Assembly: GCA_035631875.1 (NCBI GenBank) | Contig: DASQHX010000011.1 | Location: 1 to 64,000, forward strand | Origin: Nitrosopumilaceae archaeon | GTDB lineage: Archaea; Thermoproteota; Nitrososphaeria; Nitrososphaerales; Nitrosopumilaceae | DNA length: 64,000 bases | Direction of reading: 5' to 3' | In this document: positions 1 to 64,000 of the stretch, piece by piece | Numbering within the stretch: the first letter of the stretch is position 1 | Layout of the letters: every line of letters starts with the position of its first letter | Notes under the pieces: model-generated | Told to the model about the DNA's origin: nothing | The model's input: only the letters and a program-made list of their open reading frames with translations | The model's database searches: none | Made by a program: the position numbers and the translations under genes

Positions 1-375
1 CACAACAAATCAGCATCAGTCTCCGAATCACCATCATTCACTGATTCAGTCTCTACTTCATCAAGAACTATGACTAAATCAATCTCAGAGTTACCGTCCT
101 TCACTGACTCGGTCTCTACAAATAGAACAATAACTAAATCAATCTCAGAGTTACCATCTTTCACTGATTCAGTATCTCAAACCAAGACAAAGGTCGCATC
201 CATCTCAGAATCACTATCCTTCACTGACTCAGCATCTACATCCGTAGTCCACAACAAATCAGCATCAGTCTCAGAATCACTATCCTTTACTGACTCAGTA
301 TCTACATCCGTAATACACAACAACTCAGTTTCAATCTCAGAGTCACTTTCCTTCACTGATTCAGCAACTTCCGCA
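1..375 (+). repeat. Six tandem FTDS repeats (60-66 bp units)
   Basis: The codon pair for Phe-Thr of the FTDS core begins at 37, 100, 160, 220, 286 and 352, giving unit lengths of 63, 60, 60, 66 and 66 bp. Units differ mostly at synonymous positions and in the linker (TSVVHN, TSVIHN, TNRTIT, QTKTK). The array continues to the left of the window, so total copy number is unknown. It is a coding repeat, not a CRISPR: there are no unique spacers and the frame stays open. Confidence 0.9.
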
Positions 376-2622
376 AAGAATCTAGCATCTTCCACACAAC
401 TTGTTGAAAATACACAAAAAGAAATTACGGTTGATCCAAACAAACCAGATTTGTATGTAACAAGTAGCAATGCAGCCTTGTCAACAGTAAAAGTTGATTC
501 TACAACAAGTGCAACATTAAACTATTCTAGTATAACTCAAACAAGTGGTGGAGCTAATACAGTACAAATTAACAATGCTCTTACAATCAATAAATACTCA
601 AGTGGCGGTTCTCTAAATGTACAGGCTGTCATTCCTGCAAACATCACCTCTATATCAGGTCCTACTAACTGGCTAGGATCACTCACTTTACTAACTGTTA
701 AACCTCTCAATTCAGTTACAGCACCAGTAGAACCACAGACAATTAATACTGTAAAACAAGTCGTAGAACTAGGCTTCGGTAGTACTTCACTAACTTTTGA
801 CAAGGCAGTACGCATCTTATTTGTTGGTCAAGCAGGATTGCATGTTGGTTATACACATACAGTTCCACTTACAGAGATTACTGCAACCTGTGCAGATGAT
901 ACCCAAACTACAAACAATATCTTGCCAGCAGGAGGAAACTGCAAGATTAATGTAGGATCTGACTTGGTAATTTGGACAAAGCACCTTACAGGGTTTGGAA
1001 CATGGAGTTCATCAAGCTCTGGCTCATCAGGATCATCTGGCTCATCTGCAGCTAGTACTGGAAGTGTAGGGGGTGGAGGAGGTTCAGTAGGGGCTGGCCC
1101 ATCTGGCACATCAAGCTCATCTAGCAGCTCCACTGGATTTGGCGGTATCTTGACACCAAACTTGAAGATCTACCAAGTGTCATACGATGTTTGTAACCAA
1201 GATATAGTAAAGATAACAATAGGAACAGATCCTGGAGCAAACCCAACTGTTATTCTACGAACAATGTCAGGAATAGTTCAAGCACAACTATCCAATGATC
1301 AGCCATACACACAAGAAAACGTAAACGCAACAATTCAAAAGACAGTCTATGTGGCTCACATCAATCCAAAAGAGCAATCCTTTGAGGTTGTTCTACTAGA
1401 AGCAATAGGCAAGAATATCAATACTATAAGCAAGACAATTCAGATAAACGGATGCAGTGAAACAGTATCAATTGAAAATGAAACACCATTAACTCAACCA
1501 ACACAAATTGATCTTTCTGCTCCGCAGATATTTGATGTCAAGTTCCAGATAGGAAATGGCACCAAGGTACTGTCCTCTGATGTGACAAACCAGTATATTG
1601 ATTCACAACCAATGACGGTGTATTCTATAATAAGCAGCTCCACGCCACTTGACAGAGCAGAGCTCAGATTTGTAAAGCTAGGAGACGATATCACAAAGTA
1701 TGCTGCAGTAAGCATGGATGTTGTACCATTGCAGATATCCAACACCACATACATCATATCTGGAGTAATTCCAAAAGAGATGGCACAAGCTCCAGCTATT
1801 ACATACTGGATACATGTACAAAATCATGCAGGAAAATCATCAGACTCTGACCAATACTCAATTGGTGTCAAACCAAGCTATTCAACTCAAGGCAATCTAG
1901 AAATAGACATACTTCCAGCTAGAGCAGAAGGTACAACTGCAACACCAATTGCATATTTCACCAACACAGGCAAGCCAGTCTTTGGAACAATATCTCTTGT
2001 AGCCGATGGAAAGACCGTATACACATCACCATCACAACTATTTGGAGCTGGACAGACTGCAGTTGATCTAAAATGGAAGACATCCACACTTGAATATATA
2101 ACAAGTCATCAAGTATTTGCAAAGTATAATGGTTATAATGATTCAATTAATACTAGTACAGTTACAGTAACCACATTCCCGTCTACAAAGACACTATCCA
2201 TATCACAACCAGCTAACATTGGTATTATTGAACAGAATAACCGTACCATAGCAAATCCAATTGCATTACACTCTTCATTCAAGGACAATGATGGTAATCT
2301 AAGATATCGGGTAACGGCTCCAGATGGTACCTGTGTCATAGGACCATCTGACAACTGTCTTGTGACTCATTCCACAATAGGACAAGGCAACTTCAAGTCT
2401 GTAAAAATAGGTGACCAGATATACAGAGTAAGATATTCTGGCTCAGAAAGCACATTGGAACGATTTACAATCATGTCAGTAGACGCGATAGTCGGAGACT
2501 GGAAAGTAGAAATTGTTTCCCAGAATGAATTTGTACCGTCTGCACATGCCGCACAAGATGTGTTCATGCAGGTCAAGTATAGGGCAGTAGAAACATCATT
2601 TGTAACAGAATTTTCAAAATAA
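1..2622 (+). CDS. Repeat-rich surface protein, 5' end outside window
   Basis: The reading frame is open from the first base, so the N-terminus and signal peptide lie outside the window; the first internal ATG at 70 is not the real start. In-window order: six 20-22-residue Ser/Thr-rich repeats built on S-[IV]-S-E-[SL]-x-S-F-T-D-S (roughly residues 1-125), a beta-rich domain (about 130-335) ending near TKHLTGFGTW, a Ser/Gly linker (about 338-380), then a long beta-rich region with a conserved-looking start (LTPNLKIYQVSYDVCNQD) up to the C-terminus. There is no C-terminal membrane helix, LPxTG-like motif or enzyme signature. Repeats plus a flexible linker suggest an extracellular stalk or adhesin-like surface protein, which is inference. 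The gene stands alone, convergent with glyS. A role in attachment or as an S-layer accessory cannot be told apart from sequence. Confidence 0.75.
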   Translation, partial: HNKSASVSESPSFTDSVSTSSRTMTKSISELPSFTDSVSTNRTITKSISELPSFTDSVSQTKTKVASISESLSFTDSASTSVVHNKSASVSESLSFTDSVSTSVIHNNSVSISESLSFTDSATSAKNLASSTQLVENTQKEITVDPNKPDLYVTSSNAALSTVKVDSTTSATLNYSSITQTSGGANTVQINNALTINKYSSGGSLNVQAVIPANITSISGPTNWLGSLTLLTVKPLNSVTAPVEPQTINTVKQVVELGFGSTSLTFDKAVRILFVGQAGLHVGYTHTVPLTEITATCADDTQTTNNILPAGGNCKINVGSDLVIWTKHLTGFGTWSSSSSGSSGSSGSSAASTGSVGGGGGSVGAGPSGTSSSSSSSTGFGGILTPNLKIYQVSYDVCNQDIVKITIGTDPGANPTVILRTMSGIVQAQLSNDQPYTQENVNATIQKTVYVAHINPKEQSFEVVLLEAIGKNINTISKTIQINGCSETVSIENETPLTQPTQIDLSAPQIFDVKFQIGNGTKVLSSDVTNQYIDSQPMTVYSIISSSTPLDRAELRFVKLGDDITKYAAVSMDVVPLQISNTTYIISGVIPKEMAQAPAITYWIHVQNHAGKSSDSDQYSIGVKPSYSTQGNLEIDILPARAEGTTATPIAYFTNTGKPVFGTISLVADGKTVYTSPSQLFGAGQTAVDLKWKTSTLEYITSHQVFAKYNGYNDSINTSTVTVTTFPSTKTLSISQPANIGIIEQNNRTIANPIALHSSFKDNDGNLRYRVTAPDGTCVIGPSDNCLVTHSTIGQGNFKSVKIGDQIYRVRYSGSESTLERFTIMSVDAIVGDWKVEIVSQNEFVPSAHAAQDVFMQVKYRAVETSFVTEFSK

Positions 2623-2669
2623 ATTATTAAAATGATTCAAACATTATTTCAATTTAGTTTATGGTTTAT

Positions 2670-4127
2670 CTATGGATAAGTAATAGCTTTTACAATATAC
2701 GCATCAAGCTCTGAAATTTTTATTCTTTCTTGACTCATAGAATCACGTATTCTTACAGTAATAGTATCGTCTTGCAGAGTCTGATGATCTACTGTAACAG
2801 CAAGTGGTGCACCAACCTCATCTAATCTCCTATATCTTCTTCCTATGGCACCAGAGTGATCCAAAAATGTATCATATTTTGTTCTAATCTTGAAAAAAAC
2901 TTCCTCAGCTTTTTCTGCAAGTCCATCTTTTTTAACAAGAGATAATATGCCAACATGAATCGGTGCAAGATATGGCTTTAAGGAAAGAACGACTCTATCA
3001 TTTTCTTTATCATCACGAAAACTATGTTCTAGAATGGTATAGAGACTCCTGTCTATGCCCATGGATAACTCAAACACATGTGGAAGTACTTTGACCTCAT
3101 CATCTAACACTTCAAATTTTTCCTTACTTTTATTTGCATGACTCATTAAATCATAATCAGATCTATAGTTACATGCAACAAGCTCTAACCACCCTGTAGC
3201 AGTTTCAACTTCAAAATCAAAAGCAACAGATGCATAAAATGCCTTTTCTTTATCTCCAAGTTTTCTAAACCTACTTTTTGTTACATCAATTCCTGTCTTT
3301 TGATAAAACTCTATCAATAATCCAAGATAATATGCTACAAGTTTGTTTGGTAAAATTCCAGCATCTAGAGCTTTTTTACAAGTCATAGTTTTGATCTCAT
3401 TTTCAACCATAATTCTGATCTCAGTATTTTCAACCTCAGAAAATTTTTCAAGATTATCTAGTTTATTTGGATTGCAAAAGACTTCAATTTCTGCCTGATA
3501 AAATTCTCTTAGTCTTAGAAGACTTTGCCGTGGAGAAATTTCATTTCTAAAACTTTTACCTATCTGTGCTATTCCTATAGGCAATTTGCCACGCATTGTT
3601 TTAAAAAGCCTAGGAAAATCAACAAAAATAGATTGACATGTTTCTGGTCTAAGGTATGCTGATTCTGATTCAGGTCCTATACCAACCTTAAACATCATGT
3701 TGAATTTGTGAGCTTTCTCAAAACTACCTTTGCATTTTGGACAGACGATTTTTTTTTCTAAAATTACTTTATCAAACTCAGTAAGATCAGCGCTTTCAGG
3801 CACTACAATAGAAGTAATTTCGGTAATTAGTTTATCTGCTCTAAAAATTGATTTACATTTTTGGCATCCTATGATGGGATCTGCAAAACTAGAAAGATGA
3901 CCAGATGCCACAAAAACAGCCTCTGACATTATTTGAGAGCCATCTATTTCCATCATTCTATCTCTCCTAACAAACTCTCGTCTCCACAATTCAATGAATT
4001 TATTTTTTAGACTAACACCAGATGGACCATATTCCCAAAAACCAGCTTGTGCATCTGCATAAATTTCACAACTTGGGAAATAAAATCCACGCTCTAATGC
4101 AAGCTGCATTATCTGATCATAATTCAC
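2670..4127 (-). CDS. glyS: Glycyl-tRNA synthetase (class II)
   Basis: Charges tRNA-Gly with glycine in the cytoplasm. At 485 residues it has the size of the dimeric archaeal/eukaryotic-type enzyme. Visible: an N-terminal class II start (RGFYFPSCEIY, GFWEYGPSG), a zinc-ribbon insertion with CQKC near residue 89 and CPKC near 133, motif 2 (FRNEISPRQ near 193, followed by REFYQAEIEVF), motif 3 (ELSMGIDRSLY near 355) and the C-terminal anticodon-binding domain with the family signature DHQTLQDDTITVRIRDS. The start is GTG; a GGAG lies about 11 bases upstream. The gene lies 35 bases from nfo on the same strand (nfo upstream), so they may be co-transcribed. Confidence 0.96.
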   Translation of the reverse strand: MNYDQIMQLALERGFYFPSCEIYADAQAGFWEYGPSGVSLKNKFIELWRREFVRRDRMMEIDGSQIMSEAVFVASGHLSSFADPIIGCQKCKSIFRADKLITEITSIVVPESADLTEFDKVILEKKIVCPKCKGSFEKAHKFNMMFKVGIGPESESAYLRPETCQSIFVDFPRLFKTMRGKLPIGIAQIGKSFRNEISPRQSLLRLREFYQAEIEVFCNPNKLDNLEKFSEVENTEIRIMVENEIKTMTCKKALDAGILPNKLVAYYLGLLIEFYQKTGIDVTKSRFRKLGDKEKAFYASVAFDFEVETATGWLELVACNYRSDYDLMSHANKSKEKFEVLDDEVKVLPHVFELSMGIDRSLYTILEHSFRDDKENDRVVLSLKPYLAPIHVGILSLVKKDGLAEKAEEVFFKIRTKYDTFLDHSGAIGRRYRRLDEVGAPLAVTVDHQTLQDDTITVRIRDSMSQERIKISELDAYIVKAITYP

Positions 4128-4162
4128 AACAAATCAACTCCATCAATTGAATTCATATGTAA

Positions 4163-5005
4163 TTATGCTAATTCCTTTACTTTTTCTATGTTTCCAAGAT
4201 CGTCACGTCTTTCATCTATTGGTGTTTCTAAGATAATTGGAATATTTTTAGAGTTAGTAAATTTTATGACATGAGCAAGACCAACCTCACCAATTTGTCC
4301 TAGTCCAATATGTTCATGTCTATCAATATTGCAACCTATCTCGCCTTTTGAGTCGTTTAAATGAACTATTTTGAGTTGCTCAAAGCCTATTGCCTTTCCA
4401 AATTTTTCAAGAGTCAAGGTAGCAGCTTTTTTTGTCCTTAAATCATATCCTGCTGCAAAGGCATGACATGTGTCAAGACAAACTCCAAATCTTTTTTCTG
4501 GCTTGAGTTGAAATAGTATGGAAGCAAGCTGTTCAAAATCAGAACCAACACTATTTTTTTGTCCTGCAGTGTTTTCAAGAAGTATAGTAACATCATCTGT
4601 TGTTTCTTTAGCAGCTTTTGTAAATGCTTTAACTAGTTTTTCTATTCCTTTTTTATCTCCAGATCCTTTATGGCTGCCAAGATGTGCTACAAGGTATGGA
4701 ATTCCAAGTTTACTACATCTTTTTATCTCATCTATTAACGAATTCAACGATTTTGCAAATGGGTCATCTTCTGGTGAAGAAAGATTTGGTAAATATGGCA
4801 TATGAGCAACAGTTGCAAATCTATCAATCTTACTTGCTACAAGTTTTTCTTTAAAACTTGTGATATCGTTTTTGGCAAGTGGCTTTGCAGCCCAGCCTCT
4901 TGGATTTCTTGTAAAAATCTGAAATGCTGAACAACCCATTGCTTCTGCATTATCAACTGATTTGTCTATAGAACCAGCTATGGATACATGCAAGCCAACC
5001 TGCAT
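4163..5005 (-). CDS. nfo: Endonuclease IV (AP endonuclease)
   Basis: Cuts the backbone 5' of abasic sites in base-excision repair. The 280 residues match the family's usual length and form one TIM barrel. The metal-binding signatures are all present: VAHLGSHKG, ILLENTAGQ, CLDTCHAFAAGYD, VHLNDSKG, DRHEHIGLGQIG and the C-terminal IILETP, which between them supply the His/Glu/Asp ligands of the three-zinc site. The start is an ATG beginning MQVGLHVSIAGS, the canonical N-terminus. It is divergent from the primase genes across a 121-base gap that contains a perfect 12-bp palindrome. Confidence 0.97.
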   Translation of the reverse strand: MQVGLHVSIAGSIDKSVDNAEAMGCSAFQIFTRNPRGWAAKPLAKNDITSFKEKLVASKIDRFATVAHMPYLPNLSSPEDDPFAKSLNSLIDEIKRCSKLGIPYLVAHLGSHKGSGDKKGIEKLVKAFTKAAKETTDDVTILLENTAGQKNSVGSDFEQLASILFQLKPEKRFGVCLDTCHAFAAGYDLRTKKAATLTLEKFGKAIGFEQLKIVHLNDSKGEIGCNIDRHEHIGLGQIGEVGLAHVIKFTNSKNIPIILETPIDERRDDLGNIEKVKELA

Positions 5006-5033
5006 GCTGGTAATCTAATTGAGGATAATTTAA

Positions 5034-5045
5034 ACTCCTAGGAGT
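5034..5045. promoter_or_regulatory. Perfect 12-bp palindrome between nfo and priL
   Basis: ACTCCTAGGAGT is a perfect inverted repeat in the divergent 121-base region, 28 bases upstream of the nfo start and 81 bases upstream of priL. It could bind a dimeric regulator of nfo. One such palindrome in AT-rich DNA is only modest evidence. Confidence 0.3.
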
Positions 5046-5126
5046 ATTTGAGGCAAAATGATGGCAGACCAATTCTAATTTTGAAAACATAACCAAATTT
5101 TTAAGGTAAAAAGAAACAAAGAAAAT

Positions 5127-6167
5127 ATGTTACAACTTGGCATAAAGGAACTTGCAAAGTATCCCTTCCTAGCGGAAACGGGAGATTATCTAAAAGACAA
5201 AGGATTCAACCTAGAACAATTATCAGATCCAGATTGGAAACCAGTGGTTGAAAAGGCATATGGTAGAATTGTTGTTGCTACAACGGGGCAAATTTATGGT
5301 GGTGATATTGAAAACCCCGACTTGGAGATTCTCTCTTTTGTTATTAGTATAATATTATTAAAATCAGCAGGAATCTCTACTCTGAACAGAAGATTCTCTC
5401 TTGCAGAAGCAAGAAGAGCAGAAAGGTATCTAGAACAAGGTCTCAATGCTTTACAAAAGGACCGTACTATATTAGAAAATCTAAAACTAAAAGAGGAATC
5501 AATTAAATCTTCCCTGAAAATAATACAAGATCTTTTTTCAATACGGGTAGAAATGGAAGATGACAGATTAAAAATTCGTATTGCAGATTATCTTAAGCGT
5601 GCAATTCATTTTAATGAACGAGAGTGGAAGCTAGTAAATCGTCGAGTGGAAAGTGGTTATGTATATTTATCATCGCATGAGATAGTCAGACTTGTACGAA
5701 AAGAACTTGATGTATATATCAATTCAAAGATACAATCAGTTAGTGTATCATTTATTCCAGAAACATTTCGTGAACGTGTAGGAGATCTGGTATTGCTTGC
5801 AAAAAAATTTTCTACCACAGTAATTGTTTCCGGTGATTATCCACCATGTGTCAAACACGCAATCGAAGTACTTGATAGAGGAGAAAACTTGCCTCACTCG
5901 GGAAGGTTTATGCTTGCTACATATCTGCTAGCAAAAGGACAGACCGTTGAACAAATTGCTCCATTATTTAAAAATGCTCCAGATTACAATGAGCGTATTA
6001 CAAAATATCAGCTTGAGCATATAGCAGGTTCATCTGGTAAAGCGACAAAATATTCTTGTCCATCATGTGAAAAACTAAAGAGTGAAAATCTTTGTTTTGC
6101 TATACCGGAATGTGACGGAATTATAAATCCAGTTCAGTTTGGTACAAGGAGAAAAACAAGTGCTTGA
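5127..6167 (+). CDS. priL: DNA primase large subunit PriL
   Basis: Non-catalytic iron-sulfur subunit of the archaeal/eukaryotic primase, which helps initiate RNA primers with PriS. 346 residues. The C-terminal Fe-S domain is recognisable by four cysteines: PPCVKHAIEVL (about residue 240), then YSCPSC (about 311), ENLCF (about 322) and PECDG (about 328), together with the conserved HSGRFMLATYLL stretch. The N-terminal helical half is more divergent. The 3' end overlaps priS by 8 bases, so the two subunits are almost certainly translationally coupled. Having priL directly before priS in one operon supports both assignments. Confidence 0.95.
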   Translation: MLQLGIKELAKYPFLAETGDYLKDKGFNLEQLSDPDWKPVVEKAYGRIVVATTGQIYGGDIENPDLEILSFVISIILLKSAGISTLNRRFSLAEARRAERYLEQGLNALQKDRTILENLKLKEESIKSSLKIIQDLFSIRVEMEDDRLKIRIADYLKRAIHFNEREWKLVNRRVESGYVYLSSHEIVRLVRKELDVYINSKIQSVSVSFIPETFRERVGDLVLLAKKFSTTVIVSGDYPPCVKHAIEVLDRGENLPHSGRFMLATYLLAKGQTVEQIAPLFKNAPDYNERITKYQLEHIAGSSGKATKYSCPSCEKLKSENLCFAIPECDGIINPVQFGTRRKTSA

Positions 6168-7284
6168 AAAAAATGTAAACTTTGTAGAAGCAGCTCTAAA
6201 AGAATATTATTTTAATAACTTTGAGCTGATCCACGTTCCATCTAGAACTTCAGAGCGAGAATTTGGCTATCAAAAATTTAACTCTGGTATGGCTAGACAC
6301 CTTACAGTAAAAAATGATAAGGATTTGCATTTTTTACTTATGACGCAAGTGCCATCTGACATTTATTGCTCAAACGCTTGTTACTCCTTTCCAAATCTAC
6401 CAATGTCAGAAAAGGACTGGAAAGAAGCAGATTTGATATTTGATATAGATGCAAAGGATCTGAAACTTGGTTGTAGAAAGGATCATACTTGTTTCAAGTG
6501 TAATACCTGTCAAAGCATTAATGAACAACCATCAAAATGTATTAAATGCAATTCTGACAAATTTGATGTAATATCAGTTACTTGTCAGAATTGTATATCT
6601 GAAACAAAGAAAGAAGTGAAAAAACTGGTTCGAATTTTGACAGAAGATCTTGTGATAAATGAAGAAAAAATTCAAGTTTATTTTTCTGGAAATGAGGGAT
6701 TTCATGTACATGTAGAAAATTCAGAATATCAAACCTTGGATTCTAGAGAAAGAGCAGACTTGGCAGATTATATCATGTTTAATGGAGTGATACCAGAAAC
6801 TTTTGGAATTAATAAACAAAATAGTTCAAAGACATCGCTTCCAGATATTGGAGAAAGAGGTTGGCGTGGGCGCACAGCAAGAGAAATTTTTGGTACAAAA
6901 TCAAAACGACCCAAAATCATTCAAGAGATACTTTTAGGAGGATATTCAGCCTTTCAGTCAAGACTTGAGGAAATGAAGTATACAATAGGTGTAAGAATAG
7001 ATCCAAAGGTAACAATGGATATTCATAGAATCTTCAGATTAGGCGGATCTATTAACAGCAAAAGCGGCCTTTCGAAAATTCTTTGTAAGGATTTGGAAAA
7101 CTTTGATCCATTTTCTGATGCTTGTTTACTTGGTGATGAAAAAGTTGAAGTTTTAGCAAATTGTCCCATCTCGTTTAGACTAAAAAATAAGAAATATGGA
7201 CCATATGCTGGTGAAACTATTTCTGTACCAAAACACGCTGCAGTTTACATGATTTGCAAAGGACTAGCTGATGTCACTCAATAA
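6160..7284 (+). CDS. priS: DNA primase small (catalytic) subunit PriS
   Basis: Synthesises RNA primers for replication. The catalytic acidic pair sits in LIFDIDAKDL, the basic/His motif in YFSGNEGFHVHV, and a further conserved segment in VRIDPKVTMDIHRIFRLGG. Between the acidic motif and the SGN motif lies a cysteine-rich zinc-binding segment (CRKDHTCFKCNTC, CIKCN, CQNC). I chose the GTG at 6160: it is preceded by AAGGAGA at 6146-6152 and overlaps the priL stop by 8 bases; an in-frame TTG at 6139 would add seven residues. About 374 residues, slightly longer than many archaeal PriS because of the cysteine-rich insert. Confidence 0.95.
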   Translation: MLEKNVNFVEAALKEYYFNNFELIHVPSRTSEREFGYQKFNSGMARHLTVKNDKDLHFLLMTQVPSDIYCSNACYSFPNLPMSEKDWKEADLIFDIDAKDLKLGCRKDHTCFKCNTCQSINEQPSKCIKCNSDKFDVISVTCQNCISETKKEVKKLVRILTEDLVINEEKIQVYFSGNEGFHVHVENSEYQTLDSRERADLADYIMFNGVIPETFGINKQNSSKTSLPDIGERGWRGRTAREIFGTKSKRPKIIQEILLGGYSAFQSRLEEMKYTIGVRIDPKVTMDIHRIFRLGGSINSKSGLSKILCKDLENFDPFSDACLLGDEKVEVLANCPISFRLKNKKYGPYAGETISVPKHAAVYMICKGLADVTQ

Positions 7285-7388
7285 TAGTGAAAATTAGGCT
7301 CAATTTGCAGAAATTTATGCATTTTACAAGATTCCATGTAACTATATCTTTCTAGGTAAGACATTAATTTGACACAAAGTAAGGAAGC

Positions 7389-10241
7389 GTGATTTTGTAC
7401 AGCTCATCCACCCAAGACAATCCACCTCCGCGTGATGCGGGAAGATACATCAGAATAGGGATTGCCGCACTTATTGGTATAATAATTTTCGTGATGATAA
7501 GCAATCAAGCTGTAGTTTTATTTATGAATGTAAAAGAATTTGGTCATCTATTTACACAACCGCTTTACTATTCTCTTCTTTCCGCTGTAATACTTGCTTC
7601 TATAGTACTGATACGAGTAAATATAAAAAATCGTTCTTCTATTGCTTGGTATAGCATTCATACCGCAATAAATTTTTTAAAAAAAGGAAACAACTATTCT
7701 ATAACTGAAAACATACCAAGCTTTAAAGATTACAAGCTTAGTATTCCTAATTTTATAATTTGGCAAATAACAAAAGTTCTACTCTTTGGTGCATTCTTTG
7801 CAAACCTCATGTTTGGTTTTGCAGTTTCATACATGATTCAAGGAAATGATCTTGGTGTGCAAAGCATATGGAATTTGTTTTCACTTCCATTTTCAACACC
7901 TCCAACAGATCCCTCGTATTCATTAGACAAAGTTACTCCAATGATTCCAACTCTTATAATTTTAGTTCCACCAATATTAGCTGCAATTGGTTTACGTCTT
8001 GTACTTTATGTTGGATTACATAACATCGTTAGGGTCATCATAAACTATGTCCAAGATACATCAAAAGGCAAGCCAAAATTCCTTGATTATATTGCAACTA
8101 TAGAAGGCATAATTGGTATTGGAATAATTTGGGCCGGCATAAACATGTTTTTCACAGATCAAATAGACTACAACACAAAATATGCTATAGGTGGTACCCT
8201 TGCTGTAGGATTTGCTTTAATTGCGTTTTATTTTATTGATAAATTCAAATCAAAAGTAATCATACATCCTTCAAAACGAGATATCTATATCCGCATATTG
8301 ACAATAATTACAATTGCAATAATTGCAAGTTCAATAATGGCTGTCAATAACAGCATTGCCGATGCAAAAAAAATAGAATATCTTGGTCCATACAAAGCTC
8401 AACAAATCGGTGTCAATAGATATCTGGGCCAGCTTGATCAAATCCAGATTACACCCCATGAAGTAAAGCAAAGTTCTTCCATTCAACCTACAGATATACC
8501 AAATTATGTGATGCAAAATAATGCTCTACTAAGCAAGATAAGAGTTTGGGACTCGGAAGGAGCAAATGCAAAAATTAAACCTGAAATTGGACTTATACCA
8601 TATGTAGATTTTGAAAACAATGACATTTTGAGATTTAATGACACGCTATATTGGACAGCTTCGATGAAACCAATTCTTCCATCATCTGTAACTCCAGAAA
8701 ATATATGGTATAACCAACATCTTGTTTATACCCACGTTGACAACGGATTTCTGGCATTAGATGCAAGCAATGGTACTATAGTAGATAGTAATAATCTCTT
8801 CAAACAAAGAGTGATCTATTATGGAGAAGGCGGACTTTTTACAGATACATGGGCTGCATATCCAGTTAATAGAGGTACAAACACTGCTGAACTAAATAAT
8901 GCATCATATAATGGAAAAGGAGGCATAGACGTATATCCACCAATAAGCCAAATTTTTGAACCAAACTTCTTCCTTTCTTATCCGACAGAACCAATCCACA
9001 TAATTCGATATAGGGATATTCATGATAGAATGCAATTGTTGTATCCGTATTTCCAATATACTCTATTTAATAATAATGTAGACGCTTTACCTGTTACTGA
9101 TGGCCAAAAAACATACTGGCTTGTTCCACTAATAGTAGGTTTTGATACAAAGAATGTACCTTGGTCAGTAAGTAACCCATATCTTAGACTTGTTGGTTTT
9201 GCATTGTTGGATACCTATAACGGCAACATTACTTTGATTAAAACTGGAGATGATTTCTTTACAAAAATGTTTGTCAGTGAATATGGAAATAATTTTATCG
9301 ATACACCCTCATGGCTTCAGAAACAACTTCGATATCCAGAGGCGTTATTTGATTGGAAGGTAGACATGTTTAACATGTATCATGTTACAGACACTTCTAC
9401 ATTCATACAAGCAAAAGATTTCTATGAAGTTCCAACTGGACTTCAAACTTATTATGTAGAGGCAAAACCTCCAGGATATGATAAAACATCATTTATAGGA
9501 ATTCTTTCACTTGAATTACAAGGATCACAGGGAAGAAACCTTGCAGGTTTCATGACTGTTCAAAATGACATTCCTAACTTGGGTAAGATGCAATTTTATC
9601 AAGTTCCATTAGATTCTAAGACAAAGCTTCTTGGTCCATCAGCAGTAAGTGAAGCACTGTCTAGAGATCCTGATTTTGCTAAATTGCAAACATTACTTCG
9701 AAATCCAAGAATTGGAGATAATATTCTTTACAGAATAGGTAATGACGATGTTTACTTTATTCCAGTATATACTGCGGGTTCGGGTGGAGTTGTTACACAA
9801 CTTGGAACAATTGCTGCAGTTGGTGCCGCATTTGATGGAGAATATCATGTGGGGCTTGGAGATACACCACAACAAGCCTTTACTGCATATCTTGCTAAAC
9901 TCAGTGGTATTGCTCCGTCCAATATTACAAGTGCCTTACAGCTAGATCAAGCAAGTAGAATTGCTACTCTAAGAACTATACTAGAAGCAGATAACTTGAA
10001 AATTGTTAGTCCAACATCCATACAACTACCGCTTTCATTTGAAGAGGGCAAGACTTCCTTCTTACAGCAATCTGATCTAGATAACGTAAAGAAGCTAATC
10101 TCAGATTTCTTGAAGAATTTTGTACAGCCAAGAAGTGATAGGATAATTTTCTGGGAAGAAAATAGCACAGTAAAGCTAGGTACAATTGTGGTTGTAGATA
10201 ACGTACCGGAATTACATTATATCTCAATTGGGGTAGGTTAG
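7389..10241 (+). CDS. UPF0182 family membrane protein
   Basis: A 950-residue protein of the UPF0182 family, whose function is unknown. It starts at GTG with AAGGAAGC just upstream. The first ~325 residues hold about seven hydrophobic helices (near 20-42, 56-75, 128-150, 185-207, 236-256, 268-285, 303-323). The remaining ~620 residues are predicted extracytoplasmic and lack further obvious membrane spans; they carry family-like segments such as YTHVDNGFLALDA and YGEGGLF. Length and the helices-then-large-ectodomain layout fit the family, which occurs in actinobacteria, cyanobacteria and archaea. Its stop codon abuts the TTG start of the next gene, suggesting translational coupling with the amidotransferase-like protein. 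Confidence 0.85.
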   Translation: MILYSSSTQDNPPPRDAGRYIRIGIAALIGIIIFVMISNQAVVLFMNVKEFGHLFTQPLYYSLLSAVILASIVLIRVNIKNRSSIAWYSIHTAINFLKKGNNYSITENIPSFKDYKLSIPNFIIWQITKVLLFGAFFANLMFGFAVSYMIQGNDLGVQSIWNLFSLPFSTPPTDPSYSLDKVTPMIPTLIILVPPILAAIGLRLVLYVGLHNIVRVIINYVQDTSKGKPKFLDYIATIEGIIGIGIIWAGINMFFTDQIDYNTKYAIGGTLAVGFALIAFYFIDKFKSKVIIHPSKRDIYIRILTIITIAIIASSIMAVNNSIADAKKIEYLGPYKAQQIGVNRYLGQLDQIQITPHEVKQSSSIQPTDIPNYVMQNNALLSKIRVWDSEGANAKIKPEIGLIPYVDFENNDILRFNDTLYWTASMKPILPSSVTPENIWYNQHLVYTHVDNGFLALDASNGTIVDSNNLFKQRVIYYGEGGLFTDTWAAYPVNRGTNTAELNNASYNGKGGIDVYPPISQIFEPNFFLSYPTEPIHIIRYRDIHDRMQLLYPYFQYTLFNNNVDALPVTDGQKTYWLVPLIVGFDTKNVPWSVSNPYLRLVGFALLDTYNGNITLIKTGDDFFTKMFVSEYGNNFIDTPSWLQKQLRYPEALFDWKVDMFNMYHVTDTSTFIQAKDFYEVPTGLQTYYVEAKPPGYDKTSFIGILSLELQGSQGRNLAGFMTVQNDIPNLGKMQFYQVPLDSKTKLLGPSAVSEALSRDPDFAKLQTLLRNPRIGDNILYRIGNDDVYFIPVYTAGSGGVVTQLGTIAAVGAAFDGEYHVGLGDTPQQAFTAYLAKLSGIAPSNITSALQLDQASRIATLRTILEADNLKIVSPTSIQLPLSFEEGKTSFLQQSDLDNVKKLISDFLKNFVQPRSDRIIFWEENSTVKLGTIVVVDNVPELHYISIGVG

Positions 10242-10787
10242 TTGCTTTTAGTCGTAGATAACGGCTCTGTCTACACTAAATCGCTTTTGGATTTTTTATT
10301 ATACCAAAAAATAACCTTTAACACACTCTCTTTTGATAAAGTGATTCTTTCAGAACTTCACAAATATTCATCAGTAATTCTCTCTGGAAGAACAACAAAC
10401 ATTGCTATGATGAATGCCATTAACTCTAAAATAATAAGACATGCTGTTATAAAAAAAATTCCCCTACTTGGAATATGTTATGGTGCAGAAATCCTTGCAC
10501 TTACACTTGGAGGTACAATTAAGAAAATGGGCAAATTAAACAATGGAATACAAGAAATTGAAGTCATAAAACCAAATCCCATATGCGAAAATAAAATTAG
10601 AGTTTTTGAGAGTCATTCTTACCTGGTTTCAAAACTTGATAGTTGTTTTGAGCACATTGCAAAATCTGACTATTGTAAATATGAAATATTCCAATATGCA
10701 AATCATAAAATCTTTGGAACCCAATTTCATCCAGAAATGAGTGATGATGGAAAACTTCTTCTAGAAAAATTCATCACTATTCAATAG
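10242..10787 (+). CDS. Stand-alone class I glutamine amidotransferase
   Basis: A 181-residue class I glutamine amidotransferase domain, most like the GATase subunit of GMP synthase. The nucleophile is Cys79 in LGICYGAE; His163 and Glu165 in TQFHPEMS complete the triad. The usual SGGP motif is replaced by LSGRTTN. A complete two-domain GMP synthase lies at 27864-29387, so this copy is probably not the main GuaA amidotransferase. It starts with TTG on the base after the UPF0182 stop. Such a protein should feed ammonia to a partner synthetase or act as a glutaminase-like hydrolase; the partner is not evident here. Confidence 0.75.
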   Translation: MLLVVDNGSVYTKSLLDFLLYQKITFNTLSFDKVILSELHKYSSVILSGRTTNIAMMNAINSKIIRHAVIKKIPLLGICYGAEILALTLGGTIKKMGKLNNGIQEIEVIKPNPICENKIRVFESHSYLVSKLDSCFEHIAKSDYCKYEIFQYANHKIFGTQFHPEMSDDGKLLLEKFITIQ

Positions 10788-10818
10788 TTTTAATATTGTA
10801 AATTTATTGTGATTTGTA

Positions 10819-11760
10819 ATGGAATCTAACCACATTCTCTCACTACCAATTGTAAAAGAGGAAAACATTTGTTTACCTCTTGTAATTATTGCAGTATCCA
10901 AATATTGGGGAATAGATCTCCCTTTTTCTGAAGCTAAAGAGATTGCAAAAAAATATCCTAACATGAAAGGAAGCATAATGATGGAAGGAATTGAGCTTGC
11001 AGAACGACATGGACTTGCTAGTTTGATCTTAAATTCTACTATTAAAGAATTGAAAAAATTAATTGATATGGGAATTCCACCCATAGTTATCCTTCCAGGA
11101 ATACGTGATACCGTACAGCACGCATCTCTTATTTTAGGATATGATGATATAGAGAAAACAATCTTACATTATTTTCCTGAACCTGATAAGGTTGGTGCAA
11201 TACCAGAAAAAAAATTTGATGAACAATGGTCTGAGGATGATAAACTCTTACTTGTTTTAGTTCCAACAGATATACTTTCAGAAATAAATTTAGAAAATAA
11301 AAAAGAAAAATCAAATAGATTATGTTTTAATGCTGAAAAATTGCGCTTACAAGGAAAATTTACAGATGCTATAACTACATTACAAAAGGCATTTGAAATA
11401 AATCAATCCAACTCTACTGCATATTGTTTGCTTGGTGGAATACTAAATGATCAAAATTCTCCTGACGCTGTTCAATATTATCAAAAAAGTATTGCATTAA
11501 ATCCTAGGTGTTATCTTGCATATCGAGGTCTTGGAAATTTTTATTTAAAATCAAAGGACTATTCAAATGCAGAAAAATACTATACAAAGGCAATTGAAAT
11601 AAATCAAAATAGATTTGCTCCAATTTATAAAAATCGTGGTTTAGTAAGACTAGAACAGAATAAAAAAACTGAAGCTAAAGATGACTTTGAAAAATACTTG
11701 GAACAAATGCCAAATGCCTCTGACAGAACCGGGATCTTAGAGGTTTTAAAAGAATTATAG
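10819..11760 (+). CDS. C39-like cysteine peptidase domain fused to TPR repeats
   Basis: 313 residues. Residues 1-150 look like a C39/papain-like fold: Cys18 in NICLPLVIIAVSKYWG sits where C39 peptidases have CGPxxLxxxxxYWG, and His101 in VQHASLILGYDD matches the catalytic H-x(6-7)-GYD segment. Residues ~170-300 form three or more tetratricopeptide units (for example YCLLGGILND..., YRGLGNFYLKSKDYSNAEKYYTKAIE..., YKNRGLVRLEQ...). There is no signal peptide or membrane helix, so it is probably cytoplasmic. The substrate is unknown; C39 domains usually cut Gly-Gly leader peptides, and the TPRs may hold partners. It follows the amidotransferase by 31 bases, possibly in the same transcript. Confidence 0.65.
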   Translation: MESNHILSLPIVKEENICLPLVIIAVSKYWGIDLPFSEAKEIAKKYPNMKGSIMMEGIELAERHGLASLILNSTIKELKKLIDMGIPPIVILPGIRDTVQHASLILGYDDIEKTILHYFPEPDKVGAIPEKKFDEQWSEDDKLLLVLVPTDILSEINLENKKEKSNRLCFNAEKLRLQGKFTDAITTLQKAFEINQSNSTAYCLLGGILNDQNSPDAVQYYQKSIALNPRCYLAYRGLGNFYLKSKDYSNAEKYYTKAIEINQNRFAPIYKNRGLVRLEQNKKTEAKDDFEKYLEQMPNASDRTGILEVLKEL

Positions 11761-11801
11761 CATTTGGAAAGGTTTTACAATACTTTGAAGAGTAAAATAA
11801 C

Positions 11802-12209
11802 ATGGATTGCATTTTTTGTAAGATAGTGGAGGGGAAGATTCCATCAAGGAAAATAACTGAAACTGAGAAATCACTGGCATTTTTAGATGCATTTCCATTA
11901 ACAATAGGACATACACTAGTTATTCCAAAGAAACACTATACCAAAATTGAGGAAATGACCAAAGAAGACAACTCGGATCTATTTGAGGTTGTAAGAATTT
12001 TAACAGGAAAAATAGAACGCTTAGCACCATCTTCTCTTATAGCCATTCATAATGGTAAAGAAAGTGGACAAGAGGTTCCTCATGTTCATGTGCATATTAT
12101 TCCACGTAATACTGATGATTCTGTAGGACCAATTCATAGTATGTTTAGCAAAAAACCAAAACTTACAAATGACGAATTTGACAATATTACAGAAAAACTT
12201 GCTAAATAA
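11802..12209 (+). CDS. HIT family nucleotide-binding hydrolase
   Basis: 135 residues with the histidine triad in HVHVHIIPR near residue 98 and the N-terminal CIFCKIVEGKIPSRK that carries two zinc-type cysteines, both typical of HINT-branch proteins. These enzymes hydrolyse nucleoside phosphoramidates or related mononucleotide adducts; the exact substrate cannot be set from sequence. The start ATG gives the usual N-terminus. It lies 41 bases after the C39/TPR gene. Confidence 0.93.
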   Translation: MDCIFCKIVEGKIPSRKITETEKSLAFLDAFPLTIGHTLVIPKKHYTKIEEMTKEDNSDLFEVVRILTGKIERLAPSSLIAIHNGKESGQEVPHVHVHIIPRNTDDSVGPIHSMFSKKPKLTNDEFDNITEKLAK

Positions 12210-12358
12210 AAATCTAATTTCTTAAATTTATTACCATTCCCATTATATATAAAAACTTTAAATTTCACTTTAAATATTATAAAAGCATAGCATATTCATC
12301 ACAAAATAATATTGCTGTTGCAACAATTCAGGGACGTTACTATTTTAAATTTGTAAAG

Positions 12359-12940
12359 ATGCTCAAATTTTTAAAAATGAATTATGATTCTATATTGCCT
12401 ACTGAAATAGATCATACAGATAAAAGACTTATTCTTACTACCATGCAGGAAGCATCTAAAATTGCAAGTAATTTTGTTCTATGCGCAGAAGAATTTGATG
12501 CAGATCCAACTGTAATAAAAGGACTAATAACACAAAAACTTGAAGCTGGTTTTCATGAACGGACATTAGTTTTAGGAATAGATCCAGGTAATAGGATAGG
12601 ATTTTCAGTTTTTTACTATCAAAATGAAATTGAAAGCTCAACCTATACATCACTTGATGAATTAATATCACATATCGTTAGAATCTTGGCAGGATTGAAA
12701 GCTGATAGAAAAATTGTTAAAATAGGAAATGGAAATATGAAAATAGCTCGTCACATAATTGATAGATTAAATCTTAGTTTTTGTTCACATTTTGAATTAG
12801 AATTTGTAGACGAGCGAAAGACATCACTAAAAATTAAAAATCATAACAAAAGAGGAGAACGTGATAAAATGTCTGCAAGGTATATTACCCAAAGGGATGG
12901 ATATAGACACTTAATTTTACCACTTTCAAGAACTGGCTGA
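12359..12940 (+). CDS. RuvC/RNase H-fold-like protein of unknown role
   Basis: 193 residues. LVLGIDPGNRIGFSVFY (about 71-87) is a typical first strand of RuvC-like nucleases with the metal-binding Asp; a second acidic motif follows in LEFVDERKTS and a third in RGERDKMSARYITQR, giving the D...E...D arrangement of the fold. It is too divergent to call RuvC or Hjc; about 70 N-terminal residues precede the fold and have no recognised domain. ATG at 12359; an in-frame ATG at 12377 is an alternative. The 149 bases upstream are very AT-rich with several TATA-like runs (near 12260-12285), so it probably has its own promoter. Confidence 0.6.
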   Translation: MLKFLKMNYDSILPTEIDHTDKRLILTTMQEASKIASNFVLCAEEFDADPTVIKGLITQKLEAGFHERTLVLGIDPGNRIGFSVFYYQNEIESSTYTSLDELISHIVRILAGLKADRKIVKIGNGNMKIARHIIDRLNLSFCSHFELEFVDERKTSLKIKNHNKRGERDKMSARYITQRDGYRHLILPLSRTG

Positions 12941-13054
12941 AACATTATGTAAAAATTAGTCATTGTATAAAAAATGCTTATATGATAGTTCCAAAAATAT
13001 ATGCAAAAAATTGAAATTTTTCATATTTTTAAAAACCATACATATTTATATCGC

Positions 13055-13100
13055 TTTTTCAGTTTTTTCCTGAAAAGTCTGGATAGCTCAAGAGAGACTT
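13055..13100 (+). other. Two overlapping hairpins downstream of a TATA-like box
   Basis: Within the 267-base gap 12941-13207, a 7-bp perfect stem (13056-13062 with 13070-13076) is followed by a second 6-bp stem (13075-13080 with 13095-13100). The two share bases 13075-13076, so they cannot both form fully. A TATA-like TTTATATCG lies at 13045-13053, placing a start near 13075. This could be a small RNA or a regulatory leader; nothing ties it to a known family. A second TATA-like box (13154-13162) probably serves the following gene. Confidence 0.25.
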
Positions 13101-13207
13101 GTATAAATTTTACATAAAATTTCTTAATTTAATATAGAAAATTCTGATCCATGCTTAAATACTTAGTATTACTATAATAAATTACAAGGAATAGTGACTG
13201 AAGAAAA

Positions 13208-13561
13208 ATGACATGTAAAGGAATATGCACAAGATACAAGGCTCAGAAGCCAGTAGGTACGGGTCGTTATGCGTCAGGACAGAAGAGATGCCAGATTTGT
13301 GAAATTTTCATAAAATGGGAAGGTCTTTGGTGTCCATGCTGCGGATACAGACTTAGAACAAAACCAAGAAATCTAAAATACAAAGCAAAATTGCGTGCTA
13401 GAGTTGAAGCGGACTCTCAACTAGAATCTGTTGCTGTAAAGGCTGCAGAAGTAGAAGAGATTGAGGTAGAGGCAATAGCAGTAAAAAAGGCCACAATAAA
13501 AGCTAAGACGGCAAAGGCTACGAAAAAGGTAGCAATAGTGCCGGTAGCAATAAAGGCATAG
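13208..13561 (+). CDS. Zinc-ribbon protein with Lys/Ala-rich tail
   Basis: 117 residues. Cysteines at MTCKGICTRY, then RCQICEIF and LWCPCCGYRL (about residues 3-55) make a likely zinc-binding core; GLWCPCCGYRLRTKPR resembles nucleic-acid-binding ribbons. From about residue 70 the chain is a low-complexity Ala/Lys/Val/Glu tail (KKATIKAKTAKATKKVA) reminiscent of histone-H1-like tails. Role unknown; DNA or RNA binding is inference from the basic tail. A TATA-like CTTAAATAC at 13154-13162 would give a leader of about 20 bases. It is followed 16 bases later by the next small gene. Confidence 0.7.
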   Translation: MTCKGICTRYKAQKPVGTGRYASGQKRCQICEIFIKWEGLWCPCCGYRLRTKPRNLKYKAKLRARVEADSQLESVAVKAAEVEEIEVEAIAVKKATIKAKTAKATKKVAIVPVAIKA

Positions 13562-13577
13562 CTGACGTAGATTTTTG

Positions 13578-13913
13578 ATGTCCCAAGTCGGTTATAAGAA
13601 AAAAACCGTAAAAGTGGACAATCGAGAATTTTTGGTTCAAGTAGTTCCCTTTGATAATGGTAATTTTATTTCAATAACTGAGGGAAAAGAAAAAATTGGT
13701 GCTATGATGGTGTCAGTTGGATCTGGAACTCGTATTAGTACAGCTACCGTGATTCCATCAAAATCCGATTCCTTTTTTTTGAAAATGGTTTCTGAGCGAT
13801 TGGCATCTATTATAAACGGAATATGTGTTGCATCACTTAACATACAAAAAGAACTTGAGTTAGAACCCATGAAAGTACTTATGAATGAAATAATGGAGAT
13901 TGTAAAACAATGA
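13578..13913 (+). CDS. Small protein, possibly PAC3/PAC4-like proteasome assembly chaperone
   Basis: About 111 residues, no cysteine motif, no membrane helix. The layout (beta strands to about residue 60, a helix near KMVSERLASIINGIC, a final strand, then a helix with LEPMKVLMNEIMEIV) resembles the small proteasome-assembly chaperones of the PAC3/PAC4 type, but I rest this on general pattern only. I prefer the ATG at 13578 over the TTG one codon earlier. The last four bases overlap the ATG of the UbiD gene, so they are co-translated. Confidence 0.5.
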   Translation: MSQVGYKKKTVKVDNREFLVQVVPFDNGNFISITEGKEKIGAMMVSVGSGTRISTATVIPSKSDSFFLKMVSERLASIINGICVASLNIQKELELEPMKVLMNEIMEIVKQ

Positions 13914-15241
13914 CTGATTTACGGGCTTATCTTAACCAGATAAAAAAACTAAATGAACTGTCTGTTGTAAAAAAGAAAGTATCTACAAAATATGAGATCG
14001 CTGCTGTTACTTCGCAAATAGATGGTGGCAATGCAATTTTATTTGAAAATATAAAAGAAAGTAAATTTCGATTAGTAGCAAATCTAGTTGGTACTAGAGC
14101 AAGATTTGCCAAAGCAGTAAATGCAAAAGAATCTAACATTCATCAAAAGATAATCTTTGCAATTAAAGGTGCAAAAAAGCCAGAGATTGTTTCAGATGCA
14201 AAATTTATGGAAAATAGATCGAAAGACTTGTCTATCTTACCAATTGTACGACACTTTGAAAAAGAATCAGGATCTTTTATTACTTCATCTATAATTTATA
14301 CACAAAATCAAGAAACTAGGACACAAAATTCATCATTTCATAGATTGATGCCTCTTGATAAAACTCACTTTTCTGTGAGAATGGTGGAAGGAAGACATCT
14401 ACATCGTACATTTGTACGTTCCAAAGAGCATGGTGAAGATCTAAGAGTAGCAATAACTATTGGTGTACACCCTGCAATCTCCATAGCTGGTGCATATCAA
14501 GCAGACTGGGGAAAAGATGAATTAGAAATAGCAAATGCAATTTTGGGAAATAAATTAACCTTGACTAAGACACCATATTCTAATATCAAAGTACCATCTA
14601 GTGCTGAAATAGTTATGGAAGGAAAAATTCTACAAGATAAAACTCACAAGGAATGGATGGTTGAAATGCTCAGGACTTATGATTTTAAAAGAGAACAACC
14701 AGTTTTTGAACTAGAAAATCTATACTATCGAAACAATCCAATCTTTCATGATATTCTTTCTGGTTATTCAGAACATAGATTGTTAATGGGGATGCCAATT
14801 GAAGCTAAACTAAACCGTGATGTTAGACAAGAATTTCCTAGGACGAAAAAAGTTGTTATGAGTGATGGTGGTTGCAACTGGCTTCATGCAATCGTACAAA
14901 TTTCAAAAAAGAAAGATTCTGATGCAAAAAAGGTGATTGAAAAAACTTTTGCAGCACATAGGTCGTTGAAAATGGTAACAGTAGTAGATGATGATATTGA
15001 TCCAACTAATGCAATAAGTGTAGAATACGCAATGGCTACTAGATTCCAAGCAGACAAGGACTTGACAATTATAGAAAAAGTAAGAGGTTCTAGCTTGGAT
15101 CCATCAAGTGATCAAAAAAAATTGCTTACTGCAAAACTTGGAATCGATGCAACAAGGCCACTTTTAAAAAGATCAGAAGGATTTGAAATAGCAAAAATTC
15201 CAGGAAAAGATAAAGTCTCATTGAAAGATTATCTAAACTAG
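13910..15241 (+). CDS. UbiD family prenylated-FMN decarboxylase
   Basis: 443 residues of the UbiD family, which use prenylated FMN to decarboxylate unsaturated or aromatic acids. Recognisable stretches: LPIVRHFEKESGSFITSS, the FHRLM...VRMVEGRHLHRTF region, AITIGVHPAISIAGAY, and PSSAEIVMEGKI, which carries conserved glutamates of the active region. In many archaea a UbiD homologue of this length is the anhydromevalonate phosphate decarboxylase of the archaeal mevalonate pathway; with a HMG-CoA reductase at 40000 in the same window, that is a plausible role here, though menaquinone-type decarboxylation is the alternative. It overlaps the preceding small gene by 4 bases. Confidence 0.85.
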   Translation: MTDLRAYLNQIKKLNELSVVKKKVSTKYEIAAVTSQIDGGNAILFENIKESKFRLVANLVGTRARFAKAVNAKESNIHQKIIFAIKGAKKPEIVSDAKFMENRSKDLSILPIVRHFEKESGSFITSSIIYTQNQETRTQNSSFHRLMPLDKTHFSVRMVEGRHLHRTFVRSKEHGEDLRVAITIGVHPAISIAGAYQADWGKDELEIANAILGNKLTLTKTPYSNIKVPSSAEIVMEGKILQDKTHKEWMVEMLRTYDFKREQPVFELENLYYRNNPIFHDILSGYSEHRLLMGMPIEAKLNRDVRQEFPRTKKVVMSDGGCNWLHAIVQISKKKDSDAKKVIEKTFAAHRSLKMVTVVDDDIDPTNAISVEYAMATRFQADKDLTIIEKVRGSSLDPSSDQKKLLTAKLGIDATRPLLKRSEGFEIAKIPGKDKVSLKDYLN

Positions 15242-15274
15242 ATATCTCTCATAAAGCTGCCTAGTTTTGACTAG

Positions 15275-16201
15275 TTAATGGATAGAGCCAATCATTAATG
15301 CAATAAACAAGATTGCAAGATAGGGACTAGAAAATTTGAATAGTGTCCAAGATGTCTTTTCTGATGGTTTAGTTAAAACCCATATACTGAGAATTAACAT
15401 TATTGCACCTGAAATTATTGCTGTATACAAATAAACATCATTTACTATTTTCTCTCCATTATTTGTAAGAAAGAATGGAATGATACTAAAGAGAACCATC
15501 ATGAGTGTTGTTCCCGCTATTACTCTCACAGACGTCTTTTCTGATTGTACTGCAGTAAGCATTGGCACATTTACTTTGTTGTAATCCTCTTTGAAATGCA
15601 ATGTAAGTGCCCATATGTGCATAGGAATCCAGACAAATACTAGTCCAGCCATTACTAATCCAAGATCCCACAAACCATGAGTAGTTACTGCCACATATCC
15701 AATCATTGCTGGTGCCCCTCCGGAAAATCCGCCTAAAACTATGTTAGTTCGACTTTTTCGTTTTAGTAAATGACTGTAAACTATAATGTTGTCTGCTAAC
15801 CCAAACGCCATAAAAATTCCAGCCCATATGCCATTCCAAAAAGAGCTAGTGATAGAAATCGAAAATGAACATGCAAGAGAAATTACTGCAAGAATTAATC
15901 CAAAATTTCTTGCCTTTTCAGGAGGAAAAATCCTTCTACTTGGAATTGGTCTATTTTTTGTTCTTTCCATAATTGCATCAATATCTCTATCATGATAGTT
16001 GGTTAATGTATTAGCTGCAGCTGATCCTGCAGCAACACCGCCCAACATCAATGCCCATGTAGCAAGAGAAATTTCAATATGATAAATATTTGATGCAGTA
16101 ACAGCTGCACCAAATGCAGTAAAAACTAAAAGATACCAAATTTTTGGTTTAGTTAATTCATAATATACCTTGATTCTTGAGCTTGCCTTTGTGGTTAACA
16201 C
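15275..16201 (-). CDS. ctaB: Heme O synthase (protoheme IX farnesyltransferase)
   Basis: Integral membrane prenyltransferase that adds a farnesyl-type chain to heme B, the first step toward heme O/A for the terminal oxidase. 308 residues with about nine hydrophobic helices. The Asp-rich prenyl-diphosphate site is seen in NYHDRDIDAIMERTKNRPIP (about residues 67-86), and a second polar loop in HFKEDYNKVNVPML. N-terminal YYELTKPKIWYLLVFTAFG is typical. It works with the oxidase cluster at 57716-61472, which contains a heme A synthase-like gene. Confidence 0.95.
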   Translation of the reverse strand: MLTTKASSRIKVYYELTKPKIWYLLVFTAFGAAVTASNIYHIEISLATWALMLGGVAAGSAAANTLTNYHDRDIDAIMERTKNRPIPSRRIFPPEKARNFGLILAVISLACSFSISITSSFWNGIWAGIFMAFGLADNIIVYSHLLKRKSRTNIVLGGFSGGAPAMIGYVAVTTHGLWDLGLVMAGLVFVWIPMHIWALTLHFKEDYNKVNVPMLTAVQSEKTSVRVIAGTTLMMVLFSIIPFFLTNNGEKIVNDVYLYTAIISGAIMLILSIWVLTKPSEKTSWTLFKFSSPYLAILFIALMIGSIH

Positions 16202-16254
16202 TATTTCTCCTCTTTTTTTGATCTTTTTTAGTTATTTATAGGTTGAATAAATTC

Positions 16255-16713
16255 CTACTTTACTGGTTTATAGGGCATAGGCTTGGTTGTTCTTTTCATC
16301 TCGATAAAACTCTCAGAACGTTGTACACCTTGAATCCTACCTAATTTTTCTGAAATCAATCTATGCATCTCATCCAAATTCTTTGCATACATGGTAACCA
16401 AAATATCAAACCTACCAGTAACCTCGGAAATCTCTCTTACTTCAGGCACTTTGAATAATTCCTCAATCACGTGGTCGCGAAGCTTAGAATCCATGTTTAT
16501 TCCAGTCAAAGCCTTTACCGTGTATCCAAGCTCTCTATCATTTACAACTATTGTGAATCTCTCGATAAGTTTTCTTTTTATTAATCTCTTAATTCTGCTA
16601 TACACTACAGATGAGTTGACGTTGATCTTTTTTGATATGCGCGGTACTGAAATATTTGCATCCGCAGCAAGTTCAGATAGAATTGTCATATCTAAATCAT
16701 CTACTTTTGCCAT
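16255..16713 (-). CDS. Lrp/AsnC family transcriptional regulator
   Basis: 152 residues: an N-terminal winged helix-turn-helix (DLDMTILSELAADANISVPR... to about residue 55) and a C-terminal ligand-binding RAM domain (about 65-145, VREISEVTGRFDILVTMYA). The standard N-terminus supports the ATG start. It probably senses an amino acid or related effector; its targets are unknown. The neighbours are ctaB and asd on the same strand with gaps of 53 and 77 bases, so it may be separately transcribed. Confidence 0.93.
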   Translation of the reverse strand: MAKVDDLDMTILSELAADANISVPRISKKINVNSSVVYSRIKRLIKRKLIERFTIVVNDRELGYTVKALTGINMDSKLRDHVIEELFKVPEVREISEVTGRFDILVTMYAKNLDEMHRLISEKLGRIQGVQRSESFIEMKRTTKPMPYKPVK

Positions 16714-16790
16714 TTAAAATACCAATTATTCTGAATAAATGGATCTTAATAAAGGTATTATTACAATTTTTCTAAAAATTTTTCATCATT

Positions 16791-17867
16791 TTATATGAGA
16801 CCCTTTTTGTAAAGCATCTCAGCTAAAAGCACTGCGCCTTTTGCAGAACCCATTTTTTCGTTATGGGAAAATAATACGTACTTTATACCATTTTCAAAAA
16901 CTGTATCCTCACGTAATCTTCCTACAACAGTAGACATGCCTCCATCTACTTCTCTATCTAATCTTGGTTGAGGTCTAGTAGGATCATCATTTACTACAAG
17001 ATAATTTTTTGGTGCAGATGGAAGTCCAGCTACGCTAACTTTACTTGAAAAGTCTTGCATTGCTTTTTTAACGGTGTCAGGATCTACATGTTTTGAAGTT
17101 TCAACAAAGACTGTTTCAGTATGACCATCTATTACAGGGACTCTAGTGCATGTACAACTAACTTTAAAGTTTGCAGGAGTTATTTTTCCATCTAAAAATT
17201 TACCGAGAATTTTTCCTGTTTCTATTCTTACCTTATCTTCTTCTTTTGGTATGTAAGGAATTATGTTATCTGTAATGTCTAAAGCAGAAACACCTGGTGA
17301 TCTACCTGCCCCAGACATTGATTGCATGGAAGTCATGATTATTTTTTGGGCACCAAAACTATCGAATAACGGTCTCATAGTTATTGCAAGCCCAGTAGTA
17401 GTGCAATTTGGAAGGGGTGCGATAAAACCTTTCCAACCGCGATTCTTTTTTTGTACTTCCAATAATCCTACATGATCATCATTTATTCCAGGAATAAGAA
17501 TGGGTACATCTGCTTCATATCTATAGGCAGCAGAGGTGCTGATCACGGGTATATCTTTTGCAAATCTACTTTCAATTTCACGTGCGGCTTCGCTTTCTAT
17601 AGAGGTAAATATTAGGTCCAAATTCTCTGGTTTTATATCATCTACGGATTCAACAACCATATTCTTGACGTATTCCGGAATCTCTTCTTTGATATGCCAT
17701 CTTAGGATGCCACTATTTGTATCCCTTATTGCATCCACAAACTTTTTGTTCGCAGAACGTTCAGAGGCAGCTATTTGTTTTACTTCGAACCAAGGATGTT
17801 TGTTTAATGCTATTACAAACTCTTGTCCTACTGCACCAGTAACGCCTATGATTGCTACACGTTTCAT
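16791..17867 (-). CDS. asd: Aspartate-semialdehyde dehydrogenase
   Basis: Converts aspartyl phosphate to aspartate semialdehyde, the branch point for threonine, methionine and lysine. The NADP-binding motif GVTGAVGQEF is at the N-terminus and the catalytic cysteine is in LPNCTTTGLAI, which marks the archaeal/fungal subgroup; RVPVIDGHTE is the conserved substrate region. I chose the ATG at 17867 because AGGAAG lies 7 bases upstream of it; a TTG seven codons earlier would add MYEGRFV. Threonine synthase for the same pathway is at 49410. Confidence 0.95.
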   Translation of the reverse strand: MKRVAIIGVTGAVGQEFVIALNKHPWFEVKQIAASERSANKKFVDAIRDTNSGILRWHIKEEIPEYVKNMVVESVDDIKPENLDLIFTSIESEAAREIESRFAKDIPVISTSAAYRYEADVPILIPGINDDHVGLLEVQKKNRGWKGFIAPLPNCTTTGLAITMRPLFDSFGAQKIIMTSMQSMSGAGRSPGVSALDITDNIIPYIPKEEDKVRIETGKILGKFLDGKITPANFKVSCTCTRVPVIDGHTETVFVETSKHVDPDTVKKAMQDFSSKVSVAGLPSAPKNYLVVNDDPTRPQPRLDREVDGGMSTVVGRLREDTVFENGIKYVLFSHNEKMGSAKGAVLLAEMLYKKGLI

Positions 17868-17932
17868 AACAAATCTTCCTTCATACAATTAATATTCCTT
17901 TAGCACTAAACCAAAACACACTAAATCCCTTT

Positions 17933-19030
17933 ATGTTATTTCATGGTGTGAAATTTGCGCTAGAAAAAAATGTTTCTAACCACCATGTAATACAACATGG
18001 AGGATTTTACTCAAATGGACTGCAGTATGACTCTAGATTCATAGACTTTAGTTCAAATGTAAATCCGCTTGGCTTTCCATCTTCAATAACAAAAATTATC
18101 AACAAAAATAGATCACTTTTTTCTGTTTACCCCGATCCTAATTCATCAAAGCTACGAGATGATTTACAAAAATATACCGGTATTCAAAAAAACCAGATAA
18201 TTGTTGGAAATGGTGCAACTGAAATAATTTATAATTTCTGTCAAGTTTTTCTTCATAAAAGTAATAATGTCTTAATACCTATTCCAACATTTGGTGAATA
18301 CGAAGCAGCTTCTAGATTAAGTGGTTCTAGAATAACTTTTTTTAAAACAATGAATCTTAATAAAAATATTTCAGAATTTCAGGATTTGGTAACAAAAACA
18401 AATTGCATCTTTGCATGTAATCCAAATAACCCTACTGGCGTATTGATATCTAAAAATAATCTTTTGAAAATCATAGAGTCTGCTTACAATAAATCTGCAT
18501 TTGTATTTTTAGACGAGTGTTTCATTGAACTTGTTCCAGATTCAAACGAATCACTTGTACACCATCTGAAAGAATTCGATAACCTTTTCATTCTTAGATC
18601 TTTGACCAAATCATTTGGCCTTGCAGGGTTAAGGATTGGTTATGGATTAGGAAATAAGAAGATTATCGATGTGCTTCAGAGAATAAAAATACCTTGGAAC
18701 GTAAATGGTCTTGCACAGATGGCTGCAAGCGAAGCACTATCAAACATATCTCACCTTAAAAAAACAAGGAAATTGATAAAAAATGAACTCAAGTTTCTGA
18801 AACACTCTATTTCAAAGATTAATGGTTTTATTTGTTATGACTCATCAACCAATTTCATCCTAATCAAATCAAGAATGAATTCAAAGAAAATTCGAGAAAA
18901 ACTAATAGAAGAAAAGATTCTGGTTAGGGATTGCAATAATTTTCGTGGTCTTGATAACAAATTCATACGAGTAGCCGTTCGTACTCATAAAGAAAATGTA
19001 AAACTAGTCAGAGCTTTGGGAAAAATTTGA
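17933..19030 (+). CDS. cobD: Threonine-phosphate decarboxylase-like / HisC-like PLP enzyme
   Basis: 365-residue fold-type I aminotransferase-like enzyme. The PLP lysine is Lys226 in RSLTKSFGLAG. An N-terminal HGG motif (IQHGGFYSNG) and IDFSSNVNPLGFP are hallmarks of the CobC/CobD branch (L-threonine-O-3-phosphate decarboxylase), which makes aminopropanol phosphate for the cobalamin nucleotide loop. Gene order supports this: cobQ, cbiB, cobS and cobY follow with gaps or overlaps of a few bases. A separate HisC lies in the his operon at 43539, so this copy is free for cobalamin work. It is first in the operon. Confidence 0.85.
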   Translation: MLFHGVKFALEKNVSNHHVIQHGGFYSNGLQYDSRFIDFSSNVNPLGFPSSITKIINKNRSLFSVYPDPNSSKLRDDLQKYTGIQKNQIIVGNGATEIIYNFCQVFLHKSNNVLIPIPTFGEYEAASRLSGSRITFFKTMNLNKNISEFQDLVTKTNCIFACNPNNPTGVLISKNNLLKIIESAYNKSAFVFLDECFIELVPDSNESLVHHLKEFDNLFILRSLTKSFGLAGLRIGYGLGNKKIIDVLQRIKIPWNVNGLAQMAASEALSNISHLKKTRKLIKNELKFLKHSISKINGFICYDSSTNFILIKSRMNSKKIREKLIEEKILVRDCNNFRGLDNKFIRVAVRTHKENVKLVRALGKI

Positions 19031-19031
19031 A

Positions 19032-19874
19032 ATGACCAAAACATTAATGATACAAGGAACTTCTTCTGGTGCTGGAAAGACTACATTGGTCACTGCATTG
19101 TGCAGAATATTTTCAAATTCAGGATACAAAGTAGCACCTTTCAAATCTCAAAACATGTCTTCTTATTCATACAAGGGAAATGAATTTGAGATTTCTAGGG
19201 CACAGGCCATACAAGCGATTGCAGCAAGAACAGAAATAAATCCAAATATGAATCCAATTCTTCTCAAGCCGCTTGGAAATTATAATAGTGAAGTTTTTGT
19301 AAAAGGCAAGTTTTACAAAAAGATGCACGCAAAAGAATATTACAAAAAATTTGTACTTCAAAAGGGATTAAAAACTGCTACAGAATCACTTGATTGGTTA
19401 CAAAAAAACCATGATCTAATAATAATTGAAGGTGCAGGTTCACCAGCGGAATTCAACTTGGTAAAATACGATATAGCAAATATGAGAATGGCAGAACATT
19501 CCAAAGCTCCAGTGATTCTTATCTCTGATATTGATAAAGGCGGTAGTTTTGCTAGCATTGTAGGTACACTAGAATTATTAGAAAAAAAATATCAAAAATT
19601 CATCAAAGGTTTTGTTATTAACAAATTTAGAGGTGATATGGATATACTCAGCCCTAGCTTCTACAAATTGAGGCAAAAGACTGGCAAGCCAGTCCTAGGA
19701 ACAATTCCTTTAATGGAATTTGATATTCCTGATGAAGATTCTCTTTCTGCAAATCCAAAACAGATAATCTGGAACAAAAAATTTGTGCAATGTTTAGATG
19801 AAGAAATAGAGAATTTAAGTCATATCGTAAAATCTAATCTAGACATGAAATCTATAGGTGCTTTGATTAAATGA
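19032..19874 (+). CDS. cobQ: Cobyric acid synthase lacking the amidotransferase domain
   Basis: CobQ normally amidates four side chains of adenosylcobyrinic acid a,c-diamide using glutamine. Here only the ATP-dependent synthetase half is present: P-loop IQGTSSGAGKTTLV (residues 8-21), FKSQNMSSYS, EISRAQAIQA, MNPILLKPLG, IIEGAGSPAE, VILISDIDKGGSFAS, KGFVINKFRGD. After PDEDSLSA (about 240) the chain should enter a ~200-residue CobQ-type glutaminase domain but instead jumps to a short tail (LDEEIENLSHIVKSNLDM) that resembles the extreme C-terminus of archaeal CobQ. 280 residues against roughly 480-500 expected. No frameshift remnant is visible, since cbiB starts 4 bases before the stop. Confidence 0.85.
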   Translation: MTKTLMIQGTSSGAGKTTLVTALCRIFSNSGYKVAPFKSQNMSSYSYKGNEFEISRAQAIQAIAARTEINPNMNPILLKPLGNYNSEVFVKGKFYKKMHAKEYYKKFVLQKGLKTATESLDWLQKNHDLIIIEGAGSPAEFNLVKYDIANMRMAEHSKAPVILISDIDKGGSFASIVGTLELLEKKYQKFIKGFVINKFRGDMDILSPSFYKLRQKTGKPVLGTIPLMEFDIPDEDSLSANPKQIIWNKKFVQCLDEEIENLSHIVKSNLDMKSIGALIK

Positions 19875-20863
19875 TCCTAATACCTGTTTTAGCTATACTA
19901 TTTGCATTATCAATAGACTTTGCATTTGGTGACCCAAAAAATAAATTTCATCCTACTGTTTGGGTGGGAACACTGATTGGGAAACTCGTACCATTTGTTA
20001 AAAATAATAATCCAACTAGTGAGAAGATTGGAGGCTTGATTCTCACAATTTTAGTCACATCTCTAATTGCATCAATACTTTATTTTCTAAATGTTATACT
20101 ATATTACCTAAACCAATCTAATTTTAATTTCATACTTGGAGTTGTTATTTTTATTTTTTCTATCATGGTTACTGGTTATTTACTTAAAACTACAATTGCC
20201 ATTAAAGGAATGGAAAAACATGCAACACTAATCATGCAAGCGCTTTCACATAATGATATTGATGATGCAAGAGCAAAACTTTCCATGATAGTGAAGCGAG
20301 ATACAAAGAATCTAGATAGACAACACATTATTTCTGGAACTTTAGAAAGCATTAGTGAAAACACTGTGGATGGAATTATTGGACCGCTTTTCTACTTTGC
20401 AATATTTGGTTTGCCAGGTGCATTTGTCTATAGAACCATAAACACCATTGACTCCATGATTGGTTACAAGACTAGCTTGTTTAGAGATCTAGGTTGGTTT
20501 GGTGCAAACTGTGATAAGATACTTAACTTTCTACCCTCCAGAATAACAAGTCTTGTAATGATATTTGCAGCCATGATTCTAAGAGAAAACTGGAGACATT
20601 CTCTTGAAATAATGAGGCGTGATGGTAAAAAAACCGAAAGCCCTAACGCAGGATATCCGATGGCAACTTTGGCAGGTGCGCTCTCTGTTAAGTTTGAAAA
20701 AATAGATCATTATGTCTTGGGAGATGGAAATTTAGAATTTACCGAGGATCATTTTAAATCTGCAATATCTATAATGAAATTAACTACAATTCTCTTCTGT
20801 GCTATATTTACAGTACCTATGATTATGGTATTATCATATCTTGGATGGTGGGTGCATGTTTAA
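19871..20863 (+). CDS. cbiB: Adenosylcobinamide-phosphate synthase
   Basis: Membrane enzyme that attaches aminopropanol (phosphate) to cobyric acid. 330 residues; starts overlapping cobQ by 4 bases (ATGA). Family signatures are DFAFGDPKNKFHPTVWVG at the N-terminus, ISENTVDGIIGPLFYFA, INTIDSMIGYK, and GYPMATLAGAL near the C-terminus. Several hydrophobic helices are visible (about 5-20, 47-72, 78-105, 165-185, 225-242, 295-325). It works directly downstream of CobQ and the threonine-phosphate decarboxylase. Confidence 0.95.
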   Translation: MILIPVLAILFALSIDFAFGDPKNKFHPTVWVGTLIGKLVPFVKNNNPTSEKIGGLILTILVTSLIASILYFLNVILYYLNQSNFNFILGVVIFIFSIMVTGYLLKTTIAIKGMEKHATLIMQALSHNDIDDARAKLSMIVKRDTKNLDRQHIISGTLESISENTVDGIIGPLFYFAIFGLPGAFVYRTINTIDSMIGYKTSLFRDLGWFGANCDKILNFLPSRITSLVMIFAAMILRENWRHSLEIMRRDGKKTESPNAGYPMATLAGALSVKFEKIDHYVLGDGNLEFTEDHFKSAISIMKLTTILFCAIFTVPMIMVLSYLGWWVHV

Positions 20864-21581
20864 GGGAATAAGTTCGGTCATTTCATTTTTGACAATTATT
20901 CCTTCTAAAAATATGGAACTTGAAGTTGTTGCAAAAAATATGTATCTTTTTCCAATAGTAGGTGCATTAATTGGATTAATCATTGGTGGAGCTGGTTATG
21001 GTCTATCTTTATTTTTACACCCCTTGATTGTAGGATTGTTACTTACAGCCTCATTAGTGATTATAACTGGAATACATCACACAGATGCACTTTGTGATTT
21101 TGCAGATGGAATGATGGCAAAGGGAACAAAAGAAAAAAAACTAAAAGCTATGCGCGATCCAGCAGTTGGATCTTCTGGAGTGATAACAGTTGTTCTATAT
21201 GCAGGGGGCATGATAATGGCACTTTCTATGATGAAAGGATTTGCAATATTTCAAGCAATTTTGTTAAGTGAACTTCTTGCTAAATTTGTCATGGTATTGC
21301 AAGCAAATAGAGGATCGTCAGCATGGCAAGGTCTAAGTTCACCATTTACACAATCTATGAAAGATAAAAGGAAGCTTGGTGTGGCTGCCGCATTAACCAT
21401 TATTCCTATTGTTCTAATTGGCGGAATGACTGGTGTGATTATAATAATTGTAGGTATAGGATTATCATTTTTACTTCTGGCTGTGGCAAACCGTAGTTTT
21501 GGAGGCATTTCTGGTGATGTATTTGGTGCAACAAATGAACTTGTAAGACTCTCATCACTTTTAATTTTTGTATCTTTATGA
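20856..21581 (+). CDS. cobS: Cobalamin synthase (adenosylcobinamide-GDP ribazoletransferase)
   Basis: Integral membrane enzyme joining adenosylcobinamide-GDP and alpha-ribazole (phosphate) at the end of cobalamin assembly. The Asp-rich motif HHTDALCDFADGMMA is clear, followed by AMRDPAVGSSGV and the C-terminal GGISGDVFGATNEL segment. Several membrane helices. I prefer the ATG at 20856 (8-base overlap with cbiB); a TTG at 20841 would add five residues. The 3' end overlaps cobY by 4 bases. Confidence 0.94.
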   Translation: MFKGISSVISFLTIIPSKNMELEVVAKNMYLFPIVGALIGLIIGGAGYGLSLFLHPLIVGLLLTASLVIITGIHHTDALCDFADGMMAKGTKEKKLKAMRDPAVGSSGVITVVLYAGGMIMALSMMKGFAIFQAILLSELLAKFVMVLQANRGSSAWQGLSSPFTQSMKDKRKLGVAAALTIIPIVLIGGMTGVIIIIVGIGLSFLLLAVANRSFGGISGDVFGATNELVRLSSLLIFVSL

Positions 21582-22162
21582 TTGGACTAGTAATGTGTGG
21601 TGGTAAGGGCGCAAGAATGAATTTACCAGAAGAAAAACTTCTACTCAAATACAAAAATCCCATCATACAACATGTCACAAGTGCACTTCAAGAGTCTGGT
21701 TGTTTTTCAAAGATAATTGGAGCCACAAGCTATCATACTCCAAAAACCAGAGAATTTCTTGCAAGTCTAGGAATCTCCGTCATTCAAACGGATGGAAATG
21801 GTTATGTTAATGACCTCAATCAGATTTTACATACTTTTGACGAGCCTGTATTTGTAATTTCAGGAGACATGCCTCTTTTAGATGCAAAAATAATCAGAGA
21901 AATTGTACAACTTGTAGATATTAAAAATACATGGACTACAGTTCTTTTGAGCAAAAATTTTCTTGATTCACTACATATCAAAACAGAATATCATGTTCAT
22001 TATAATAAAAAAGAATATTCCTATTCTGGTATTTCAATAGTGAATCCAAGTGGTTTATCTGGAATGAAACATGTTGAAGAGTCATATGTAATACTTGATG
22101 ACAAAAGAATTGCATTAAATCTAAATACAAAACAAGATTACGATTTACTCGGCACTACCTAA
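21578..22162 (+). CDS. cobY: Adenosylcobinamide-phosphate guanylyltransferase (CobY type)
   Basis: 194-residue nucleotidyltransferase of the MobA-like fold: nucleotide-binding start GLVMCGGKGARM (archaeal CobY form), then FVISGDMPLLDAK as the metal-binding Asp strand. CobY is the archaeal replacement for the kinase/guanylyltransferase CobU and makes adenosylcobinamide-GDP for CobS. It is last in the cobalamin operon. Its 3' end runs 18 bases into the convergent S27e gene. Confidence 0.9.
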   Translation: MIGLVMCGGKGARMNLPEEKLLLKYKNPIIQHVTSALQESGCFSKIIGATSYHTPKTREFLASLGISVIQTDGNGYVNDLNQILHTFDEPVFVISGDMPLLDAKIIREIVQLVDIKNTWTTVLLSKNFLDSLHIKTEYHVHYNKKEYSYSGISIVNPSGLSGMKHVEESYVILDDKRIALNLNTKQDYDLLGTT

Positions 22163-22342
22163 TATCTTGCCGTTTATCTTTGCAATGGAACCGGTTGATT
22201 CTGCAAGCAGGTTTCCACAAGATTTGCAAGTAACATTAGTTGCTACATGTGAATATACAACACTCTCTTCACTGCATTCCTTACATTGAACTCTCTGAAA
22301 CTTGCTACTTGGTTTTGGAATTAAAATTTGTCCTTTTTTCAT
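22145..22342 (-). CDS. rps27e: Ribosomal protein S27e
   Basis: 65-residue zinc-ribbon protein of the small ribosomal subunit. Cysteine pairs CKEC and CKSC with KFQRVQCKEC and TVTCKSCGNLL-like context are typical. It is directly downstream of L44e with a TAATG stop/start overlap, the usual archaeal pairing (L44e-S27e), so both are translated from one message. Confidence 0.96.
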   Translation of the reverse strand: MKKGQILIPKPSSKFQRVQCKECSEESVVYSHVATNVTCKSCGNLLAESTGSIAKINGKILGSAE

Positions 22343-22620
22343 TATGCTACCAACTCGAACTTTCTTAATCTGATACCTGGCTTATTAAATTTCTTTTTAC
22401 ATTCTGGGCACGTGAGAATCGGTGTAAATTTTTTAGTTGTCTTTGCTGGTTTAGCAAGTTTTGGGAATTTTTGACCACCATAACCTTTCTTATCTTCTGC
22501 GTGCCTTCTTTCACCTATAGCTGAACCTCTTCTTTTTCCAGCCTTGTATATGGAGATTTTTTGTAAAGTATGTTTTTTACATTTTGGACAGTATCTTCTG
22601 ATCTCCTTTGGTACGTTCAT
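22342..22620 (-). CDS. rpl44e: Ribosomal protein L44e
   Basis: 92-residue large-subunit zinc protein. The start is the ATG at 22620, giving MNVPKEIRRYCPKCKKHT, the canonical N-terminus; a longer frame reaching 22722 adds 34 residues with no family similarity and would overlap the adenine deaminase start. Cysteine pairs CPKC (near 11) and CPECKKKF (near 74) bind zinc; the middle KRRGSAIGERRHAEDKKGYG is the conserved basic stretch. Confidence 0.96.
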   Translation of the reverse strand: MNVPKEIRRYCPKCKKHTLQKISIYKAGKRRGSAIGERRHAEDKKGYGGQKFPKLAKPAKTTKKFTPILTCPECKKKFNKPGIRLRKFELVA

Positions 22621-22720
22621 AAAATAAAACCGCTCTTGACCGTAATTTAAACATCGCTTTGAATCTATAATAGTAACAAAAGTACACATTTCATCTGTGC
22701 AATCTAGCTCACGTGCTGCC

Positions 22721-24478
22721 ATGATTTCCTCATTAAATTCAGTGGCAATGGGAGAAAAAAAAGCAGATGTGGTTTTGAAGAATTGTAAACTTGTTAATGT
22801 TTATTCTAGAGAAATAATATCTGGTAGCAATATATCCATTCTAAAAGATAGGATTGCTTACGTTGGAGCTAATGCTTCTCATACAATTGGAGAAAATACA
22901 GCAGTAATTGATTTAGAGGAAAGATTTGTCACACCGGGATTTGCAGATCCGCACATACACATAGATCAGTTTGTTTTACCATCGGAATTCGCAAAAAAGG
23001 CTCTCTTGTGTGGTACCACATCATTATTTTCAGATCCAATAGATATGGTAAGTGTATGTGGCTACAAAGGATTCAAGGAGTTTATTAAAATTTGTGAAAA
23101 CTTGCCGATCCGACTTTTTCATGTAATTCCAGGAGGTCTGCCAGTTGACAGAAAATTTAGCCATGCCAAGACTTTGAGTTTGAGTGAAGAAAAATCAGCA
23201 TTAAATTTAAAAAATGTACTTGGCCTTGGAGAAGTTTTTTCCTGGACAAAAGTAACAATGAAAGATCCAAAAACCATGCAAACTCTGAAGACCATGATAG
23301 AAAATGACTATATCATAAATGGTCACACCGCTGGAGCAAGTGATAAAAAATTAAATGCGTATATTTCATCAGGGATTCTTTCTTGCCATGAACCCATTGA
23401 TTATGATCAAGTTGTAGAGAGATTGAGACTTGGCATGTGGATAATGATGAGGGAAGGTTCCATAAGAAGAGATTTGGACAAAATCATCCCTAGTGTCTTG
23501 TCACATGAAACATATCTTGATAGACTGATGTTTTGTTCAGATGGAGTAAATCCAAAAGATCTGTTAGAATTTGGTCTCATTGATCACTGTGTAAGAAAAT
23601 CAATTGCACTTGGAATGGATAAAATTGACGCAATTTCTATTGCATCCAAAAACTGTTTTGACTATTATAATATGGGACGAGACTACGGTGGTATTGCGCC
23701 AGGTAAAATGGCAGATATTCTGGTTTTTGATGACCTTGATAAACTTAAACCAAAAAAGGTCTTTGTTGGTGGCAAACTTGTGGTATCTCACGGAGAGATT
23801 GTTATAAAGTTTAATGCAACTAAAATCCCAAAATGGATTACAAGAACTGTAAAGACTAGACGAAAGTTCATAGAAAAAGACTTTGTCATAAAAAGTTTAG
23901 CAAAATCCGTGAGGTCCATGGTAATAAAACTAGACACAGAAATAATAACAAAAATGGATTATGAGGAACTCCAAACAAGGGATGGAAATATCACATCATC
24001 TTTTGACAGGGATGTATGGAAAGTTGCAGCAATTGATAGAACACATGGAACTGGTAAATTCACTGTAGGTTTCTTGAAAAACTTTGGTGCAGATATTGGG
24101 GCTTTTGCTTCCACACAAAGCTTTCATGAAAATGACATGATTGTAATTGGTTCTAATGAAAAAGACATGGCTTTTGCGGCAAACAAATTATCTGACATAC
24201 AGGGGGGGATAATAGCAGTAAAAAATCAAAAAATATTGGCAATTTTCTCTCTTCCTGTTGCTGGTCTGATATCTAAACTACCATTTGAAAATGCACTTTT
24301 AGAATTTTCAAATCTTAATGCAAAAATTATTGATGCTGGATGCAAGTTCAAAAATCCTCATCTGATCCCACTTTTTTTGCCATTTCTTGCCTTACCAGAA
24401 GTAAGAATTCTGTACAGCGGAATTGTAGATATTAAAAATAGAACATACATTGACATTTTGAATCACCCTAAGACGTAA
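22721..24478 (+). CDS. ade: Adenine deaminase
   Basis: Amidohydrolase converting adenine to hypoxanthine. The metal site is visible: PGFADPHIHID (HxH), LGLGEVFSW (bridging Glu), NGHTAGAS (His), LSCHEPID (His) and FCSDGV (Asp); MMREGSIRRDL is also conserved. The usual DPHEIAN segment reads SDPIDMVS here, so a normally invariant His-Glu is missing. C-terminal domain (about 430-590) has the family's DRTHGTGK...GF stretch. I chose the ATG at 22721 over a GTG at 22697. About 585 residues, normal length. Divergent from rpl44e. Confidence 0.88.
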   Translation: MISSLNSVAMGEKKADVVLKNCKLVNVYSREIISGSNISILKDRIAYVGANASHTIGENTAVIDLEERFVTPGFADPHIHIDQFVLPSEFAKKALLCGTTSLFSDPIDMVSVCGYKGFKEFIKICENLPIRLFHVIPGGLPVDRKFSHAKTLSLSEEKSALNLKNVLGLGEVFSWTKVTMKDPKTMQTLKTMIENDYIINGHTAGASDKKLNAYISSGILSCHEPIDYDQVVERLRLGMWIMMREGSIRRDLDKIIPSVLSHETYLDRLMFCSDGVNPKDLLEFGLIDHCVRKSIALGMDKIDAISIASKNCFDYYNMGRDYGGIAPGKMADILVFDDLDKLKPKKVFVGGKLVVSHGEIVIKFNATKIPKWITRTVKTRRKFIEKDFVIKSLAKSVRSMVIKLDTEIITKMDYEELQTRDGNITSSFDRDVWKVAAIDRTHGTGKFTVGFLKNFGADIGAFASTQSFHENDMIVIGSNEKDMAFAANKLSDIQGGIIAVKNQKILAIFSLPVAGLISKLPFENALLEFSNLNAKIIDAGCKFKNPHLIPLFLPFLALPEVRILYSGIVDIKNRTYIDILNHPKT

Positions 24479-24498
24479 CAGAACCTAATTCAATAAGG

Positions 24499-24507
24499 TA
24501 TTAAAAG
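24499..24507 (+). promoter_or_regulatory. TATA-like box of the thermosome gene
   Basis: TATTAAAAG in an otherwise gene-free 62-base gap, about 38 bases before the TTG start of the thermosome gene, with purine-rich AAGGGA just before the start acting as a plausible ribosome site. Confidence 0.5.
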
Positions 24508-24540
24508 GGGCAATTAATTATCGACAATAAGGGAATAATT

Positions 24541-26166
24541 TTGGCTTCAATTCAACAAACTCCACAAGGTCCTGTTTTAGTGTTAAAAGAAAGTGCACTT
24601 CAACAAAAAGGCAGGGATGCACAAAAAAATAACATAGCTGCAGCAAAATTGGTAGCAGAACTTGTACGTACAAGCCTTGGTCCACGAGGAATGGATAAGA
24701 TGCTTGTAGATTCCCTAGGTGATGTCACAATAACAAATGATGGTGCTACAATTCTCAAAGAAATCGATGTTCAACACCCAGCTGCAAAAATGATGGTAGA
24801 AATTGCAAAAGCAGTAGATAATGAAGTTGGAGATGGAACAACCTCCTCAGTTGTATTTGGCGGTGCTCTCTTATCAAAGGCCGAGGAACTTTTGGATAAA
24901 GATGTTCATGCCACTGTAATAATAGAAGGCTATCAAGCTGCAGCAGAAAAAGCACTTTTACTTCTTTCAGAACTTGCAAAGGCTGTAGATCCACGTGAAA
25001 AGGAAACTCTTCTCAAAATAGCAAAAACAAGCATGAATTCAAAATTAATCTCAGATGATAGTGATATGCTCTCAAAACTTGTGGTAGATTCTATTTTGCA
25101 GGTAGTAGATAAACAGGGCGAATCCTATAAGGTAGATTTGGATAATATTAAAGTGGAAAAGAAAGCTGGCGGATCAATAAGAAATACCTCACTTATCAAA
25201 GGAATTGTTTTGGATAAAGAAGTGGTACACAGTGGCATGCCAACTAAAATTGAAAAAGCAAAAATTGCACTAGTAAATTCTGCACTTGAAATTGAAAAAA
25301 CAGAAATGAGCGCAGAAATTCGAATTACCGATCCAACACAAATGCAGATGTTTCTTGAAGAAGAAAACAGAATGCTCAAAACAATGGTAGACAAAATACG
25401 TGAGATCGGAGCAAACGTACTGATATGTCAAAAAGGTATTGATGATATAGCACAGCATTATCTTGCAAAACAAGGTATTCTTGCTGTTAGACGAGTAAAA
25501 GAAAGTGATATGACAAAACTTGTAAAAGCAACAGGTGGAAGAATTATCACAAACCTTGATGATATCACATCAAAAGATCTTGGCTCTGCAGAACATGTAG
25601 AACAAAGAAAGGTTGAAACTGACAAATGGGTGTTCATTGAGGGATGCAAAAACCCACGTGCAATAACACTTCTTCTAAGAGGTGGCTCGCAAAGAGTAGT
25701 AGATGAAGTAGATAGATCAATGCATGATGCCTTGATGGTAGTTAAAGATGTAATAGAAAAACCAGCAATTGTCGCAGGTGGAGGCGCCCCTGAAGAATTT
25801 CTTGCTTCAAGTCTTAAGGACTGGGCTGATCGATTTGAGGGAAGAGAACAACTCGCTATTAAAAAATATGCAGAAGCTCTTGAAATAATTCCTCTTACAA
25901 TTGCAGAAAATGCCGGTATGGATCCAATAAACACAATGATCACACTTAGAGCAAAACAGTCGCAGGGAAGAAAGTGGACTGGAATAGATGCAAGAAATAC
26001 TCGCATAGCAGATATGTTTGCACTTGATATCATAGAGCCAGTAGCAGTAAAAGAGCAGATAATAAAATCTGCTACTGAAGCAGCCTGTATGATTTTAAGA
26101 ATTGATGATGTAATAGCCTCTTCTGGTGGCAAAGGTGGCGGCGGACATGGTCCTCCAATGGGCTAA
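24541..26166 (+). CDS. thsA: Thermosome subunit (group II chaperonin)
   Basis: ATP-driven folding chamber subunit, 541 residues. Signatures: [36 protein letters not shown] (ATPase Asp region), GVxxG-type segments such as [10 protein letters not shown], and WTGIDARN. The C-terminus ends in the glycine-rich tail [13 protein letters not shown] typical of thermosomes. Start TTG. Codon use appears biased as for highly expressed genes. Followed 9 bases later by a PfkB-family kinase that may share its transcript. Confidence 0.97.
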
Positions 26167-26175
26167 AATCCTCTC

Positions 26176-27186
26176 ATGTTAGAGAAGCTGCAAAATCTTA
26201 ACTTTGTTGGCTCAATTGTTGTTTTAAATGATTTTTTTCTAGACAGAATAATAAAGATAGATGACGCTGCAAAATTATTTGATCTTGTTTTACAAAAAAA
26301 AACTCTTGGGGGAAGTATAAGGGATATTCCTCAGGTTGATTTGAAGGGGGGTAATGCAACAAATGTTGCATTTGCACTTGCAAGACTTGATGCTCCAGTT
26401 TCATTGATTACTGTCGCAAATAAGACAAGCTCACAAATTCTTCACGATGCATTTTCAGAGTTTCCAAAATCATCTTTGTATATTATTGACGGAAAACCAG
26501 GCATGACTACCTCATTTGAATTTAACAACAATGGAAGCGTTGTAAATGTAATGTTGTCTGATTTAGGAGACAATGAAAATTTTGGACCTGAAAAACTTGG
26601 TTCAAATGAACAAAATGCAGTGAAAAATGCAGACGCAATAATAATAACAAATTGGGCAAGCAATAAGAAAGGTACAGAACTTTCAAAATTTGTATTTGAA
26701 AAATCACTAAAATCTTTACATTTTTTGGATCCAGCGGATATACAAACAAGACAAGGTGAATTCAAAATGGCAATATCTGAACTTGCACCAAATCTTCATT
26801 CTTTATCTCTAAATGAAAACGAATGCAATCTGCTTTTAAAACAATTTGGACTAGGAAATATAACTAAAGAAAATGAAACTAAAAGACTCGTTTCTGAACT
26901 TTCAGAAAAAACATCAATACCAATTGATTTACATACTACTTTTGGAGCTTTTTGGTCAAACGGTAAAGAGACAGCATTTGCAAAATCCTTTCCTACTGTA
27001 GTAAAGTTTGTTACTGGTGCAGGAGATGTGTGGGACGCCGCAAATATTTTGGGTTATCTTGCTAAACTTGAACCAAAAGAAAGATTACTTTTTGCAAATG
27101 CCACAGCATCGTTGTATGTTGGCAATTCAAATGGGATGCCACCAACAATGCAAGAAGTATTATCGTTGATTGCTGAGGTTCAATAA
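26176..27186 (+). CDS. PfkB family carbohydrate or nucleoside kinase
   Basis: 336 residues. GGNATNVAFALARLDA is the N-terminal glycine-rich substrate motif of the ribokinase/PfkB family; VTGAGDVWDAANI carries the catalytic Asp near residue 283. Substrate is not determinable from sequence; sugars, nucleosides or sugar phosphates are all possible. The N-terminal 40 residues are unlike standard ribokinases. Nine bases after the thermosome gene, same strand. Confidence 0.85.
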   Translation: MLEKLQNLNFVGSIVVLNDFFLDRIIKIDDAAKLFDLVLQKKTLGGSIRDIPQVDLKGGNATNVAFALARLDAPVSLITVANKTSSQILHDAFSEFPKSSLYIIDGKPGMTTSFEFNNNGSVVNVMLSDLGDNENFGPEKLGSNEQNAVKNADAIIITNWASNKKGTELSKFVFEKSLKSLHFLDPADIQTRQGEFKMAISELAPNLHSLSLNENECNLLLKQFGLGNITKENETKRLVSELSEKTSIPIDLHTTFGAFWSNGKETAFAKSFPTVVKFVTGAGDVWDAANILGYLAKLEPKERLLFANATASLYVGNSNGMPPTMQEVLSLIAEVQ

Positions 27187-27398
27187 TAGCTGTATAATTT
27201 ACCATGTTTATCGAGCATTATCATGTTGATGTTTGACTCTGCAAGACGCTCAAGAGATTCGGTAGATACATATCCCTTGCCTTGAATCACTATCTTGTCG
27301 AACAGACAAGCACTAGCTGGTAGTTGCAAAACTTCTTTCGTGTTAGAAAACGGATCTATTCCTTGTGAGAATACTAGTCTAGTGTTTTTACTTTGATT
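27180..27398 (-). pseudogene. Cas1-like N-terminal domain remnant
   Basis: In the 243-base gap after the PfkB gene, one minus-strand frame is open from 27437 down to a TGA at 27180-27182. It has no ATG near its 5' end. Its ~72 codons include RLVFSQG, then FDKIVIQGKGYVSTESLERL followed by AESNINMIMLDKHGKLYSYY. This matches the usual layout of a Cas1 N-terminal beta domain: a strand with I-V-I-x-G, a G-Y-[IV]-S-T-E-[AS]-L helix start, A-E-x-x-I, and L-D-x-x-G-K-L. The catalytic C-terminal half is absent, because the frame ends inside the 3' end of the kinase gene. I therefore read it as a decayed fragment of a cas1-solo/casposon-type gene. No CRISPR repeats or other cas genes were seen. Confidence 0.5.
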
Positions 27399-27429
27399 GA
27401 TAGACCATAACCGTGTAAGAATAATGATT

Positions 27430-27750
27430 TCATGAGATTAGTGTTGTGCCACTGCCTGATGATGTATCGGAACCACTCGATAATTTAGCTCCACTAGATG
27501 AAGGTTGAGTAGAATCTATTCTTTTATTCCAATCAATAGACCATCTTATGCCTAAATATACCAATCCAGCGTAAGAAGTTAAAATTATGACAGATCCGAT
27601 AAATTCGTGGGGCAAATAAAAATCTAGAACGGATGCCACAGACCACGTCAATATAAGTAGTAATCCTCTACCTAATTTTTTAATCAGATAAAACGCTACT
27701 AATTGTGTTATAACGGTTGGTGCTAATAGTCCTATAATCTGCCATTTCAT
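27430..27750 (-). CDS. Small membrane protein with Ser/Gly tail
   Basis: About 106 residues from the ATG at 27750, chosen because GAAGGT lies five bases upstream; an ATG at 27783 adds 11 basic residues. Three hydrophobic helices (ending near TQLVAFYLIKK, LLLILTWSVASVLDFYL, VIILTSYAGLVYLGI) precede a short cytoplasmic segment and a low-complexity Ser/Gly tail (SSGSDTSSGSGTTL). Not recognised. Its 3' end lies next to the Cas1-like remnant on the same strand. Confidence 0.6.
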   Translation of the reverse strand: MKWQIIGLLAPTVITQLVAFYLIKKLGRGLLLILTWSVASVLDFYLPHEFIGSVIILTSYAGLVYLGIRWSIDWNKRIDSTQPSSSGAKLSSGSDTSSGSGTTLIS

Positions 27751-27863
27751 ATTTACCTTCTTTGATTTATTTTCCCTTGACATCAATAATTTGTTGATCT
27801 TTACCGAACCTTAATCTTTACGACAACAGCATATCTTTGTGTGTGAAAGGGGGCAGACTATTT

Positions 27864-29387
27864 TTACTGAGGTTCAATAGTTGCCGGTGGTTTGCTTGAA
27901 ATTACATAGCTTACCCAGGCAGCATCCTCAATCTCATTAGTGATTCTATTGCTTATTTTCTCTAGAATATTAATAGGAAGTCTTGTCCAATCTGCGGTCA
28001 TTCCATCTATGGAATCCACTACTCTGACAGTAACAATATAACCATATTTTCGTTCATCTCCTACCACTCCTACTGCTTTATCATCTCCTACTGCTGCATA
28101 AGCTTGCCAAACTTTATCATGCAAATTTGCTGTGACAAGTTCATCTTCAACAATCTTGCTTGCAAGCTTACAAATTTGCAGTTTCTTTTCCGTTACTTCA
28201 CCAATTATTCTAACTGCAAGACCAGGTCCTGGAAATGGGTGACGATTTAACAATTTATCAGGTACTCCAAGAGCCTTTGCAACCTTTCTTACCTCGTCTT
28301 TATAGAGAAAACGTAATGGCTCTAATACTTGCATGTTAAGCCATGAAGGCAAACCGCCAACATTGTGGTGTGTTTTTATCACTGAAGCAGGTCCTTTTGA
28401 TACACCACTCTCAATTACATCTGGATAGAGTGTTCCCTGAGCCAACCATTTGAAGGGACCATTTTTTTCAGCAAACTCTGTAAATATCTGAACAAATTCT
28501 TCTCCGACAATTTTTCTTTTTTGTTCAGGATCTGTTATTCCTTTTAATCTTTTAAGAAACCTTTCTTTTGCATTTATGTGTGTAAAATTTACTGCAAAAT
28601 TATTTTTGAACATGTTTTCCACTTCTTGTTCCTCATTTAATCTTAAAAGACCATTATCCACAAATACGCATTTGAGTCTGTTTCCTATTGATTTTTGAAT
28701 CAAAAGTGCTGCTACTGTAGAATCCACTCCGCCACTTATACCACAAAGGACATTACCATCTATCTTTGAAATTTCAGCTACAGTTGTTTCAATAAAGTTT
28801 TCAATTGTCCAATCTTGTTTTGCTCTACATATATTTATTACAAAATTTCTAAGAATTTCTGTTCCTTTCTCGGTGTGAACTACTTCTGGATGAAACTGTA
28901 TTCCATAAATTAGCTTTTGTTTATTTGCAATAGCAGCTGCATGAGAACTTTCAGTATGACCTATTATGTCAAAACCATCTGGAATTTTTTCTGCGGCATC
29001 TCCATGACTCATCCATGCTCTTATTGATTTGCCCATGCCAGATAGCAAATCAGAATCATTATCTACAGTAAGAGAAGAGGAACCATATTCCTTATTTGCA
29101 CGCTTAACCTTACCTCCAAAATTATTAACTATCAATTGATGGCCATAACATATTCCTAAAACAGGAAGACCAATATCAAATATGCCTGTTTTTGGTTTTG
29201 GCGAGTCATTATTATAAACACTGGCAGGGCCTCCAGAGAATATGATTCCTTTTGGATTTAATTTTTTTAGCTCTTCAAGTGATATGTCAAAAGGTACGAG
29301 TTCTGCATATACAGAAAACTCTCTAATTCTTCTACAAATTAGATGACTATACTGTGATCCAAAATCTAGAACAACTATCTTGTCCAT
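27864..29387 (-). CDS. guaA: GMP synthase (glutamine-hydrolysing)
   Basis: Converts XMP to GMP. Two domains in one chain of 507 residues: a class I glutaminase (GICYGHQLIVNNFGG with the nucleophile Cys, IQFHPEVVHT with His/Glu) and an ATP pyrophosphatase with the PP-loop CGISGGVDSTVAA, followed by the dimerisation tail DWTRLPINILEKIS and the final KPPATIE(P). I chose the ATG at 29387 (MDKIVVLDFGSQYSH), which is canonical; a longer frame to 29411 would overlap the upstream gene. guaB, the preceding enzyme, is at 31674. Confidence 0.97.
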   Translation of the reverse strand: MDKIVVLDFGSQYSHLICRRIREFSVYAELVPFDISLEELKKLNPKGIIFSGGPASVYNNDSPKPKTGIFDIGLPVLGICYGHQLIVNNFGGKVKRANKEYGSSSLTVDNDSDLLSGMGKSIRAWMSHGDAAEKIPDGFDIIGHTESSHAAAIANKQKLIYGIQFHPEVVHTEKGTEILRNFVINICRAKQDWTIENFIETTVAEISKIDGNVLCGISGGVDSTVAALLIQKSIGNRLKCVFVDNGLLRLNEEQEVENMFKNNFAVNFTHINAKERFLKRLKGITDPEQKRKIVGEEFVQIFTEFAEKNGPFKWLAQGTLYPDVIESGVSKGPASVIKTHHNVGGLPSWLNMQVLEPLRFLYKDEVRKVAKALGVPDKLLNRHPFPGPGLAVRIIGEVTEKKLQICKLASKIVEDELVTANLHDKVWQAYAAVGDDKAVGVVGDERKYGYIVTVRVVDSIDGMTADWTRLPINILEKISNRITNEIEDAAWVSYVISSKPPATIEPQ

Positions 29388-29391
29388 AACT

Positions 29392-29952
29392 TCACTTTTC
29401 TGAATTCTCAATCATACGGGAAAATGACCATGATGCTGTGTTTATGATTTCATTCACTCTTTCTCTTTCACGATAATTTTTGATCAAAATTTCTCTGATT
29501 TTATTTCCATCTTTATTTATTATGCAATTAATTACTGCATCTTCTGATATCTTTCCATTTTGTACCTCCAAATTGTCTTTGTTTTCCATTCCGCCAATTA
29601 TTCTACCTAGGAAAAATGACTTGAATGGATGAGTTTCTGTATCTAGTATAACATCTTCCGATGGAATGATTACAACCTCATCTGGTGTGACATGTGCGTT
29701 TGCAATAATCTTATTATCTGCACTTCTTTTGATTGGTATCAAGGTAACTTTGTCTGGTAATGTGACACTTTTTTGTTCACTCTTAGATATCAAAGAAGAT
29801 GCCTTGTTGAAGCTAGATTGTTTTATAACCGAATCTAAAATAGCAAGATTTTTTTCTAATTTCTCTATGTCTTTTTGACGTTGTTCGATCTCCGCAAAAA
29901 TCCATTCTTTTAACTCTAAAATGTCACGAATCTGTTCTTCAGAGTAATCCAT
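29392..29952 (-). CDS. Conserved-looking coiled-coil protein, unknown
   Basis: 186 residues. An N-terminal helical stretch (LKEWIFAEIEQRQKDIEKLEKN... to about residue 45) looks like a short coiled coil; the middle (about 70-130) is beta-rich with no known motif; the C-terminus is helical (REILIKNYRERERVNEIINTASWSFSRMIE). No cysteines, no membrane segment. It sits 4 bases before guaA on the same strand, so it is likely co-translated with GMP synthase. Role unknown. Confidence 0.65.
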   Translation of the reverse strand: MDYSEEQIRDILELKEWIFAEIEQRQKDIEKLEKNLAILDSVIKQSSFNKASSLISKSEQKSVTLPDKVTLIPIKRSADNKIIANAHVTPDEVVIIPSEDVILDTETHPFKSFFLGRIIGGMENKDNLEVQNGKISEDAVINCIINKDGNKIREILIKNYRERERVNEIINTASWSFSRMIENSEK

Positions 29953-30001
29953 GTTTTTTTTAATAGTTCATGGATAATAAATATTAAAATGTATTATATC
30001 T

Positions 30002-30736
30002 TTAGAGCATTTTTCCAAGATCGGCATATCTTATCTTGCTAAAACCCTTGATTTGCTTTGATGTAGTGTATAATTCTGAATGACTCTGTAAAGCAAGCCA
30101 TTCCAAAAGCTTCTTACCACGTCTGAGTTTTCTAATCTTTGTAGTTCTGTTGATAACTTTATTCTTGGAATACTTTCCTATCTTGGCTCCAAAATCCATT
30201 CCAAATAAAATAATTTTCTTTGCACCAAAGTGTTTAGCTAAAAACACACATCTGTCCCCATCCGTAAATCCGCCAAAATTATGTATATTTCCAAATGGTT
30301 TTCCTTCCGTAGTTCCTAGACAATATTTGAAGTCTGATGCCATGTATAATTTATCTATGTTATCTCCATGGGCATGTACTATCATAATTGCATTTTCATT
30401 ACTTGCTTTTTTTAAAAATTTTTGATCGCCGTCAAGATCCGTAACTACAATATCAAATTTGATCCTATTTTCAATCAGTGCTTTTGTTGCACCATCAGCA
30501 ACTATCTTTGTTATGTTTTTATATTTTTTCAATAAAGGTATTGATTGAGTAAGAGAAGAACCAGCTCCAATGACAAAAATAGTTTGATTTTTTATCATTT
30601 TTTCTAATTTTCTTAAAGGAAATTTGGTTCTCAAAATTGAATTTAAAACTCTAGCAGATTGCGTATCTTTTCTTCTACTATACTGGAACTCTCTCAAAAT
30701 TTCAGTATATTTTTTCTCCCATCCTTTTAGTCTCAT
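30002..30736 (-). CDS. mptE: MptE-like 6-hydroxymethylpterin diphosphokinase (DUF115)
   Basis: 244 residues. VIGAGSSLTQSIPLL and VADGATKALIENRIKFDIVVTDLD are the DUF115 signatures, followed by VHAHGDN and GFTDGDRCVFLA. In archaea this family replaces FolK and pyrophosphorylates 6-hydroxymethyl-7,8-dihydropterin. Its role is supported by the divergent neighbour 37 bases away, a dihydropteroate synthase-like gene that would use its product. Confidence 0.88.
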   Translation of the reverse strand: MRLKGWEKKYTEILREFQYSRRKDTQSARVLNSILRTKFPLRKLEKMIKNQTIFVIGAGSSLTQSIPLLKKYKNITKIVADGATKALIENRIKFDIVVTDLDGDQKFLKKASNENAIMIVHAHGDNIDKLYMASDFKYCLGTTEGKPFGNIHNFGGFTDGDRCVFLAKHFGAKKIILFGMDFGAKIGKYSKNKVINRTTKIRKLRRGKKLLEWLALQSHSELYTTSKQIKGFSKIRYADLGKML

Positions 30737-30773
30737 GTAAATCTAAATGTATGAGGGGTAAATCATAAACCAT

Positions 30774-31643
30774 GTGAATAGATTAGGACCAGTTTCTGTG
30801 GGAGGATTTAATCCAGTACGAATAATGGGAATAATTAACTCCAGTCCAGAATCATTTTTTAAGGAATCTGTAACAACTGATTCAAAAAAGCTATCTCAAA
30901 TGATAAAAAAGATGGAAGATGAAGGAGCAAATTTTGTGGATGTTGGAGGTATGTCTACTGCACCATATCTGAATACTTTAATTTCTGAAAAAATAGAAAT
31001 TGCAAGAATAACTAGAGCAGTTAAAACAATTCAAAAAGTTTCTAACATCCCAATTTCGGTTGATACTTGCAGAGCTCAAGTTGCAAAATCTGCACTAGAA
31101 CTTGGTGTAGACATTGTTAATGATATTTCTGGGCTCAAATACGACAAAGATATGAGAAAAATTGTAGAAAAATTTGAACCTTCTCTTATTTTATGTGCTT
31201 ATAGTAAAAATGTGATAAGAGGAAATCAACTCAGACAAACAAGAAATCTTATACGTGAAAGTATTATAATTGCAAAATCTGTAAATATTTCATCTAACAA
31301 AATTGTTGTTGACCCTGCAATTGGATTTTTCAGAAAATCAGGAAAGAACAATTTTTTCACAAAAATAAATTCAGATTGGCTAAAAAGAGATCTATTGATT
31401 TTAAATAATTTGAAATTAATCAAACAGAAAAATCCAATGCTTGTTTCCGTTTCACGTAAATCTTTTATTGGAAGCTTGTTAAAAATAAAAAATCCTAATG
31501 AACGACTCTATGGTTCTATTGCTGCCGAAGTAATAGCAGTTCTTAATGGTGCAGATATTATACGAACACATAACGTGAGGGCAACTAGAGAGGCGATTCA
31601 AATTGCACAAAAATTATCTTCTCATTTCAGGAAAGGCTTATAA
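30774..31643 (+). CDS. Dihydropteroate synthase-like protein
   Basis: TIM-barrel pterin-binding enzyme of 289 residues; starts with GTG. IMGIINSSPESFFKES replaces the bacterial NVTPDSFSDGG, GANFVDVGGMSTAP corresponds to the DIGGESTRPG loop, SVDTCRAQVAKSAL to the conserved DT loop, and GVDIVNDISGL follows; the C-terminal VSRKSFIG is also typical. It would couple a pterin diphosphate to an aromatic amine (p-aminobenzoate or the methanopterin-type precursor). Divergent from mptE, upstream of guaB by 30 bases. Confidence 0.88.
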   Translation: MNRLGPVSVGGFNPVRIMGIINSSPESFFKESVTTDSKKLSQMIKKMEDEGANFVDVGGMSTAPYLNTLISEKIEIARITRAVKTIQKVSNIPISVDTCRAQVAKSALELGVDIVNDISGLKYDKDMRKIVEKFEPSLILCAYSKNVIRGNQLRQTRNLIRESIIIAKSVNISSNKIVVDPAIGFFRKSGKNNFFTKINSDWLKRDLLILNNLKLIKQKNPMLVSVSRKSFIGSLLKIKNPNERLYGSIAAEVIAVLNGADIIRTHNVRATREAIQIAQKLSSHFRKGL

Positions 31644-31673
31644 CACAAATTCATTTTACACTAGAAGGTTTAG

Positions 31674-33113
31674 TTGGAAATACGAGAAGGACTAACGTTT
31701 GATGATGTACTCCTCGTTCCTAAACGATCGAGTATAGTTACTAGATCACAGACTAACCTACAAACTAAACTTTCCCGAAATCTCTCTCTTAACATTCCTA
31801 TAATCAGCGCAAACATGGATACAGTAACCGAATCTGCCATGGCAGTTGCAATGGCACGTGAAGGTGGAATAGGAATAATACATAGATTTCTTACAATCAC
31901 TGAACAAGTAAATGAGGTACTCAAAGTAAAGCGCTCCGGAAGCATAATTATTGAAAATCCATATTTTATCAGACCAGATCAAACTGTAAAGGAAGCTGTA
32001 GAGTATATGCGAGAAAAAGGCGTGTCAGGTCTTTTAGTTACTGATGCTGATATGAAACTAGAGGGAATATTGACAAGACGTGATATAGTTATGCTTGAAT
32101 CAGATGATCAGAAAAAACTTGTAAAAGATGTTATGACAAGTGATGTGATTACTGCAAATTTTGGAGTAGGTATCTCTGAAGCAAAAGAAATTTTGCGTAA
32201 AAATTGTATTGAAAAATTGCCGCTCTTAAATGAAAGGGGACATGTAAAAGGACTGATAACAAGTAAGGACATCATCAACGCAGGTAATTATCCAGCTGCT
32301 TCAAAGGACAAAAAAGGTAGACCGCTTGTTGGAGCAGCAGTAGGGGTAAAAGGAGACTTTATGGAAAGAACAGAGGCTCTGCTTGATGCTGGTGCAGATG
32401 TGATTGTAGTTGATATTGCACACGGACATAGTGATAATGCCCTAAACACAGTACGTCTGATCAAAAAGGCATTTCCAAATAGTGAGTTAATAGCAGGAAA
32501 TGTTGCAACAGCTCAAGGAGCAGAGGATCTAATCAAAGCAGGTGTAGATGCAGTCAAAGTTGGAGTAGGTTCTGGTTCAATTTGTATAACAAGGGTGATA
32601 ACAGGTTCTGGTGTGCCACAACTGACAGCAGTGTTTGACTGTGCAGAAATTGGTAAAAAATATGGCATTCCTATAATCTCTGACGGTGGAGTGAGAACTT
32701 CGGGTGATGCAACAAAAGCACTTGCAGCAGGTGCATCTACAGTTATGGTTGGTAGTATTCTTGGCGGCACAGATGAAAGTCCTGGTTCACCTGTGATGAG
32801 AAATGGAAAGAGATTCAAAATTTACAGAGGTATGGCTTCATTTTATGCATCACTTGGAAGAAAGTCAAAGGAAACAGGTACTGTCTCTATTGGTGATGAT
32901 CTTAATGATTATGTTGCAGAAGGTGTAGAGGCGATGGTTCCGTATAAGGGAAGTGTAACTGATATCATTAAACAATTGACTGGTGGAATACGTTCAGGAT
33001 TAAGCTACTGCGGTGCAAACACCATTCCACAAATGCAAGAAAATGCAGAATTTATGAAAATGTCAAGAGCAGGATTTGTAGAAAGTCAACCACATGATGT
33101 AGATTTGATGTAA
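31674..33113 (+). CDS. guaB: IMP dehydrogenase
   Basis: Oxidises IMP to XMP with NAD. 479 residues: barrel, inserted tandem CBS domains (about 95-210, e.g. MREKGVSGLLVTDADMKLEG), then the catalytic loop GVGSGSICITRV with the active Cys near residue 305, the phosphate loop SDGGVRTSGDATKALAAGA and the flap MVPYKGSV. TTG start preceded by GAAGG. With guaA this makes the guanine branch complete in one neighbourhood. Confidence 0.97.
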   Translation: MEIREGLTFDDVLLVPKRSSIVTRSQTNLQTKLSRNLSLNIPIISANMDTVTESAMAVAMAREGGIGIIHRFLTITEQVNEVLKVKRSGSIIIENPYFIRPDQTVKEAVEYMREKGVSGLLVTDADMKLEGILTRRDIVMLESDDQKKLVKDVMTSDVITANFGVGISEAKEILRKNCIEKLPLLNERGHVKGLITSKDIINAGNYPAASKDKKGRPLVGAAVGVKGDFMERTEALLDAGADVIVVDIAHGHSDNALNTVRLIKKAFPNSELIAGNVATAQGAEDLIKAGVDAVKVGVGSGSICITRVITGSGVPQLTAVFDCAEIGKKYGIPIISDGGVRTSGDATKALAAGASTVMVGSILGGTDESPGSPVMRNGKRFKIYRGMASFYASLGRKSKETGTVSIGDDLNDYVAEGVEAMVPYKGSVTDIIKQLTGGIRSGLSYCGANTIPQMQENAEFMKMSRAGFVESQPHDVDLM

Positions 33114-33147
33114 CCCACTTTAAATATAATAAAAATATAAAATCGAC

Positions 33148-33612
33148 ATGCTCACTAAAAAGACAGCCATTGGAATAGGAATTGGTAGTCTTGCTATTGT
33201 ATTAGGATCATATTTTCTAATCATAGCAATCTCATCTAATACTCACCAAGTAAATGATATAGTTGGAGTTGGCCAAAATGATGTATTCAAATTTAATGCA
33301 GAGAAACATTTCCAAGAACTACTTAATGTTACTGGAAACTCTTTTCACGTAAAATTAAAATCACCCTCTGATGGGTTGCAGATAGACAATGATTTTAAAA
33401 AAGAGATAAGCTTTGATTGGGTTAGCCTTGAAAACGGTGAGCATTTTATTAATATAACAAATACTGGAGATTCAGTTCTTCATGTATCAGGTAAACTAAA
33501 TGCAACAATAAATCCATTGATAATCACGTCGCACCTAATAGTGATATCATCTGGTGTACTAATCATTGGAATTAGTGCTGCGTTTTCAATAAGAAAGCCG
33601 CGAGGTTTTTAG
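33148..33612 (+). CDS. Membrane-anchored protein with extracytoplasmic beta domain
   Basis: 154 residues with a hydrophobic helix at each end (about 8-30 and 126-147) and a beta-rich middle. The middle reads like a GOLD/emp24-type sandwich (GEHFINITNTGDSVLHVSGKLN), but that is inference. The last residues KPRGF are cytoplasmic. A TATA-like run (ACTTTAAATATAAT, 33117-33130) lies just before the ATG. Function unknown. Its 3' end overlaps pheA by 4 bases, convergent. Confidence 0.65.
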   Translation: MLTKKTAIGIGIGSLAIVLGSYFLIIAISSNTHQVNDIVGVGQNDVFKFNAEKHFQELLNVTGNSFHVKLKSPSDGLQIDNDFKKEISFDWVSLENGEHFINITNTGDSVLHVSGKLNATINPLIITSHLIVISSGVLIIGISAAFSIRKPRGF

Positions 33613-34424
33613 CTCAATTCTGCGCGTGCATATGAACCAAGTACCTTGAGAAATAATGTGTGCTGTTTTATCCTTTCAAGCATTTCTTGAACATGGGGAT
33701 CTTCTAGATTCCCTTCAAAATCAACGTAGAAATTGTATTCCCATGGTGTGGATTTTGTAGGTCTAGATTCTATTTTTGTCAAATTTATTTTATTTGCATT
33801 AAATTTTTCAAGGATGCTATAAAGTGCTCCAGGAACATGCTTTATAGAAAATATTATTGAGGTCTTGTCTTTAGCTGTTTTTTCTTGTTTTTTAGTTGCA
33901 AGAATTAAAAATCGGGTATAATTATTTATGTTGTCTTCTATTCCTTCTTTTATTACAGGAACCTTGTAGATCTCAGCAGCTTTTTTACTTGCAATACATG
34001 CCAAATTGTCCTTTTTTAATTCAAGAAGGATCTTGACACTTCCAGCTGTATCATAAGTGGGTATTGGCTTTAGCTTGTGTTCTTGGATGAATTTTCTACA
34101 CTGTCCAAGAGCTTGTGGATGTGAATAAACAGTATCGATTTTTTCTAAACCATCAAACCCTATGAGACAATGTTTTATTCTATGATAAATCTCACCTACT
34201 ACATTTAACTTGGTTGTTAAAAGAAGATCATAACTTTCACCTACGCTGCCTTCAAGTGAATTTTCAACTGGTAATATCGCATAGTCTGATTTACTTTGCT
34301 CTGTTGATTCTAAAACTTCGTAAAAGGTTGGATATGGTATTGTCTGCACACCCTCTTTGAAAAAATGAATTGCTGCTGCTTCACTATAGGCACCTCTCTC
34401 TCCTTGAAATGCAGTTCGAAGCAT
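33609..34424 (-). CDS. pheA: Prephenate dehydratase
   Basis: Makes phenylpyruvate from prephenate. 271 residues: N-terminal AFQGERGAYSEAAA, LPVENSLEGSVGES, and NNYTRFLIL with the catalytic Thr-Arg-Phe; then an ACT regulatory domain (about 190-265) with the phenylalanine-binding ESRPTKSTPWEY segment, so feedback inhibition by Phe is expected. No chorismate mutase domain. It follows csl4 by 5 bases on the same strand. Confidence 0.96.
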   Translation of the reverse strand: MLRTAFQGERGAYSEAAAIHFFKEGVQTIPYPTFYEVLESTEQSKSDYAILPVENSLEGSVGESYDLLLTTKLNVVGEIYHRIKHCLIGFDGLEKIDTVYSHPQALGQCRKFIQEHKLKPIPTYDTAGSVKILLELKKDNLACIASKKAAEIYKVPVIKEGIEDNINNYTRFLILATKKQEKTAKDKTSIIFSIKHVPGALYSILEKFNANKINLTKIESRPTKSTPWEYNFYVDFEGNLEDPHVQEMLERIKQHTLFLKVLGSYARAELS

Positions 34425-34429
34425 TGTCT

Positions 34430-34984
34430 TTACTTGGAACCGAGTTTTATAAAATCGCTGTTTCCAAACTTAGTTGAAAGTTTCCTTTCTTCAATATAGC
34501 CACAATCAACACACTTTACATTTCCACCAATTGTGACTACCTTTCCTGCACATTGGTTACATTGTGTAAATAATACTCCAAGTTCTGGTTCGCTGATTGT
34601 AGCATGGATTGCTCCATTTAGATGACTAATGACCTTTACCATAATTATGTCGCTAACTCTTGCTATGATTCTTTTCTTTGCACCCTTTGCTTGACAAATA
34701 CATTCAAGACCAGAATGAGTTGGTTTTCCATTAATGTAAAGTATGGCTACTGCAAACATGTTATTCATAAGTGCAGACACATTTCCAATTACTAGGTCGT
34801 TTATCTGTGGGACTGCTGGTGACTTTACCTGATTAATTTTTGCAATTCGATTTGTTTTATCAAAATTACTCGTGCCAATGACAACTGATCTTATAGTATG
34901 ACCATCATCAAATGTGTTAACACCAGTTTCAAACTCTTCAATAATTGCAATCTTATCGCCTGGTAAGCTTGGTTTTTGAGACAA
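34430..34984 (-). CDS. csl4: Exosome RNA-binding subunit Csl4
   Basis: 184 residues with the Csl4 layout: N-terminal domain (PGDKIAIIEEFETGVNTFDDG), central S1-like RNA-binding domain (IINDLVIGNVSAL... to about 140) and a C-terminal zinc ribbon (FTQCNQCAGKV, NVKCVDCGYIEERKL). It caps the archaeal exosome and recruits RNA. Upstream of pheA by 5 bases. Confidence 0.94.
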   Translation of the reverse strand: MSQKPSLPGDKIAIIEEFETGVNTFDDGHTIRSVVIGTSNFDKTNRIAKINQVKSPAVPQINDLVIGNVSALMNNMFAVAILYINGKPTHSGLECICQAKGAKKRIIARVSDIIMVKVISHLNGAIHATISEPELGVLFTQCNQCAGKVVTIGGNVKCVDCGYIEERKLSTKFGNSDFIKLGSK

Positions 34985-35173
34985 TGTCTAAAATTTGAAA
35001 TTTGGTAATTATAATTGTTTATGGATATAAATAGGCAGAAAATCGAACTAATGAGACATAATTTGATCTAATCATCTAATAATTTAGAACTCCTGTAATT
35101 AAAATAATAAAATCTATCTAAAATCATATGGTTTCCTACATTTGGCATCGGTCACAGGATGTGAGGGTAACAA

Positions 35174-35980
35174 TTGTCCTATAATTTAAGAAAATTTGTT
35201 CAGGAAGAGATAGATTCAGGTATAGGTGATATTGGAAGGTTACAATTTATTTTAAATTCACTCGATGAAGACAAAACTCTTTATCAAAGTGATCAAAAAT
35301 ACCTTGAAGCTCGAATTTCAAAACATACTAAAAAAATGACTGCCTTAAAAAATGAGACAGAAAATGTATTCAAAAATAGTGAAAATCAAAATATTATAAT
35401 GATGAAAAATCTTCCACATCATTATATAAAATCAGGACAAGATCAACAAACTACAATATTTTTAAATAAATCAGAAATGATTGCTCAATCAGACATGCAA
35501 AAAACTCTAATGGAAGCAAAAGAAAAACTGGAGAATGTACTAGAACGGATCGAAAAATTTGAGAGAAACTTAGGGGGATCAGAATTTGAACTAATAGCAC
35601 CTGAAGTTGAACAAAATTACTTGTCAAATGAATTACGTGATTTTACAGAGACGCGGAAATTGAATAATACTAAGATCAAATTAGAAAAAAATAAAAATAA
35701 ACAAAAAATGGATAAGAATCTTCTTACTATTGCTAAAGTACTAGTAGCGATGACAATTGTGACAATTACTCCTACACTTGCGGGTCTATGGTTTTTTGGA
35801 ATATTAGAAGGAAAGTTGACATGGCAAAATCATGAAATAACCTACAGCGATGTTAGTGCAATACTACATTTGCTTTTATTTGCACTTATTTTTATTTTAA
35901 TGGCTTGGGCAGTATTTGTAATTCTCTCTGTGATATCAAATAAGAAAACCAAAAATCAATCACAGGTTATGAAATTATGA
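35174..35980 (+). CDS. Coiled-coil protein with two C-terminal membrane helices
   Basis: 268 residues; TTG start with GAGGGT upstream. The first ~180 residues are highly charged and helical (for example DMQKTLMEAKEKLENVLERIEKFERN), likely a cytoplasmic coiled coil; two membrane helices follow (about 184-206 and 230-252), then a short basic tail. No known domain. Alone between divergent csl4 and convergent dph2, so the context does not reveal a job. Confidence 0.6.
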   Translation: MSYNLRKFVQEEIDSGIGDIGRLQFILNSLDEDKTLYQSDQKYLEARISKHTKKMTALKNETENVFKNSENQNIIMMKNLPHHYIKSGQDQQTTIFLNKSEMIAQSDMQKTLMEAKEKLENVLERIEKFERNLGGSEFELIAPEVEQNYLSNELRDFTETRKLNNTKIKLEKNKNKQKMDKNLLTIAKVLVAMTIVTITPTLAGLWFFGILEGKLTWQNHEITYSDVSAILHLLLFALIFILMAWAVFVILSVISNKKTKNQSQVMKL

Positions 35981-36007
35981 CCAGTATTTAGTCTGGATTG
36001 TAATTGT

Positions 36008-37003
36008 TTATAGCCAATGCGGAATTTGCAAAAATCCATCTATGCTTTCATTTTTTAAGAGTTTTAAAAGAGCATTTGCTTGTGGTGTCGAAAGCACTGG
36101 TTTTTGGAAATGATTATCTATTGATATTCTAGGGCATGCAACTTGGATGAATGCATCAATTCCCTTCAGATTACCTAGCTTGTCGTCAGTAATATCAGTA
36201 AGGGCAAAGAGTTGTACTTTCTTTCCAGCTTTTTCAAGCTCTTTTTTGAATTTTAAAGCAGTTACTTTTGAAAATTGTCCTTCCTTTAGACCAATAACAA
36301 TTCCAAAGGTTTCTGCTCCCATTGCTTTGTATACGGAAAGAATTGCTTTCTTTTGCAATTTTTCAGAAAATTCTGTCACTTCTCTTATCTCTTCAAAATA
36401 TGGATCAAGAATGAAAGTTGGCTTGCCAGAAGAAAGGGCTATTCCAGCAGCATGAAAAGAGCTTTGACCCAAAAATACATTTGCATCTACACTGTTTTTT
36501 GTTTGCGATGTTGGATAAAACTCACATCCAAAAACCTGACCATCGTTTAGTTGTCCTTTTCCATCTCCAATTTTAACTATGATTCCTCCTTCCTCAAGGA
36601 TTTTTTTTACTTTCTCAATCTCTAAAAGATGTTGACTATCTGTAACAAGTGAAACTGTTTTTCCTGCAAGCTCAACAGCACATTTTCTTGCAACCTTTTC
36701 AAAAGAAATGTTATCATAGGCATCTATGATAACAACATTTTCCCCAAAATTAGTTGAATTTACTGTGTGACCTATGTGAAATAGTATTTCTGCTCCAAGA
36801 ACTTTGGCTCCATTAGTGTTCATATCACATGTTCCAAAACAGGTGTCAGCAAGGACATATGCTGGTACATCAAACTTTTCCATTATTTTCGATGCAGTCT
36901 CTTGAATTTTTGGTAATAATCCATCTGGACCATTCAAAGCTACTGAAACAGGTCTTCGTTTTTCTATCTCATCAAAAATTCTTTTTTCATCAATTACTAT
37001 CAT
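36008..37003 (-). CDS. dph2: Diphthamide biosynthesis protein Dph2
   Basis: Radical-SAM-like [4Fe-4S] enzyme that transfers 3-amino-3-carboxypropyl from SAM to the histidine of elongation factor 2. 331 residues; the three cluster cysteines sit in LADTCFGTCDM (domain 1), FGCEFYP (domain 2) and QVACPRISID (domain 3), spaced as in archaeal Dph2. ATG start. Divergent from the RAM-domain gene. Confidence 0.94.
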   Translation of the reverse strand: MIVIDEKRIFDEIEKRRPVSVALNGPDGLLPKIQETASKIMEKFDVPAYVLADTCFGTCDMNTNGAKVLGAEILFHIGHTVNSTNFGENVVIIDAYDNISFEKVARKCAVELAGKTVSLVTDSQHLLEIEKVKKILEEGGIIVKIGDGKGQLNDGQVFGCEFYPTSQTKNSVDANVFLGQSSFHAAGIALSSGKPTFILDPYFEEIREVTEFSEKLQKKAILSVYKAMGAETFGIVIGLKEGQFSKVTALKFKKELEKAGKKVQLFALTDITDDKLGNLKGIDAFIQVACPRISIDNHFQKPVLSTPQANALLKLLKNESIDGFLQIPHWL

Positions 37004-37084
37004 TTACTTCAAATCTCCTGATTTTTAATTTAAATCAACCGACCTACACAATATTTAATATCACAGGTACTACACTCCAAAGAC

Positions 37085-37321
37085 ATGGCGATTGCATTTG
37101 TTCTGATAAATGCAGAACTTGGAGCAGAAAATGAGCTTGTGAATCAATTAAAAGCCATTGAAAATGTAAAGTATGTTTATGTTCTTTACGGTGCATATGA
37201 TCTTGTGGTAAAGATTGAAGCCCCAAACAGTGAGGTACTAAAAAAAACCATTTCAAATAACATAAGGCAACTCAAAAATGTACGTTCCACACTTACAATG
37301 ACGGTCATTGATGAAAACTGA
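37085..37321 (+). CDS. Stand-alone Lrp/AsnC ligand-binding (RAM) domain
   Basis: 78 residues forming one alpha/beta ferredoxin-like RAM domain with no DNA-binding helix-turn-helix: AFVLINAELGAENELVNQL, VKYVYVLYGAYDLVVKIEA, and LKNVRSTLTMTVI. Such single domains usually assemble with full Lrp proteins or bind small ligands. It overlaps tiaS by 11 bases. Confidence 0.9.
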   Translation: MAIAFVLINAELGAENELVNQLKAIENVKYVYVLYGAYDLVVKIEAPNSEVLKKTISNNIRQLKNVRSTLTMTVIDEN

Positions 37322-38693
37322 TTCTATACTTCACATAGGTTTTGATGATACTGATTCAAGAAAAGGTATGTGTACTACATTTCTTGCATACAAGATTGTT
37401 GAATATCTCAAAAAAGAGCAAGTCAAGTTTTTAGATTATCCGTATTTGATTAGATTTAATCCAAACATACCTTGGAAGACACGTGGAAATGGAGCTGTAG
37501 CATTAAAGATTAAAACTGACAAACCAGAATATATTAAAAAAAACATTATTGAATTTATTAAAAAATATTCTGCAATAAAAGATGGTGCAAACCCAGGTCT
37601 TGTTTTTTATCAAAGTGAAAAAATTCCCTCACATTTTTCTGAATTTGGAGATAGGGCACTATGTAGTTTAATTAAAAGAAATAATGCAAAAGAATTTGTT
37701 TTAAAAAATGGATTAGAATCATTTTATCTTGGTAATGGTCAAGGATTGATTGGTGCTATAGGTGCAGTCGGATATGCTTTTGATGATTGTACTTTTGAAT
37801 TAATTAGTTATAGAAATAAATCAAATTTTGGAAAGAAAAGAGAAATTTTCAAACAAAGCGTAAAGAAAATGCAGGACTTGACATATCCAAATACATTTAA
37901 CAGTTTTGATGAAGAAAAGAATAGAATTCTAATTGCTCCACATGGACCAGATCCAGTTTTTTTTGGTATTAGAGGTGAGGACATTAACTCTGTAATTCAT
38001 GGTAAATCACTTGTTCACTCTCCTGAAAAGCTTGATGGCTATATGATATTTAGAACAAACCAAGGCACTGGGGCCCATTTAAAAAATGAACTTGATGTGC
38101 ATAATTTAAAACCATTTTCATCTGGTTATATTACTGGAAGAATTTCCGATGTACCTAAGGTAAAGATCGGTGGACATGTGATTTTTTCCATAATAAAAGA
38201 TGACCAAAAAATCAACTGTGCAGTTTACAAGCCAACGAGACTAACTAAAATTGTTTCAAAGCTAATCAAAGGAGATTTAATAAAAGTTGGTGGTGGAGTA
38301 CGAAAAGCAACCAAAAACCATCAAAGAATTCTAAATGTAGAGTTTCTTCAAGTCTTGAGGTTGGAAAAAAACATGAAAACGGTTAATCCTCTCTGTCATA
38401 TCTGTAATAAAAGGACAAAATCAAAGGGCAAAAATCAAGGCTTTGAATGTGTAAAATGTAAAAAAGCATTCTCAAATAAAATATTTGAAGAAATTCCAAG
38501 AGAAATTAAATGTAGACTTTATGTGCCTACCCTTTCTGCACACCGACATTTGACTAGACCAATTCAAAGAATTGGAAAGTTAAACAATAAAATTGAATTT
38601 GACGACTCAAGAAAATGGTTTCATATCTCAAAATCTGGACTAGTAAATCAAAAACTTGAAATTAAAATCAATACTAGAAAACTAAAACATTGA
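37311..38693 (+). CDS. tiaS: tRNA-Ile2 agmatinylcytidine synthetase TiaS
   Basis: Modifies C34 of tRNA-Ile2(CAU) with agmatine so it reads AUA. 460 residues. LHIGFDDTDSRKGMCTTF is the hallmark N-terminus; VKIGGHVIFSII marks the OB-fold region and CHICNKRTKSKGKNQGF with CVKC a C-terminal zinc ribbon. I prefer the ATG at 37311 to the TTG one codon earlier. Overlaps the RAM gene by 11 bases, so they are co-translated. A CAT-anticodon tRNA gene follows in the opposite direction, but that one looks like the initiator, not the TiaS substrate. Confidence 0.95.
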   Translation: MKTDSILHIGFDDTDSRKGMCTTFLAYKIVEYLKKEQVKFLDYPYLIRFNPNIPWKTRGNGAVALKIKTDKPEYIKKNIIEFIKKYSAIKDGANPGLVFYQSEKIPSHFSEFGDRALCSLIKRNNAKEFVLKNGLESFYLGNGQGLIGAIGAVGYAFDDCTFELISYRNKSNFGKKREIFKQSVKKMQDLTYPNTFNSFDEEKNRILIAPHGPDPVFFGIRGEDINSVIHGKSLVHSPEKLDGYMIFRTNQGTGAHLKNELDVHNLKPFSSGYITGRISDVPKVKIGGHVIFSIIKDDQKINCAVYKPTRLTKIVSKLIKGDLIKVGGGVRKATKNHQRILNVEFLQVLRLEKNMKTVNPLCHICNKRTKSKGKNQGFECVKCKKAFSNKIFEEIPREIKCRLYVPTLSAHRHLTRPIQRIGKLNNKIEFDDSRKWFHISKSGLVNQKLEIKINTRKLKH

Positions 38694-38715
38694 TCAAATC
38701 AATCTGTGAAGAAGA

Positions 38716-38821
38716 TAGCGGGGAGTAGATTTGAACTACTGATTTGCGGGTTTCTCATCGGTTTTGATTATGAGCCCGCCGGGATGACTTTGCCCAAGTA
38801 GTCTGGCTTCCCCACCCCGCT
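38716..38821 (-). tRNA. Initiator tRNA-Met(CAT), anticodon-loop intron plus likely D-loop intron
   Basis: Read on the minus strand, the acceptor AGCGGGG pairs with CCCCGCT, discriminator A; the A1-T72 pair and the GCGGG/CCCGC anticodon stem with three G-C pairs mark the archaeal initiator. The anticodon loop CTCATA-A is split by a 17-base intron after position 37; the anticodon bases and intron can form a TCAT/ATGA helix of bulge-helix-bulge type. The T arm AGTAG-TTCAAAT-CTACT is standard. The D-stem GGGA/TCCC encloses a 24-base loop, about 15-16 too long, containing GACT...AGTC, which suggests a second intron. No CCA is encoded. 106 bases in all, about 73 after removing both insertions. Confidence 0.88.
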
Positions 38822-38843
38822 AACTAAAAAGATGTCTGAGGGT

Positions 38844-38853
38844 GATATATACG
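38844..38853 (-). promoter_or_regulatory. TATA box of the initiator tRNA gene
   Basis: On the minus strand GTATATATCA lies about 23-32 bases upstream of the first tRNA base, the expected distance for an archaeal box A. Confidence 0.6.
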
Positions 38854-38903
38854 CTTTATCTAATTTTAGAAATAATTAATAGGATTTGTAAAGTGTCACA
38901 CTT

Positions 38904-39998
38904 GTGGATAAAAAAATTAGGATAATAGGAATTCTTGCAGCAATTGCAGCTTCTATTATAATTTTAACATCGCCATCTAATTCTGTTGTAATACCAAAAC
39001 CAACTGCTAGTTCAATTGGAACAGACGCTGTACAAATTGTTGCGACAAACTTGCAAAAACCTTGGTCTTTAGATTTTACAAATGACAAAATTTTCTTTAC
39101 TGAAAAAATAGGTCAAATAAGAGTCATAGATAAAGGTGTTTTAGTAACAGAACCAGTTGCAGACTTGAAAGTTGCAGATGTTACTGATGGCGGCCTACTT
39201 GGACTTGCACTAGATCCAAATTTTGTACAAAATCACTATCTTTATGTATTTTACACCTATCAAGATGGGGATAAGCTTTGGAACAAGGTTCTTAGAATAA
39301 CTGAACTAAACAATAGACTTTCTGGCGCTCAGGTCATTTTAGATAAAATTCCTGGTGCTGAATTTGATGATGGAGGAGTCATAAAATTTGGTCCTGATAA
39401 AAAATTGTATGTAGGTACAGGTGATGCAACAAATGATACTTCCTCTCAAGATTTAAAATCACTTGCTGGGAAAATTTTAAGATTAAATAATGACGGTTCT
39501 ATACCGTCAGATAATCCAATATCTGGATCTCCTGTTTTTTCATATGGACATAGGGATCCCCAAGGTCTGACATGGGATAATTATGATAACCTATACGAAT
39601 CAGAACAGGGACCTACTAAAAATGATGAAATTAATCTCATAAAACCTGGACAAAACTATGGATGGCCGGCACAGGAATGTTCAGGTTCTACAAAATATGT
39701 GGATGCCTTGATTTGTTATAATCCAAGCTTAGAACCAGGAGGAATTACGTATTATTCATCTAACAAGCTTGATCTTGGAAATAATCTAGTAATGGCTACA
39801 TTAAGGGGAACAAACCTATACCAATTGACACTAGGAAATGGAGCAATTACATCACAAAAAATCATATTGGATGGATTGGGACGAATTCGTGACGTCAACA
39901 TGGGCCCTGATGGTTATCTTTACATTCTTACAGGAAACACAGATGGAAGAGGATTTCCGGACAAGACAGATGATAAACTATTGAGGATAGTAAAATAA
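38904..39998 (+). CDS. PQQ-dependent aldose sugar dehydrogenase-like protein
   Basis: 364-residue beta-propeller of the glucose/sorbosone dehydrogenase family. A hydrophobic N-terminal segment (IIGILAAIAASIIILT, residues 6-21) is a signal or membrane anchor, so it acts outside the membrane. Family signatures: QKPWSLDF, GGLLGLALDPNF, FDDGGVIKFGPD, YVGTGDATN, GKILRLNNDGSIP, YGHRDPQGLTWD, GQNYGWP and GRIRDVNMGPDGYLYIL. It starts with GTG. Whether it binds PQQ and oxidises a sugar in this organism is unproven. HMG-CoA reductase starts 1 base after its stop, so they are co-transcribed. Confidence 0.9.
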   Translation: MDKKIRIIGILAAIAASIIILTSPSNSVVIPKPTASSIGTDAVQIVATNLQKPWSLDFTNDKIFFTEKIGQIRVIDKGVLVTEPVADLKVADVTDGGLLGLALDPNFVQNHYLYVFYTYQDGDKLWNKVLRITELNNRLSGAQVILDKIPGAEFDDGGVIKFGPDKKLYVGTGDATNDTSSQDLKSLAGKILRLNNDGSIPSDNPISGSPVFSYGHRDPQGLTWDNYDNLYESEQGPTKNDEINLIKPGQNYGWPAQECSGSTKYVDALICYNPSLEPGGITYYSSNKLDLGNNLVMATLRGTNLYQLTLGNGAITSQKIILDGLGRIRDVNMGPDGYLYILTGNTDGRGFPDKTDDKLLRIVK

Positions 39999-39999
39999 A

Positions 40000-41253
40000 T
40001 TGGCAGATTCATCCATCCCTAAATTTCATGAAAAAAACAAGGAAGAGCGGATAAAAAAAGTGGCGTCATTTTCTGGTCTATCAAAGAAAGACATTAAGAT
40101 CTTAAAAAATGAAGGTGGAATATCCTTTAATGATGCAAACAACATGGTTGAAAATGCTATAGGTACAGTATCATTCCCGCTTGGAATAGCAACTAACTTT
40201 CGGATAAATGACAAAGACTATCTCATTCCAATGGTAATAGAAGAGTCATCTGTTATAGCAGCTGCCTCAAAAGCTGCCAAGATAGCAAAAAAACAAGGGG
40301 GATTTACTATGAAGGCAGATGATTCCTACAGTATTGGACAAATCCAAGTGGTGGATGTTAAAGTAAAATCCGCAATGTCTAGTGTCATGAGTTCTAAAAA
40401 AGAGATCATAAAACTTGCTAATTCAAAAAGCAAAACACTTTCCAAAATGGGAAAGGGTGCAAAACAAGTTACATGTAAGAAAATAAACAGCGATTCTGGA
40501 CCAATGTTAATTGTTGAGCTTCTAATAGATGTTGGAGATGCAATGGGAGCTAATGTTACAAACACAATGTGTGAAGGTGTAGCTCCTTTGATTGAAAAAT
40601 TAACTGGAGGACAAGTAATTCTTAAAATACTTTCAAATTATTCTACAAAAAGGCTGGTACAGGGGACAGCTATATTTGATAAAGAAGAACTTGGAGGTCA
40701 AGAAACTGTTGATAAAATAATATTAGCATATCATTTTGCAGCAAATGATCCATATCGTGCTGTCACTCACAATAAAGGAGTAATGAATGGAATAATTGCA
40801 GTTGCCAATGCTACAGGTCAAGACACAAGAGCTATAGAGGCAGCAGCGCATGCATATGCATCAAAAACAGGAAAATACGGTTCACTTACAGAATGGAAAA
40901 AAGGCAAAGATGGAAACTTGATTGGTAAAATAGAATTGCCAATGTCTGTTGGTATAGTAGGAGGAATTGTAAATGTTCATCCTATGATTAAGGTATGTGC
41001 AAAAATTCTTAGAGTAAAATCTGCAAAAGAACTTGCATGTATCATTGGAGCAGTTGGACTTGCCCAGAACTTGAGTGCACTACGTGCACTTGCGTCTGAA
41101 GGAATTCAGAAAGGACACATGAGACTACATGCAAGAAATATTGCGACAAGTGCAGGCGTTACTTTAGATAAGATGAACAAGGTTACCAGACAAATGATAC
41201 AAGAAGGAAACGTCTCAGTACACAGAGCTAAAGAAATACTCAAAGAACTTTAG
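40000..41253 (+). CDS. hmgA: HMG-CoA reductase, class II type
   Basis: Makes mevalonate for archaeal isoprenoid lipids. 417 residues. ENAIGTVSFPLGIATNFRIN, VIEESSVIAAASKAAKIA, VGDAMGANVTNTMCEGVAPL, GGIVNVHPM and KGHMRLHARNIATSAG are the class II signatures (as in Pseudomonas mevalonii and Archaeoglobus), with the catalytic His in GHMRLH. Most archaea carry class I. TTG start one base after the sugar dehydrogenase stop. Confidence 0.94.
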   Translation: MADSSIPKFHEKNKEERIKKVASFSGLSKKDIKILKNEGGISFNDANNMVENAIGTVSFPLGIATNFRINDKDYLIPMVIEESSVIAAASKAAKIAKKQGGFTMKADDSYSIGQIQVVDVKVKSAMSSVMSSKKEIIKLANSKSKTLSKMGKGAKQVTCKKINSDSGPMLIVELLIDVGDAMGANVTNTMCEGVAPLIEKLTGGQVILKILSNYSTKRLVQGTAIFDKEELGGQETVDKIILAYHFAANDPYRAVTHNKGVMNGIIAVANATGQDTRAIEAAAHAYASKTGKYGSLTEWKKGKDGNLIGKIELPMSVGIVGGIVNVHPMIKVCAKILRVKSAKELACIIGAVGLAQNLSALRALASEGIQKGHMRLHARNIATSAGVTLDKMNKVTRQMIQEGNVSVHRAKEILKEL

Positions 41254-41259
41254 CGACCA

Positions 41260-41271
41260 AGATATATATCT
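41260..41271 (+). promoter_or_regulatory. TATA box of the histidine operon
   Basis: AGATATATATCT, itself palindromic, lies 23-34 bases upstream of the hisG TTG, placing transcription start nearly at the start codon (leaderless or very short leader). Confidence 0.55.
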
Positions 41272-41293
41272 AAAATCCCTTGCAAGGACTACG

Positions 41294-42271
41294 TTGAACT
41301 CTGTTAAATTTGCAATTCCTAAAGGTAGTATTGAGGAAGCTACTTTCAAGATTCTAGAACAGTCATGGACTAAGGTAAGACGCAGAGACCGTACATACAG
41401 AGTGGTATTAGATGATCCTCAAATTACAGTAAAGATGTTAAGACCGCAAGAGATTCCAAATCTTGTCTTTGACGGGTTATACGATGTAGGGATAACAGGA
41501 AAAGATTGGGTAAAGGAAACAAACGCCGATGTACAAACTCTTTTGGATCTAGAATATGGTAAAATAAAATTAGTAATTGCAATTCCAGACTCTTATAATT
41601 TCAAATCACTTGACGAAATGATATTATCATATGCAAAAAAGAAAAAAATTCTTAGGATTTCTTCTGAATATCTTACGACTGCGGCAAAATTCATAAAACA
41701 ATCTAAAAACTACAAAAAACTCTACGGTTCAAAAGAACCACTAATCATAACTCCTTGGATGAGAATTGGTTCAAACAAAAATGTTCAGATCTTTCTTTCT
41801 TTTGGTGCTACAGAGGCCAAGCCTCCTGAGGATGTAGATGCAATTATGGATGTAACTGAAACTGGTACTACTTTAACTCAAAACCAACTAAAAATAATTG
41901 ATACTGTAATGGAATCTACAGCCATCTTAATTGCAAACAAGTCATCATTAAAAGATAGAGCAAAAAGAGAAAAAATCTATGACATTGTAACCTTGCTGAG
42001 GGGCGCAGTAGAGGGAAGAAAACACCTACATCTATTCCTAAACGTACGTACACAAAACCTTGCTAGATTGTTAAAAGAACTTCCTTCACTAAAACGCCCT
42101 ACAATTAGTCCACTAAGTGAAAAAGGCTGGTATGGAATAAACACAGTAATTCCAAAATCTGAATTACACAAACTTGTTCCAAAACTTAGAAAAATTGCGC
42201 AGGGATTAGTAGTTCACGAACCAAAACAAATACTTGCCCTTGAGGAGATAAAACGTGATGAGGAAAATTGA
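41294..42271 (+). CDS. hisG: ATP phosphoribosyltransferase (long form)
   Basis: First enzyme of histidine synthesis. 325 residues: catalytic lobes (FAIPKGSIEEATF, DGLYDVGITGKDWV, DAIMDVTETGTTL) plus a C-terminal ACT-like regulatory domain (about 235-315), so this is the long, self-sufficient, histidine-inhibited form that needs no HisZ. TTG start with AAGGAC upstream. First gene of the operon; its TGA overlaps the ATG of hisD. Confidence 0.96.
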   Translation: MNSVKFAIPKGSIEEATFKILEQSWTKVRRRDRTYRVVLDDPQITVKMLRPQEIPNLVFDGLYDVGITGKDWVKETNADVQTLLDLEYGKIKLVIAIPDSYNFKSLDEMILSYAKKKKILRISSEYLTTAAKFIKQSKNYKKLYGSKEPLIITPWMRIGSNKNVQIFLSFGATEAKPPEDVDAIMDVTETGTTLTQNQLKIIDTVMESTAILIANKSSLKDRAKREKIYDIVTLLRGAVEGRKHLHLFLNVRTQNLARLLKELPSLKRPTISPLSEKGWYGINTVIPKSELHKLVPKLRKIAQGLVVHEPKQILALEEIKRDEEN

Positions 42272-43542
42272 TGAGAATCATTTCAGTTCGAAATATCAAC
42301 ACTACGGTAGAATCTGTACGACCAAAAATTAATCAACAAAACAGGAACAAAGTCAAATTCATCATCTTAGATGTAAAAAAAAGAAAGGATAAGGCAATAA
42401 AAGAATATGAAAAAAAATTTACAGGTGCTAATCTTAAATCAATAAGGGTTTCATCAACTGAAATTAAAAATGCATATTCTAAAGTAACAAAACAACAGAT
42501 TGCTGCAATTAAACTAGCAAAGAAAAGACTAGAGAAATCAGAACTTACTGTAAAGAATCAACTCAAAAAAATCGTATTACAAATTGATGGAATAAAAATA
42601 AATCGAGACTTTGTTCCTCTTCAAAGTATAGGATGTTACATTCCTGGTGGTGCTGCCAGATATCCTAGTACTGTAGTAATGTCTGTAACCCCTGCCAAAG
42701 TAGCTGGAGTTAAAAAAATTATTTGTGTAACACCACCAAACAAAAATGGTATGATTGATCCATTGACTCTTGTTGCTGGCAATATTTGCGGCGTAGACGA
42801 ATTTTACAAGACTGGTGGTGCACAAGCAATTGCCGCACTAGCATATGGTACAGAATCAATATCAAAAGTAGACAAGATAGTTGGACCTGGGGGTTCCTTT
42901 GTAACTCTAGCAAAATCACTTGTAAGCGAGATTGTTTCAATCGATATGATTGCAGGTCCAACAGAACTGGCAATTATAGCTGATTTAACAGCAAACCCTG
43001 ATCTGGTTGCTTCGGATTTGATATCGCAAGCAGAACACAGTCCAGACACAACATGTTGTTTGATAACAACCTCCACAAAACTAAAAGATTGTGTAATAGA
43101 ATCTTTAAAACAAAAAATTCCTGCAATAAAACGATCAAAAATAGTAAGTGAAAGTTTAAAGAAAAATGGATTTGTTGCAATTTGTAGGAATGTAGATGAC
43201 ACTATAGAATTTGCTAACAAACTTGCTCCAGAGCACTTGGAAATAATTACAAAAAACCCTGAAAATATAGCAAAGAAAATTACCGCAGCAGGTCTTGTTC
43301 TTATTGGAGAAAATACCCCTTCGTCTGCAAGTGATTACCTATTTGGCTCAAATCACATACTTCCTACTAATGGATTTGGAAAATCTAGAGGTTCACTTGG
43401 AGTATTAGACTATATGAAAATACAAAATAAAATAAAATCCACAAAGGCTGCACTAGAAAAAATATCTGATTCTATGAAGGCATTTACATATGCGGAAGGA
43501 TTACCAAATCACTACGAAGCAGTAAGGAGCAGATTAAGTTGA
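42271..43542 (+). CDS. hisD: Histidinol dehydrogenase
   Basis: Last step of histidine synthesis, two NAD-dependent oxidations. 423 residues; SIGCYIPGGAARYPSTVVM, VDEFYKTGGAQAIAALAYGT, IDMIAGPTELAIIAD, LISQAEHSPDTTCCLIT, LAPEHLEIIT and the C-terminal AEGLPNHYEAVRSR carry the zinc ligands and catalytic His residues. ATG chosen at 42271, preceded by AGGA; overlaps the hisG stop. Confidence 0.97.
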   Translation: MRIISVRNINTTVESVRPKINQQNRNKVKFIILDVKKRKDKAIKEYEKKFTGANLKSIRVSSTEIKNAYSKVTKQQIAAIKLAKKRLEKSELTVKNQLKKIVLQIDGIKINRDFVPLQSIGCYIPGGAARYPSTVVMSVTPAKVAGVKKIICVTPPNKNGMIDPLTLVAGNICGVDEFYKTGGAQAIAALAYGTESISKVDKIVGPGGSFVTLAKSLVSEIVSIDMIAGPTELAIIADLTANPDLVASDLISQAEHSPDTTCCLITTSTKLKDCVIESLKQKIPAIKRSKIVSESLKKNGFVAICRNVDDTIEFANKLAPEHLEIITKNPENIAKKITAAGLVLIGENTPSSASDYLFGSNHILPTNGFGKSRGSLGVLDYMKIQNKIKSTKAALEKISDSMKAFTYAEGLPNHYEAVRSRLS

Positions 43543-44609
43543 AGACAGGTTGGTTCAAGAAAAAAGTAGATGAGCTTTCAAAACTAAAAGGATACAAAAA
43601 GCCTGACAAGTATTCAAACGTAATCAAGCTTGATTCAAACGAAAACTATGCAGTGAAAAGAGAATTTACTTTAGATTTGATTAGCCAAACACAGGAAAGT
43701 CTGGATATCAGGGAATATCCGTTAGGAGGCACAGAAAGACTCGTAGAAGCGCTTTCTGTTTATACCAAAATTCCGCCAGAAATGATAGGGGTGGGAAATG
43801 GTTCTGATCAGATAATTGATTTAATACTTACAAACTTTGCGTCAAAAGAAACAAAGATCCTGACATCAGAACCCACATTTGGTTTTTTTGAAGAGAGATG
43901 TAAACTATATTCTATTCCAACTATAAGAATTCCTTTTACAAATCGCATGACACTAGATATTGAAAAATTCATCTTAAATGCTAAGAAAGCAAAAATATTG
44001 TATCTTGATTCGCCAAATAACCCAACAGGATTTCAATTTACAAAAAATGAACTTGAACAACTAATTCGAGAATTTGAGGGTCTAGTCATAATTGATGAAG
44101 CATATGTTGAATTTGCTGATTATTCAGTACTTGATTTGACCAAAAAAGTAGATAATCTGATTGTTCTTAGAACATTATCAAAATCATTTGGACTTGCGGG
44201 CTTGCGTATTGGGTATTTTATTGCAAACAAAAAGGTGGCAGATGTTTTTAATAAAATCATTCAATACCCCTACCCATTAAACACAATTGCAATAGAATCT
44301 GGAATTTTGGCACTACAAAAATCAAAATATTTCTTAGATGTTGCAAATCAAATTAAAAAAGAAAGATTACGAATAATAGAAAAACTTCGTACTATGAAGG
44401 TGTTTGAAGTTTATGATTCAAAAGCAAATTTTGTTCTTTTTGTTGCACGTGGTTCTAGTCAACGCATCTACAAAGCTCTAATTGAACAGGGAATTTTAGT
44501 AAAAAACTTGGGAAAAATAGGTAACCACGAGGGATGCTTGAGAGTTACTGTAGGTTCTGAAGAGATGAATTCAAAATTTCTTTTGGCTATTCGTGATTTA
44601 TTGACATGA
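43539..44609 (+). CDS. hisC: Histidinol-phosphate aminotransferase
   Basis: PLP enzyme, 356 residues. LDSNENYAV, YPLGGTERL, VGNGSDQIIDL, LDSPNNPTG, IIDEAYVEF and LRTLSKSFGLAGLRIGY with PLP-Lys215 are all present. TTG start in a 4-base overlap with hisD. Distinct from the paralogue at 17933 in the cobalamin operon. Confidence 0.96.
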   Translation: MKTGWFKKKVDELSKLKGYKKPDKYSNVIKLDSNENYAVKREFTLDLISQTQESLDIREYPLGGTERLVEALSVYTKIPPEMIGVGNGSDQIIDLILTNFASKETKILTSEPTFGFFEERCKLYSIPTIRIPFTNRMTLDIEKFILNAKKAKILYLDSPNNPTGFQFTKNELEQLIREFEGLVIIDEAYVEFADYSVLDLTKKVDNLIVLRTLSKSFGLAGLRIGYFIANKKVADVFNKIIQYPYPLNTIAIESGILALQKSKYFLDVANQIKKERLRIIEKLRTMKVFEVYDSKANFVLFVARGSSQRIYKALIEQGILVKNLGKIGNHEGCLRVTVGSEEMNSKFLLAIRDLLT

Positions 44610-45592
44610 CACTTGAAAAATTAGATAACGGCATCTTTGTAGATACTTCAAAAACTGACAAAATAAAACGTCTTGATGGAATAATATTTGATTGCGATGG
44701 TGTACTAATTGATGTCTCAAACTCATATGATCTTGCCATAAAAAAAACAACTGACTTTGTTGTCAAGGAATTTGCAAAAATAGATCAATCTAACTTTGTA
44801 AATACCCAGATGATAAATGGTTTTAAAGACACAGGAGGTTTCAACGATGAAGTTGATGTTACTTATGCCATGATATTATCTATTGTTGCTGCAAAAAAAC
44901 TAAAAAAACCATTTTCAGAATTCATTTTTGATGTTATAAAGAATTCAGATCAAAGCGGAATACGATCGGTTGAAAAATATCTTGGAATTCTAAAAGTTGA
45001 TCTTTCTGAAATAAGAAAAAAACTTGCATATCCTGGACCTCGTTTCACAAGTGCACTGTCTTCTATTTTTGATGAAATATTTTATGGTACTAAATTATAT
45101 TATGATCTCTATAAAAAAAAGCCAAACTTTTTTGATGGAAAAGGGCTTATAGAAAATGACACAGTACTTGTAAAAAAACAACTAATAGATTCACTGAAAA
45201 AAAAACTTGGCAAAAAACCTGCTATTGTTTCTGGAAGAGGAATTATTTCTGCAGGATATTCGTTAAGGGAATTATTTGAAGAATTTGATCTAAAAAATTC
45301 AAAGTTTTTAGAAGATGAACCTCGTGAGCTTGCTAAGCCCAACCCTGCCTCGCTCATATCATCAATCAAAGGATCAGGTTTCACATGTACTTTGTATGTT
45401 GGCGATTCCATGGAAGACTATATCATGGCAAAAAAATCAGATGAAATAGGTAACAAGACAATTTTTTGTGGTATTTATGGTACCAGTAAAGAGCCTGAGA
45501 CAAAACGAAAACTCTTTGAGAAAAATAATGTAGAAATTATATTAGAAACCATAGATTTGATTCCGAAGACATTAAATCTAGTTGGGGCATAA
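44606..45592 (+). CDS. HAD superfamily phosphatase in the his operon (candidate histidinol-phosphatase)
   Basis: 328 residues of the haloacid dehalogenase superfamily: motif [16 protein letters not shown] with nucleophile Asp29 and Asp31, a long helical cap (about 45-200), motif II around AIVSGRG, motif [11 protein letters not shown] and motif [17 protein letters not shown]. It overlaps hisC by 4 bases and is followed by hisB, exactly where a histidinol-phosphate phosphatase would be useful; no PHP- or HisB-type phosphatase gene is seen in the window. The assignment rests on position, not on a known signature. Confidence 0.75.
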
Positions 45593-45615
45593 ACTCATTC
45601 TCTGCAGGAATTTAT

Positions 45616-46203
45616 ATGAAATCAAGAATAGGTAATATCAATAGGAAAACCAAAGAAACTCAAGTTTCTGTAACTGTAAATCTTGATGGAAATGGCAAAA
45701 TTTCTGTCATGACAGGAATTAATTTTCTTGATCACCTAATAACAAGCCTTGGGAAACATTCCATGCTTGATCTTAAACTGAACGCAGTTTCAAAAGATGG
45801 AATAGCACATCATTTGATTGAAGATGCTGCCATAGCACTTGCAAGTGCGATGGATTCTGCTCTTGGTAATAGATCTGGCATAGTAAGATTCGGACATGCC
45901 TCAGTACCAATGGATGAATCACTAGCTGAAGCATCACTTGATCTAGTTAAACGTCAATATCACAAAATTGATCTTGCAATTGAACAAAATCAATTAGAAG
46001 GAATATCCAAGGAAGATCTGGAACATTTCTTTCGTTCTTTTGCTCAGAATCTTAACATCTGTATGCATATCACTGTAAAGTATGGAGAAAATGATCACCA
46101 CAAAATTGAGGCAGCAATAAAGGCATTTGCAGTTGCATGGAGGACGGCTGTAGGGTCAGATAAAAAACAAAAAGGAATACCAAGTACTAAAGGTGCCATG
46201 TGA
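45616..46203 (+). CDS. hisB: Imidazoleglycerol-phosphate dehydratase
   Basis: 195 residues, single-domain dehydratase without phosphatase fusion. The manganese-binding histidine clusters are [48 protein letters not shown] and [18 protein letters not shown] preceded by AGGA; 23-base gap after the HAD gene. Confidence 0.97.
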
Positions 46204-46808
46204 TGGTCAAAGTTGCAATATTTGATTATGGTGCAGGAAATATATTCAGTCTAAAGACATCCTTAGAAAAAAACGATGCAACTGTAGATGTAATAAATAG
46301 TCTTAACAATACAGATGAATACTCAGGACTCTTATTGCCTGGAGTTGGAAACTTTGATCCAGCAATCCATAGTTTAGCACTATCAAAAAAATCATTTAGA
46401 GATTTGGTAAAAAACCAAATTCCAGTTCTTGGAATTTGCCTTGGAATGGAAATGTTTTTTGAAAAAAGTGAAGAGGGAAAAGCAAGCGGACTTGGAGTTT
46501 TAGATGGAGAAGTAATTCTACTTCCAAACAAGCTCAAGATCCCACATATGGGTTGGAATGACTTGCAAATTAAAAAATCAAGTAAACTTTTGGAAGGAAT
46601 TCAAAATGGTTCATGGGTTTATTTTGTACACTCGTATAGGGCAAAACCACAAAACTCAGAAATAATAAAAGCAGATTCTGATTATGGAATAAGTGTTCCT
46701 GCAGTTATAGAGAGTGGTTCACTTTTTGGCACGCAATTTCATCCTGAAAAATCTGGCAAGGTGGGTTCAATAATGATTAAAAACTTTTTACGAGAGTGCA
46801 AAAAGTGA
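46203..46808 (+). CDS. hisH: Imidazole glycerol phosphate synthase glutaminase subunit
   Basis: Glutaminase partner of HisF. 201 residues; FDYGAGNIFSL, LLLPGVGNFDPAI, VLGICLGMEMFFE with the nucleophile Cys, and TQFHPEKSG with the His/Glu pair. ATG at 46203 overlaps the hisB TGA (TGATG). Confidence 0.97.
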   Translation: MVKVAIFDYGAGNIFSLKTSLEKNDATVDVINSLNNTDEYSGLLLPGVGNFDPAIHSLALSKKSFRDLVKNQIPVLGICLGMEMFFEKSEEGKASGLGVLDGEVILLPNKLKIPHMGWNDLQIKKSSKLLEGIQNGSWVYFVHSYRAKPQNSEIIKADSDYGISVPAVIESGSLFGTQFHPEKSGKVGSIMIKNFLRECKK

Positions 46809-47512
46809 AAGTTATTCCAGCAATTGACCTTATGGATGGTAAGGTAGTGCGCCTTGTTAAAGGAGATCCAAAAAATAAAACAATTTACAGTGATGATCCG
46901 GTAGAAACTGCAAAAAAGTGGCAAAATGCGGGTGCAGACACATTACACATAGTTGATCTTGACGCAACTCTTGGAACCGGTTCTAATTTGAAAATAATTA
47001 AAAAAATTGGACAAAACATTTCTATTCCAATTCAAGTTGCAGGTGGTTTACGTAATGAAGACATCATACATGACGTACTTTCTTTTGCATCAAAAGCTGT
47101 AATTGGCACACTTGCATTTAAAAAAAAAGAAATTTTGCCAAAAATTTTGGCAAAGTATGGTGAGAATAAAATCATCATATCTACAGATCAACTAAATGGA
47201 AAAATTGTTATAGATGGATGGAAACAAAGCACAGACATTGAATTGATATCTGGAATTGAAAGCTTTGTCAAACTGGGATTTTCTGAATTTCTCTTGACAA
47301 GTGTTGATCGAGATGGAACTATGCAGGGACCAGATCTAATATCTCTTCAGATGGCATGTGCCATAAAAAATACTAGAATCATTGCAAGCGGCGGAATATC
47401 AAGTCTAAAAGATACTATCGACGTGAAAAATTGTGGAGCACATGGAGTTATTCTTGGAAAAGCACTATATGATAGAAAAATTTCAATTGAACAGGTTCGG
47501 GAAATAATATGA
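46805..47512 (+). CDS. hisA: ProFAR isomerase HisA
   Basis: TIM-barrel isomerase for the aminoimidazole carboxamide ribotide step. [21 protein letters not shown] has the catalytic Asp; [38 protein letters not shown] with the second Asp, and [11 protein letters not shown] are phosphate- and substrate-binding loops. I chose the GTG at 46805 (GTGA overlap with hisH); a GTG at 46796 is the alternative. Confidence 0.95.
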
Positions 47513-48312
47513 CTTTAACCAAGAGAGTAATTCCTTGTTTGGATGTAGACAAGGGAAGAGTTGTAAAAGGCATGCACTTTGCTTCCATAAAAGATGCAGG
47601 TGATCCTGTTCTATTGGCTGAAAAATACAGCAATGAAGGGGCTGATGAGCTTGTCTTTCTTGATATCACTGCATCAGAACAACAAAGGGAAACAATCAAA
47701 ACACTTGTCACTAAAGTTGCTCAAGTTATAGATATCCCATTTACAGTTGGCGGTGGTGTAAAAACGTTACAACATGCTAGAGACATTTTGTTAAGTGGCG
47801 CAGATAAAGTTGCAATAAACACTGGTGCTGTAAAAAATCCCGAAATTTTGACAAAACTTATGGAAATTTTTGGTAAACAGTGTGTTGTTGTTGCAATGGA
47901 TGTAAAACGTAATTATGATTTTAAAAAGGGAAAAAATATTTTTTCCAATAACTCTGAAAAATTTTGGTTTGAAGTGTATATCTATGGTGGAAAGACTCCG
48001 ACAGGCCTTGATGCAATAGAATGGGCAAAGGAAGTTGAAAGACGTGGTGCTGGTGAGATACTTCTTACAAGTATAGATATGGATGGCACAAAAGAAGGCT
48101 ATGATGTTCAGTTAACAAAGGAAATTGTAAACGCTGTTAACATACCTGTAATTGCCTCTGGAGGATGTGGAAAACCAAAACACATGCTAGATGTTTTTCT
48201 TCAAACTAATGTTGATGCAGCTTTAGCAGCATCAATATTTCATTATAAGACACATTCTGTAGACAGGGTTAAAGAATATCTAAAAGAAAATGGTGTTCCT
48301 GTTAGAATATAG
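47509..48312 (+). CDS. hisF: Imidazole glycerol phosphate synthase cyclase subunit
   Basis: 267-residue TIM barrel paralogous to His[20 protein letters not shown] with the catalytic Asp, [40 protein letters not shown] with the second Asp, [10 protein letters not shown]. Overlaps hisA by 4 bases. A short Lys-rich insertion (residues ~141-155, [12 protein letters not shown]) is seen where some archaeal HisF proteins are shorter. Confidence 0.97.
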
Positions 48313-48348
48313 AAAAAGATTAAGAAAGGAAAGAAGGTAAGAATATTT

Positions 48349-48678
48349 ATGAAAAAAACAATTGAAGAGATTGATTTTGCAAAAGGAGATGGCCTCATTC
48401 CAGTTATAGTACAAGATGTAAATTCAAAGGAGGTTCTCACATTAGCATACACAAATAAAGAATCACTTGCACTAACACAAAAAACAGGAAACTCGTGGTT
48501 TTGGAGTAGATCTAGAAACAAGTTATGGATGAAAGGAGAAGAATCTGGAAATACACAAAAAGTAAGAGAGATTCTAGTTGACTGTGACTCTGATGCGATA
48601 ATTTATCTTGTAGAACCAGCGGGACCTGCATGTCATACTGGTAAAAGAGTCTGTTTTCACAACTCCCTTGAAAAATAA
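48349..48678 (+). CDS. hisI: Phosphoribosyl-AMP cyclohydrolase
   Basis: 109 residues, single-domain form. LTLAYTNKESLALTQKTG, WSRSRNKLWMKGEESGN, VDCDSDAIIYL and GPACHTGKRVCFH supply the zinc and magnesium ligands. Last gene of the operon, 36 bases after hisF; no HisE domain is fused and none follows. Confidence 0.96.
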   Translation: MKKTIEEIDFAKGDGLIPVIVQDVNSKEVLTLAYTNKESLALTQKTGNSWFWSRSRNKLWMKGEESGNTQKVREILVDCDSDAIIYLVEPAGPACHTGKRVCFHNSLEK

Positions 48679-48679
48679 A

Positions 48680-49177
48680 TTATTTACACAAATCAGGTGA
48701 TATTGCTTTTACTTCAGATTGACCGCCTGGAATCCAATCATTTGTGACATTAAATGATAAGGGATGATAAGGTACACCTTGAAAGATTATTCCCCAACGT
48801 CCTACCAATTCTGCTGGAGTACATATCTTCACTCCAACATCTATGGTATTAGGTTTAAAGAATTGATGGAAACTTGATTTGAGTGTACCGTTAAATGGAA
48901 TGGTATAATAAATATCTCCTTTAGGATCGACTACAACAATTTTACCAGCTTCATTTGGCTTTAAATTGCTTACAACCATAAAGACATATTCATCAAGCTT
49001 GTATTGGAATTTGTTTATTGCAAATGGGCCAGAAATATTCTGCCACTGAGCAGGGGCTACGGAAATTTGTTGTTGATTATAATAATAAATTCCACCAGCT
49101 ATTATGGCAGCTATTATAAATACGGAAATTATTGGACCGGTTTTTTTCTTTTTTTGACCAGCTGTTTTCTTTTTCAA
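48680..49177 (-). CDS. Membrane-anchored extracytoplasmic protein, unknown
   Basis: 165 residues: a very basic N-terminus (MKKKTAGQKKKKTG), one hydrophobic helix (about 17-35), then a ~125-residue beta-rich extracytoplasmic domain with two cysteines (VGVKICTPAEL and the C-terminal DLCK) that may form a disulfide. No recognised family. Convergent with hisI with one base between the stops. Confidence 0.65.
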   Translation of the reverse strand: MKKKTAGQKKKKTGPIISVFIIAAIIAGGIYYYNQQQISVAPAQWQNISGPFAINKFQYKLDEYVFMVVSNLKPNEAGKIVVVDPKGDIYYTIPFNGTLKSSFHQFFKPNTIDVGVKICTPAELVGRWGIIFQGVPYHPLSFNVTNDWIPGGQSEVKAISPDLCK

Positions 49178-49231
49178 TTAGGTGTCTTCCTTTTTATCTC
49201 CATTAATATTTTGTTGAAATGTAAAAAATTT

Positions 49232-49258
49232 AAAATTACCATGAATCTTGGTAATTTT
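49232..49258. promoter_or_regulatory. 9-bp inverted repeat in the thrC upstream region
   Basis: AAAATTACC and GGTAATTTT, separated by 9 bases, pair perfectly. It lies in the divergent 232-base gap between the 48680-49177 gene and thrC, closer to the former, so it could be an operator for that gene or a DNA hairpin. Confidence 0.3.
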
Positions 49259-49343
49259 TCAATATTTGATGTTGTTTTTTTGTTGTCTTTTTTGTATTAA
49301 TGGCAAAAAATCTATTAAATTTTACTGAATAAAGAATGCCTGA

Positions 49344-49364
49344 AAGTTAAGTAATACTTAACTT
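49344..49364. promoter_or_regulatory. 21-bp palindrome upstream of thrC
   Basis: AAGTTAAGT and ACTTAACTT are perfect 9-bp inverted arms around a 3-base centre, ending 45 bases before the thrC start and just upstream of TATA-like sequence (TTTTATG near 49377-49383). The size and symmetry suit a dimeric winged-helix repressor or activator, which is inference. Confidence 0.45.
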
Positions 49365-49409
49365 CATATTAGGACGTTTTATGTAGTATTTTATAAAGTC
49401 AGAATTATC

Positions 49410-50627
49410 TTGACTACGATAAAATCATTGCAGTGCAGAGAATGCAAAAAAGAGTATGCCCCTACATTCAAGTACATTTGTGATGAATGCTTTGGACCAC
49501 TGGATGTGCATTATGATTTTCCATCTGTAAACAAAAATACATTTACAAATCGTGAACACACATACTGGAGATATTTTGAACTACTCCCAATAGCAAAGAA
49601 ATCAAACATAGTTAGCATTGGAGCTGGCATGACTCCTCTGATAAAGGCAGAAAAACTTGGTGAAGCTCTTGGCTTGAATAATTTATATATCAAAAATGAT
49701 TCTGTAAATCCAACATTTTCATTCAAAGACAGACCTGCAGGAATCGCGGTATCAAAGGCAAAAGAATTTGGTCTTTCTGCTGTGGGATGTGCATCAACAG
49801 GAAACCTAGCATCAGCAACTGCGGCTCATGCTGCAAAAGGTGGTTTTCCATGTTATGTGTTTGCACCAAGTGACATAGAACATGCAAAAATCACGCAAGC
49901 TCTTGCGTATGGTGCCAATTTTATTGCAGTTGACGGAACATATGATGATGCAAATAGAATTGCGGCGCAGATAGGTGACAGCAAAGGAATTGGAATTGTA
50001 AACATAAACATGCGTTCATACTATGTAGAAGGATCAAAGACTTTGGCATTTGAAGTTGCTGAACAACTCAACTGGCAAGTGCCAGACAATCTAGTAATAC
50101 CTGTTGGGAGCGGAGCAATGTTAAATGCAATATGTAAAGGATTTGAAGAACTAGAAAGTCTCTCTTTGCTAGGTAAAGTTTCTAACATGCACATGATTGC
50201 AGCTCAGCCACGTGGATGTGCACCTATTGTTGACGCATTTAAGAAAAATAGTTCTGATGTTATACCTGTAGAAAGTCCAGATACAATAGCAAAAAGTTTG
50301 GCAATTGGAGATCCTGGTGACGGAAGATACGTACTAAAAAGACTAAAACAGTACAATGGTTATGCTGAAGAATCATCTAACCGAGAAATTCTTGAGGCCA
50401 TATTGTTACTTGCAAAAACAGAAGGAATCTTCACAGAACCTGCAGGGGGAGTGGCTGTTGCCGTTTTGAAAAAGATGATAGAAGAAAGAAAGATTGACAA
50501 AAATGAATCTACAGTTTGTTATGTGACAGGAAATGGACTAAAGGCAACTGAGGTTTTGATGGAAATTCTGTCAAAGCCTGAAACAATGCAAGCAGATATA
50601 GCAAAAATTTCTGCAATGGTGAGATAA
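49410..50627 (+). CDS. thrC: Threonine synthase
   Basis: PLP enzyme converting phosphohomoserine to threonine. 405 residues: an N-terminal zinc ribbon (Cys9, 12, 24, 27), then the fold-type II core with PLP-Lys106 in SFKDRPAGIAVSKA, CASTGNLASATAAHAA and the phosphate loop PVGSGAML. TTG start. The downstream MoaD-E1 gene begins on the very next base after its stop. asd at 16791 supplies the earlier step. Confidence 0.96.
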   Translation: MTTIKSLQCRECKKEYAPTFKYICDECFGPLDVHYDFPSVNKNTFTNREHTYWRYFELLPIAKKSNIVSIGAGMTPLIKAEKLGEALGLNNLYIKNDSVNPTFSFKDRPAGIAVSKAKEFGLSAVGCASTGNLASATAAHAAKGGFPCYVFAPSDIEHAKITQALAYGANFIAVDGTYDDANRIAAQIGDSKGIGIVNINMRSYYVEGSKTLAFEVAEQLNWQVPDNLVIPVGSGAMLNAICKGFEELESLSLLGKVSNMHMIAAQPRGCAPIVDAFKKNSSDVIPVESPDTIAKSLAIGDPGDGRYVLKRLKQYNGYAEESSNREILEAILLLAKTEGIFTEPAGGVAVAVLKKMIEERKIDKNESTVCYVTGNGLKATEVLMEILSKPETMQADIAKISAMVR

Positions 50628-51944
50628 TTGGCAAGCATAAAGTTCACAATTCCATCTGTTTTAAACAAAGGTGGAGGAGAAAAAAAAGTAGATGTTTTGG
50701 CAGTAACACTTTCGGAAGCATTTGCTAAAATTTCACAAACCATGGGAGATGAGTTTCAAAGACGTGTTTTAAACCCAGATGGCACTCCACGCTCTCTTAT
50801 CAATATCTACATCAATGGAAAAAACATGCGATTTTCTGGGGGAATGCAAACAATACTAAAAGACGGTGATGAAGTTTACATACTTCCTGCAGTAGCAGGA
50901 GGATCTGAGCTTTCAAGTAGAGATCTTGATAGATACTCAAGACAAGTCATGCTAGAAGAGATTGGTTATGAAGGGCAGCTTAGACTAAAAAACGCCAAAG
51001 TTTGTGTTGTAGGAATAGGTGGATTAGGAAACCCGATTGTTTCAAGACTTGTTGCAATGGGTATTGGAAAAATAAGAATAGTAGATAGAGATGTAGTTGA
51101 ATTATCTAACTTGCACAGACAGACAATGTTTGATGAATCAGATGTTGGCCAGATTAAAGTTGAAGCTGCAGCAAAGAAACTAAAAAAAATGAATTCAGAT
51201 GTTTCAATAGAAGCGTTACCTGTGTCTGTAAATGATTACACAGCTTTGGATATAGTAGAAGGATGTGATGTTGTTGTTGATGCATTAGACAGTGTTAATG
51301 CAAGATACTCTCTTAACAAGGCATGTGTTGCAAAAAAAATTCCATTTGTTACTGGAGCTGCAGTTGGAATTTCTGGACAGGCATTTACAATTTTACCAAA
51401 TCAAACTGCATGCTATCATTGTTTATTTCCCGCATTAGATGAAGATTCCATGCCAACATGCAGTACAGAAGGAGTTCATCCGTCAATTCTTTCTATCATA
51501 GGAGGAATCGAAGTTGCAGAAGCAGTCAAAATTGTTATTGGAAAAAAACCAAGTCTTGCAAACAAATTGCTTTATGTTGATTTGGATAACATGGAGTTTA
51601 GTTCAACCATTTTTTCAAAAGTAGATGAATGTCCCGTTTGTGGAACTGGCAAAAAAGAAGAACTACCAAAAGAAGAACTAATAATAGAAGAGCTTTGTGG
51701 CCGTAATAGGGGAAAACGTACATTTTCTATAACTCCAACTCAAATGTTTAATCTTGATGTAACCAAAGTAACAAACAATGCAGAAAAAAAGGGATTCAAA
51801 ATACAAAATCAGGGAGAGATGGGTTTTTCCATTTCATCAAATGATATCTTTGTAAGTTTCCTTAAACGTGGGTCTGCTGTTATAGTAGGGGAAAAGGACG
51901 AAGGATCTGCAATTACGCTATACAAGACACTAATTAGCATATGA
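50628..51944 (+). CDS. MoaD/ThiS-like domain fused to an E1-like (MoeB/ThiF) enzyme
   Basis: 438 residues. Residues 1-92 form a ubiquitin-like sulfur-carrier domain (NIYINGKNMRFSGGMQT, KDGDEVYILPAVAGG) ending in Gly91-Gly92, which continues directly into an E1 adenylation domain: RYSRQVMLEEIG, GIGGLGNP (129-136), DRDVVELSNLHRQ, DALDS, zinc cysteines 262/265 and CPVC near 338, and Cys278 in PTCSTEGVHP as the likely catalytic cysteine. About 75 further residues at the C-terminus are unassigned and replace the rhodanese domain of some MoeB proteins. Likely activates a sulfur carrier for molybdopterin, thiamin or tRNA thiolation. Starts TTG right after the thrC stop. Confidence 0.85.
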   Translation: MASIKFTIPSVLNKGGGEKKVDVLAVTLSEAFAKISQTMGDEFQRRVLNPDGTPRSLINIYINGKNMRFSGGMQTILKDGDEVYILPAVAGGSELSSRDLDRYSRQVMLEEIGYEGQLRLKNAKVCVVGIGGLGNPIVSRLVAMGIGKIRIVDRDVVELSNLHRQTMFDESDVGQIKVEAAAKKLKKMNSDVSIEALPVSVNDYTALDIVEGCDVVVDALDSVNARYSLNKACVAKKIPFVTGAAVGISGQAFTILPNQTACYHCLFPALDEDSMPTCSTEGVHPSILSIIGGIEVAEAVKIVIGKKPSLANKLLYVDLDNMEFSSTIFSKVDECPVCGTGKKEELPKEELIIEELCGRNRGKRTFSITPTQMFNLDVTKVTNNAEKKGFKIQNQGEMGFSISSNDIFVSFLKRGSAVIVGEKDEGSAITLYKTLISI

Positions 51945-52098
51945 AAACAGATTATAATAGATAGTTTTTATAGCTAAATAATAAAATTAAGCGAAATTGT
52001 AAAACCTATAACGTAAATATGTGAATTATTCATAAAATTATTGACTGCAATCAAAATTACATGAGAAGATCACAGATAATGAACAAATTGTCCATTAT

Positions 52099-52109
52099 AC
52101 TTATATATC
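52099..52109 (+). promoter_or_regulatory. TATA box of the S-layer gene
   Basis: ACTTATATATC, 27-38 bases upstream of the S-layer ATG, in a 192-base AT-rich gap with no other gene. It is a strong archaeal box A and predicts a leader of at most a few bases. Confidence 0.65.
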
Positions 52110-52136
52110 TAGTTTCAAGCAAAAATTACAATAACT

Positions 52137-55100
52137 ATGTACAACGAAACATTACGTAAAATAACTAGTCTATCACTATTAACAATACTTCTTACAAGCA
52201 CCGCTGCTTTTGCAATGCCAAACGCATTGCCACAAGCACATGCTTCAACAAATGCAAACTTGTTTGTCTCTGCCGAAAATTCACAGTTCAACAATTACTT
52301 TGCAGGTCCACAGGTAATCCAAGTAGTCATATCTGATCCTGATATTCAGAGATTAGATCAGGCTTATGGTGAACCTACTGTAACTGTCAACGGTAAGAAA
52401 CTGAGAATGGCACAGGCAACAGATGGTAACTGGTATGCTTACTTTGCAGATAGCAAAGAAGCTCAAATTGCTGACTCTACTTCTGGCGCAAAAGGTAAAG
52501 GCTTAGACTTTGGTGGCTTTTGTTCATTAGGATCTGCTGTAACCGCAACTGGCGTGGACTATTCGGAAACGAAAGGTATCGCAATTGCAAGAACAACAGG
52601 TTCTGGTGCATCAAACGGAACACAAAGTCCAGGTGCTACTGTAGGTACAGTATGTACTGCTGTCACAGGCGGTCAGCTGTCTAACCATGTAATAAGAGAA
52701 AACAAAACTCTTAACACACAAGCTCCAGGTAACAAAGCTGGTCAAATTTCTTCTGCATCAACTGCATTCGAATCAGCTTGGCCAGTAATTCAACTCTATG
52801 ACTTTTCTGGTTTCCCAGCAACTGTAACAGTTGATTATCAAAAAGCAGGTGGAGATCAAATCTCTACATTGACATTTGATAGAATTCCACAAAGTCTAGT
52901 AACAAGCTCAATAGACAGAACAGCATATCCAGCAAACTCACAAGTCTTTATTACATTAAATGATCCACAACTTAACGTCGACCCAACAGAAGAAGACTCT
53001 TGGACATGGGGTGCAAATGCCACAAACAGTACATTGTACTATATGGCATTCAACAGGAACGGTGCAGCTGACGCTGATGGTACAAAAGGTATGCAGAACT
53101 TAATCGGCAACCTTACGAACTTCATGTTCGACCACAACGGCAAATTTACACTAAACCCAGCAGCTCAAGGCGTCAACGTAGTTGACTTCCAAGGAAACGG
53201 TAAAGAAAAACTAATCGGAACTCAAAGAGGTCAAACCAATGCAGTTAGAACTAGTTCAATTGGACTAAACTCTGCACCAGTTACCTTTATCGAGTCAGGT
53301 GGTGTCAATACCGGTTCCTTTGTAACTTGGGACGGTGGTAAAAAATCAGATCTAGTAACATCAAACACTCTGGCAATCAGAGGCCAATCTGCTACTATAA
53401 GATACAATGATCAATCTACAAGTATAGTGGGTGGCTTTGGATTTGCAACATTAACAGAAACAGCAACCAATGGAACATGGGCATCTGGACAAAAGATCCC
53501 AATCACACTGGTTGATTCTGATGCAAACCTAAACTCAAAGATTACAGAGCATAGAGACTTGTTCAGACCAACAAACTATCAATCCACAACAGGTGGTTTA
53601 CCAACAATGACAATTGGAACTCCATTCTCAATTGCAAACGGTGCAACAAATGATATTGTAACCTTTATCAGAAATGCAACCGGCTTTGCACAGAGTGCAA
53701 TACATGGCCAATCTGTACTTGTAGGAACATTAGCAACTGGTCATACCTCAAACACAACAACTACTACAACTAATGCCGATACAGTAAATATCGAGCATAT
53801 TGCACTGGTAGGACCAACAACTGGTTCAACTAATAGCACTTTCACAATATCCAGAACTGGTGGTATTATCATAGATTCAGGCAAGACAGTCACTCAACTG
53901 TTAAGCACAGTTAATGACGACCTTGCAAATGATACCCAAAAGTTCAGAGGATTCAACTTTATCAACTACGACCTACGATCCCTTGGCACAAATGCCACAG
54001 GAGGAGTCGGTAACATCGGCATCTACTTGATTACAAATCCAGCAGGTGGCGGAATTCTGACTTCAACAGGTCACGTAGTTGGAAGTGGTGTAGGATTCAA
54101 GTTAACATCAATTGCAAACTCGACTAACCTTCAAGACTTCATAAACTTGAACGGTACAGCCGCGCTAGCAGGAGATGTACATGGATCTAAATTCACACCA
54201 GGAAAAGTAGCTAACGGTACACAAATCACTCTTAACCTCTTCCACAACATCGCGAAATCTGCATCAGTTGGTCTGTTCTTCAACTTTACCGGTCCGGTAA
54301 CACTTGATACAACAGTAAAACCAATTGCAGCAGACTTCTTCTCAATTGGAATCACAGGTGACGGCACTACTGCCCAACAAAGGATCAACAATGCCATCTA
54401 CAGATGGGAGCTTCAAGAGACAGGCGACAACACTTCTACCTTTACAGGTACGACAGAGTTTGTCATGCTCAACCAGCTAAACATCTTTGATCCAAACACC
54501 TACTCTGCATTGAGAGTAATCAACCATGAGGTTTACTTTGCAGCAATTCAAGATATGCTCGGTTCGGAATCTCGCGCACCACAGGCCACATATGAGGACC
54601 TGGGAGCTGATGGTCAATTCACGATCCTCTCAGCACAGCAAGATATTCCAACACATACCGGTGTTGTATCATTTGATAGCAAGACATACAAGATTGCAGA
54701 CACAGTCACTATAACACTAAACGATGCAGATTTGAACGTCAACAATGATCTTGTTGATATCTATACCACAGTAGCTTCGCCATTTACAACAGTAGGTGCA
54801 AAATCAATTGCAGCTGCTGGTGTTGATCCAGCAGCCGACACAGTCGGTAAAGCAGGTCTTGGCTTCTACTCTGATGGTAAGACAGCATTTGGACGTCTAT
54901 TAGATATCCAATTTGGTCAACAAGATGCTAGATGGTCAAACACTGGGTGCTTTGGCGCCAACTTGGCAACTCCACAGGGATTCAACCTTGGATTAGCTGA
55001 CACTGGCTTTACACTAGTTGAGACTGGTCCATCAACAGGTATCTTCACTGGTACCTTTGAGATTCCAGATCAACTTTGTGACAACTCCAACCCAACAGCA

Positions 55101-57479
55101 ACATCAGTTTCAACCGCAATCTCATCAGTAGGTCTGAACCTTAAGGTCAACTATGTTGACTTTAGAGATGCATCAGGCAAGAAAGTTGAGGTAAGCGACA
55201 ACGCTGGTGTTAGAGGAAACACAGGTTCTATCACATTAGATAAATCTGTATATCCAGTACCATTTGGTTCTATTGCGACGTCAGCATCTGTATTGAATGA
55301 CTTTAACATCCCTGCTAGTTCTGTAACCAGTATGAACGGCGTATTCCCATTACATCGTGATACTACCGGCGGCGGTTTGACATCGTCTAACACATTGAAC
55401 AATGGTGACACAATTGTGCACATCAGAGTCAATGATCAAGACTTTAACATATCAGCAGCAGGTACTGATCACATTGCAACTGGTATCGCAAGAGGTACTG
55501 ATACAGTGCACGGTCCAGTATGGGCTGTGATTAGCAGACAAAGTTCATCATCATTATTAGCATTTGCTGGAGGCCCGAACGTGATTACCGCTCATGCTGT
55601 TATCAAGACAGCACCAGCTAGTCCAACGGCCCCAACAGGTGCTGATGCAGCTAATGCAAGAGATCTTGGTCCAATGACCGAGATTGATCCAGCTTCTGGA
55701 ATATTCCAAGCAGACTTGCCAATTAGATTCACAGATGGTCCAGCCGCAAACGACTGTCCATCTCCATCTAACTTCCAAGGAGCTAACGGAACATATGCTA
55801 CAGGCTCTGTCGTAACAGACAGGTTTGATCTAGCACCAGCAGCTGGTACGCACTATTGTGTCAGACAAGGAGACGTACTAACCGTCTACTATAACGACAC
55901 AAACGATGCATCAGGCCATCAGCAAATAGTAACTGACTCAGCAACATTTGATCTTAGAAACGGTGTATTACAATCCGACAAGTCTGTCTACATCATTGGT
56001 TCGGACATGATCCTAACCTTGGTTGAACCAGACTTGAACTTGGACTCACAACAATCCGAGTCTGCACCACTGGATCTCGTAGAATGGGATTCACATGCAT
56101 TCAAGGGTACAATGGGTCCACTCGGAGCTAATCAGGCTAACTTTGACGCTAAACCTTCAACCTTTGTAGAAACAGGTAAGGACACTGGAATCTTCCAATC
56201 AGTAATCAAGATACCAAAACAGTTAGGAACTGGTACAGGTACATTACTTGAGAGAGGAGAACAGATCCACCTAGAATATACTGACTGGGGTCCAGCAGGT
56301 TCCAAGACGGTAGGCAAGAATAATCAGGATATTCAACTGACTATTTACACTTCCAACTTTGGAGCAACTGTTGAACTTGACCAGAAGGTATACACATGGA
56401 CTGACAGAGTTTACATCACAGTAGTCGCACCAGATCACAACTTTGATCCAAACTTAATTGACACCATTGGTAACAATGACTTGAACAAAGTCACTGTATC
56501 AACAAGAGGAAACTCCATCTCACCATACAAATTGGTAGAGTCTGGAGTTGACACAGGTATATTCACAGGTTATGTTATCTTAACTGGTAGCGCAACCTTG
56601 AAATCTCCTGGAGGTGTCGATGGTGCTGGTACCGAGCCAACAGGCGCCGGTCCATCCGGTGTTGGTCCAACAGACGGCTTCTTGCCATCTGAGGACAGCG
56701 ACGGTGTATCAGTATCGTTTGAGTTCACAAGAGATCAAACAGTAACTGGCTCAGCCCTAATCCGATGGAACATTGGTGAAATAAAGTGGCTTGAAGCAAG
56801 CTATCCAGCTAACGGTCAAGGAGTATTACAAATAGTAGATCCAGACATGAACCTTAATCCAAAGGCAGTAGACAAATTCGACACTAACGTATGGTCTGAC
56901 TCTGACTCTGGTGGTATCAAACTTACCATGACAGAGACAGGAGAAGCAACTGGAATCTTCCAAGGTACAGTGTACTTTACAACGAACTTCCAGTCTTCAG
57001 GTAACAGATTACACGTAGCAGAAGGTGACACAGTCACTGGCGAATACAAGGACAGAACACTGCCCGCTCCATACACACCAGCTGATCAGTTAAGATTGAC
57101 ATCGACAACATTCATTGGAACAGTAGTGCCACCACTCGAAAGAGCACCGGCATCTAACCCAAGAATCGTTGACTCGTTTGGCAATGCATTGACATCAGTC
57201 AAGGTCAACCAGCAAATCCAGGTAACTGCAGATTTGACTAACGGCCAAGACAGAGATCAGCCATTTGCATATCTAGTGCAAATACAGGATGCTAACGGAG
57301 TTACAGTCTCACTATCTTGGATCACAGGCACGTTAACTGGCGGTCAATCTTTGAACCCAGCACAGTCGTGGACACCAACTGCATCTGGCACATACACAGC
57401 TCAAATCTTTGTATGGCAGAGCATTGATAATCCAAACGCACTGTCGCCACCACTATCAACTACAATAACTGTAGCATAG
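52137..57479 (+). CDS. Major S-layer protein (thaumarchaeal type)
   Basis: 1780 residues; signal peptide MYNETLRKITSLSLLTILLT...AFA, cleaved near residues 27-38. The mature chain is a string of beta-sandwich domains marked by repeated acidic calcium-type loops (ITLNDADLNVNN, LVEPDLNLDS, VAPDHNFDPN, IVDPDMNLNP) and by [TV]ES/TG-x(2)-TGIF-x-G strands (at least five copies between residues 950 and 1610). Many N-glycosylation sequons; no C-terminal membrane helix is evident. Size, layout and Ca-site repeats match the S-layer proteins of Nitrosopumilus relatives. It forms the outer lattice of the cell. Its GC content and regular codon use look optimised for high expression. Strong TATA box upstream and a T-rich stop region downstream. 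Confidence 0.92.
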   Translation: MYNETLRKITSLSLLTILLTSTAAFAMPNALPQAHASTNANLFVSAENSQFNNYFAGPQVIQVVISDPDIQRLDQAYGEPTVTVNGKKLRMAQATDGNWYAYFADSKEAQIADSTSGAKGKGLDFGGFCSLGSAVTATGVDYSETKGIAIARTTGSGASNGTQSPGATVGTVCTAVTGGQLSNHVIRENKTLNTQAPGNKAGQISSASTAFESAWPVIQLYDFSGFPATVTVDYQKAGGDQISTLTFDRIPQSLVTSSIDRTAYPANSQVFITLNDPQLNVDPTEEDSWTWGANATNSTLYYMAFNRNGAADADGTKGMQNLIGNLTNFMFDHNGKFTLNPAAQGVNVVDFQGNGKEKLIGTQRGQTNAVRTSSIGLNSAPVTFIESGGVNTGSFVTWDGGKKSDLVTSNTLAIRGQSATIRYNDQSTSIVGGFGFATLTETATNGTWASGQKIPITLVDSDANLNSKITEHRDLFRPTNYQSTTGGLPTMTIGTPFSIANGATNDIVTFIRNATGFAQSAIHGQSVLVGTLATGHTSNTTTTTTNADTVNIEHIALVGPTTGSTNSTFTISRTGGIIIDSGKTVTQLLSTVNDDLANDTQKFRGFNFINYDLRSLGTNATGGVGNIGIYLITNPAGGGILTSTGHVVGSGVGFKLTSIANSTNLQDFINLNGTAALAGDVHGSKFTPGKVANGTQITLNLFHNIAKSASVGLFFNFTGPVTLDTTVKPIAADFFSIGITGDGTTAQQRINNAIYRWELQETGDNTSTFTGTTEFVMLNQLNIFDPNTYSALRVINHEVYFAAIQDMLGSESRAPQATYEDLGADGQFTILSAQQDIPTHTGVVSFDSKTYKIADTVTITLNDADLNVNNDLVDIYTTVASPFTTVGAKSIAAAGVDPAADTVGKAGLGFYSDGKTAFGRLLDIQFGQQDARWSNTGCFGANLATPQGFNLGLADTGFTLVETGPSTGIFTGTFEIPDQLCDNSNPTATSVSTAISSVGLNLKVNYVDFRDASGKKVEVSDNAGVRGNTGSITLDKSVYPVPFGSIATSASVLNDFNIPASSVTSMNGVFPLHRDTTGGGLTSSNTLNNGDTIVHIRVNDQDFNISAAGTDHIATGIARGTDTVHGPVWAVISRQSSSSLLAFAGGPNVITAHAVIKTAPASPTAPTGADAANARDLGPMTEIDPASGIFQADLPIRFTDGPAANDCPSPSNFQGANGTYATGSVVTDRFDLAPAAGTHYCVRQGDVLTVYYNDTNDASGHQQIVTDSATFDLRNGVLQSDKSVYIIGSDMILTLVEPDLNLDSQQSESAPLDLVEWDSHAFKGTMGPLGANQANFDAKPSTFVETGKDTGIFQSVIKIPKQLGTGTGTLLERGEQIHLEYTDWGPAGSKTVGKNNQDIQLTIYTSNFGATVELDQKVYTWTDRVYITVVAPDHNFDPNLIDTIGNNDLNKVTVSTRGNSISPYKLVESGVDTGIFTGYVILTGSATLKSPGGVDGAGTEPTGAGPSGVGPTDGFLPSEDSDGVSVSFEFTRDQTVTGSALIRWNIGEIKWLEASYPANGQGVLQIVDPDMNLNPKAVDKFDTNVWSDSDSGGIKLTMTETGEATGIFQGTVYFTTNFQSSGNRLHVAEGDTVTGEYKDRTLPAPYTPADQLRLTSTTFIGTVVPPLERAPASNPRIVDSFGNALTSVKVNQQIQVTADLTNGQDRDQPFAYLVQIQDANGVTVSLSWITGTLTGGQSLNPAQSWTPTASGTYTAQIFVWQSIDNPNALSPPLSTTITVA

Positions 57480-57495
57480 ACAAGAAACTTCTAAC

Positions 57496-57516
57496 TTTCC
57501 CTTTTTTCCTTTTTTT
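57496..57516 (+). terminator. T-rich terminator after the S-layer gene
   Basis: Two closely spaced pyrimidine runs (CCCTTTTTTCC then TTTTTTT) begin about 20 bases after the S-layer stop codon. Archaeal termination at poly-T tracts fits; no hairpin is needed. Confidence 0.55.
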
Positions 57517-57679
57517 GAAAACTCCTAACGAAAGTTATAGATAAATAAGAAACTGGTTTTTACGCATGGAAAATTGCTGTCAAAAATTCAATTTTACTGA
57601 TACTTTGATTTGTAATAAAATAAAATCATCACCTTAAATTATATAGAAACTTGCTAGATCTCTGAAAATCTTCAAAACC

Positions 57680-57688
57680 CTTAAATAG
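57680..57688 (+). promoter_or_regulatory. TATA box of the terminal oxidase operon
   Basis: CTTAAATAG, 28-36 bases before the ATG at 57716, in a 236-base gap that otherwise shows only AT-rich sequence. Confidence 0.55.
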
Positions 57689-57715
57689 AAAATTAAAACC
57701 ACGTCAAATTGATAA

Positions 57716-58024
57716 ATGAAGAGTTTCATTGCAATTTCAGTCGTTTGTTTAGTGGCTCTTGTCATCATACCACAAATTCATTTTGCTAATGCTGCCCTAG
57801 GAGGACAAGTTTCAGAAAAACAATATGTCAATATCAGAGCTGAAGTTTGGAATCTCTTTTTCAGAATGACAACAGCTGCCTTTACCGTTGGTGCTGTGGT
57901 TTCAGGAACTATGATCTGGCTGTGTTGGAGATTTAGAGAATCACATCCCAAAAATAAAGATTATAGAACCAAATGGGAGCATTTGGATGATCCAACATCT
58001 GGAGATCATGCAGGTGGTCATTAG
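57716..58024 (+). CDS. Cytochrome oxidase subunit II, N-terminal membrane part (split CoxB)
   Basis: 102 residues: signal-like N-terminus (residues 1-26, ending FANAAL), a conserved-looking helix (VWNLFFRMTTAAFTVGAVVSGTMIWLCWRF, about 45-75) and a polar tail. It resembles the first membrane helix and loop of a subunit II, without any copper ligands. The next gene begins on the base after its stop and carries the second helix and CuA site, so the two together equal one normal subunit II. First gene of the oxidase operon. Confidence 0.7.
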   Translation: MKSFIAISVVCLVALVIIPQIHFANAALGGQVSEKQYVNIRAEVWNLFFRMTTAAFTVGAVVSGTMIWLCWRFRESHPKNKDYRTKWEHLDDPTSGDHAGGH

Positions 58025-58450
58025 ATGAGTCACGATACATCAGAATGGGTTTTTGTTGGAATAGTAATTGCAATTCTAGTTTATGTTGGTGTGGATTCTT
58101 GGAATATTGAAAAACTTTTAGAAGATGTTCCCGCAGATGCAGAAACAATCAAGGTGACAGGTCAGCAATGGTTCTGGAGCTTTGAACATGCAGATGGAAC
58201 AAAAGAAGTCAGCACACTTCATCTCATAAAAGGTCATGCTTACAAATTTGAAATTTATTCAAAGGATGTAATGCACTCTTTTAATATTCCTGATTGGGTT
58301 GTGTTTCAAGACGCAGTTCCTGGAAGAGTTAATCATGCATGGTTTTCACCAGATCAAACTGGAACCTTTCCTATACAGTGCAGAGAATATTGTGGATTGT
58401 TACATTACAACATGAGAGGTTCACTTGTTGTGGAGGATAGCAAGACTTGA
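58025..58450 (+). CDS. coxB: Cytochrome oxidase subunit II, CuA domain
   Basis: 141 residues: one membrane helix (about 8-24), then the CuA cupredoxin domain. Ligands His84 (DVMHSFNIPDW), Cys119, Cys123, His127 and Met130 (CREYCGLLHYNM) are complete, with the aromatic GQQWFWSF stretch for electron entry. Short because the first helix lies on the preceding gene. It accepts electrons probably from a small blue copper protein. Confidence 0.94.
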   Translation: MSHDTSEWVFVGIVIAILVYVGVDSWNIEKLLEDVPADAETIKVTGQQWFWSFEHADGTKEVSTLHLIKGHAYKFEIYSKDVMHSFNIPDWVVFQDAVPGRVNHAWFSPDQTGTFPIQCREYCGLLHYNMRGSLVVEDSKT

Positions 58451-58496
58451 GCAAAAACATTTTATTAACTTTATCCAAAAATAAAGAGGAAACTAC

Positions 58497-60038
58497 ATGG
58501 TACTAGAGCTACAAAAACCACGACCTGTTTGGCAGATAATGTTTTCAACTCATCACACTGATGTAGGTTATCTCTATATCGTAACAGGCCTTGCATTTTT
58601 GATAATGGGCGGTGTCTTGGCACTGATCATTAGAACTCACCTATTCTGGCCTGGACAAGGCGTTTTAATTTCTGACTCTGTTACATTTAACAGAATATTT
58701 ACTGTTCATGGCACTACGATGTTGTTTTTGTTTGCACTACCGTTTGCTGCAGGAGTAGGAAACTATCTTGTGCCAATAATGGTAAGATACAAAGACATGG
58801 CATATCCAAAATTAAATGCGGTTGCATTTTGGATGAATCCAGTTGGCGGTGCACTCATCTGGCTTGGATTTGCTGATGTTACATGGATGGCATATGCCCC
58901 CTATTCAGTCATAAGAGCGCCAGGTCCGGCAGCAGACATGTGGATATTTGGATTAAAGATTTTGGGTGTTTCTTCAATTCTATCATCGATTAATTTTGTT
59001 GTTACAATTCTAAAGTGCAAGCACCCTGACTTGCCTCTACGAAAAGTACCATTGTTTGCATGGTCAATGTTGACAGTGTCCCTTATGACACTAGTTGCCA
59101 TGCCAACATTTGCAGCCGCACTTGTCATGCTGCTTACAGACAGATTAGGAGTTTCAGGATTTTTCAATCCGTCAGTGGGTGGAGATCCAATAGCATATTT
59201 GCATTTATTCTGGTTTACATTCCATCCCGAAGTCTACATATTTTTGTTGCCTGCAATTGGTATGATGTATGAACTTATTCCAAGATTTTCAAGAAAACCA
59301 CTCTTCAGTACGGGGTCTGGTGTCTTTGCATTTGTATTGCTTGGTATGATTGGATTTGCATCATGGGGTCATCACATGTATTCAACTGGAATGGACTTTA
59401 CAACAAAAACTGTATTCATGATTGGAACACTAGCTGCAGTGCCAGCATCAGGAATGCACGTCTTTAACTTTTTGGCAACAATGTGGGGTGGCAGAATTAG
59501 ATTTGCTGCACCAATGAAATTTGCCGTAGGTGGAATTGCATTATTCTTCTCTGCAGGAGCAGGTGGTGTTCTTAACACTGCAATGCCACTTGACTTTATC
59601 ACACATGGAACATATTGGGTAGTCGGTCACATGCACTTGTTCCTAACAGGTACAATTGCATTTGGATTTGTCGCAATGATGTACTACATGTTCCCACTAA
59701 TCACAGGTAGAATGTACAGTGAAAAATGGGCAAGTGTACAATTCATCTTGATGATGTGGGGAACAGTACAACTCTTCTTCACACAGCATATTTTGGGATT
59801 AGAGGGAATGCCAAGAAGAATTTATGATTATCCAGCAGATTTCACATCATGGACACAAGGAAACCAGATAGCAACAATTGGTGCATGGCTTTTAGGCGCT
59901 AGCTTTGTAATTTTCATAGCTCAGCTAATTTACTATGCTGCAAAGGGCAAGGAAGCTAATATGGACGATCCATTTGGATTGGGTGGAAAGTACTACTATC
60001 CATATCAGGCAAAAACGCCACATCACGTAGGATATTGA
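58497..60038 (+). CDS. coxA: Heme-copper oxidase subunit I
   Basis: 513 residues, about 12 membrane helices; reduces oxygen and pumps protons. Heme ligands His71 and His380, heme-a3 ligand His378 (VVGHMHLFL), CuB ligands His243 (with Tyr247 in HPEVY) and His292-His293 (WGHHMY). The D-channel Glu of HPEVY is present, but the K-channel lysine of the PTGIK motif is His321 (PASGMHVF), and the usual GHPEVY reads FHPEVY. Operon: follows coxB, precedes a cupredoxin. Confidence 0.96.
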   Translation: MVLELQKPRPVWQIMFSTHHTDVGYLYIVTGLAFLIMGGVLALIIRTHLFWPGQGVLISDSVTFNRIFTVHGTTMLFLFALPFAAGVGNYLVPIMVRYKDMAYPKLNAVAFWMNPVGGALIWLGFADVTWMAYAPYSVIRAPGPAADMWIFGLKILGVSSILSSINFVVTILKCKHPDLPLRKVPLFAWSMLTVSLMTLVAMPTFAAALVMLLTDRLGVSGFFNPSVGGDPIAYLHLFWFTFHPEVYIFLLPAIGMMYELIPRFSRKPLFSTGSGVFAFVLLGMIGFASWGHHMYSTGMDFTTKTVFMIGTLAAVPASGMHVFNFLATMWGGRIRFAAPMKFAVGGIALFFSAGAGGVLNTAMPLDFITHGTYWVVGHMHLFLTGTIAFGFVAMMYYMFPLITGRMYSEKWASVQFILMMWGTVQLFFTQHILGLEGMPRRIYDYPADFTSWTQGNQIATIGAWLLGASFVIFIAQLIYYAAKGKEANMDDPFGLGGKYYYPYQAKTPHHVGY

Positions 60039-60039
60039 T

Positions 60040-61023
60040 ATGAGTCACACAGAACACGACGCACCAACACTTAGGACATCCCCTAGAAGAATGGGTAAGA
60101 TGCTTGCAATTATTATTGGAATTCAGATTGTTGGCGGTTTGATATTTTTTACGCATTATGATTTCTGGAACTCTTATCTTCCCATTGCAGGGAAACTACA
60201 AGAACAAGGCGAAGCTAAAGCTGGAGCACAAGGAACTGCAACTGGAAAAGAAGTAGATGTTTCTCTAAAATTTGTAGAATCTCCTGACTTTAAGAATTAT
60301 GGATTTAATGCGCCTGTTGGGCAGACGGGAGCTAATCCTGAAGTAGATGCCAATGTAGGTGATAAGATAGTTTTTGATATCACAAACGGAGGCAAATCAT
60401 TTCATGCATTTGCAGTTACAGATTCTGAATCAGGACCTGGGCCAGCTATTGATGGCACTACCATCGGTACTGCTGATAATCCAATGAAACCAGGTGCAGA
60501 AGGAAAAGTTACATTTGTTCCAGCAAAGGCAGGAGAATATTATTACATCTGTGCAGTTCCAGGACATCGTGAATTAGGAATGGAAGGAAAAATATTAGTA
60601 AAAGAAGGAGGAGGAAAAGAATCAAGCTCTGCAGCATCTGGAGCAGCAGTTGCACCAACTGGTAACAAGGTAGAATTTTCTTTGAGTTTTGTTATGAGTG
60701 CTGATTTTAAGGATTATGCATTTAATGCACTTACTGGACAACCAGGACACAATCCAGATATCACTGTAAAATCTGGCGACACTGTCACAATTCATATCAA
60801 AAATGACAGTACATCATTTCATGCATTTGGTGTAGTTACAGATCCAGAAGATCCAAGTTCTGTTGTATGGAATGCTGCCTATAAGACTCCAGACAATCCA
60901 ATGAAACCACATGAGACTGGTGATGTTACTTTTGTTGCAGGTGCACCAGGTACGTATCATTACATTTGTACTGTGCCAGGTCATGCTGACTTGGGAATGA
61001 ATGGCAAGTTTATTGTGCAGTAA
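60040..61023 (+). CDS. Membrane-anchored tandem cupredoxin
   Basis: 327 residues: one N-terminal membrane helix (about 20-40), then two plastocyanin-like domains (about 70-195 and 213-327). Each has a full type 1 copper site: SFHAF..., YYICAVPGHRELGM in domain 1; SFHAF..., YHYICTVPGHADLGM in domain 2. The two copies are clearly duplicates. It sits between coxA and a heme A synthase-like gene, so it likely delivers electrons to the CuA site, standing in for cytochrome c. Starts one base after the coxA stop. Confidence 0.93.
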   Translation: MSHTEHDAPTLRTSPRRMGKMLAIIIGIQIVGGLIFFTHYDFWNSYLPIAGKLQEQGEAKAGAQGTATGKEVDVSLKFVESPDFKNYGFNAPVGQTGANPEVDANVGDKIVFDITNGGKSFHAFAVTDSESGPGPAIDGTTIGTADNPMKPGAEGKVTFVPAKAGEYYYICAVPGHRELGMEGKILVKEGGGKESSSAASGAAVAPTGNKVEFSLSFVMSADFKDYAFNALTGQPGHNPDITVKSGDTVTIHIKNDSTSFHAFGVVTDPEDPSSVVWNAAYKTPDNPMKPHETGDVTFVAGAPGTYHYICTVPGHADLGMNGKFIVQ

Positions 61024-61025
61024 TT

Positions 61026-61472
61026 ATGCATTTTAAATATCTAGCACTTGCTTCTCTTGTAATTTTATACTCGCTCATGTTTATTGGAGGATACCTACAA
61101 GCAAGTGGACAAGGTCTTTCTTGTCCAGAATGGCCATTATGTCCAAGTGGAATTCTTCCGTCTGCAGAATATTTGACAGAGTGGATACATAGATTGGTTG
61201 CAGCAACAACAGGAATACTAATTGTAGCAACCGCTATAGGAAGCTGGAAAGTAGCAGGCTCTAATACAAAAATAAGAATTACTGGAACTTTGGCTGGAGT
61301 TCTTGCTGTTGCTCAAATTACACTTGGAGCAATAGTGATTGATACTAAACTACATGCTGTAATTGTAGCAATACATAATGGTGCAGGAATTTTGTTATTT
61401 GCAATGACTCTTCTTACTACATTATTTGCATTTAGATTAACTAGATCTTCCACAATACAAACTAAGGTTTAG
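61026..61472 (+). CDS. ctaA: Half-size heme A synthase (CtaA/Cox15-like)
   Basis: 148 residues with four membrane helices, against about eight in bacterial CtaA. GGYLQASGQGLSCPEWPLCPSG is the CtaA signature with the paired cysteines, and EWIHRLVA carries the ExxxH ligand motif; HAVIVAIHNGAG supplies the second His pair. Half-length CtaA proteins that dimerise occur in other archaea. With CtaB at 15275 this gives heme A for the oxidase. The last 11 bases overlap the next convergent gene. Confidence 0.9.
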   Translation: MHFKYLALASLVILYSLMFIGGYLQASGQGLSCPEWPLCPSGILPSAEYLTEWIHRLVAATTGILIVATAIGSWKVAGSNTKIRITGTLAGVLAVAQITLGAIVIDTKLHAVIVAIHNGAGILLFAMTLLTTLFAFRLTRSSTIQTKV

Positions 61473-62019
61473 TTTTCATTTTTCGCTTTGTAATTACTGC
61501 CCAGATAATTAGTACAAAAGCACTCAAACCGCCTGCAGAAATTACATACAAAAAGATTGGTCCAAAGATGTTTACGGCTGATATGTTAAATTGGTAAGTA
61601 TACGTTTCACCATTTTTTCCAGCATCGTATAGATCCACTTCAACTACATGGTTTCCCGGTTCGTGAAAAGTATAGGTGGTATCCCATTGACCACTGTCAT
61701 GACTTTGAGGAGGTATTGTATCAATTAATTTATCATTATAGAAAATTCTTACTCCCATTCTAAAATGGTCGACTTCACTATTTTGTGTATTAAACGAATT
61801 AAGATAGTTAGTAGATTGTGCATAATTTAAAACTCTAAATTCAAGTTTGAATGGTTCATTTGCAGCTGGGATTTCAGGTATGGTCGCAACTTGTACCTCA
61901 TAATTTCCAATTGTCTCGTCATTAGAATTGAATTCAGAGTGTGCACTTGCACTCTGAATTGCAGGAATTATCAGAACACCTAAAAAAAGTAATAATAAAA
62001 GACAACCAGATTTTCGCAT
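61462..62019 (-). CDS. Exported protein with mature N-terminal His, C-terminal anchor
   Basis: 185 residues. A signal peptide (MRKSGCLLLLLFLGVLIIPAIQSASA) is followed directly by His-Ser-Glu-Phe; a beta-sandwich of about 115 residues (KLEFRVLN..., YTFHEPGNHVVEVDLYD) and a final membrane helix (about 155-178) follow. The mature N-terminal histidine recalls copper proteins such as CopC or PmoB, and the oxidase operon is adjacent, but no copper site is proven. Family not recognised. Confidence 0.6.
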   Translation of the reverse strand: MRKSGCLLLLLFLGVLIIPAIQSASAHSEFNSNDETIGNYEVQVATIPEIPAANEPFKLEFRVLNYAQSTNYLNSFNTQNSEVDHFRMGVRIFYNDKLIDTIPPQSHDSGQWDTTYTFHEPGNHVVEVDLYDAGKNGETYTYQFNISAVNIFGPIFLYVISAGGLSAFVLIIWAVITKRKMKTKP

Positions 62020-62117
62020 CGTTTTGTTATACGGTTTTCTTTAATATATTATTACAAGGGTGATTAGATCATTGAAAATTAGCAAAAGCTTTAAATCCAG
62101 TCTGACAAGAACGGGGA

Positions 62118-62717
62118 ATGATGACTACTGTTAGTAAAACAATCGATATCAAATCCAAAGTCTCTAACGTCTTTACCTATTTTGCAAGACCAGAACACAT
62201 CTCTGACCAATTTGAAGAGAGAGTGGGAATGACTGTGGTACCCATGGATGTTAAGGCAGGTATGGGTGTAGGAACTACCTTTAGAGTAATAGGTGATTTT
62301 GATGGTAAAAGACTGGAATGGGATTGTGAAACAACAGAATTCATACCAGAACAAAAAATTGCAGCTAAAATGATCAAAGGTCCTTTCAAAAAATGGGACA
62401 TTGCAGTTGAATTCAAATCACTGGAAGATAACCTAACTAAACTTACCATGACAGTAAATTATGAAATGCCATTAGGCCCACTGGGCAGCATTTTAAACAA
62501 AATTAAATTTGCAAAGACAGCAGAAAAGGGAATGGAAACTGCTCTCTACAAAGTTAGAGGACTCTTGGAAGGGAATGGTTCAATTCCAGTGTACATTACA
62601 CTTGATGCGTATAGAAAACTTTTAGAGGAAAAAGCAAAAATGAACAACGCACCAGTTTCTACCGTCTTGACTAAAATATTAGAAAAATACTCTCAAATTG
62701 AGACAGTTAAAAACTAA
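62118..62717 (+). CDS. SRPBCC-fold protein with a ribbon-helix-helix-like tail
   Basis: 199 residues. Residues 1-145 look like an SRPBCC (START-like) ligand-binding domain: VSKTIDIKSKVSNVFTYFARPEHI..., MGVGTTFRVIGDFDGKRLEW, GMETALYKVRGLLEGN. Residues ~152-195 (IPVYITLDAYRKLLEEKAKM, then PVSTVLTKILEKYS) have one strand plus two helices as in ribbon-helix-helix DNA-binding domains. ATG at 62118 with ACGGGGA upstream; a TATA-like CTTTAAATC lies at 62089-62097. Ligand and target unknown. Confidence 0.7.
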   Translation: MMTTVSKTIDIKSKVSNVFTYFARPEHISDQFEERVGMTVVPMDVKAGMGVGTTFRVIGDFDGKRLEWDCETTEFIPEQKIAAKMIKGPFKKWDIAVEFKSLEDNLTKLTMTVNYEMPLGPLGSILNKIKFAKTAEKGMETALYKVRGLLEGNGSIPVYITLDAYRKLLEEKAKMNNAPVSTVLTKILEKYSQIETVKN

Positions 62718-62740
62718 AAATTAATTTTATTTCAACTCAA

Positions 62741-62749
62741 GTTTAAATA
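62741..62749 (+). promoter_or_regulatory. TATA box of the tRNA-Lys gene
   Basis: GTTTAAATA, 26-34 bases before the first tRNA base. Confidence 0.55.
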
Positions 62750-62774
62750 ACGAACTTTGTGTTTCCTATTTTGC

Positions 62775-62863
62775 GGGTCTATGGCTCAGCCAGGTAGAGC
62801 GAGGGACTCTTATGCTCTTTCAGAGAAATCCCTATGTCGTGGGTTCAAATCCCACTAGACCCG
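62775..62863 (+). tRNA. tRNA-Lys(CTT) with a 15-base anticodon-loop intron
   Basis: Acceptor GGGTCTA pairs with TAGACCC, discriminator G. D arm GCTC/GAGC, anticodon stem AGGGA/TCCCT, loop CTCTTA-A with a 15-base intron after position 37 (CTCT and AGAG can pair as a bulge-helix-bulge core), variable ATGTC, T arm GTGGG-TTCAAAT-CCCAC. No CCA encoded. After intron removal 74 bases. Confidence 0.92.
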
Positions 62864-62882
62864 CTAATTTAGAAAAAATATT

Positions 62883-63044
62883 CTAATGCATACATTGACA
62901 GTTTACCAATTTTGTATCAAAAGTACAATCATGAGGACCATCTGACCTTGCATCTATGGGAATATCTTTCATACATTCATCATGTCGTCCCTTTTTACAA
63001 AACCAACAAATTTTTGTAGGATCATTTTGAGAATTTGTTTCCAT
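62883..63044 (-). CDS. 53-residue Cys-rich mini-protein
   Basis: The frame METNSQNDPTKICWFCKKGR... contains ICWFC, HDEC, HDC and NCQC before a final MH, a dense set of Cys/His that should bind zinc. Start ATG at 63044 with a GAGAG-type purine run upstream. No known family; its position beside a second mini zinc protein suggests a pair. Confidence 0.6.
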   Translation of the reverse strand: METNSQNDPTKICWFCKKGRHDECMKDIPIDARSDGPHDCTFDTKLVNCQCMH

Positions 63045-63058
63045 AAGAATCTCTCAAA

Positions 63059-63220
63059 TCAAAATACAGCTACATCGCCTGGAGCAGGAGAATGTTCGTG
63101 GCTATTTTTGTGATATTCGATAAATTCTTTATGTGTTACCTCTTGATGTTTTCTTAATTCTTCAATATTTTCAAAAGTTTCGTTACAAAGATAACATTTT
63201 GGTTTGTGTTGATCAACCAT
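63059..63220 (-). CDS. 53-residue C2H2 zinc-finger mini-protein
   Basis: Begins MVDQHKPK and then carries CYLCNETFENIEELRKHQ and EVTH: C-x2-C-x12-H-x5-H, a classical C2H2 finger, followed by a His-rich stretch (FIEYHKNSHEH) and SPAPGDVAVF. An in-frame ATG at 63232 would add four residues. It lies 14 bases upstream of the other mini-protein on the same strand and 74 bases after ilvE, so the three may be one transcript. Single-finger proteins are common but poorly understood in archaea. Confidence 0.7.
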   Translation of the reverse strand: MVDQHKPKCYLCNETFENIEELRKHQEVTHKEFIEYHKNSHEHSPAPGDVAVF

Positions 63221-63294
63221 TGATAATACCATATCTGAAATGTCTGTGTTGTTGTAATTGAATCTTTCAGATATGATTTTGTATCACTTGCGTC

Positions 63295-64000
63295 TCAAAT
63301 TGGAGTTAGCCATTTTGAGAATCTTTTAGCTTTTCCCATGGCTACACTCAAAAAGGCATTTTGAAGCTTTCGTGTTATCTTACCAGGTTTCCCGTCTCCG
63401 ATTGTTATGTTGTCAATTTCTGTTACCGATTTTACCTCTGCGGCTGTTCCAGTCATAAATACTTCATCAGCAACATAGAGATCCTCTCTATCGATATTAG
63501 TTTCTGTTATTGAAATCTCATCAGCACTAGCTATTTTGATGACACTGTCTCTCGTTATACCATTTAATATGCCAGCACTTAGCGGAGGAGTAAATATTTC
63601 GCCATTATTTACAAGGAAAATATTTTCTGCACTTCCTTCTGAGATTTTGCCATTATAATTTAACATTATAGCTTCATCATAGCCATCTTTTAGCGCTTCT
63701 ACTCTGGCAAGTGCAGCATTTGCATAGTTCGAGGCAGCTTTTGCTTGCATAGGTTGGGATCTAGAATCTATTCTTAACCAACTTGAAACTTTACATCTTG
63801 CCCCATGTACTTTTCCTGCACTTGATTCACCAAGTTTCCATTCCCAACATGCAATAGCAAGATCAATCTTATTTGGAGTCGGAGTTAAACCAAGTACTCC
63901 ATAACCATAATAAGCAATGGGTCTGATGTAACATTCTTTTAACTTACTTGCCTTTACTGTTTCTATTATTGCTTTAGAGATTTCATTTTTTGAATATGGT
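63295..64000 (-). CDS. ilvE: Branched-chain amino acid aminotransferase, 5' end outside window
   Basis: The frame is open to the window's right edge, so the N-terminus is missing; 235 residues are visible. CYIRPIAYYGYGVLGL, LGESSAGKVHGARCKVSSW, QAKAASNYANAALARVEA, DEAIMLNYNGKISEGSAENIFLV and PPLSAGILNGITRDSVI are signatures of the class IV PLP aminotransferases of the IlvE branch; the final VFMTGTAAEV loop also fits. It transaminates Leu, Ile and Val. Confidence 0.95.
   Translation of the reverse strand, partial: PYSKNEISKAIIETVKASKLKECYIRPIAYYGYGVLGLTPTPNKIDLAIACWEWKLGESSAGKVHGARCKVSSWLRIDSRSQPMQAKAASNYANAALARVEALKDGYDEAIMLNYNGKISEGSAENIFLVNNGEIFTPPLSAGILNGITRDSVIKIASADEISITETNIDREDLYVADEVFMTGTAAEVKSVTEIDNITIGDGKPGKITRKLQNAFLSVAMGKAKRFSKWLTPI

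Follow-up and report, generated by a model that had tools for sequence, protein, structure and literature searches.

Remnant of a casposon of the guaA type between pfkB and guaA in a Nitrosopumilaceae archaeon

In an ammonia-oxidising Nitrosopumilaceae archaeon (GCA_035631875.1, contig DASQHX010000011.1), the gap between pfkB, an intact PfkB-family kinase gene (26176–27186, plus strand), and guaA, the intact gene of GMP synthase (27864–29411, minus strand), contains a minus-strand open frame at 27437–27180. The question raised by this locus, which is part of the 64,000-nucleotide stretch analysed here (the window), is what this frame encodes and how it came to lie between two housekeeping genes. 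The original prediction, made from the letters alone, had likened it to the N-terminal domain of Cas1 and offered two origins, the scar of a casposon or a domesticated fragment. Casposons are mobile elements whose movement depends on an enzyme related to Cas1 of CRISPR systems, and the CRISPR adaptation machinery is believed to derive from them.

First of all, the frame reads ...KNTRLVFSQGIDPFSNTKEVLQLPASACLFDKIVIQGKGYVSTESLERLAESNINMIMLDKHGKLYSYY*, and sequence comparison shows it to be the N-terminal domain of a casposon's integrase, a member of the Cas1 superfamily. With profile A2, which consists of seven full-length thaumarchaeal casposases and is non-circular because the window sequence was left out, the fragment is recovered from the host genome at E=3.9e-15, and two further, shorter cas1 5′ ends are found in the same genome. 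The first order-wide profile (A1) gave E=6e-32 for the window; this value is circular and is not used, since A1 contained the window fragment, and A1 was replaced by A2. In addition, the fragment matches Cas1-like ORFs (about 260–390 aa) of related archaea at E values of 1e-9 to 1.5e-19, and 55 of 66 residues are identical to those of the guaA-site copy in genome G288. Given the profile result and the matches in related genomes, the recognition of Cas1 by eye was correct beyond chance. Against the fragment alone, Pfam PF01867 gives E=0.003, below its curated cut-off, and PADLOC Cas1 gives E=1.9e-4; a Pfam Cas1 match was not obtained anywhere in the host genome, and searches of Pfam, NCBIfam and PDB with the single sequence could not decide the matter, their hits being faint and in part pointing wrongly to CoA-disulfide reductase. 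Casposon scars can thus easily be missed, since short stubs of cas1 score under the standard profile cut-offs.

The true start of cas1 is the ATG at 27433–27431, in whose frame the Cas1 N-terminus MKSLFLHGYGLSIKV is read, and one frameshift in the A-run 27389–27385 links this frame to that of 27437–27180; because the run is a short homopolymer, the frameshift might be an error of sequencing. The frame described as start-less is thus present but does have a start, the ATG at 27433, which shares bases with the stop of the preceding ORF, with the frameshift between. The cas1 (casposase) 5′ fragment occupies 27183–27433 on the minus strand and ends after about 90 residues, so that the catalytic C-terminal domain is absent, as had been proposed. 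The N-terminal domain is homologous to that of CRISPR-Cas Cas1, a member of the same protein superfamily; unlike the latter, its neighbours are a casposon terminal inverted repeat (TIR) and cargo, not cas genes, and array-like CRISPR repeats are not found in the window, in agreement with the original prediction.

The fragment is part of a larger feature. In three genomes of the same genus (G002, G003 and G004) and one of a sister genus (G024), pfkB and guaA overlap at their 3′ ends with no 680-bp stretch between them, which places the insert at 27186–27865; the cas1 fragment does lie in the gap between the two genes, and the whole feature extends well beyond the stretch first marked (27180–27398). 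The insert is bordered by a target site duplication (TSD), TATTGAACCTCAGT on the guaA side (27879–27866, minus strand, at the guaA 3′ end) and TATTGAACCTCAGC on the pfkB side (27185–27172, minus strand), which form a direct repeat identical at 13 of 14 bp, the second copy standing where the empty sites predict it. The TSD length of 14 bp, ending at the start of an A-run, was read from complete or tandem elements. Retention of the pfkB-side copy is not independent evidence, because the C-terminus of pfkB needs the duplicated stretch. At the guaA stop lies the TIR AAAAATAGTCTGCCCCC (27849–27865, minus strand), which completes the stop codon TAA; it is the motif AAAAAnnnnnnCCCCC, which recurs in many loci at the edges of casposons next to guaA, aEF-2 and further target genes. 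A distal TIR was sought in the window and none is recognisable, so the position of the element's far end is deduced from the TSD together with the empty sites; of the inverted repeats and target duplication to be expected around an inserted element, the duplication and the guaA-proximal TIR alone remain.

The order within the remnant is TIR, cargo ORF and cas1 5′ part. The cargo, orf118 (27430–27786, minus strand), is a predicted small membrane protein that has a distant relative (about 35%) in another part of the same genome, a conserved protein of ~90 aa, and its stop overlaps the start of cas1 in the tetranucleotide ATGA (27433–27430). Full-length aEF-2 casposons show the same order as the window: host gene, TIR, small ORF, ATGA and cas1. 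The cas1 fragment runs directly into the distal TSD, at which it is truncated, with a 4-nt microhomology TATT. The 680-bp remnant does not encode PolB, and in the host genome neither a casposon PolB nor a complete cas1 or casposon was found; the small conserved genes that neighbour PolB in family 1 are likewise absent from the window. At the left end of the window (15–366), tandem repeats of 60 and 66 bp were also seen, probably belonging to a repeat protein.

Complete elements at the same site were found in related genomes. Locus L256 of genome G220 has the window's own neighbourhood: thermosome, pfkB, a casposon with both TIRs, and guaA. This element encodes a 371-aa Cas1 (PF01867, E=1.9e-50) and a 621-aa PolB (PF03175, E=4.3e-26), its flanks share the TSD TATTGAACCACAAT, and further remnants lie between it and pfkB. 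The second complete casposon at guaA (L257, G336) has TIRs, TSD, PolB (PF03175) and a full Cas1 (PF01867), on a contig that begins in guaA and ends soon past the element, so that pfkB is outside view. In G288 (L092), guaA is followed by a 1.7-kb TIR-flanked mini-element with an uninterrupted 90-aa ORF of the Cas1 N-terminal part; both TIRs were found in G220, G288 and G336, and stubs or pieces at the guaA site occur in G010, G270, G272, G321, G392 and G054. With a strict limit (TIR within 40 nt of the stop), 12 of 63 guaA-end loci, in nine genomes, carry the TIR, a count from a biased sample that is not to be read as a frequency, several loci being duplicate fetches of one genome and some having been picked as already known. 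As a side observation, two loci (L046 and L047, in G030 and G011) have an unrelated pfkB–guaA region of ~1.6 kb with a PKD-like repeat protein and a TIR-like remnant TAAAAATAG at the guaA stop. The proposed insertion between two housekeeping genes with later decay is thus borne out by the empty site in congeners and by intact relatives. At the locus no short gene was seen that is intact, conserved and provided with a start codon of its own, the congeners having no such sequence and the window copy being frameshifted. Precise casposon excision has been observed in vivo in Methanosarcina mazei (PMC10359463), and therefore the empty site of the congeners may be original or restored.

Compared with known families, the elements at guaA are closest to thaumarchaeal family 1 (NitAR1-C1, NitDev-C1 and others; PMC4046053, PMC6563490), with which they share a Cas1-type casposase, a TSD of about 14 bp, integration at the 3′ end of a housekeeping gene that remains undamaged and, in the intact guaA relatives, a protein-primed PolB and perhaps also small polB-adjacent genes. 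The window copy differs in being a remnant. The described targets of family 1 are ef-2, phosphoribosylamine-glycine ligase and intergenic sites (PMC6563490, PMC4046053), whereas the elements considered here target guaA, and their Cas1 makes up a clade of its own, with a shorter N-terminus and 36% identity to the aEF-2-type Cas1 used for comparison. Family 2 (NitNCS1-C1, AciBoo-C1; PMC6563490, PMC6614799) is also casposase-driven and inserts at gene 3′ ends with a TSD of 14–15 bp, but its target is tRNA-Pro, and its PolB and accessory genes are different. No paper on a casposon at guaA or GMP synthase was found in the searchable literature, subscription journals lying mostly outside it, and the guaA-targeting casposase clade is apparently undescribed so far.

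Taken together, the 680-bp insert is read, with a probability of about 0.95, as a decayed family-1-like casposon of a guaA-specific lineage at the guaA 3′ end. We infer the following order of events. A casposon of this lineage would have entered the 3′ end of guaA, and a 14-nt staggered cut of the target by the casposase would have produced the TSD. The TIR would then have completed a new guaA stop codon, so that neither guaA nor the overlapping pfkB was damaged. A later deletion, ending at the distal TSD by way of the TATT microhomology, may have removed the distal TIR, the polymerase genes and the catalytic domain of Cas1, after which the leftover cas1 stub would have acquired its frameshift, and the remaining scar would be immobile.

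The most serious alternative is that the copy was never complete here, a truncated casposon having been integrated through its true TIR and a broken internal cas1 end that was joined to the target. The exact abutment of the cas1 fragment on the 14-bp TSD speaks for it, whereas two other scars in the host genome, at the NADH-dehydrogenase-like and aEF-2 sites, look like deletions and have no TSD copy at the truncated end; it is considered unlikely. As a rule for stubs in general, truncated integration was rejected, since among truncated copies only the window has a TSD copy at the truncated end. Far less probable is a domesticated product, that is, an N-terminal Cas1 piece or orf118 kept for the host, for example to interfere with casposase dimers. 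N-terminal-only Cas1 fragments are indeed common across the order, and the G288 mini-casposon retains its uninterrupted 90-aa ORF, but the window copy is frameshifted and absent from congeners, other stubs have only about 20–38 codons, too short for a domain, and stub lengths differ widely; of the two origins first offered, the scar is therefore favoured over domestication. Chance resemblance or another Rossmann-like protein, suggested by weak CoA-disulfide reductase matches in a single-sequence PDB search (E=0.28), is refuted by the casposase profile, the complete casposons at the same site and the guaA Cas1 clade.

The two other scars of the host genome are worth describing in their own right. 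The second scar (L090; G000:C9, about 410600–411150), 3′ of an NADH-dehydrogenase-like gene, contains a TIR, a membrane ORF and the first ~33–38 codons of cas1, with the breakpoint at GTAAAAA in cas1 (microhomology); the site is empty in G002 and G004, and in G001 it also holds a stub, whose cargo ORF is another one and whose junction lies near the same place. The third scar (L091/L132; G000:C10, about 277900–278710), 3′ of aEF-2, contains a TIR, a methyltransferase-like ORF and the first 28 codons of cas1, and the aEF-2 site of G004 has a different cargo and stub. Across the order, a count by eye gave roughly 28 cas1 pieces with the N-terminal part only versus 6 with the C-terminal part only, and deletions seem to retain the 5′ side of cas1 plus its TIR. 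In G345 (L103, 1–4100), tandem TIR-flanked mini-casposons of about 0.8 and 3.2 kb have a perfect 14-bp TSD in common, the first with only a broken N-terminal part of cas1.

As for the lineage, the guaA-site Cas1 sequences, six in all with the fragment from the window among them, group as one clade (support 100/100) against 20 others, a grouping that rests partly on fragments of 66–95 residues; in the same tree the aEF-2-site sequences form no single clade. The guaA-site lineage is separate and appears to aim at the guaA end. Between G220 and G336 the guaA-type Cas1 proteins share 77% identity, and the G220 protein shares 36% with the aEF-2-type Cas1 of Ca. Nitrosotalea devanaterra (LN890280; L053). 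The PolB proteins of the G220 and G336 casposons are 76–77% identical to that of the N. devanaterra aEF-2 casposon, and two small genes of G220 match the small genes adjacent to its PolB at 45% and 36% identity. With PolB this close (76–77%) and Cas1 so distant (36%), the choice of target seems to go with the casposase, and the simplest reading of these comparisons would be that the casposase was exchanged on a common backbone. Directly upstream of the guaA-type cas1 of G220 (L256, 6601–6933), an ORF was seen that starts with MTLKGKQNCYNIKFL, like the 5′ end of an aEF-2-type cas1; it is possibly a fossil of the casposase exchange.

The scar itself is ordinary decay and an example of how easily casposon scars escape notice; what is of interest is the clade and the gene it targets. 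On balance, it is somewhat favoured that these elements are a new lineage, in which a guaA-specific Cas1 replaced an aEF-2-specific Cas1 on a family 1 backbone and the exchanged casposase set the target, and that repeated loss left stubs of TIR, cargo and cas1 at the ends of a few housekeeping genes across ammonia-oxidising archaea, making these ends recurrent docking sites. The guaA-tied and aEF-2-type casposases, with their closely similar backbones, are a natural pair for testing which part of the protein sets the target.
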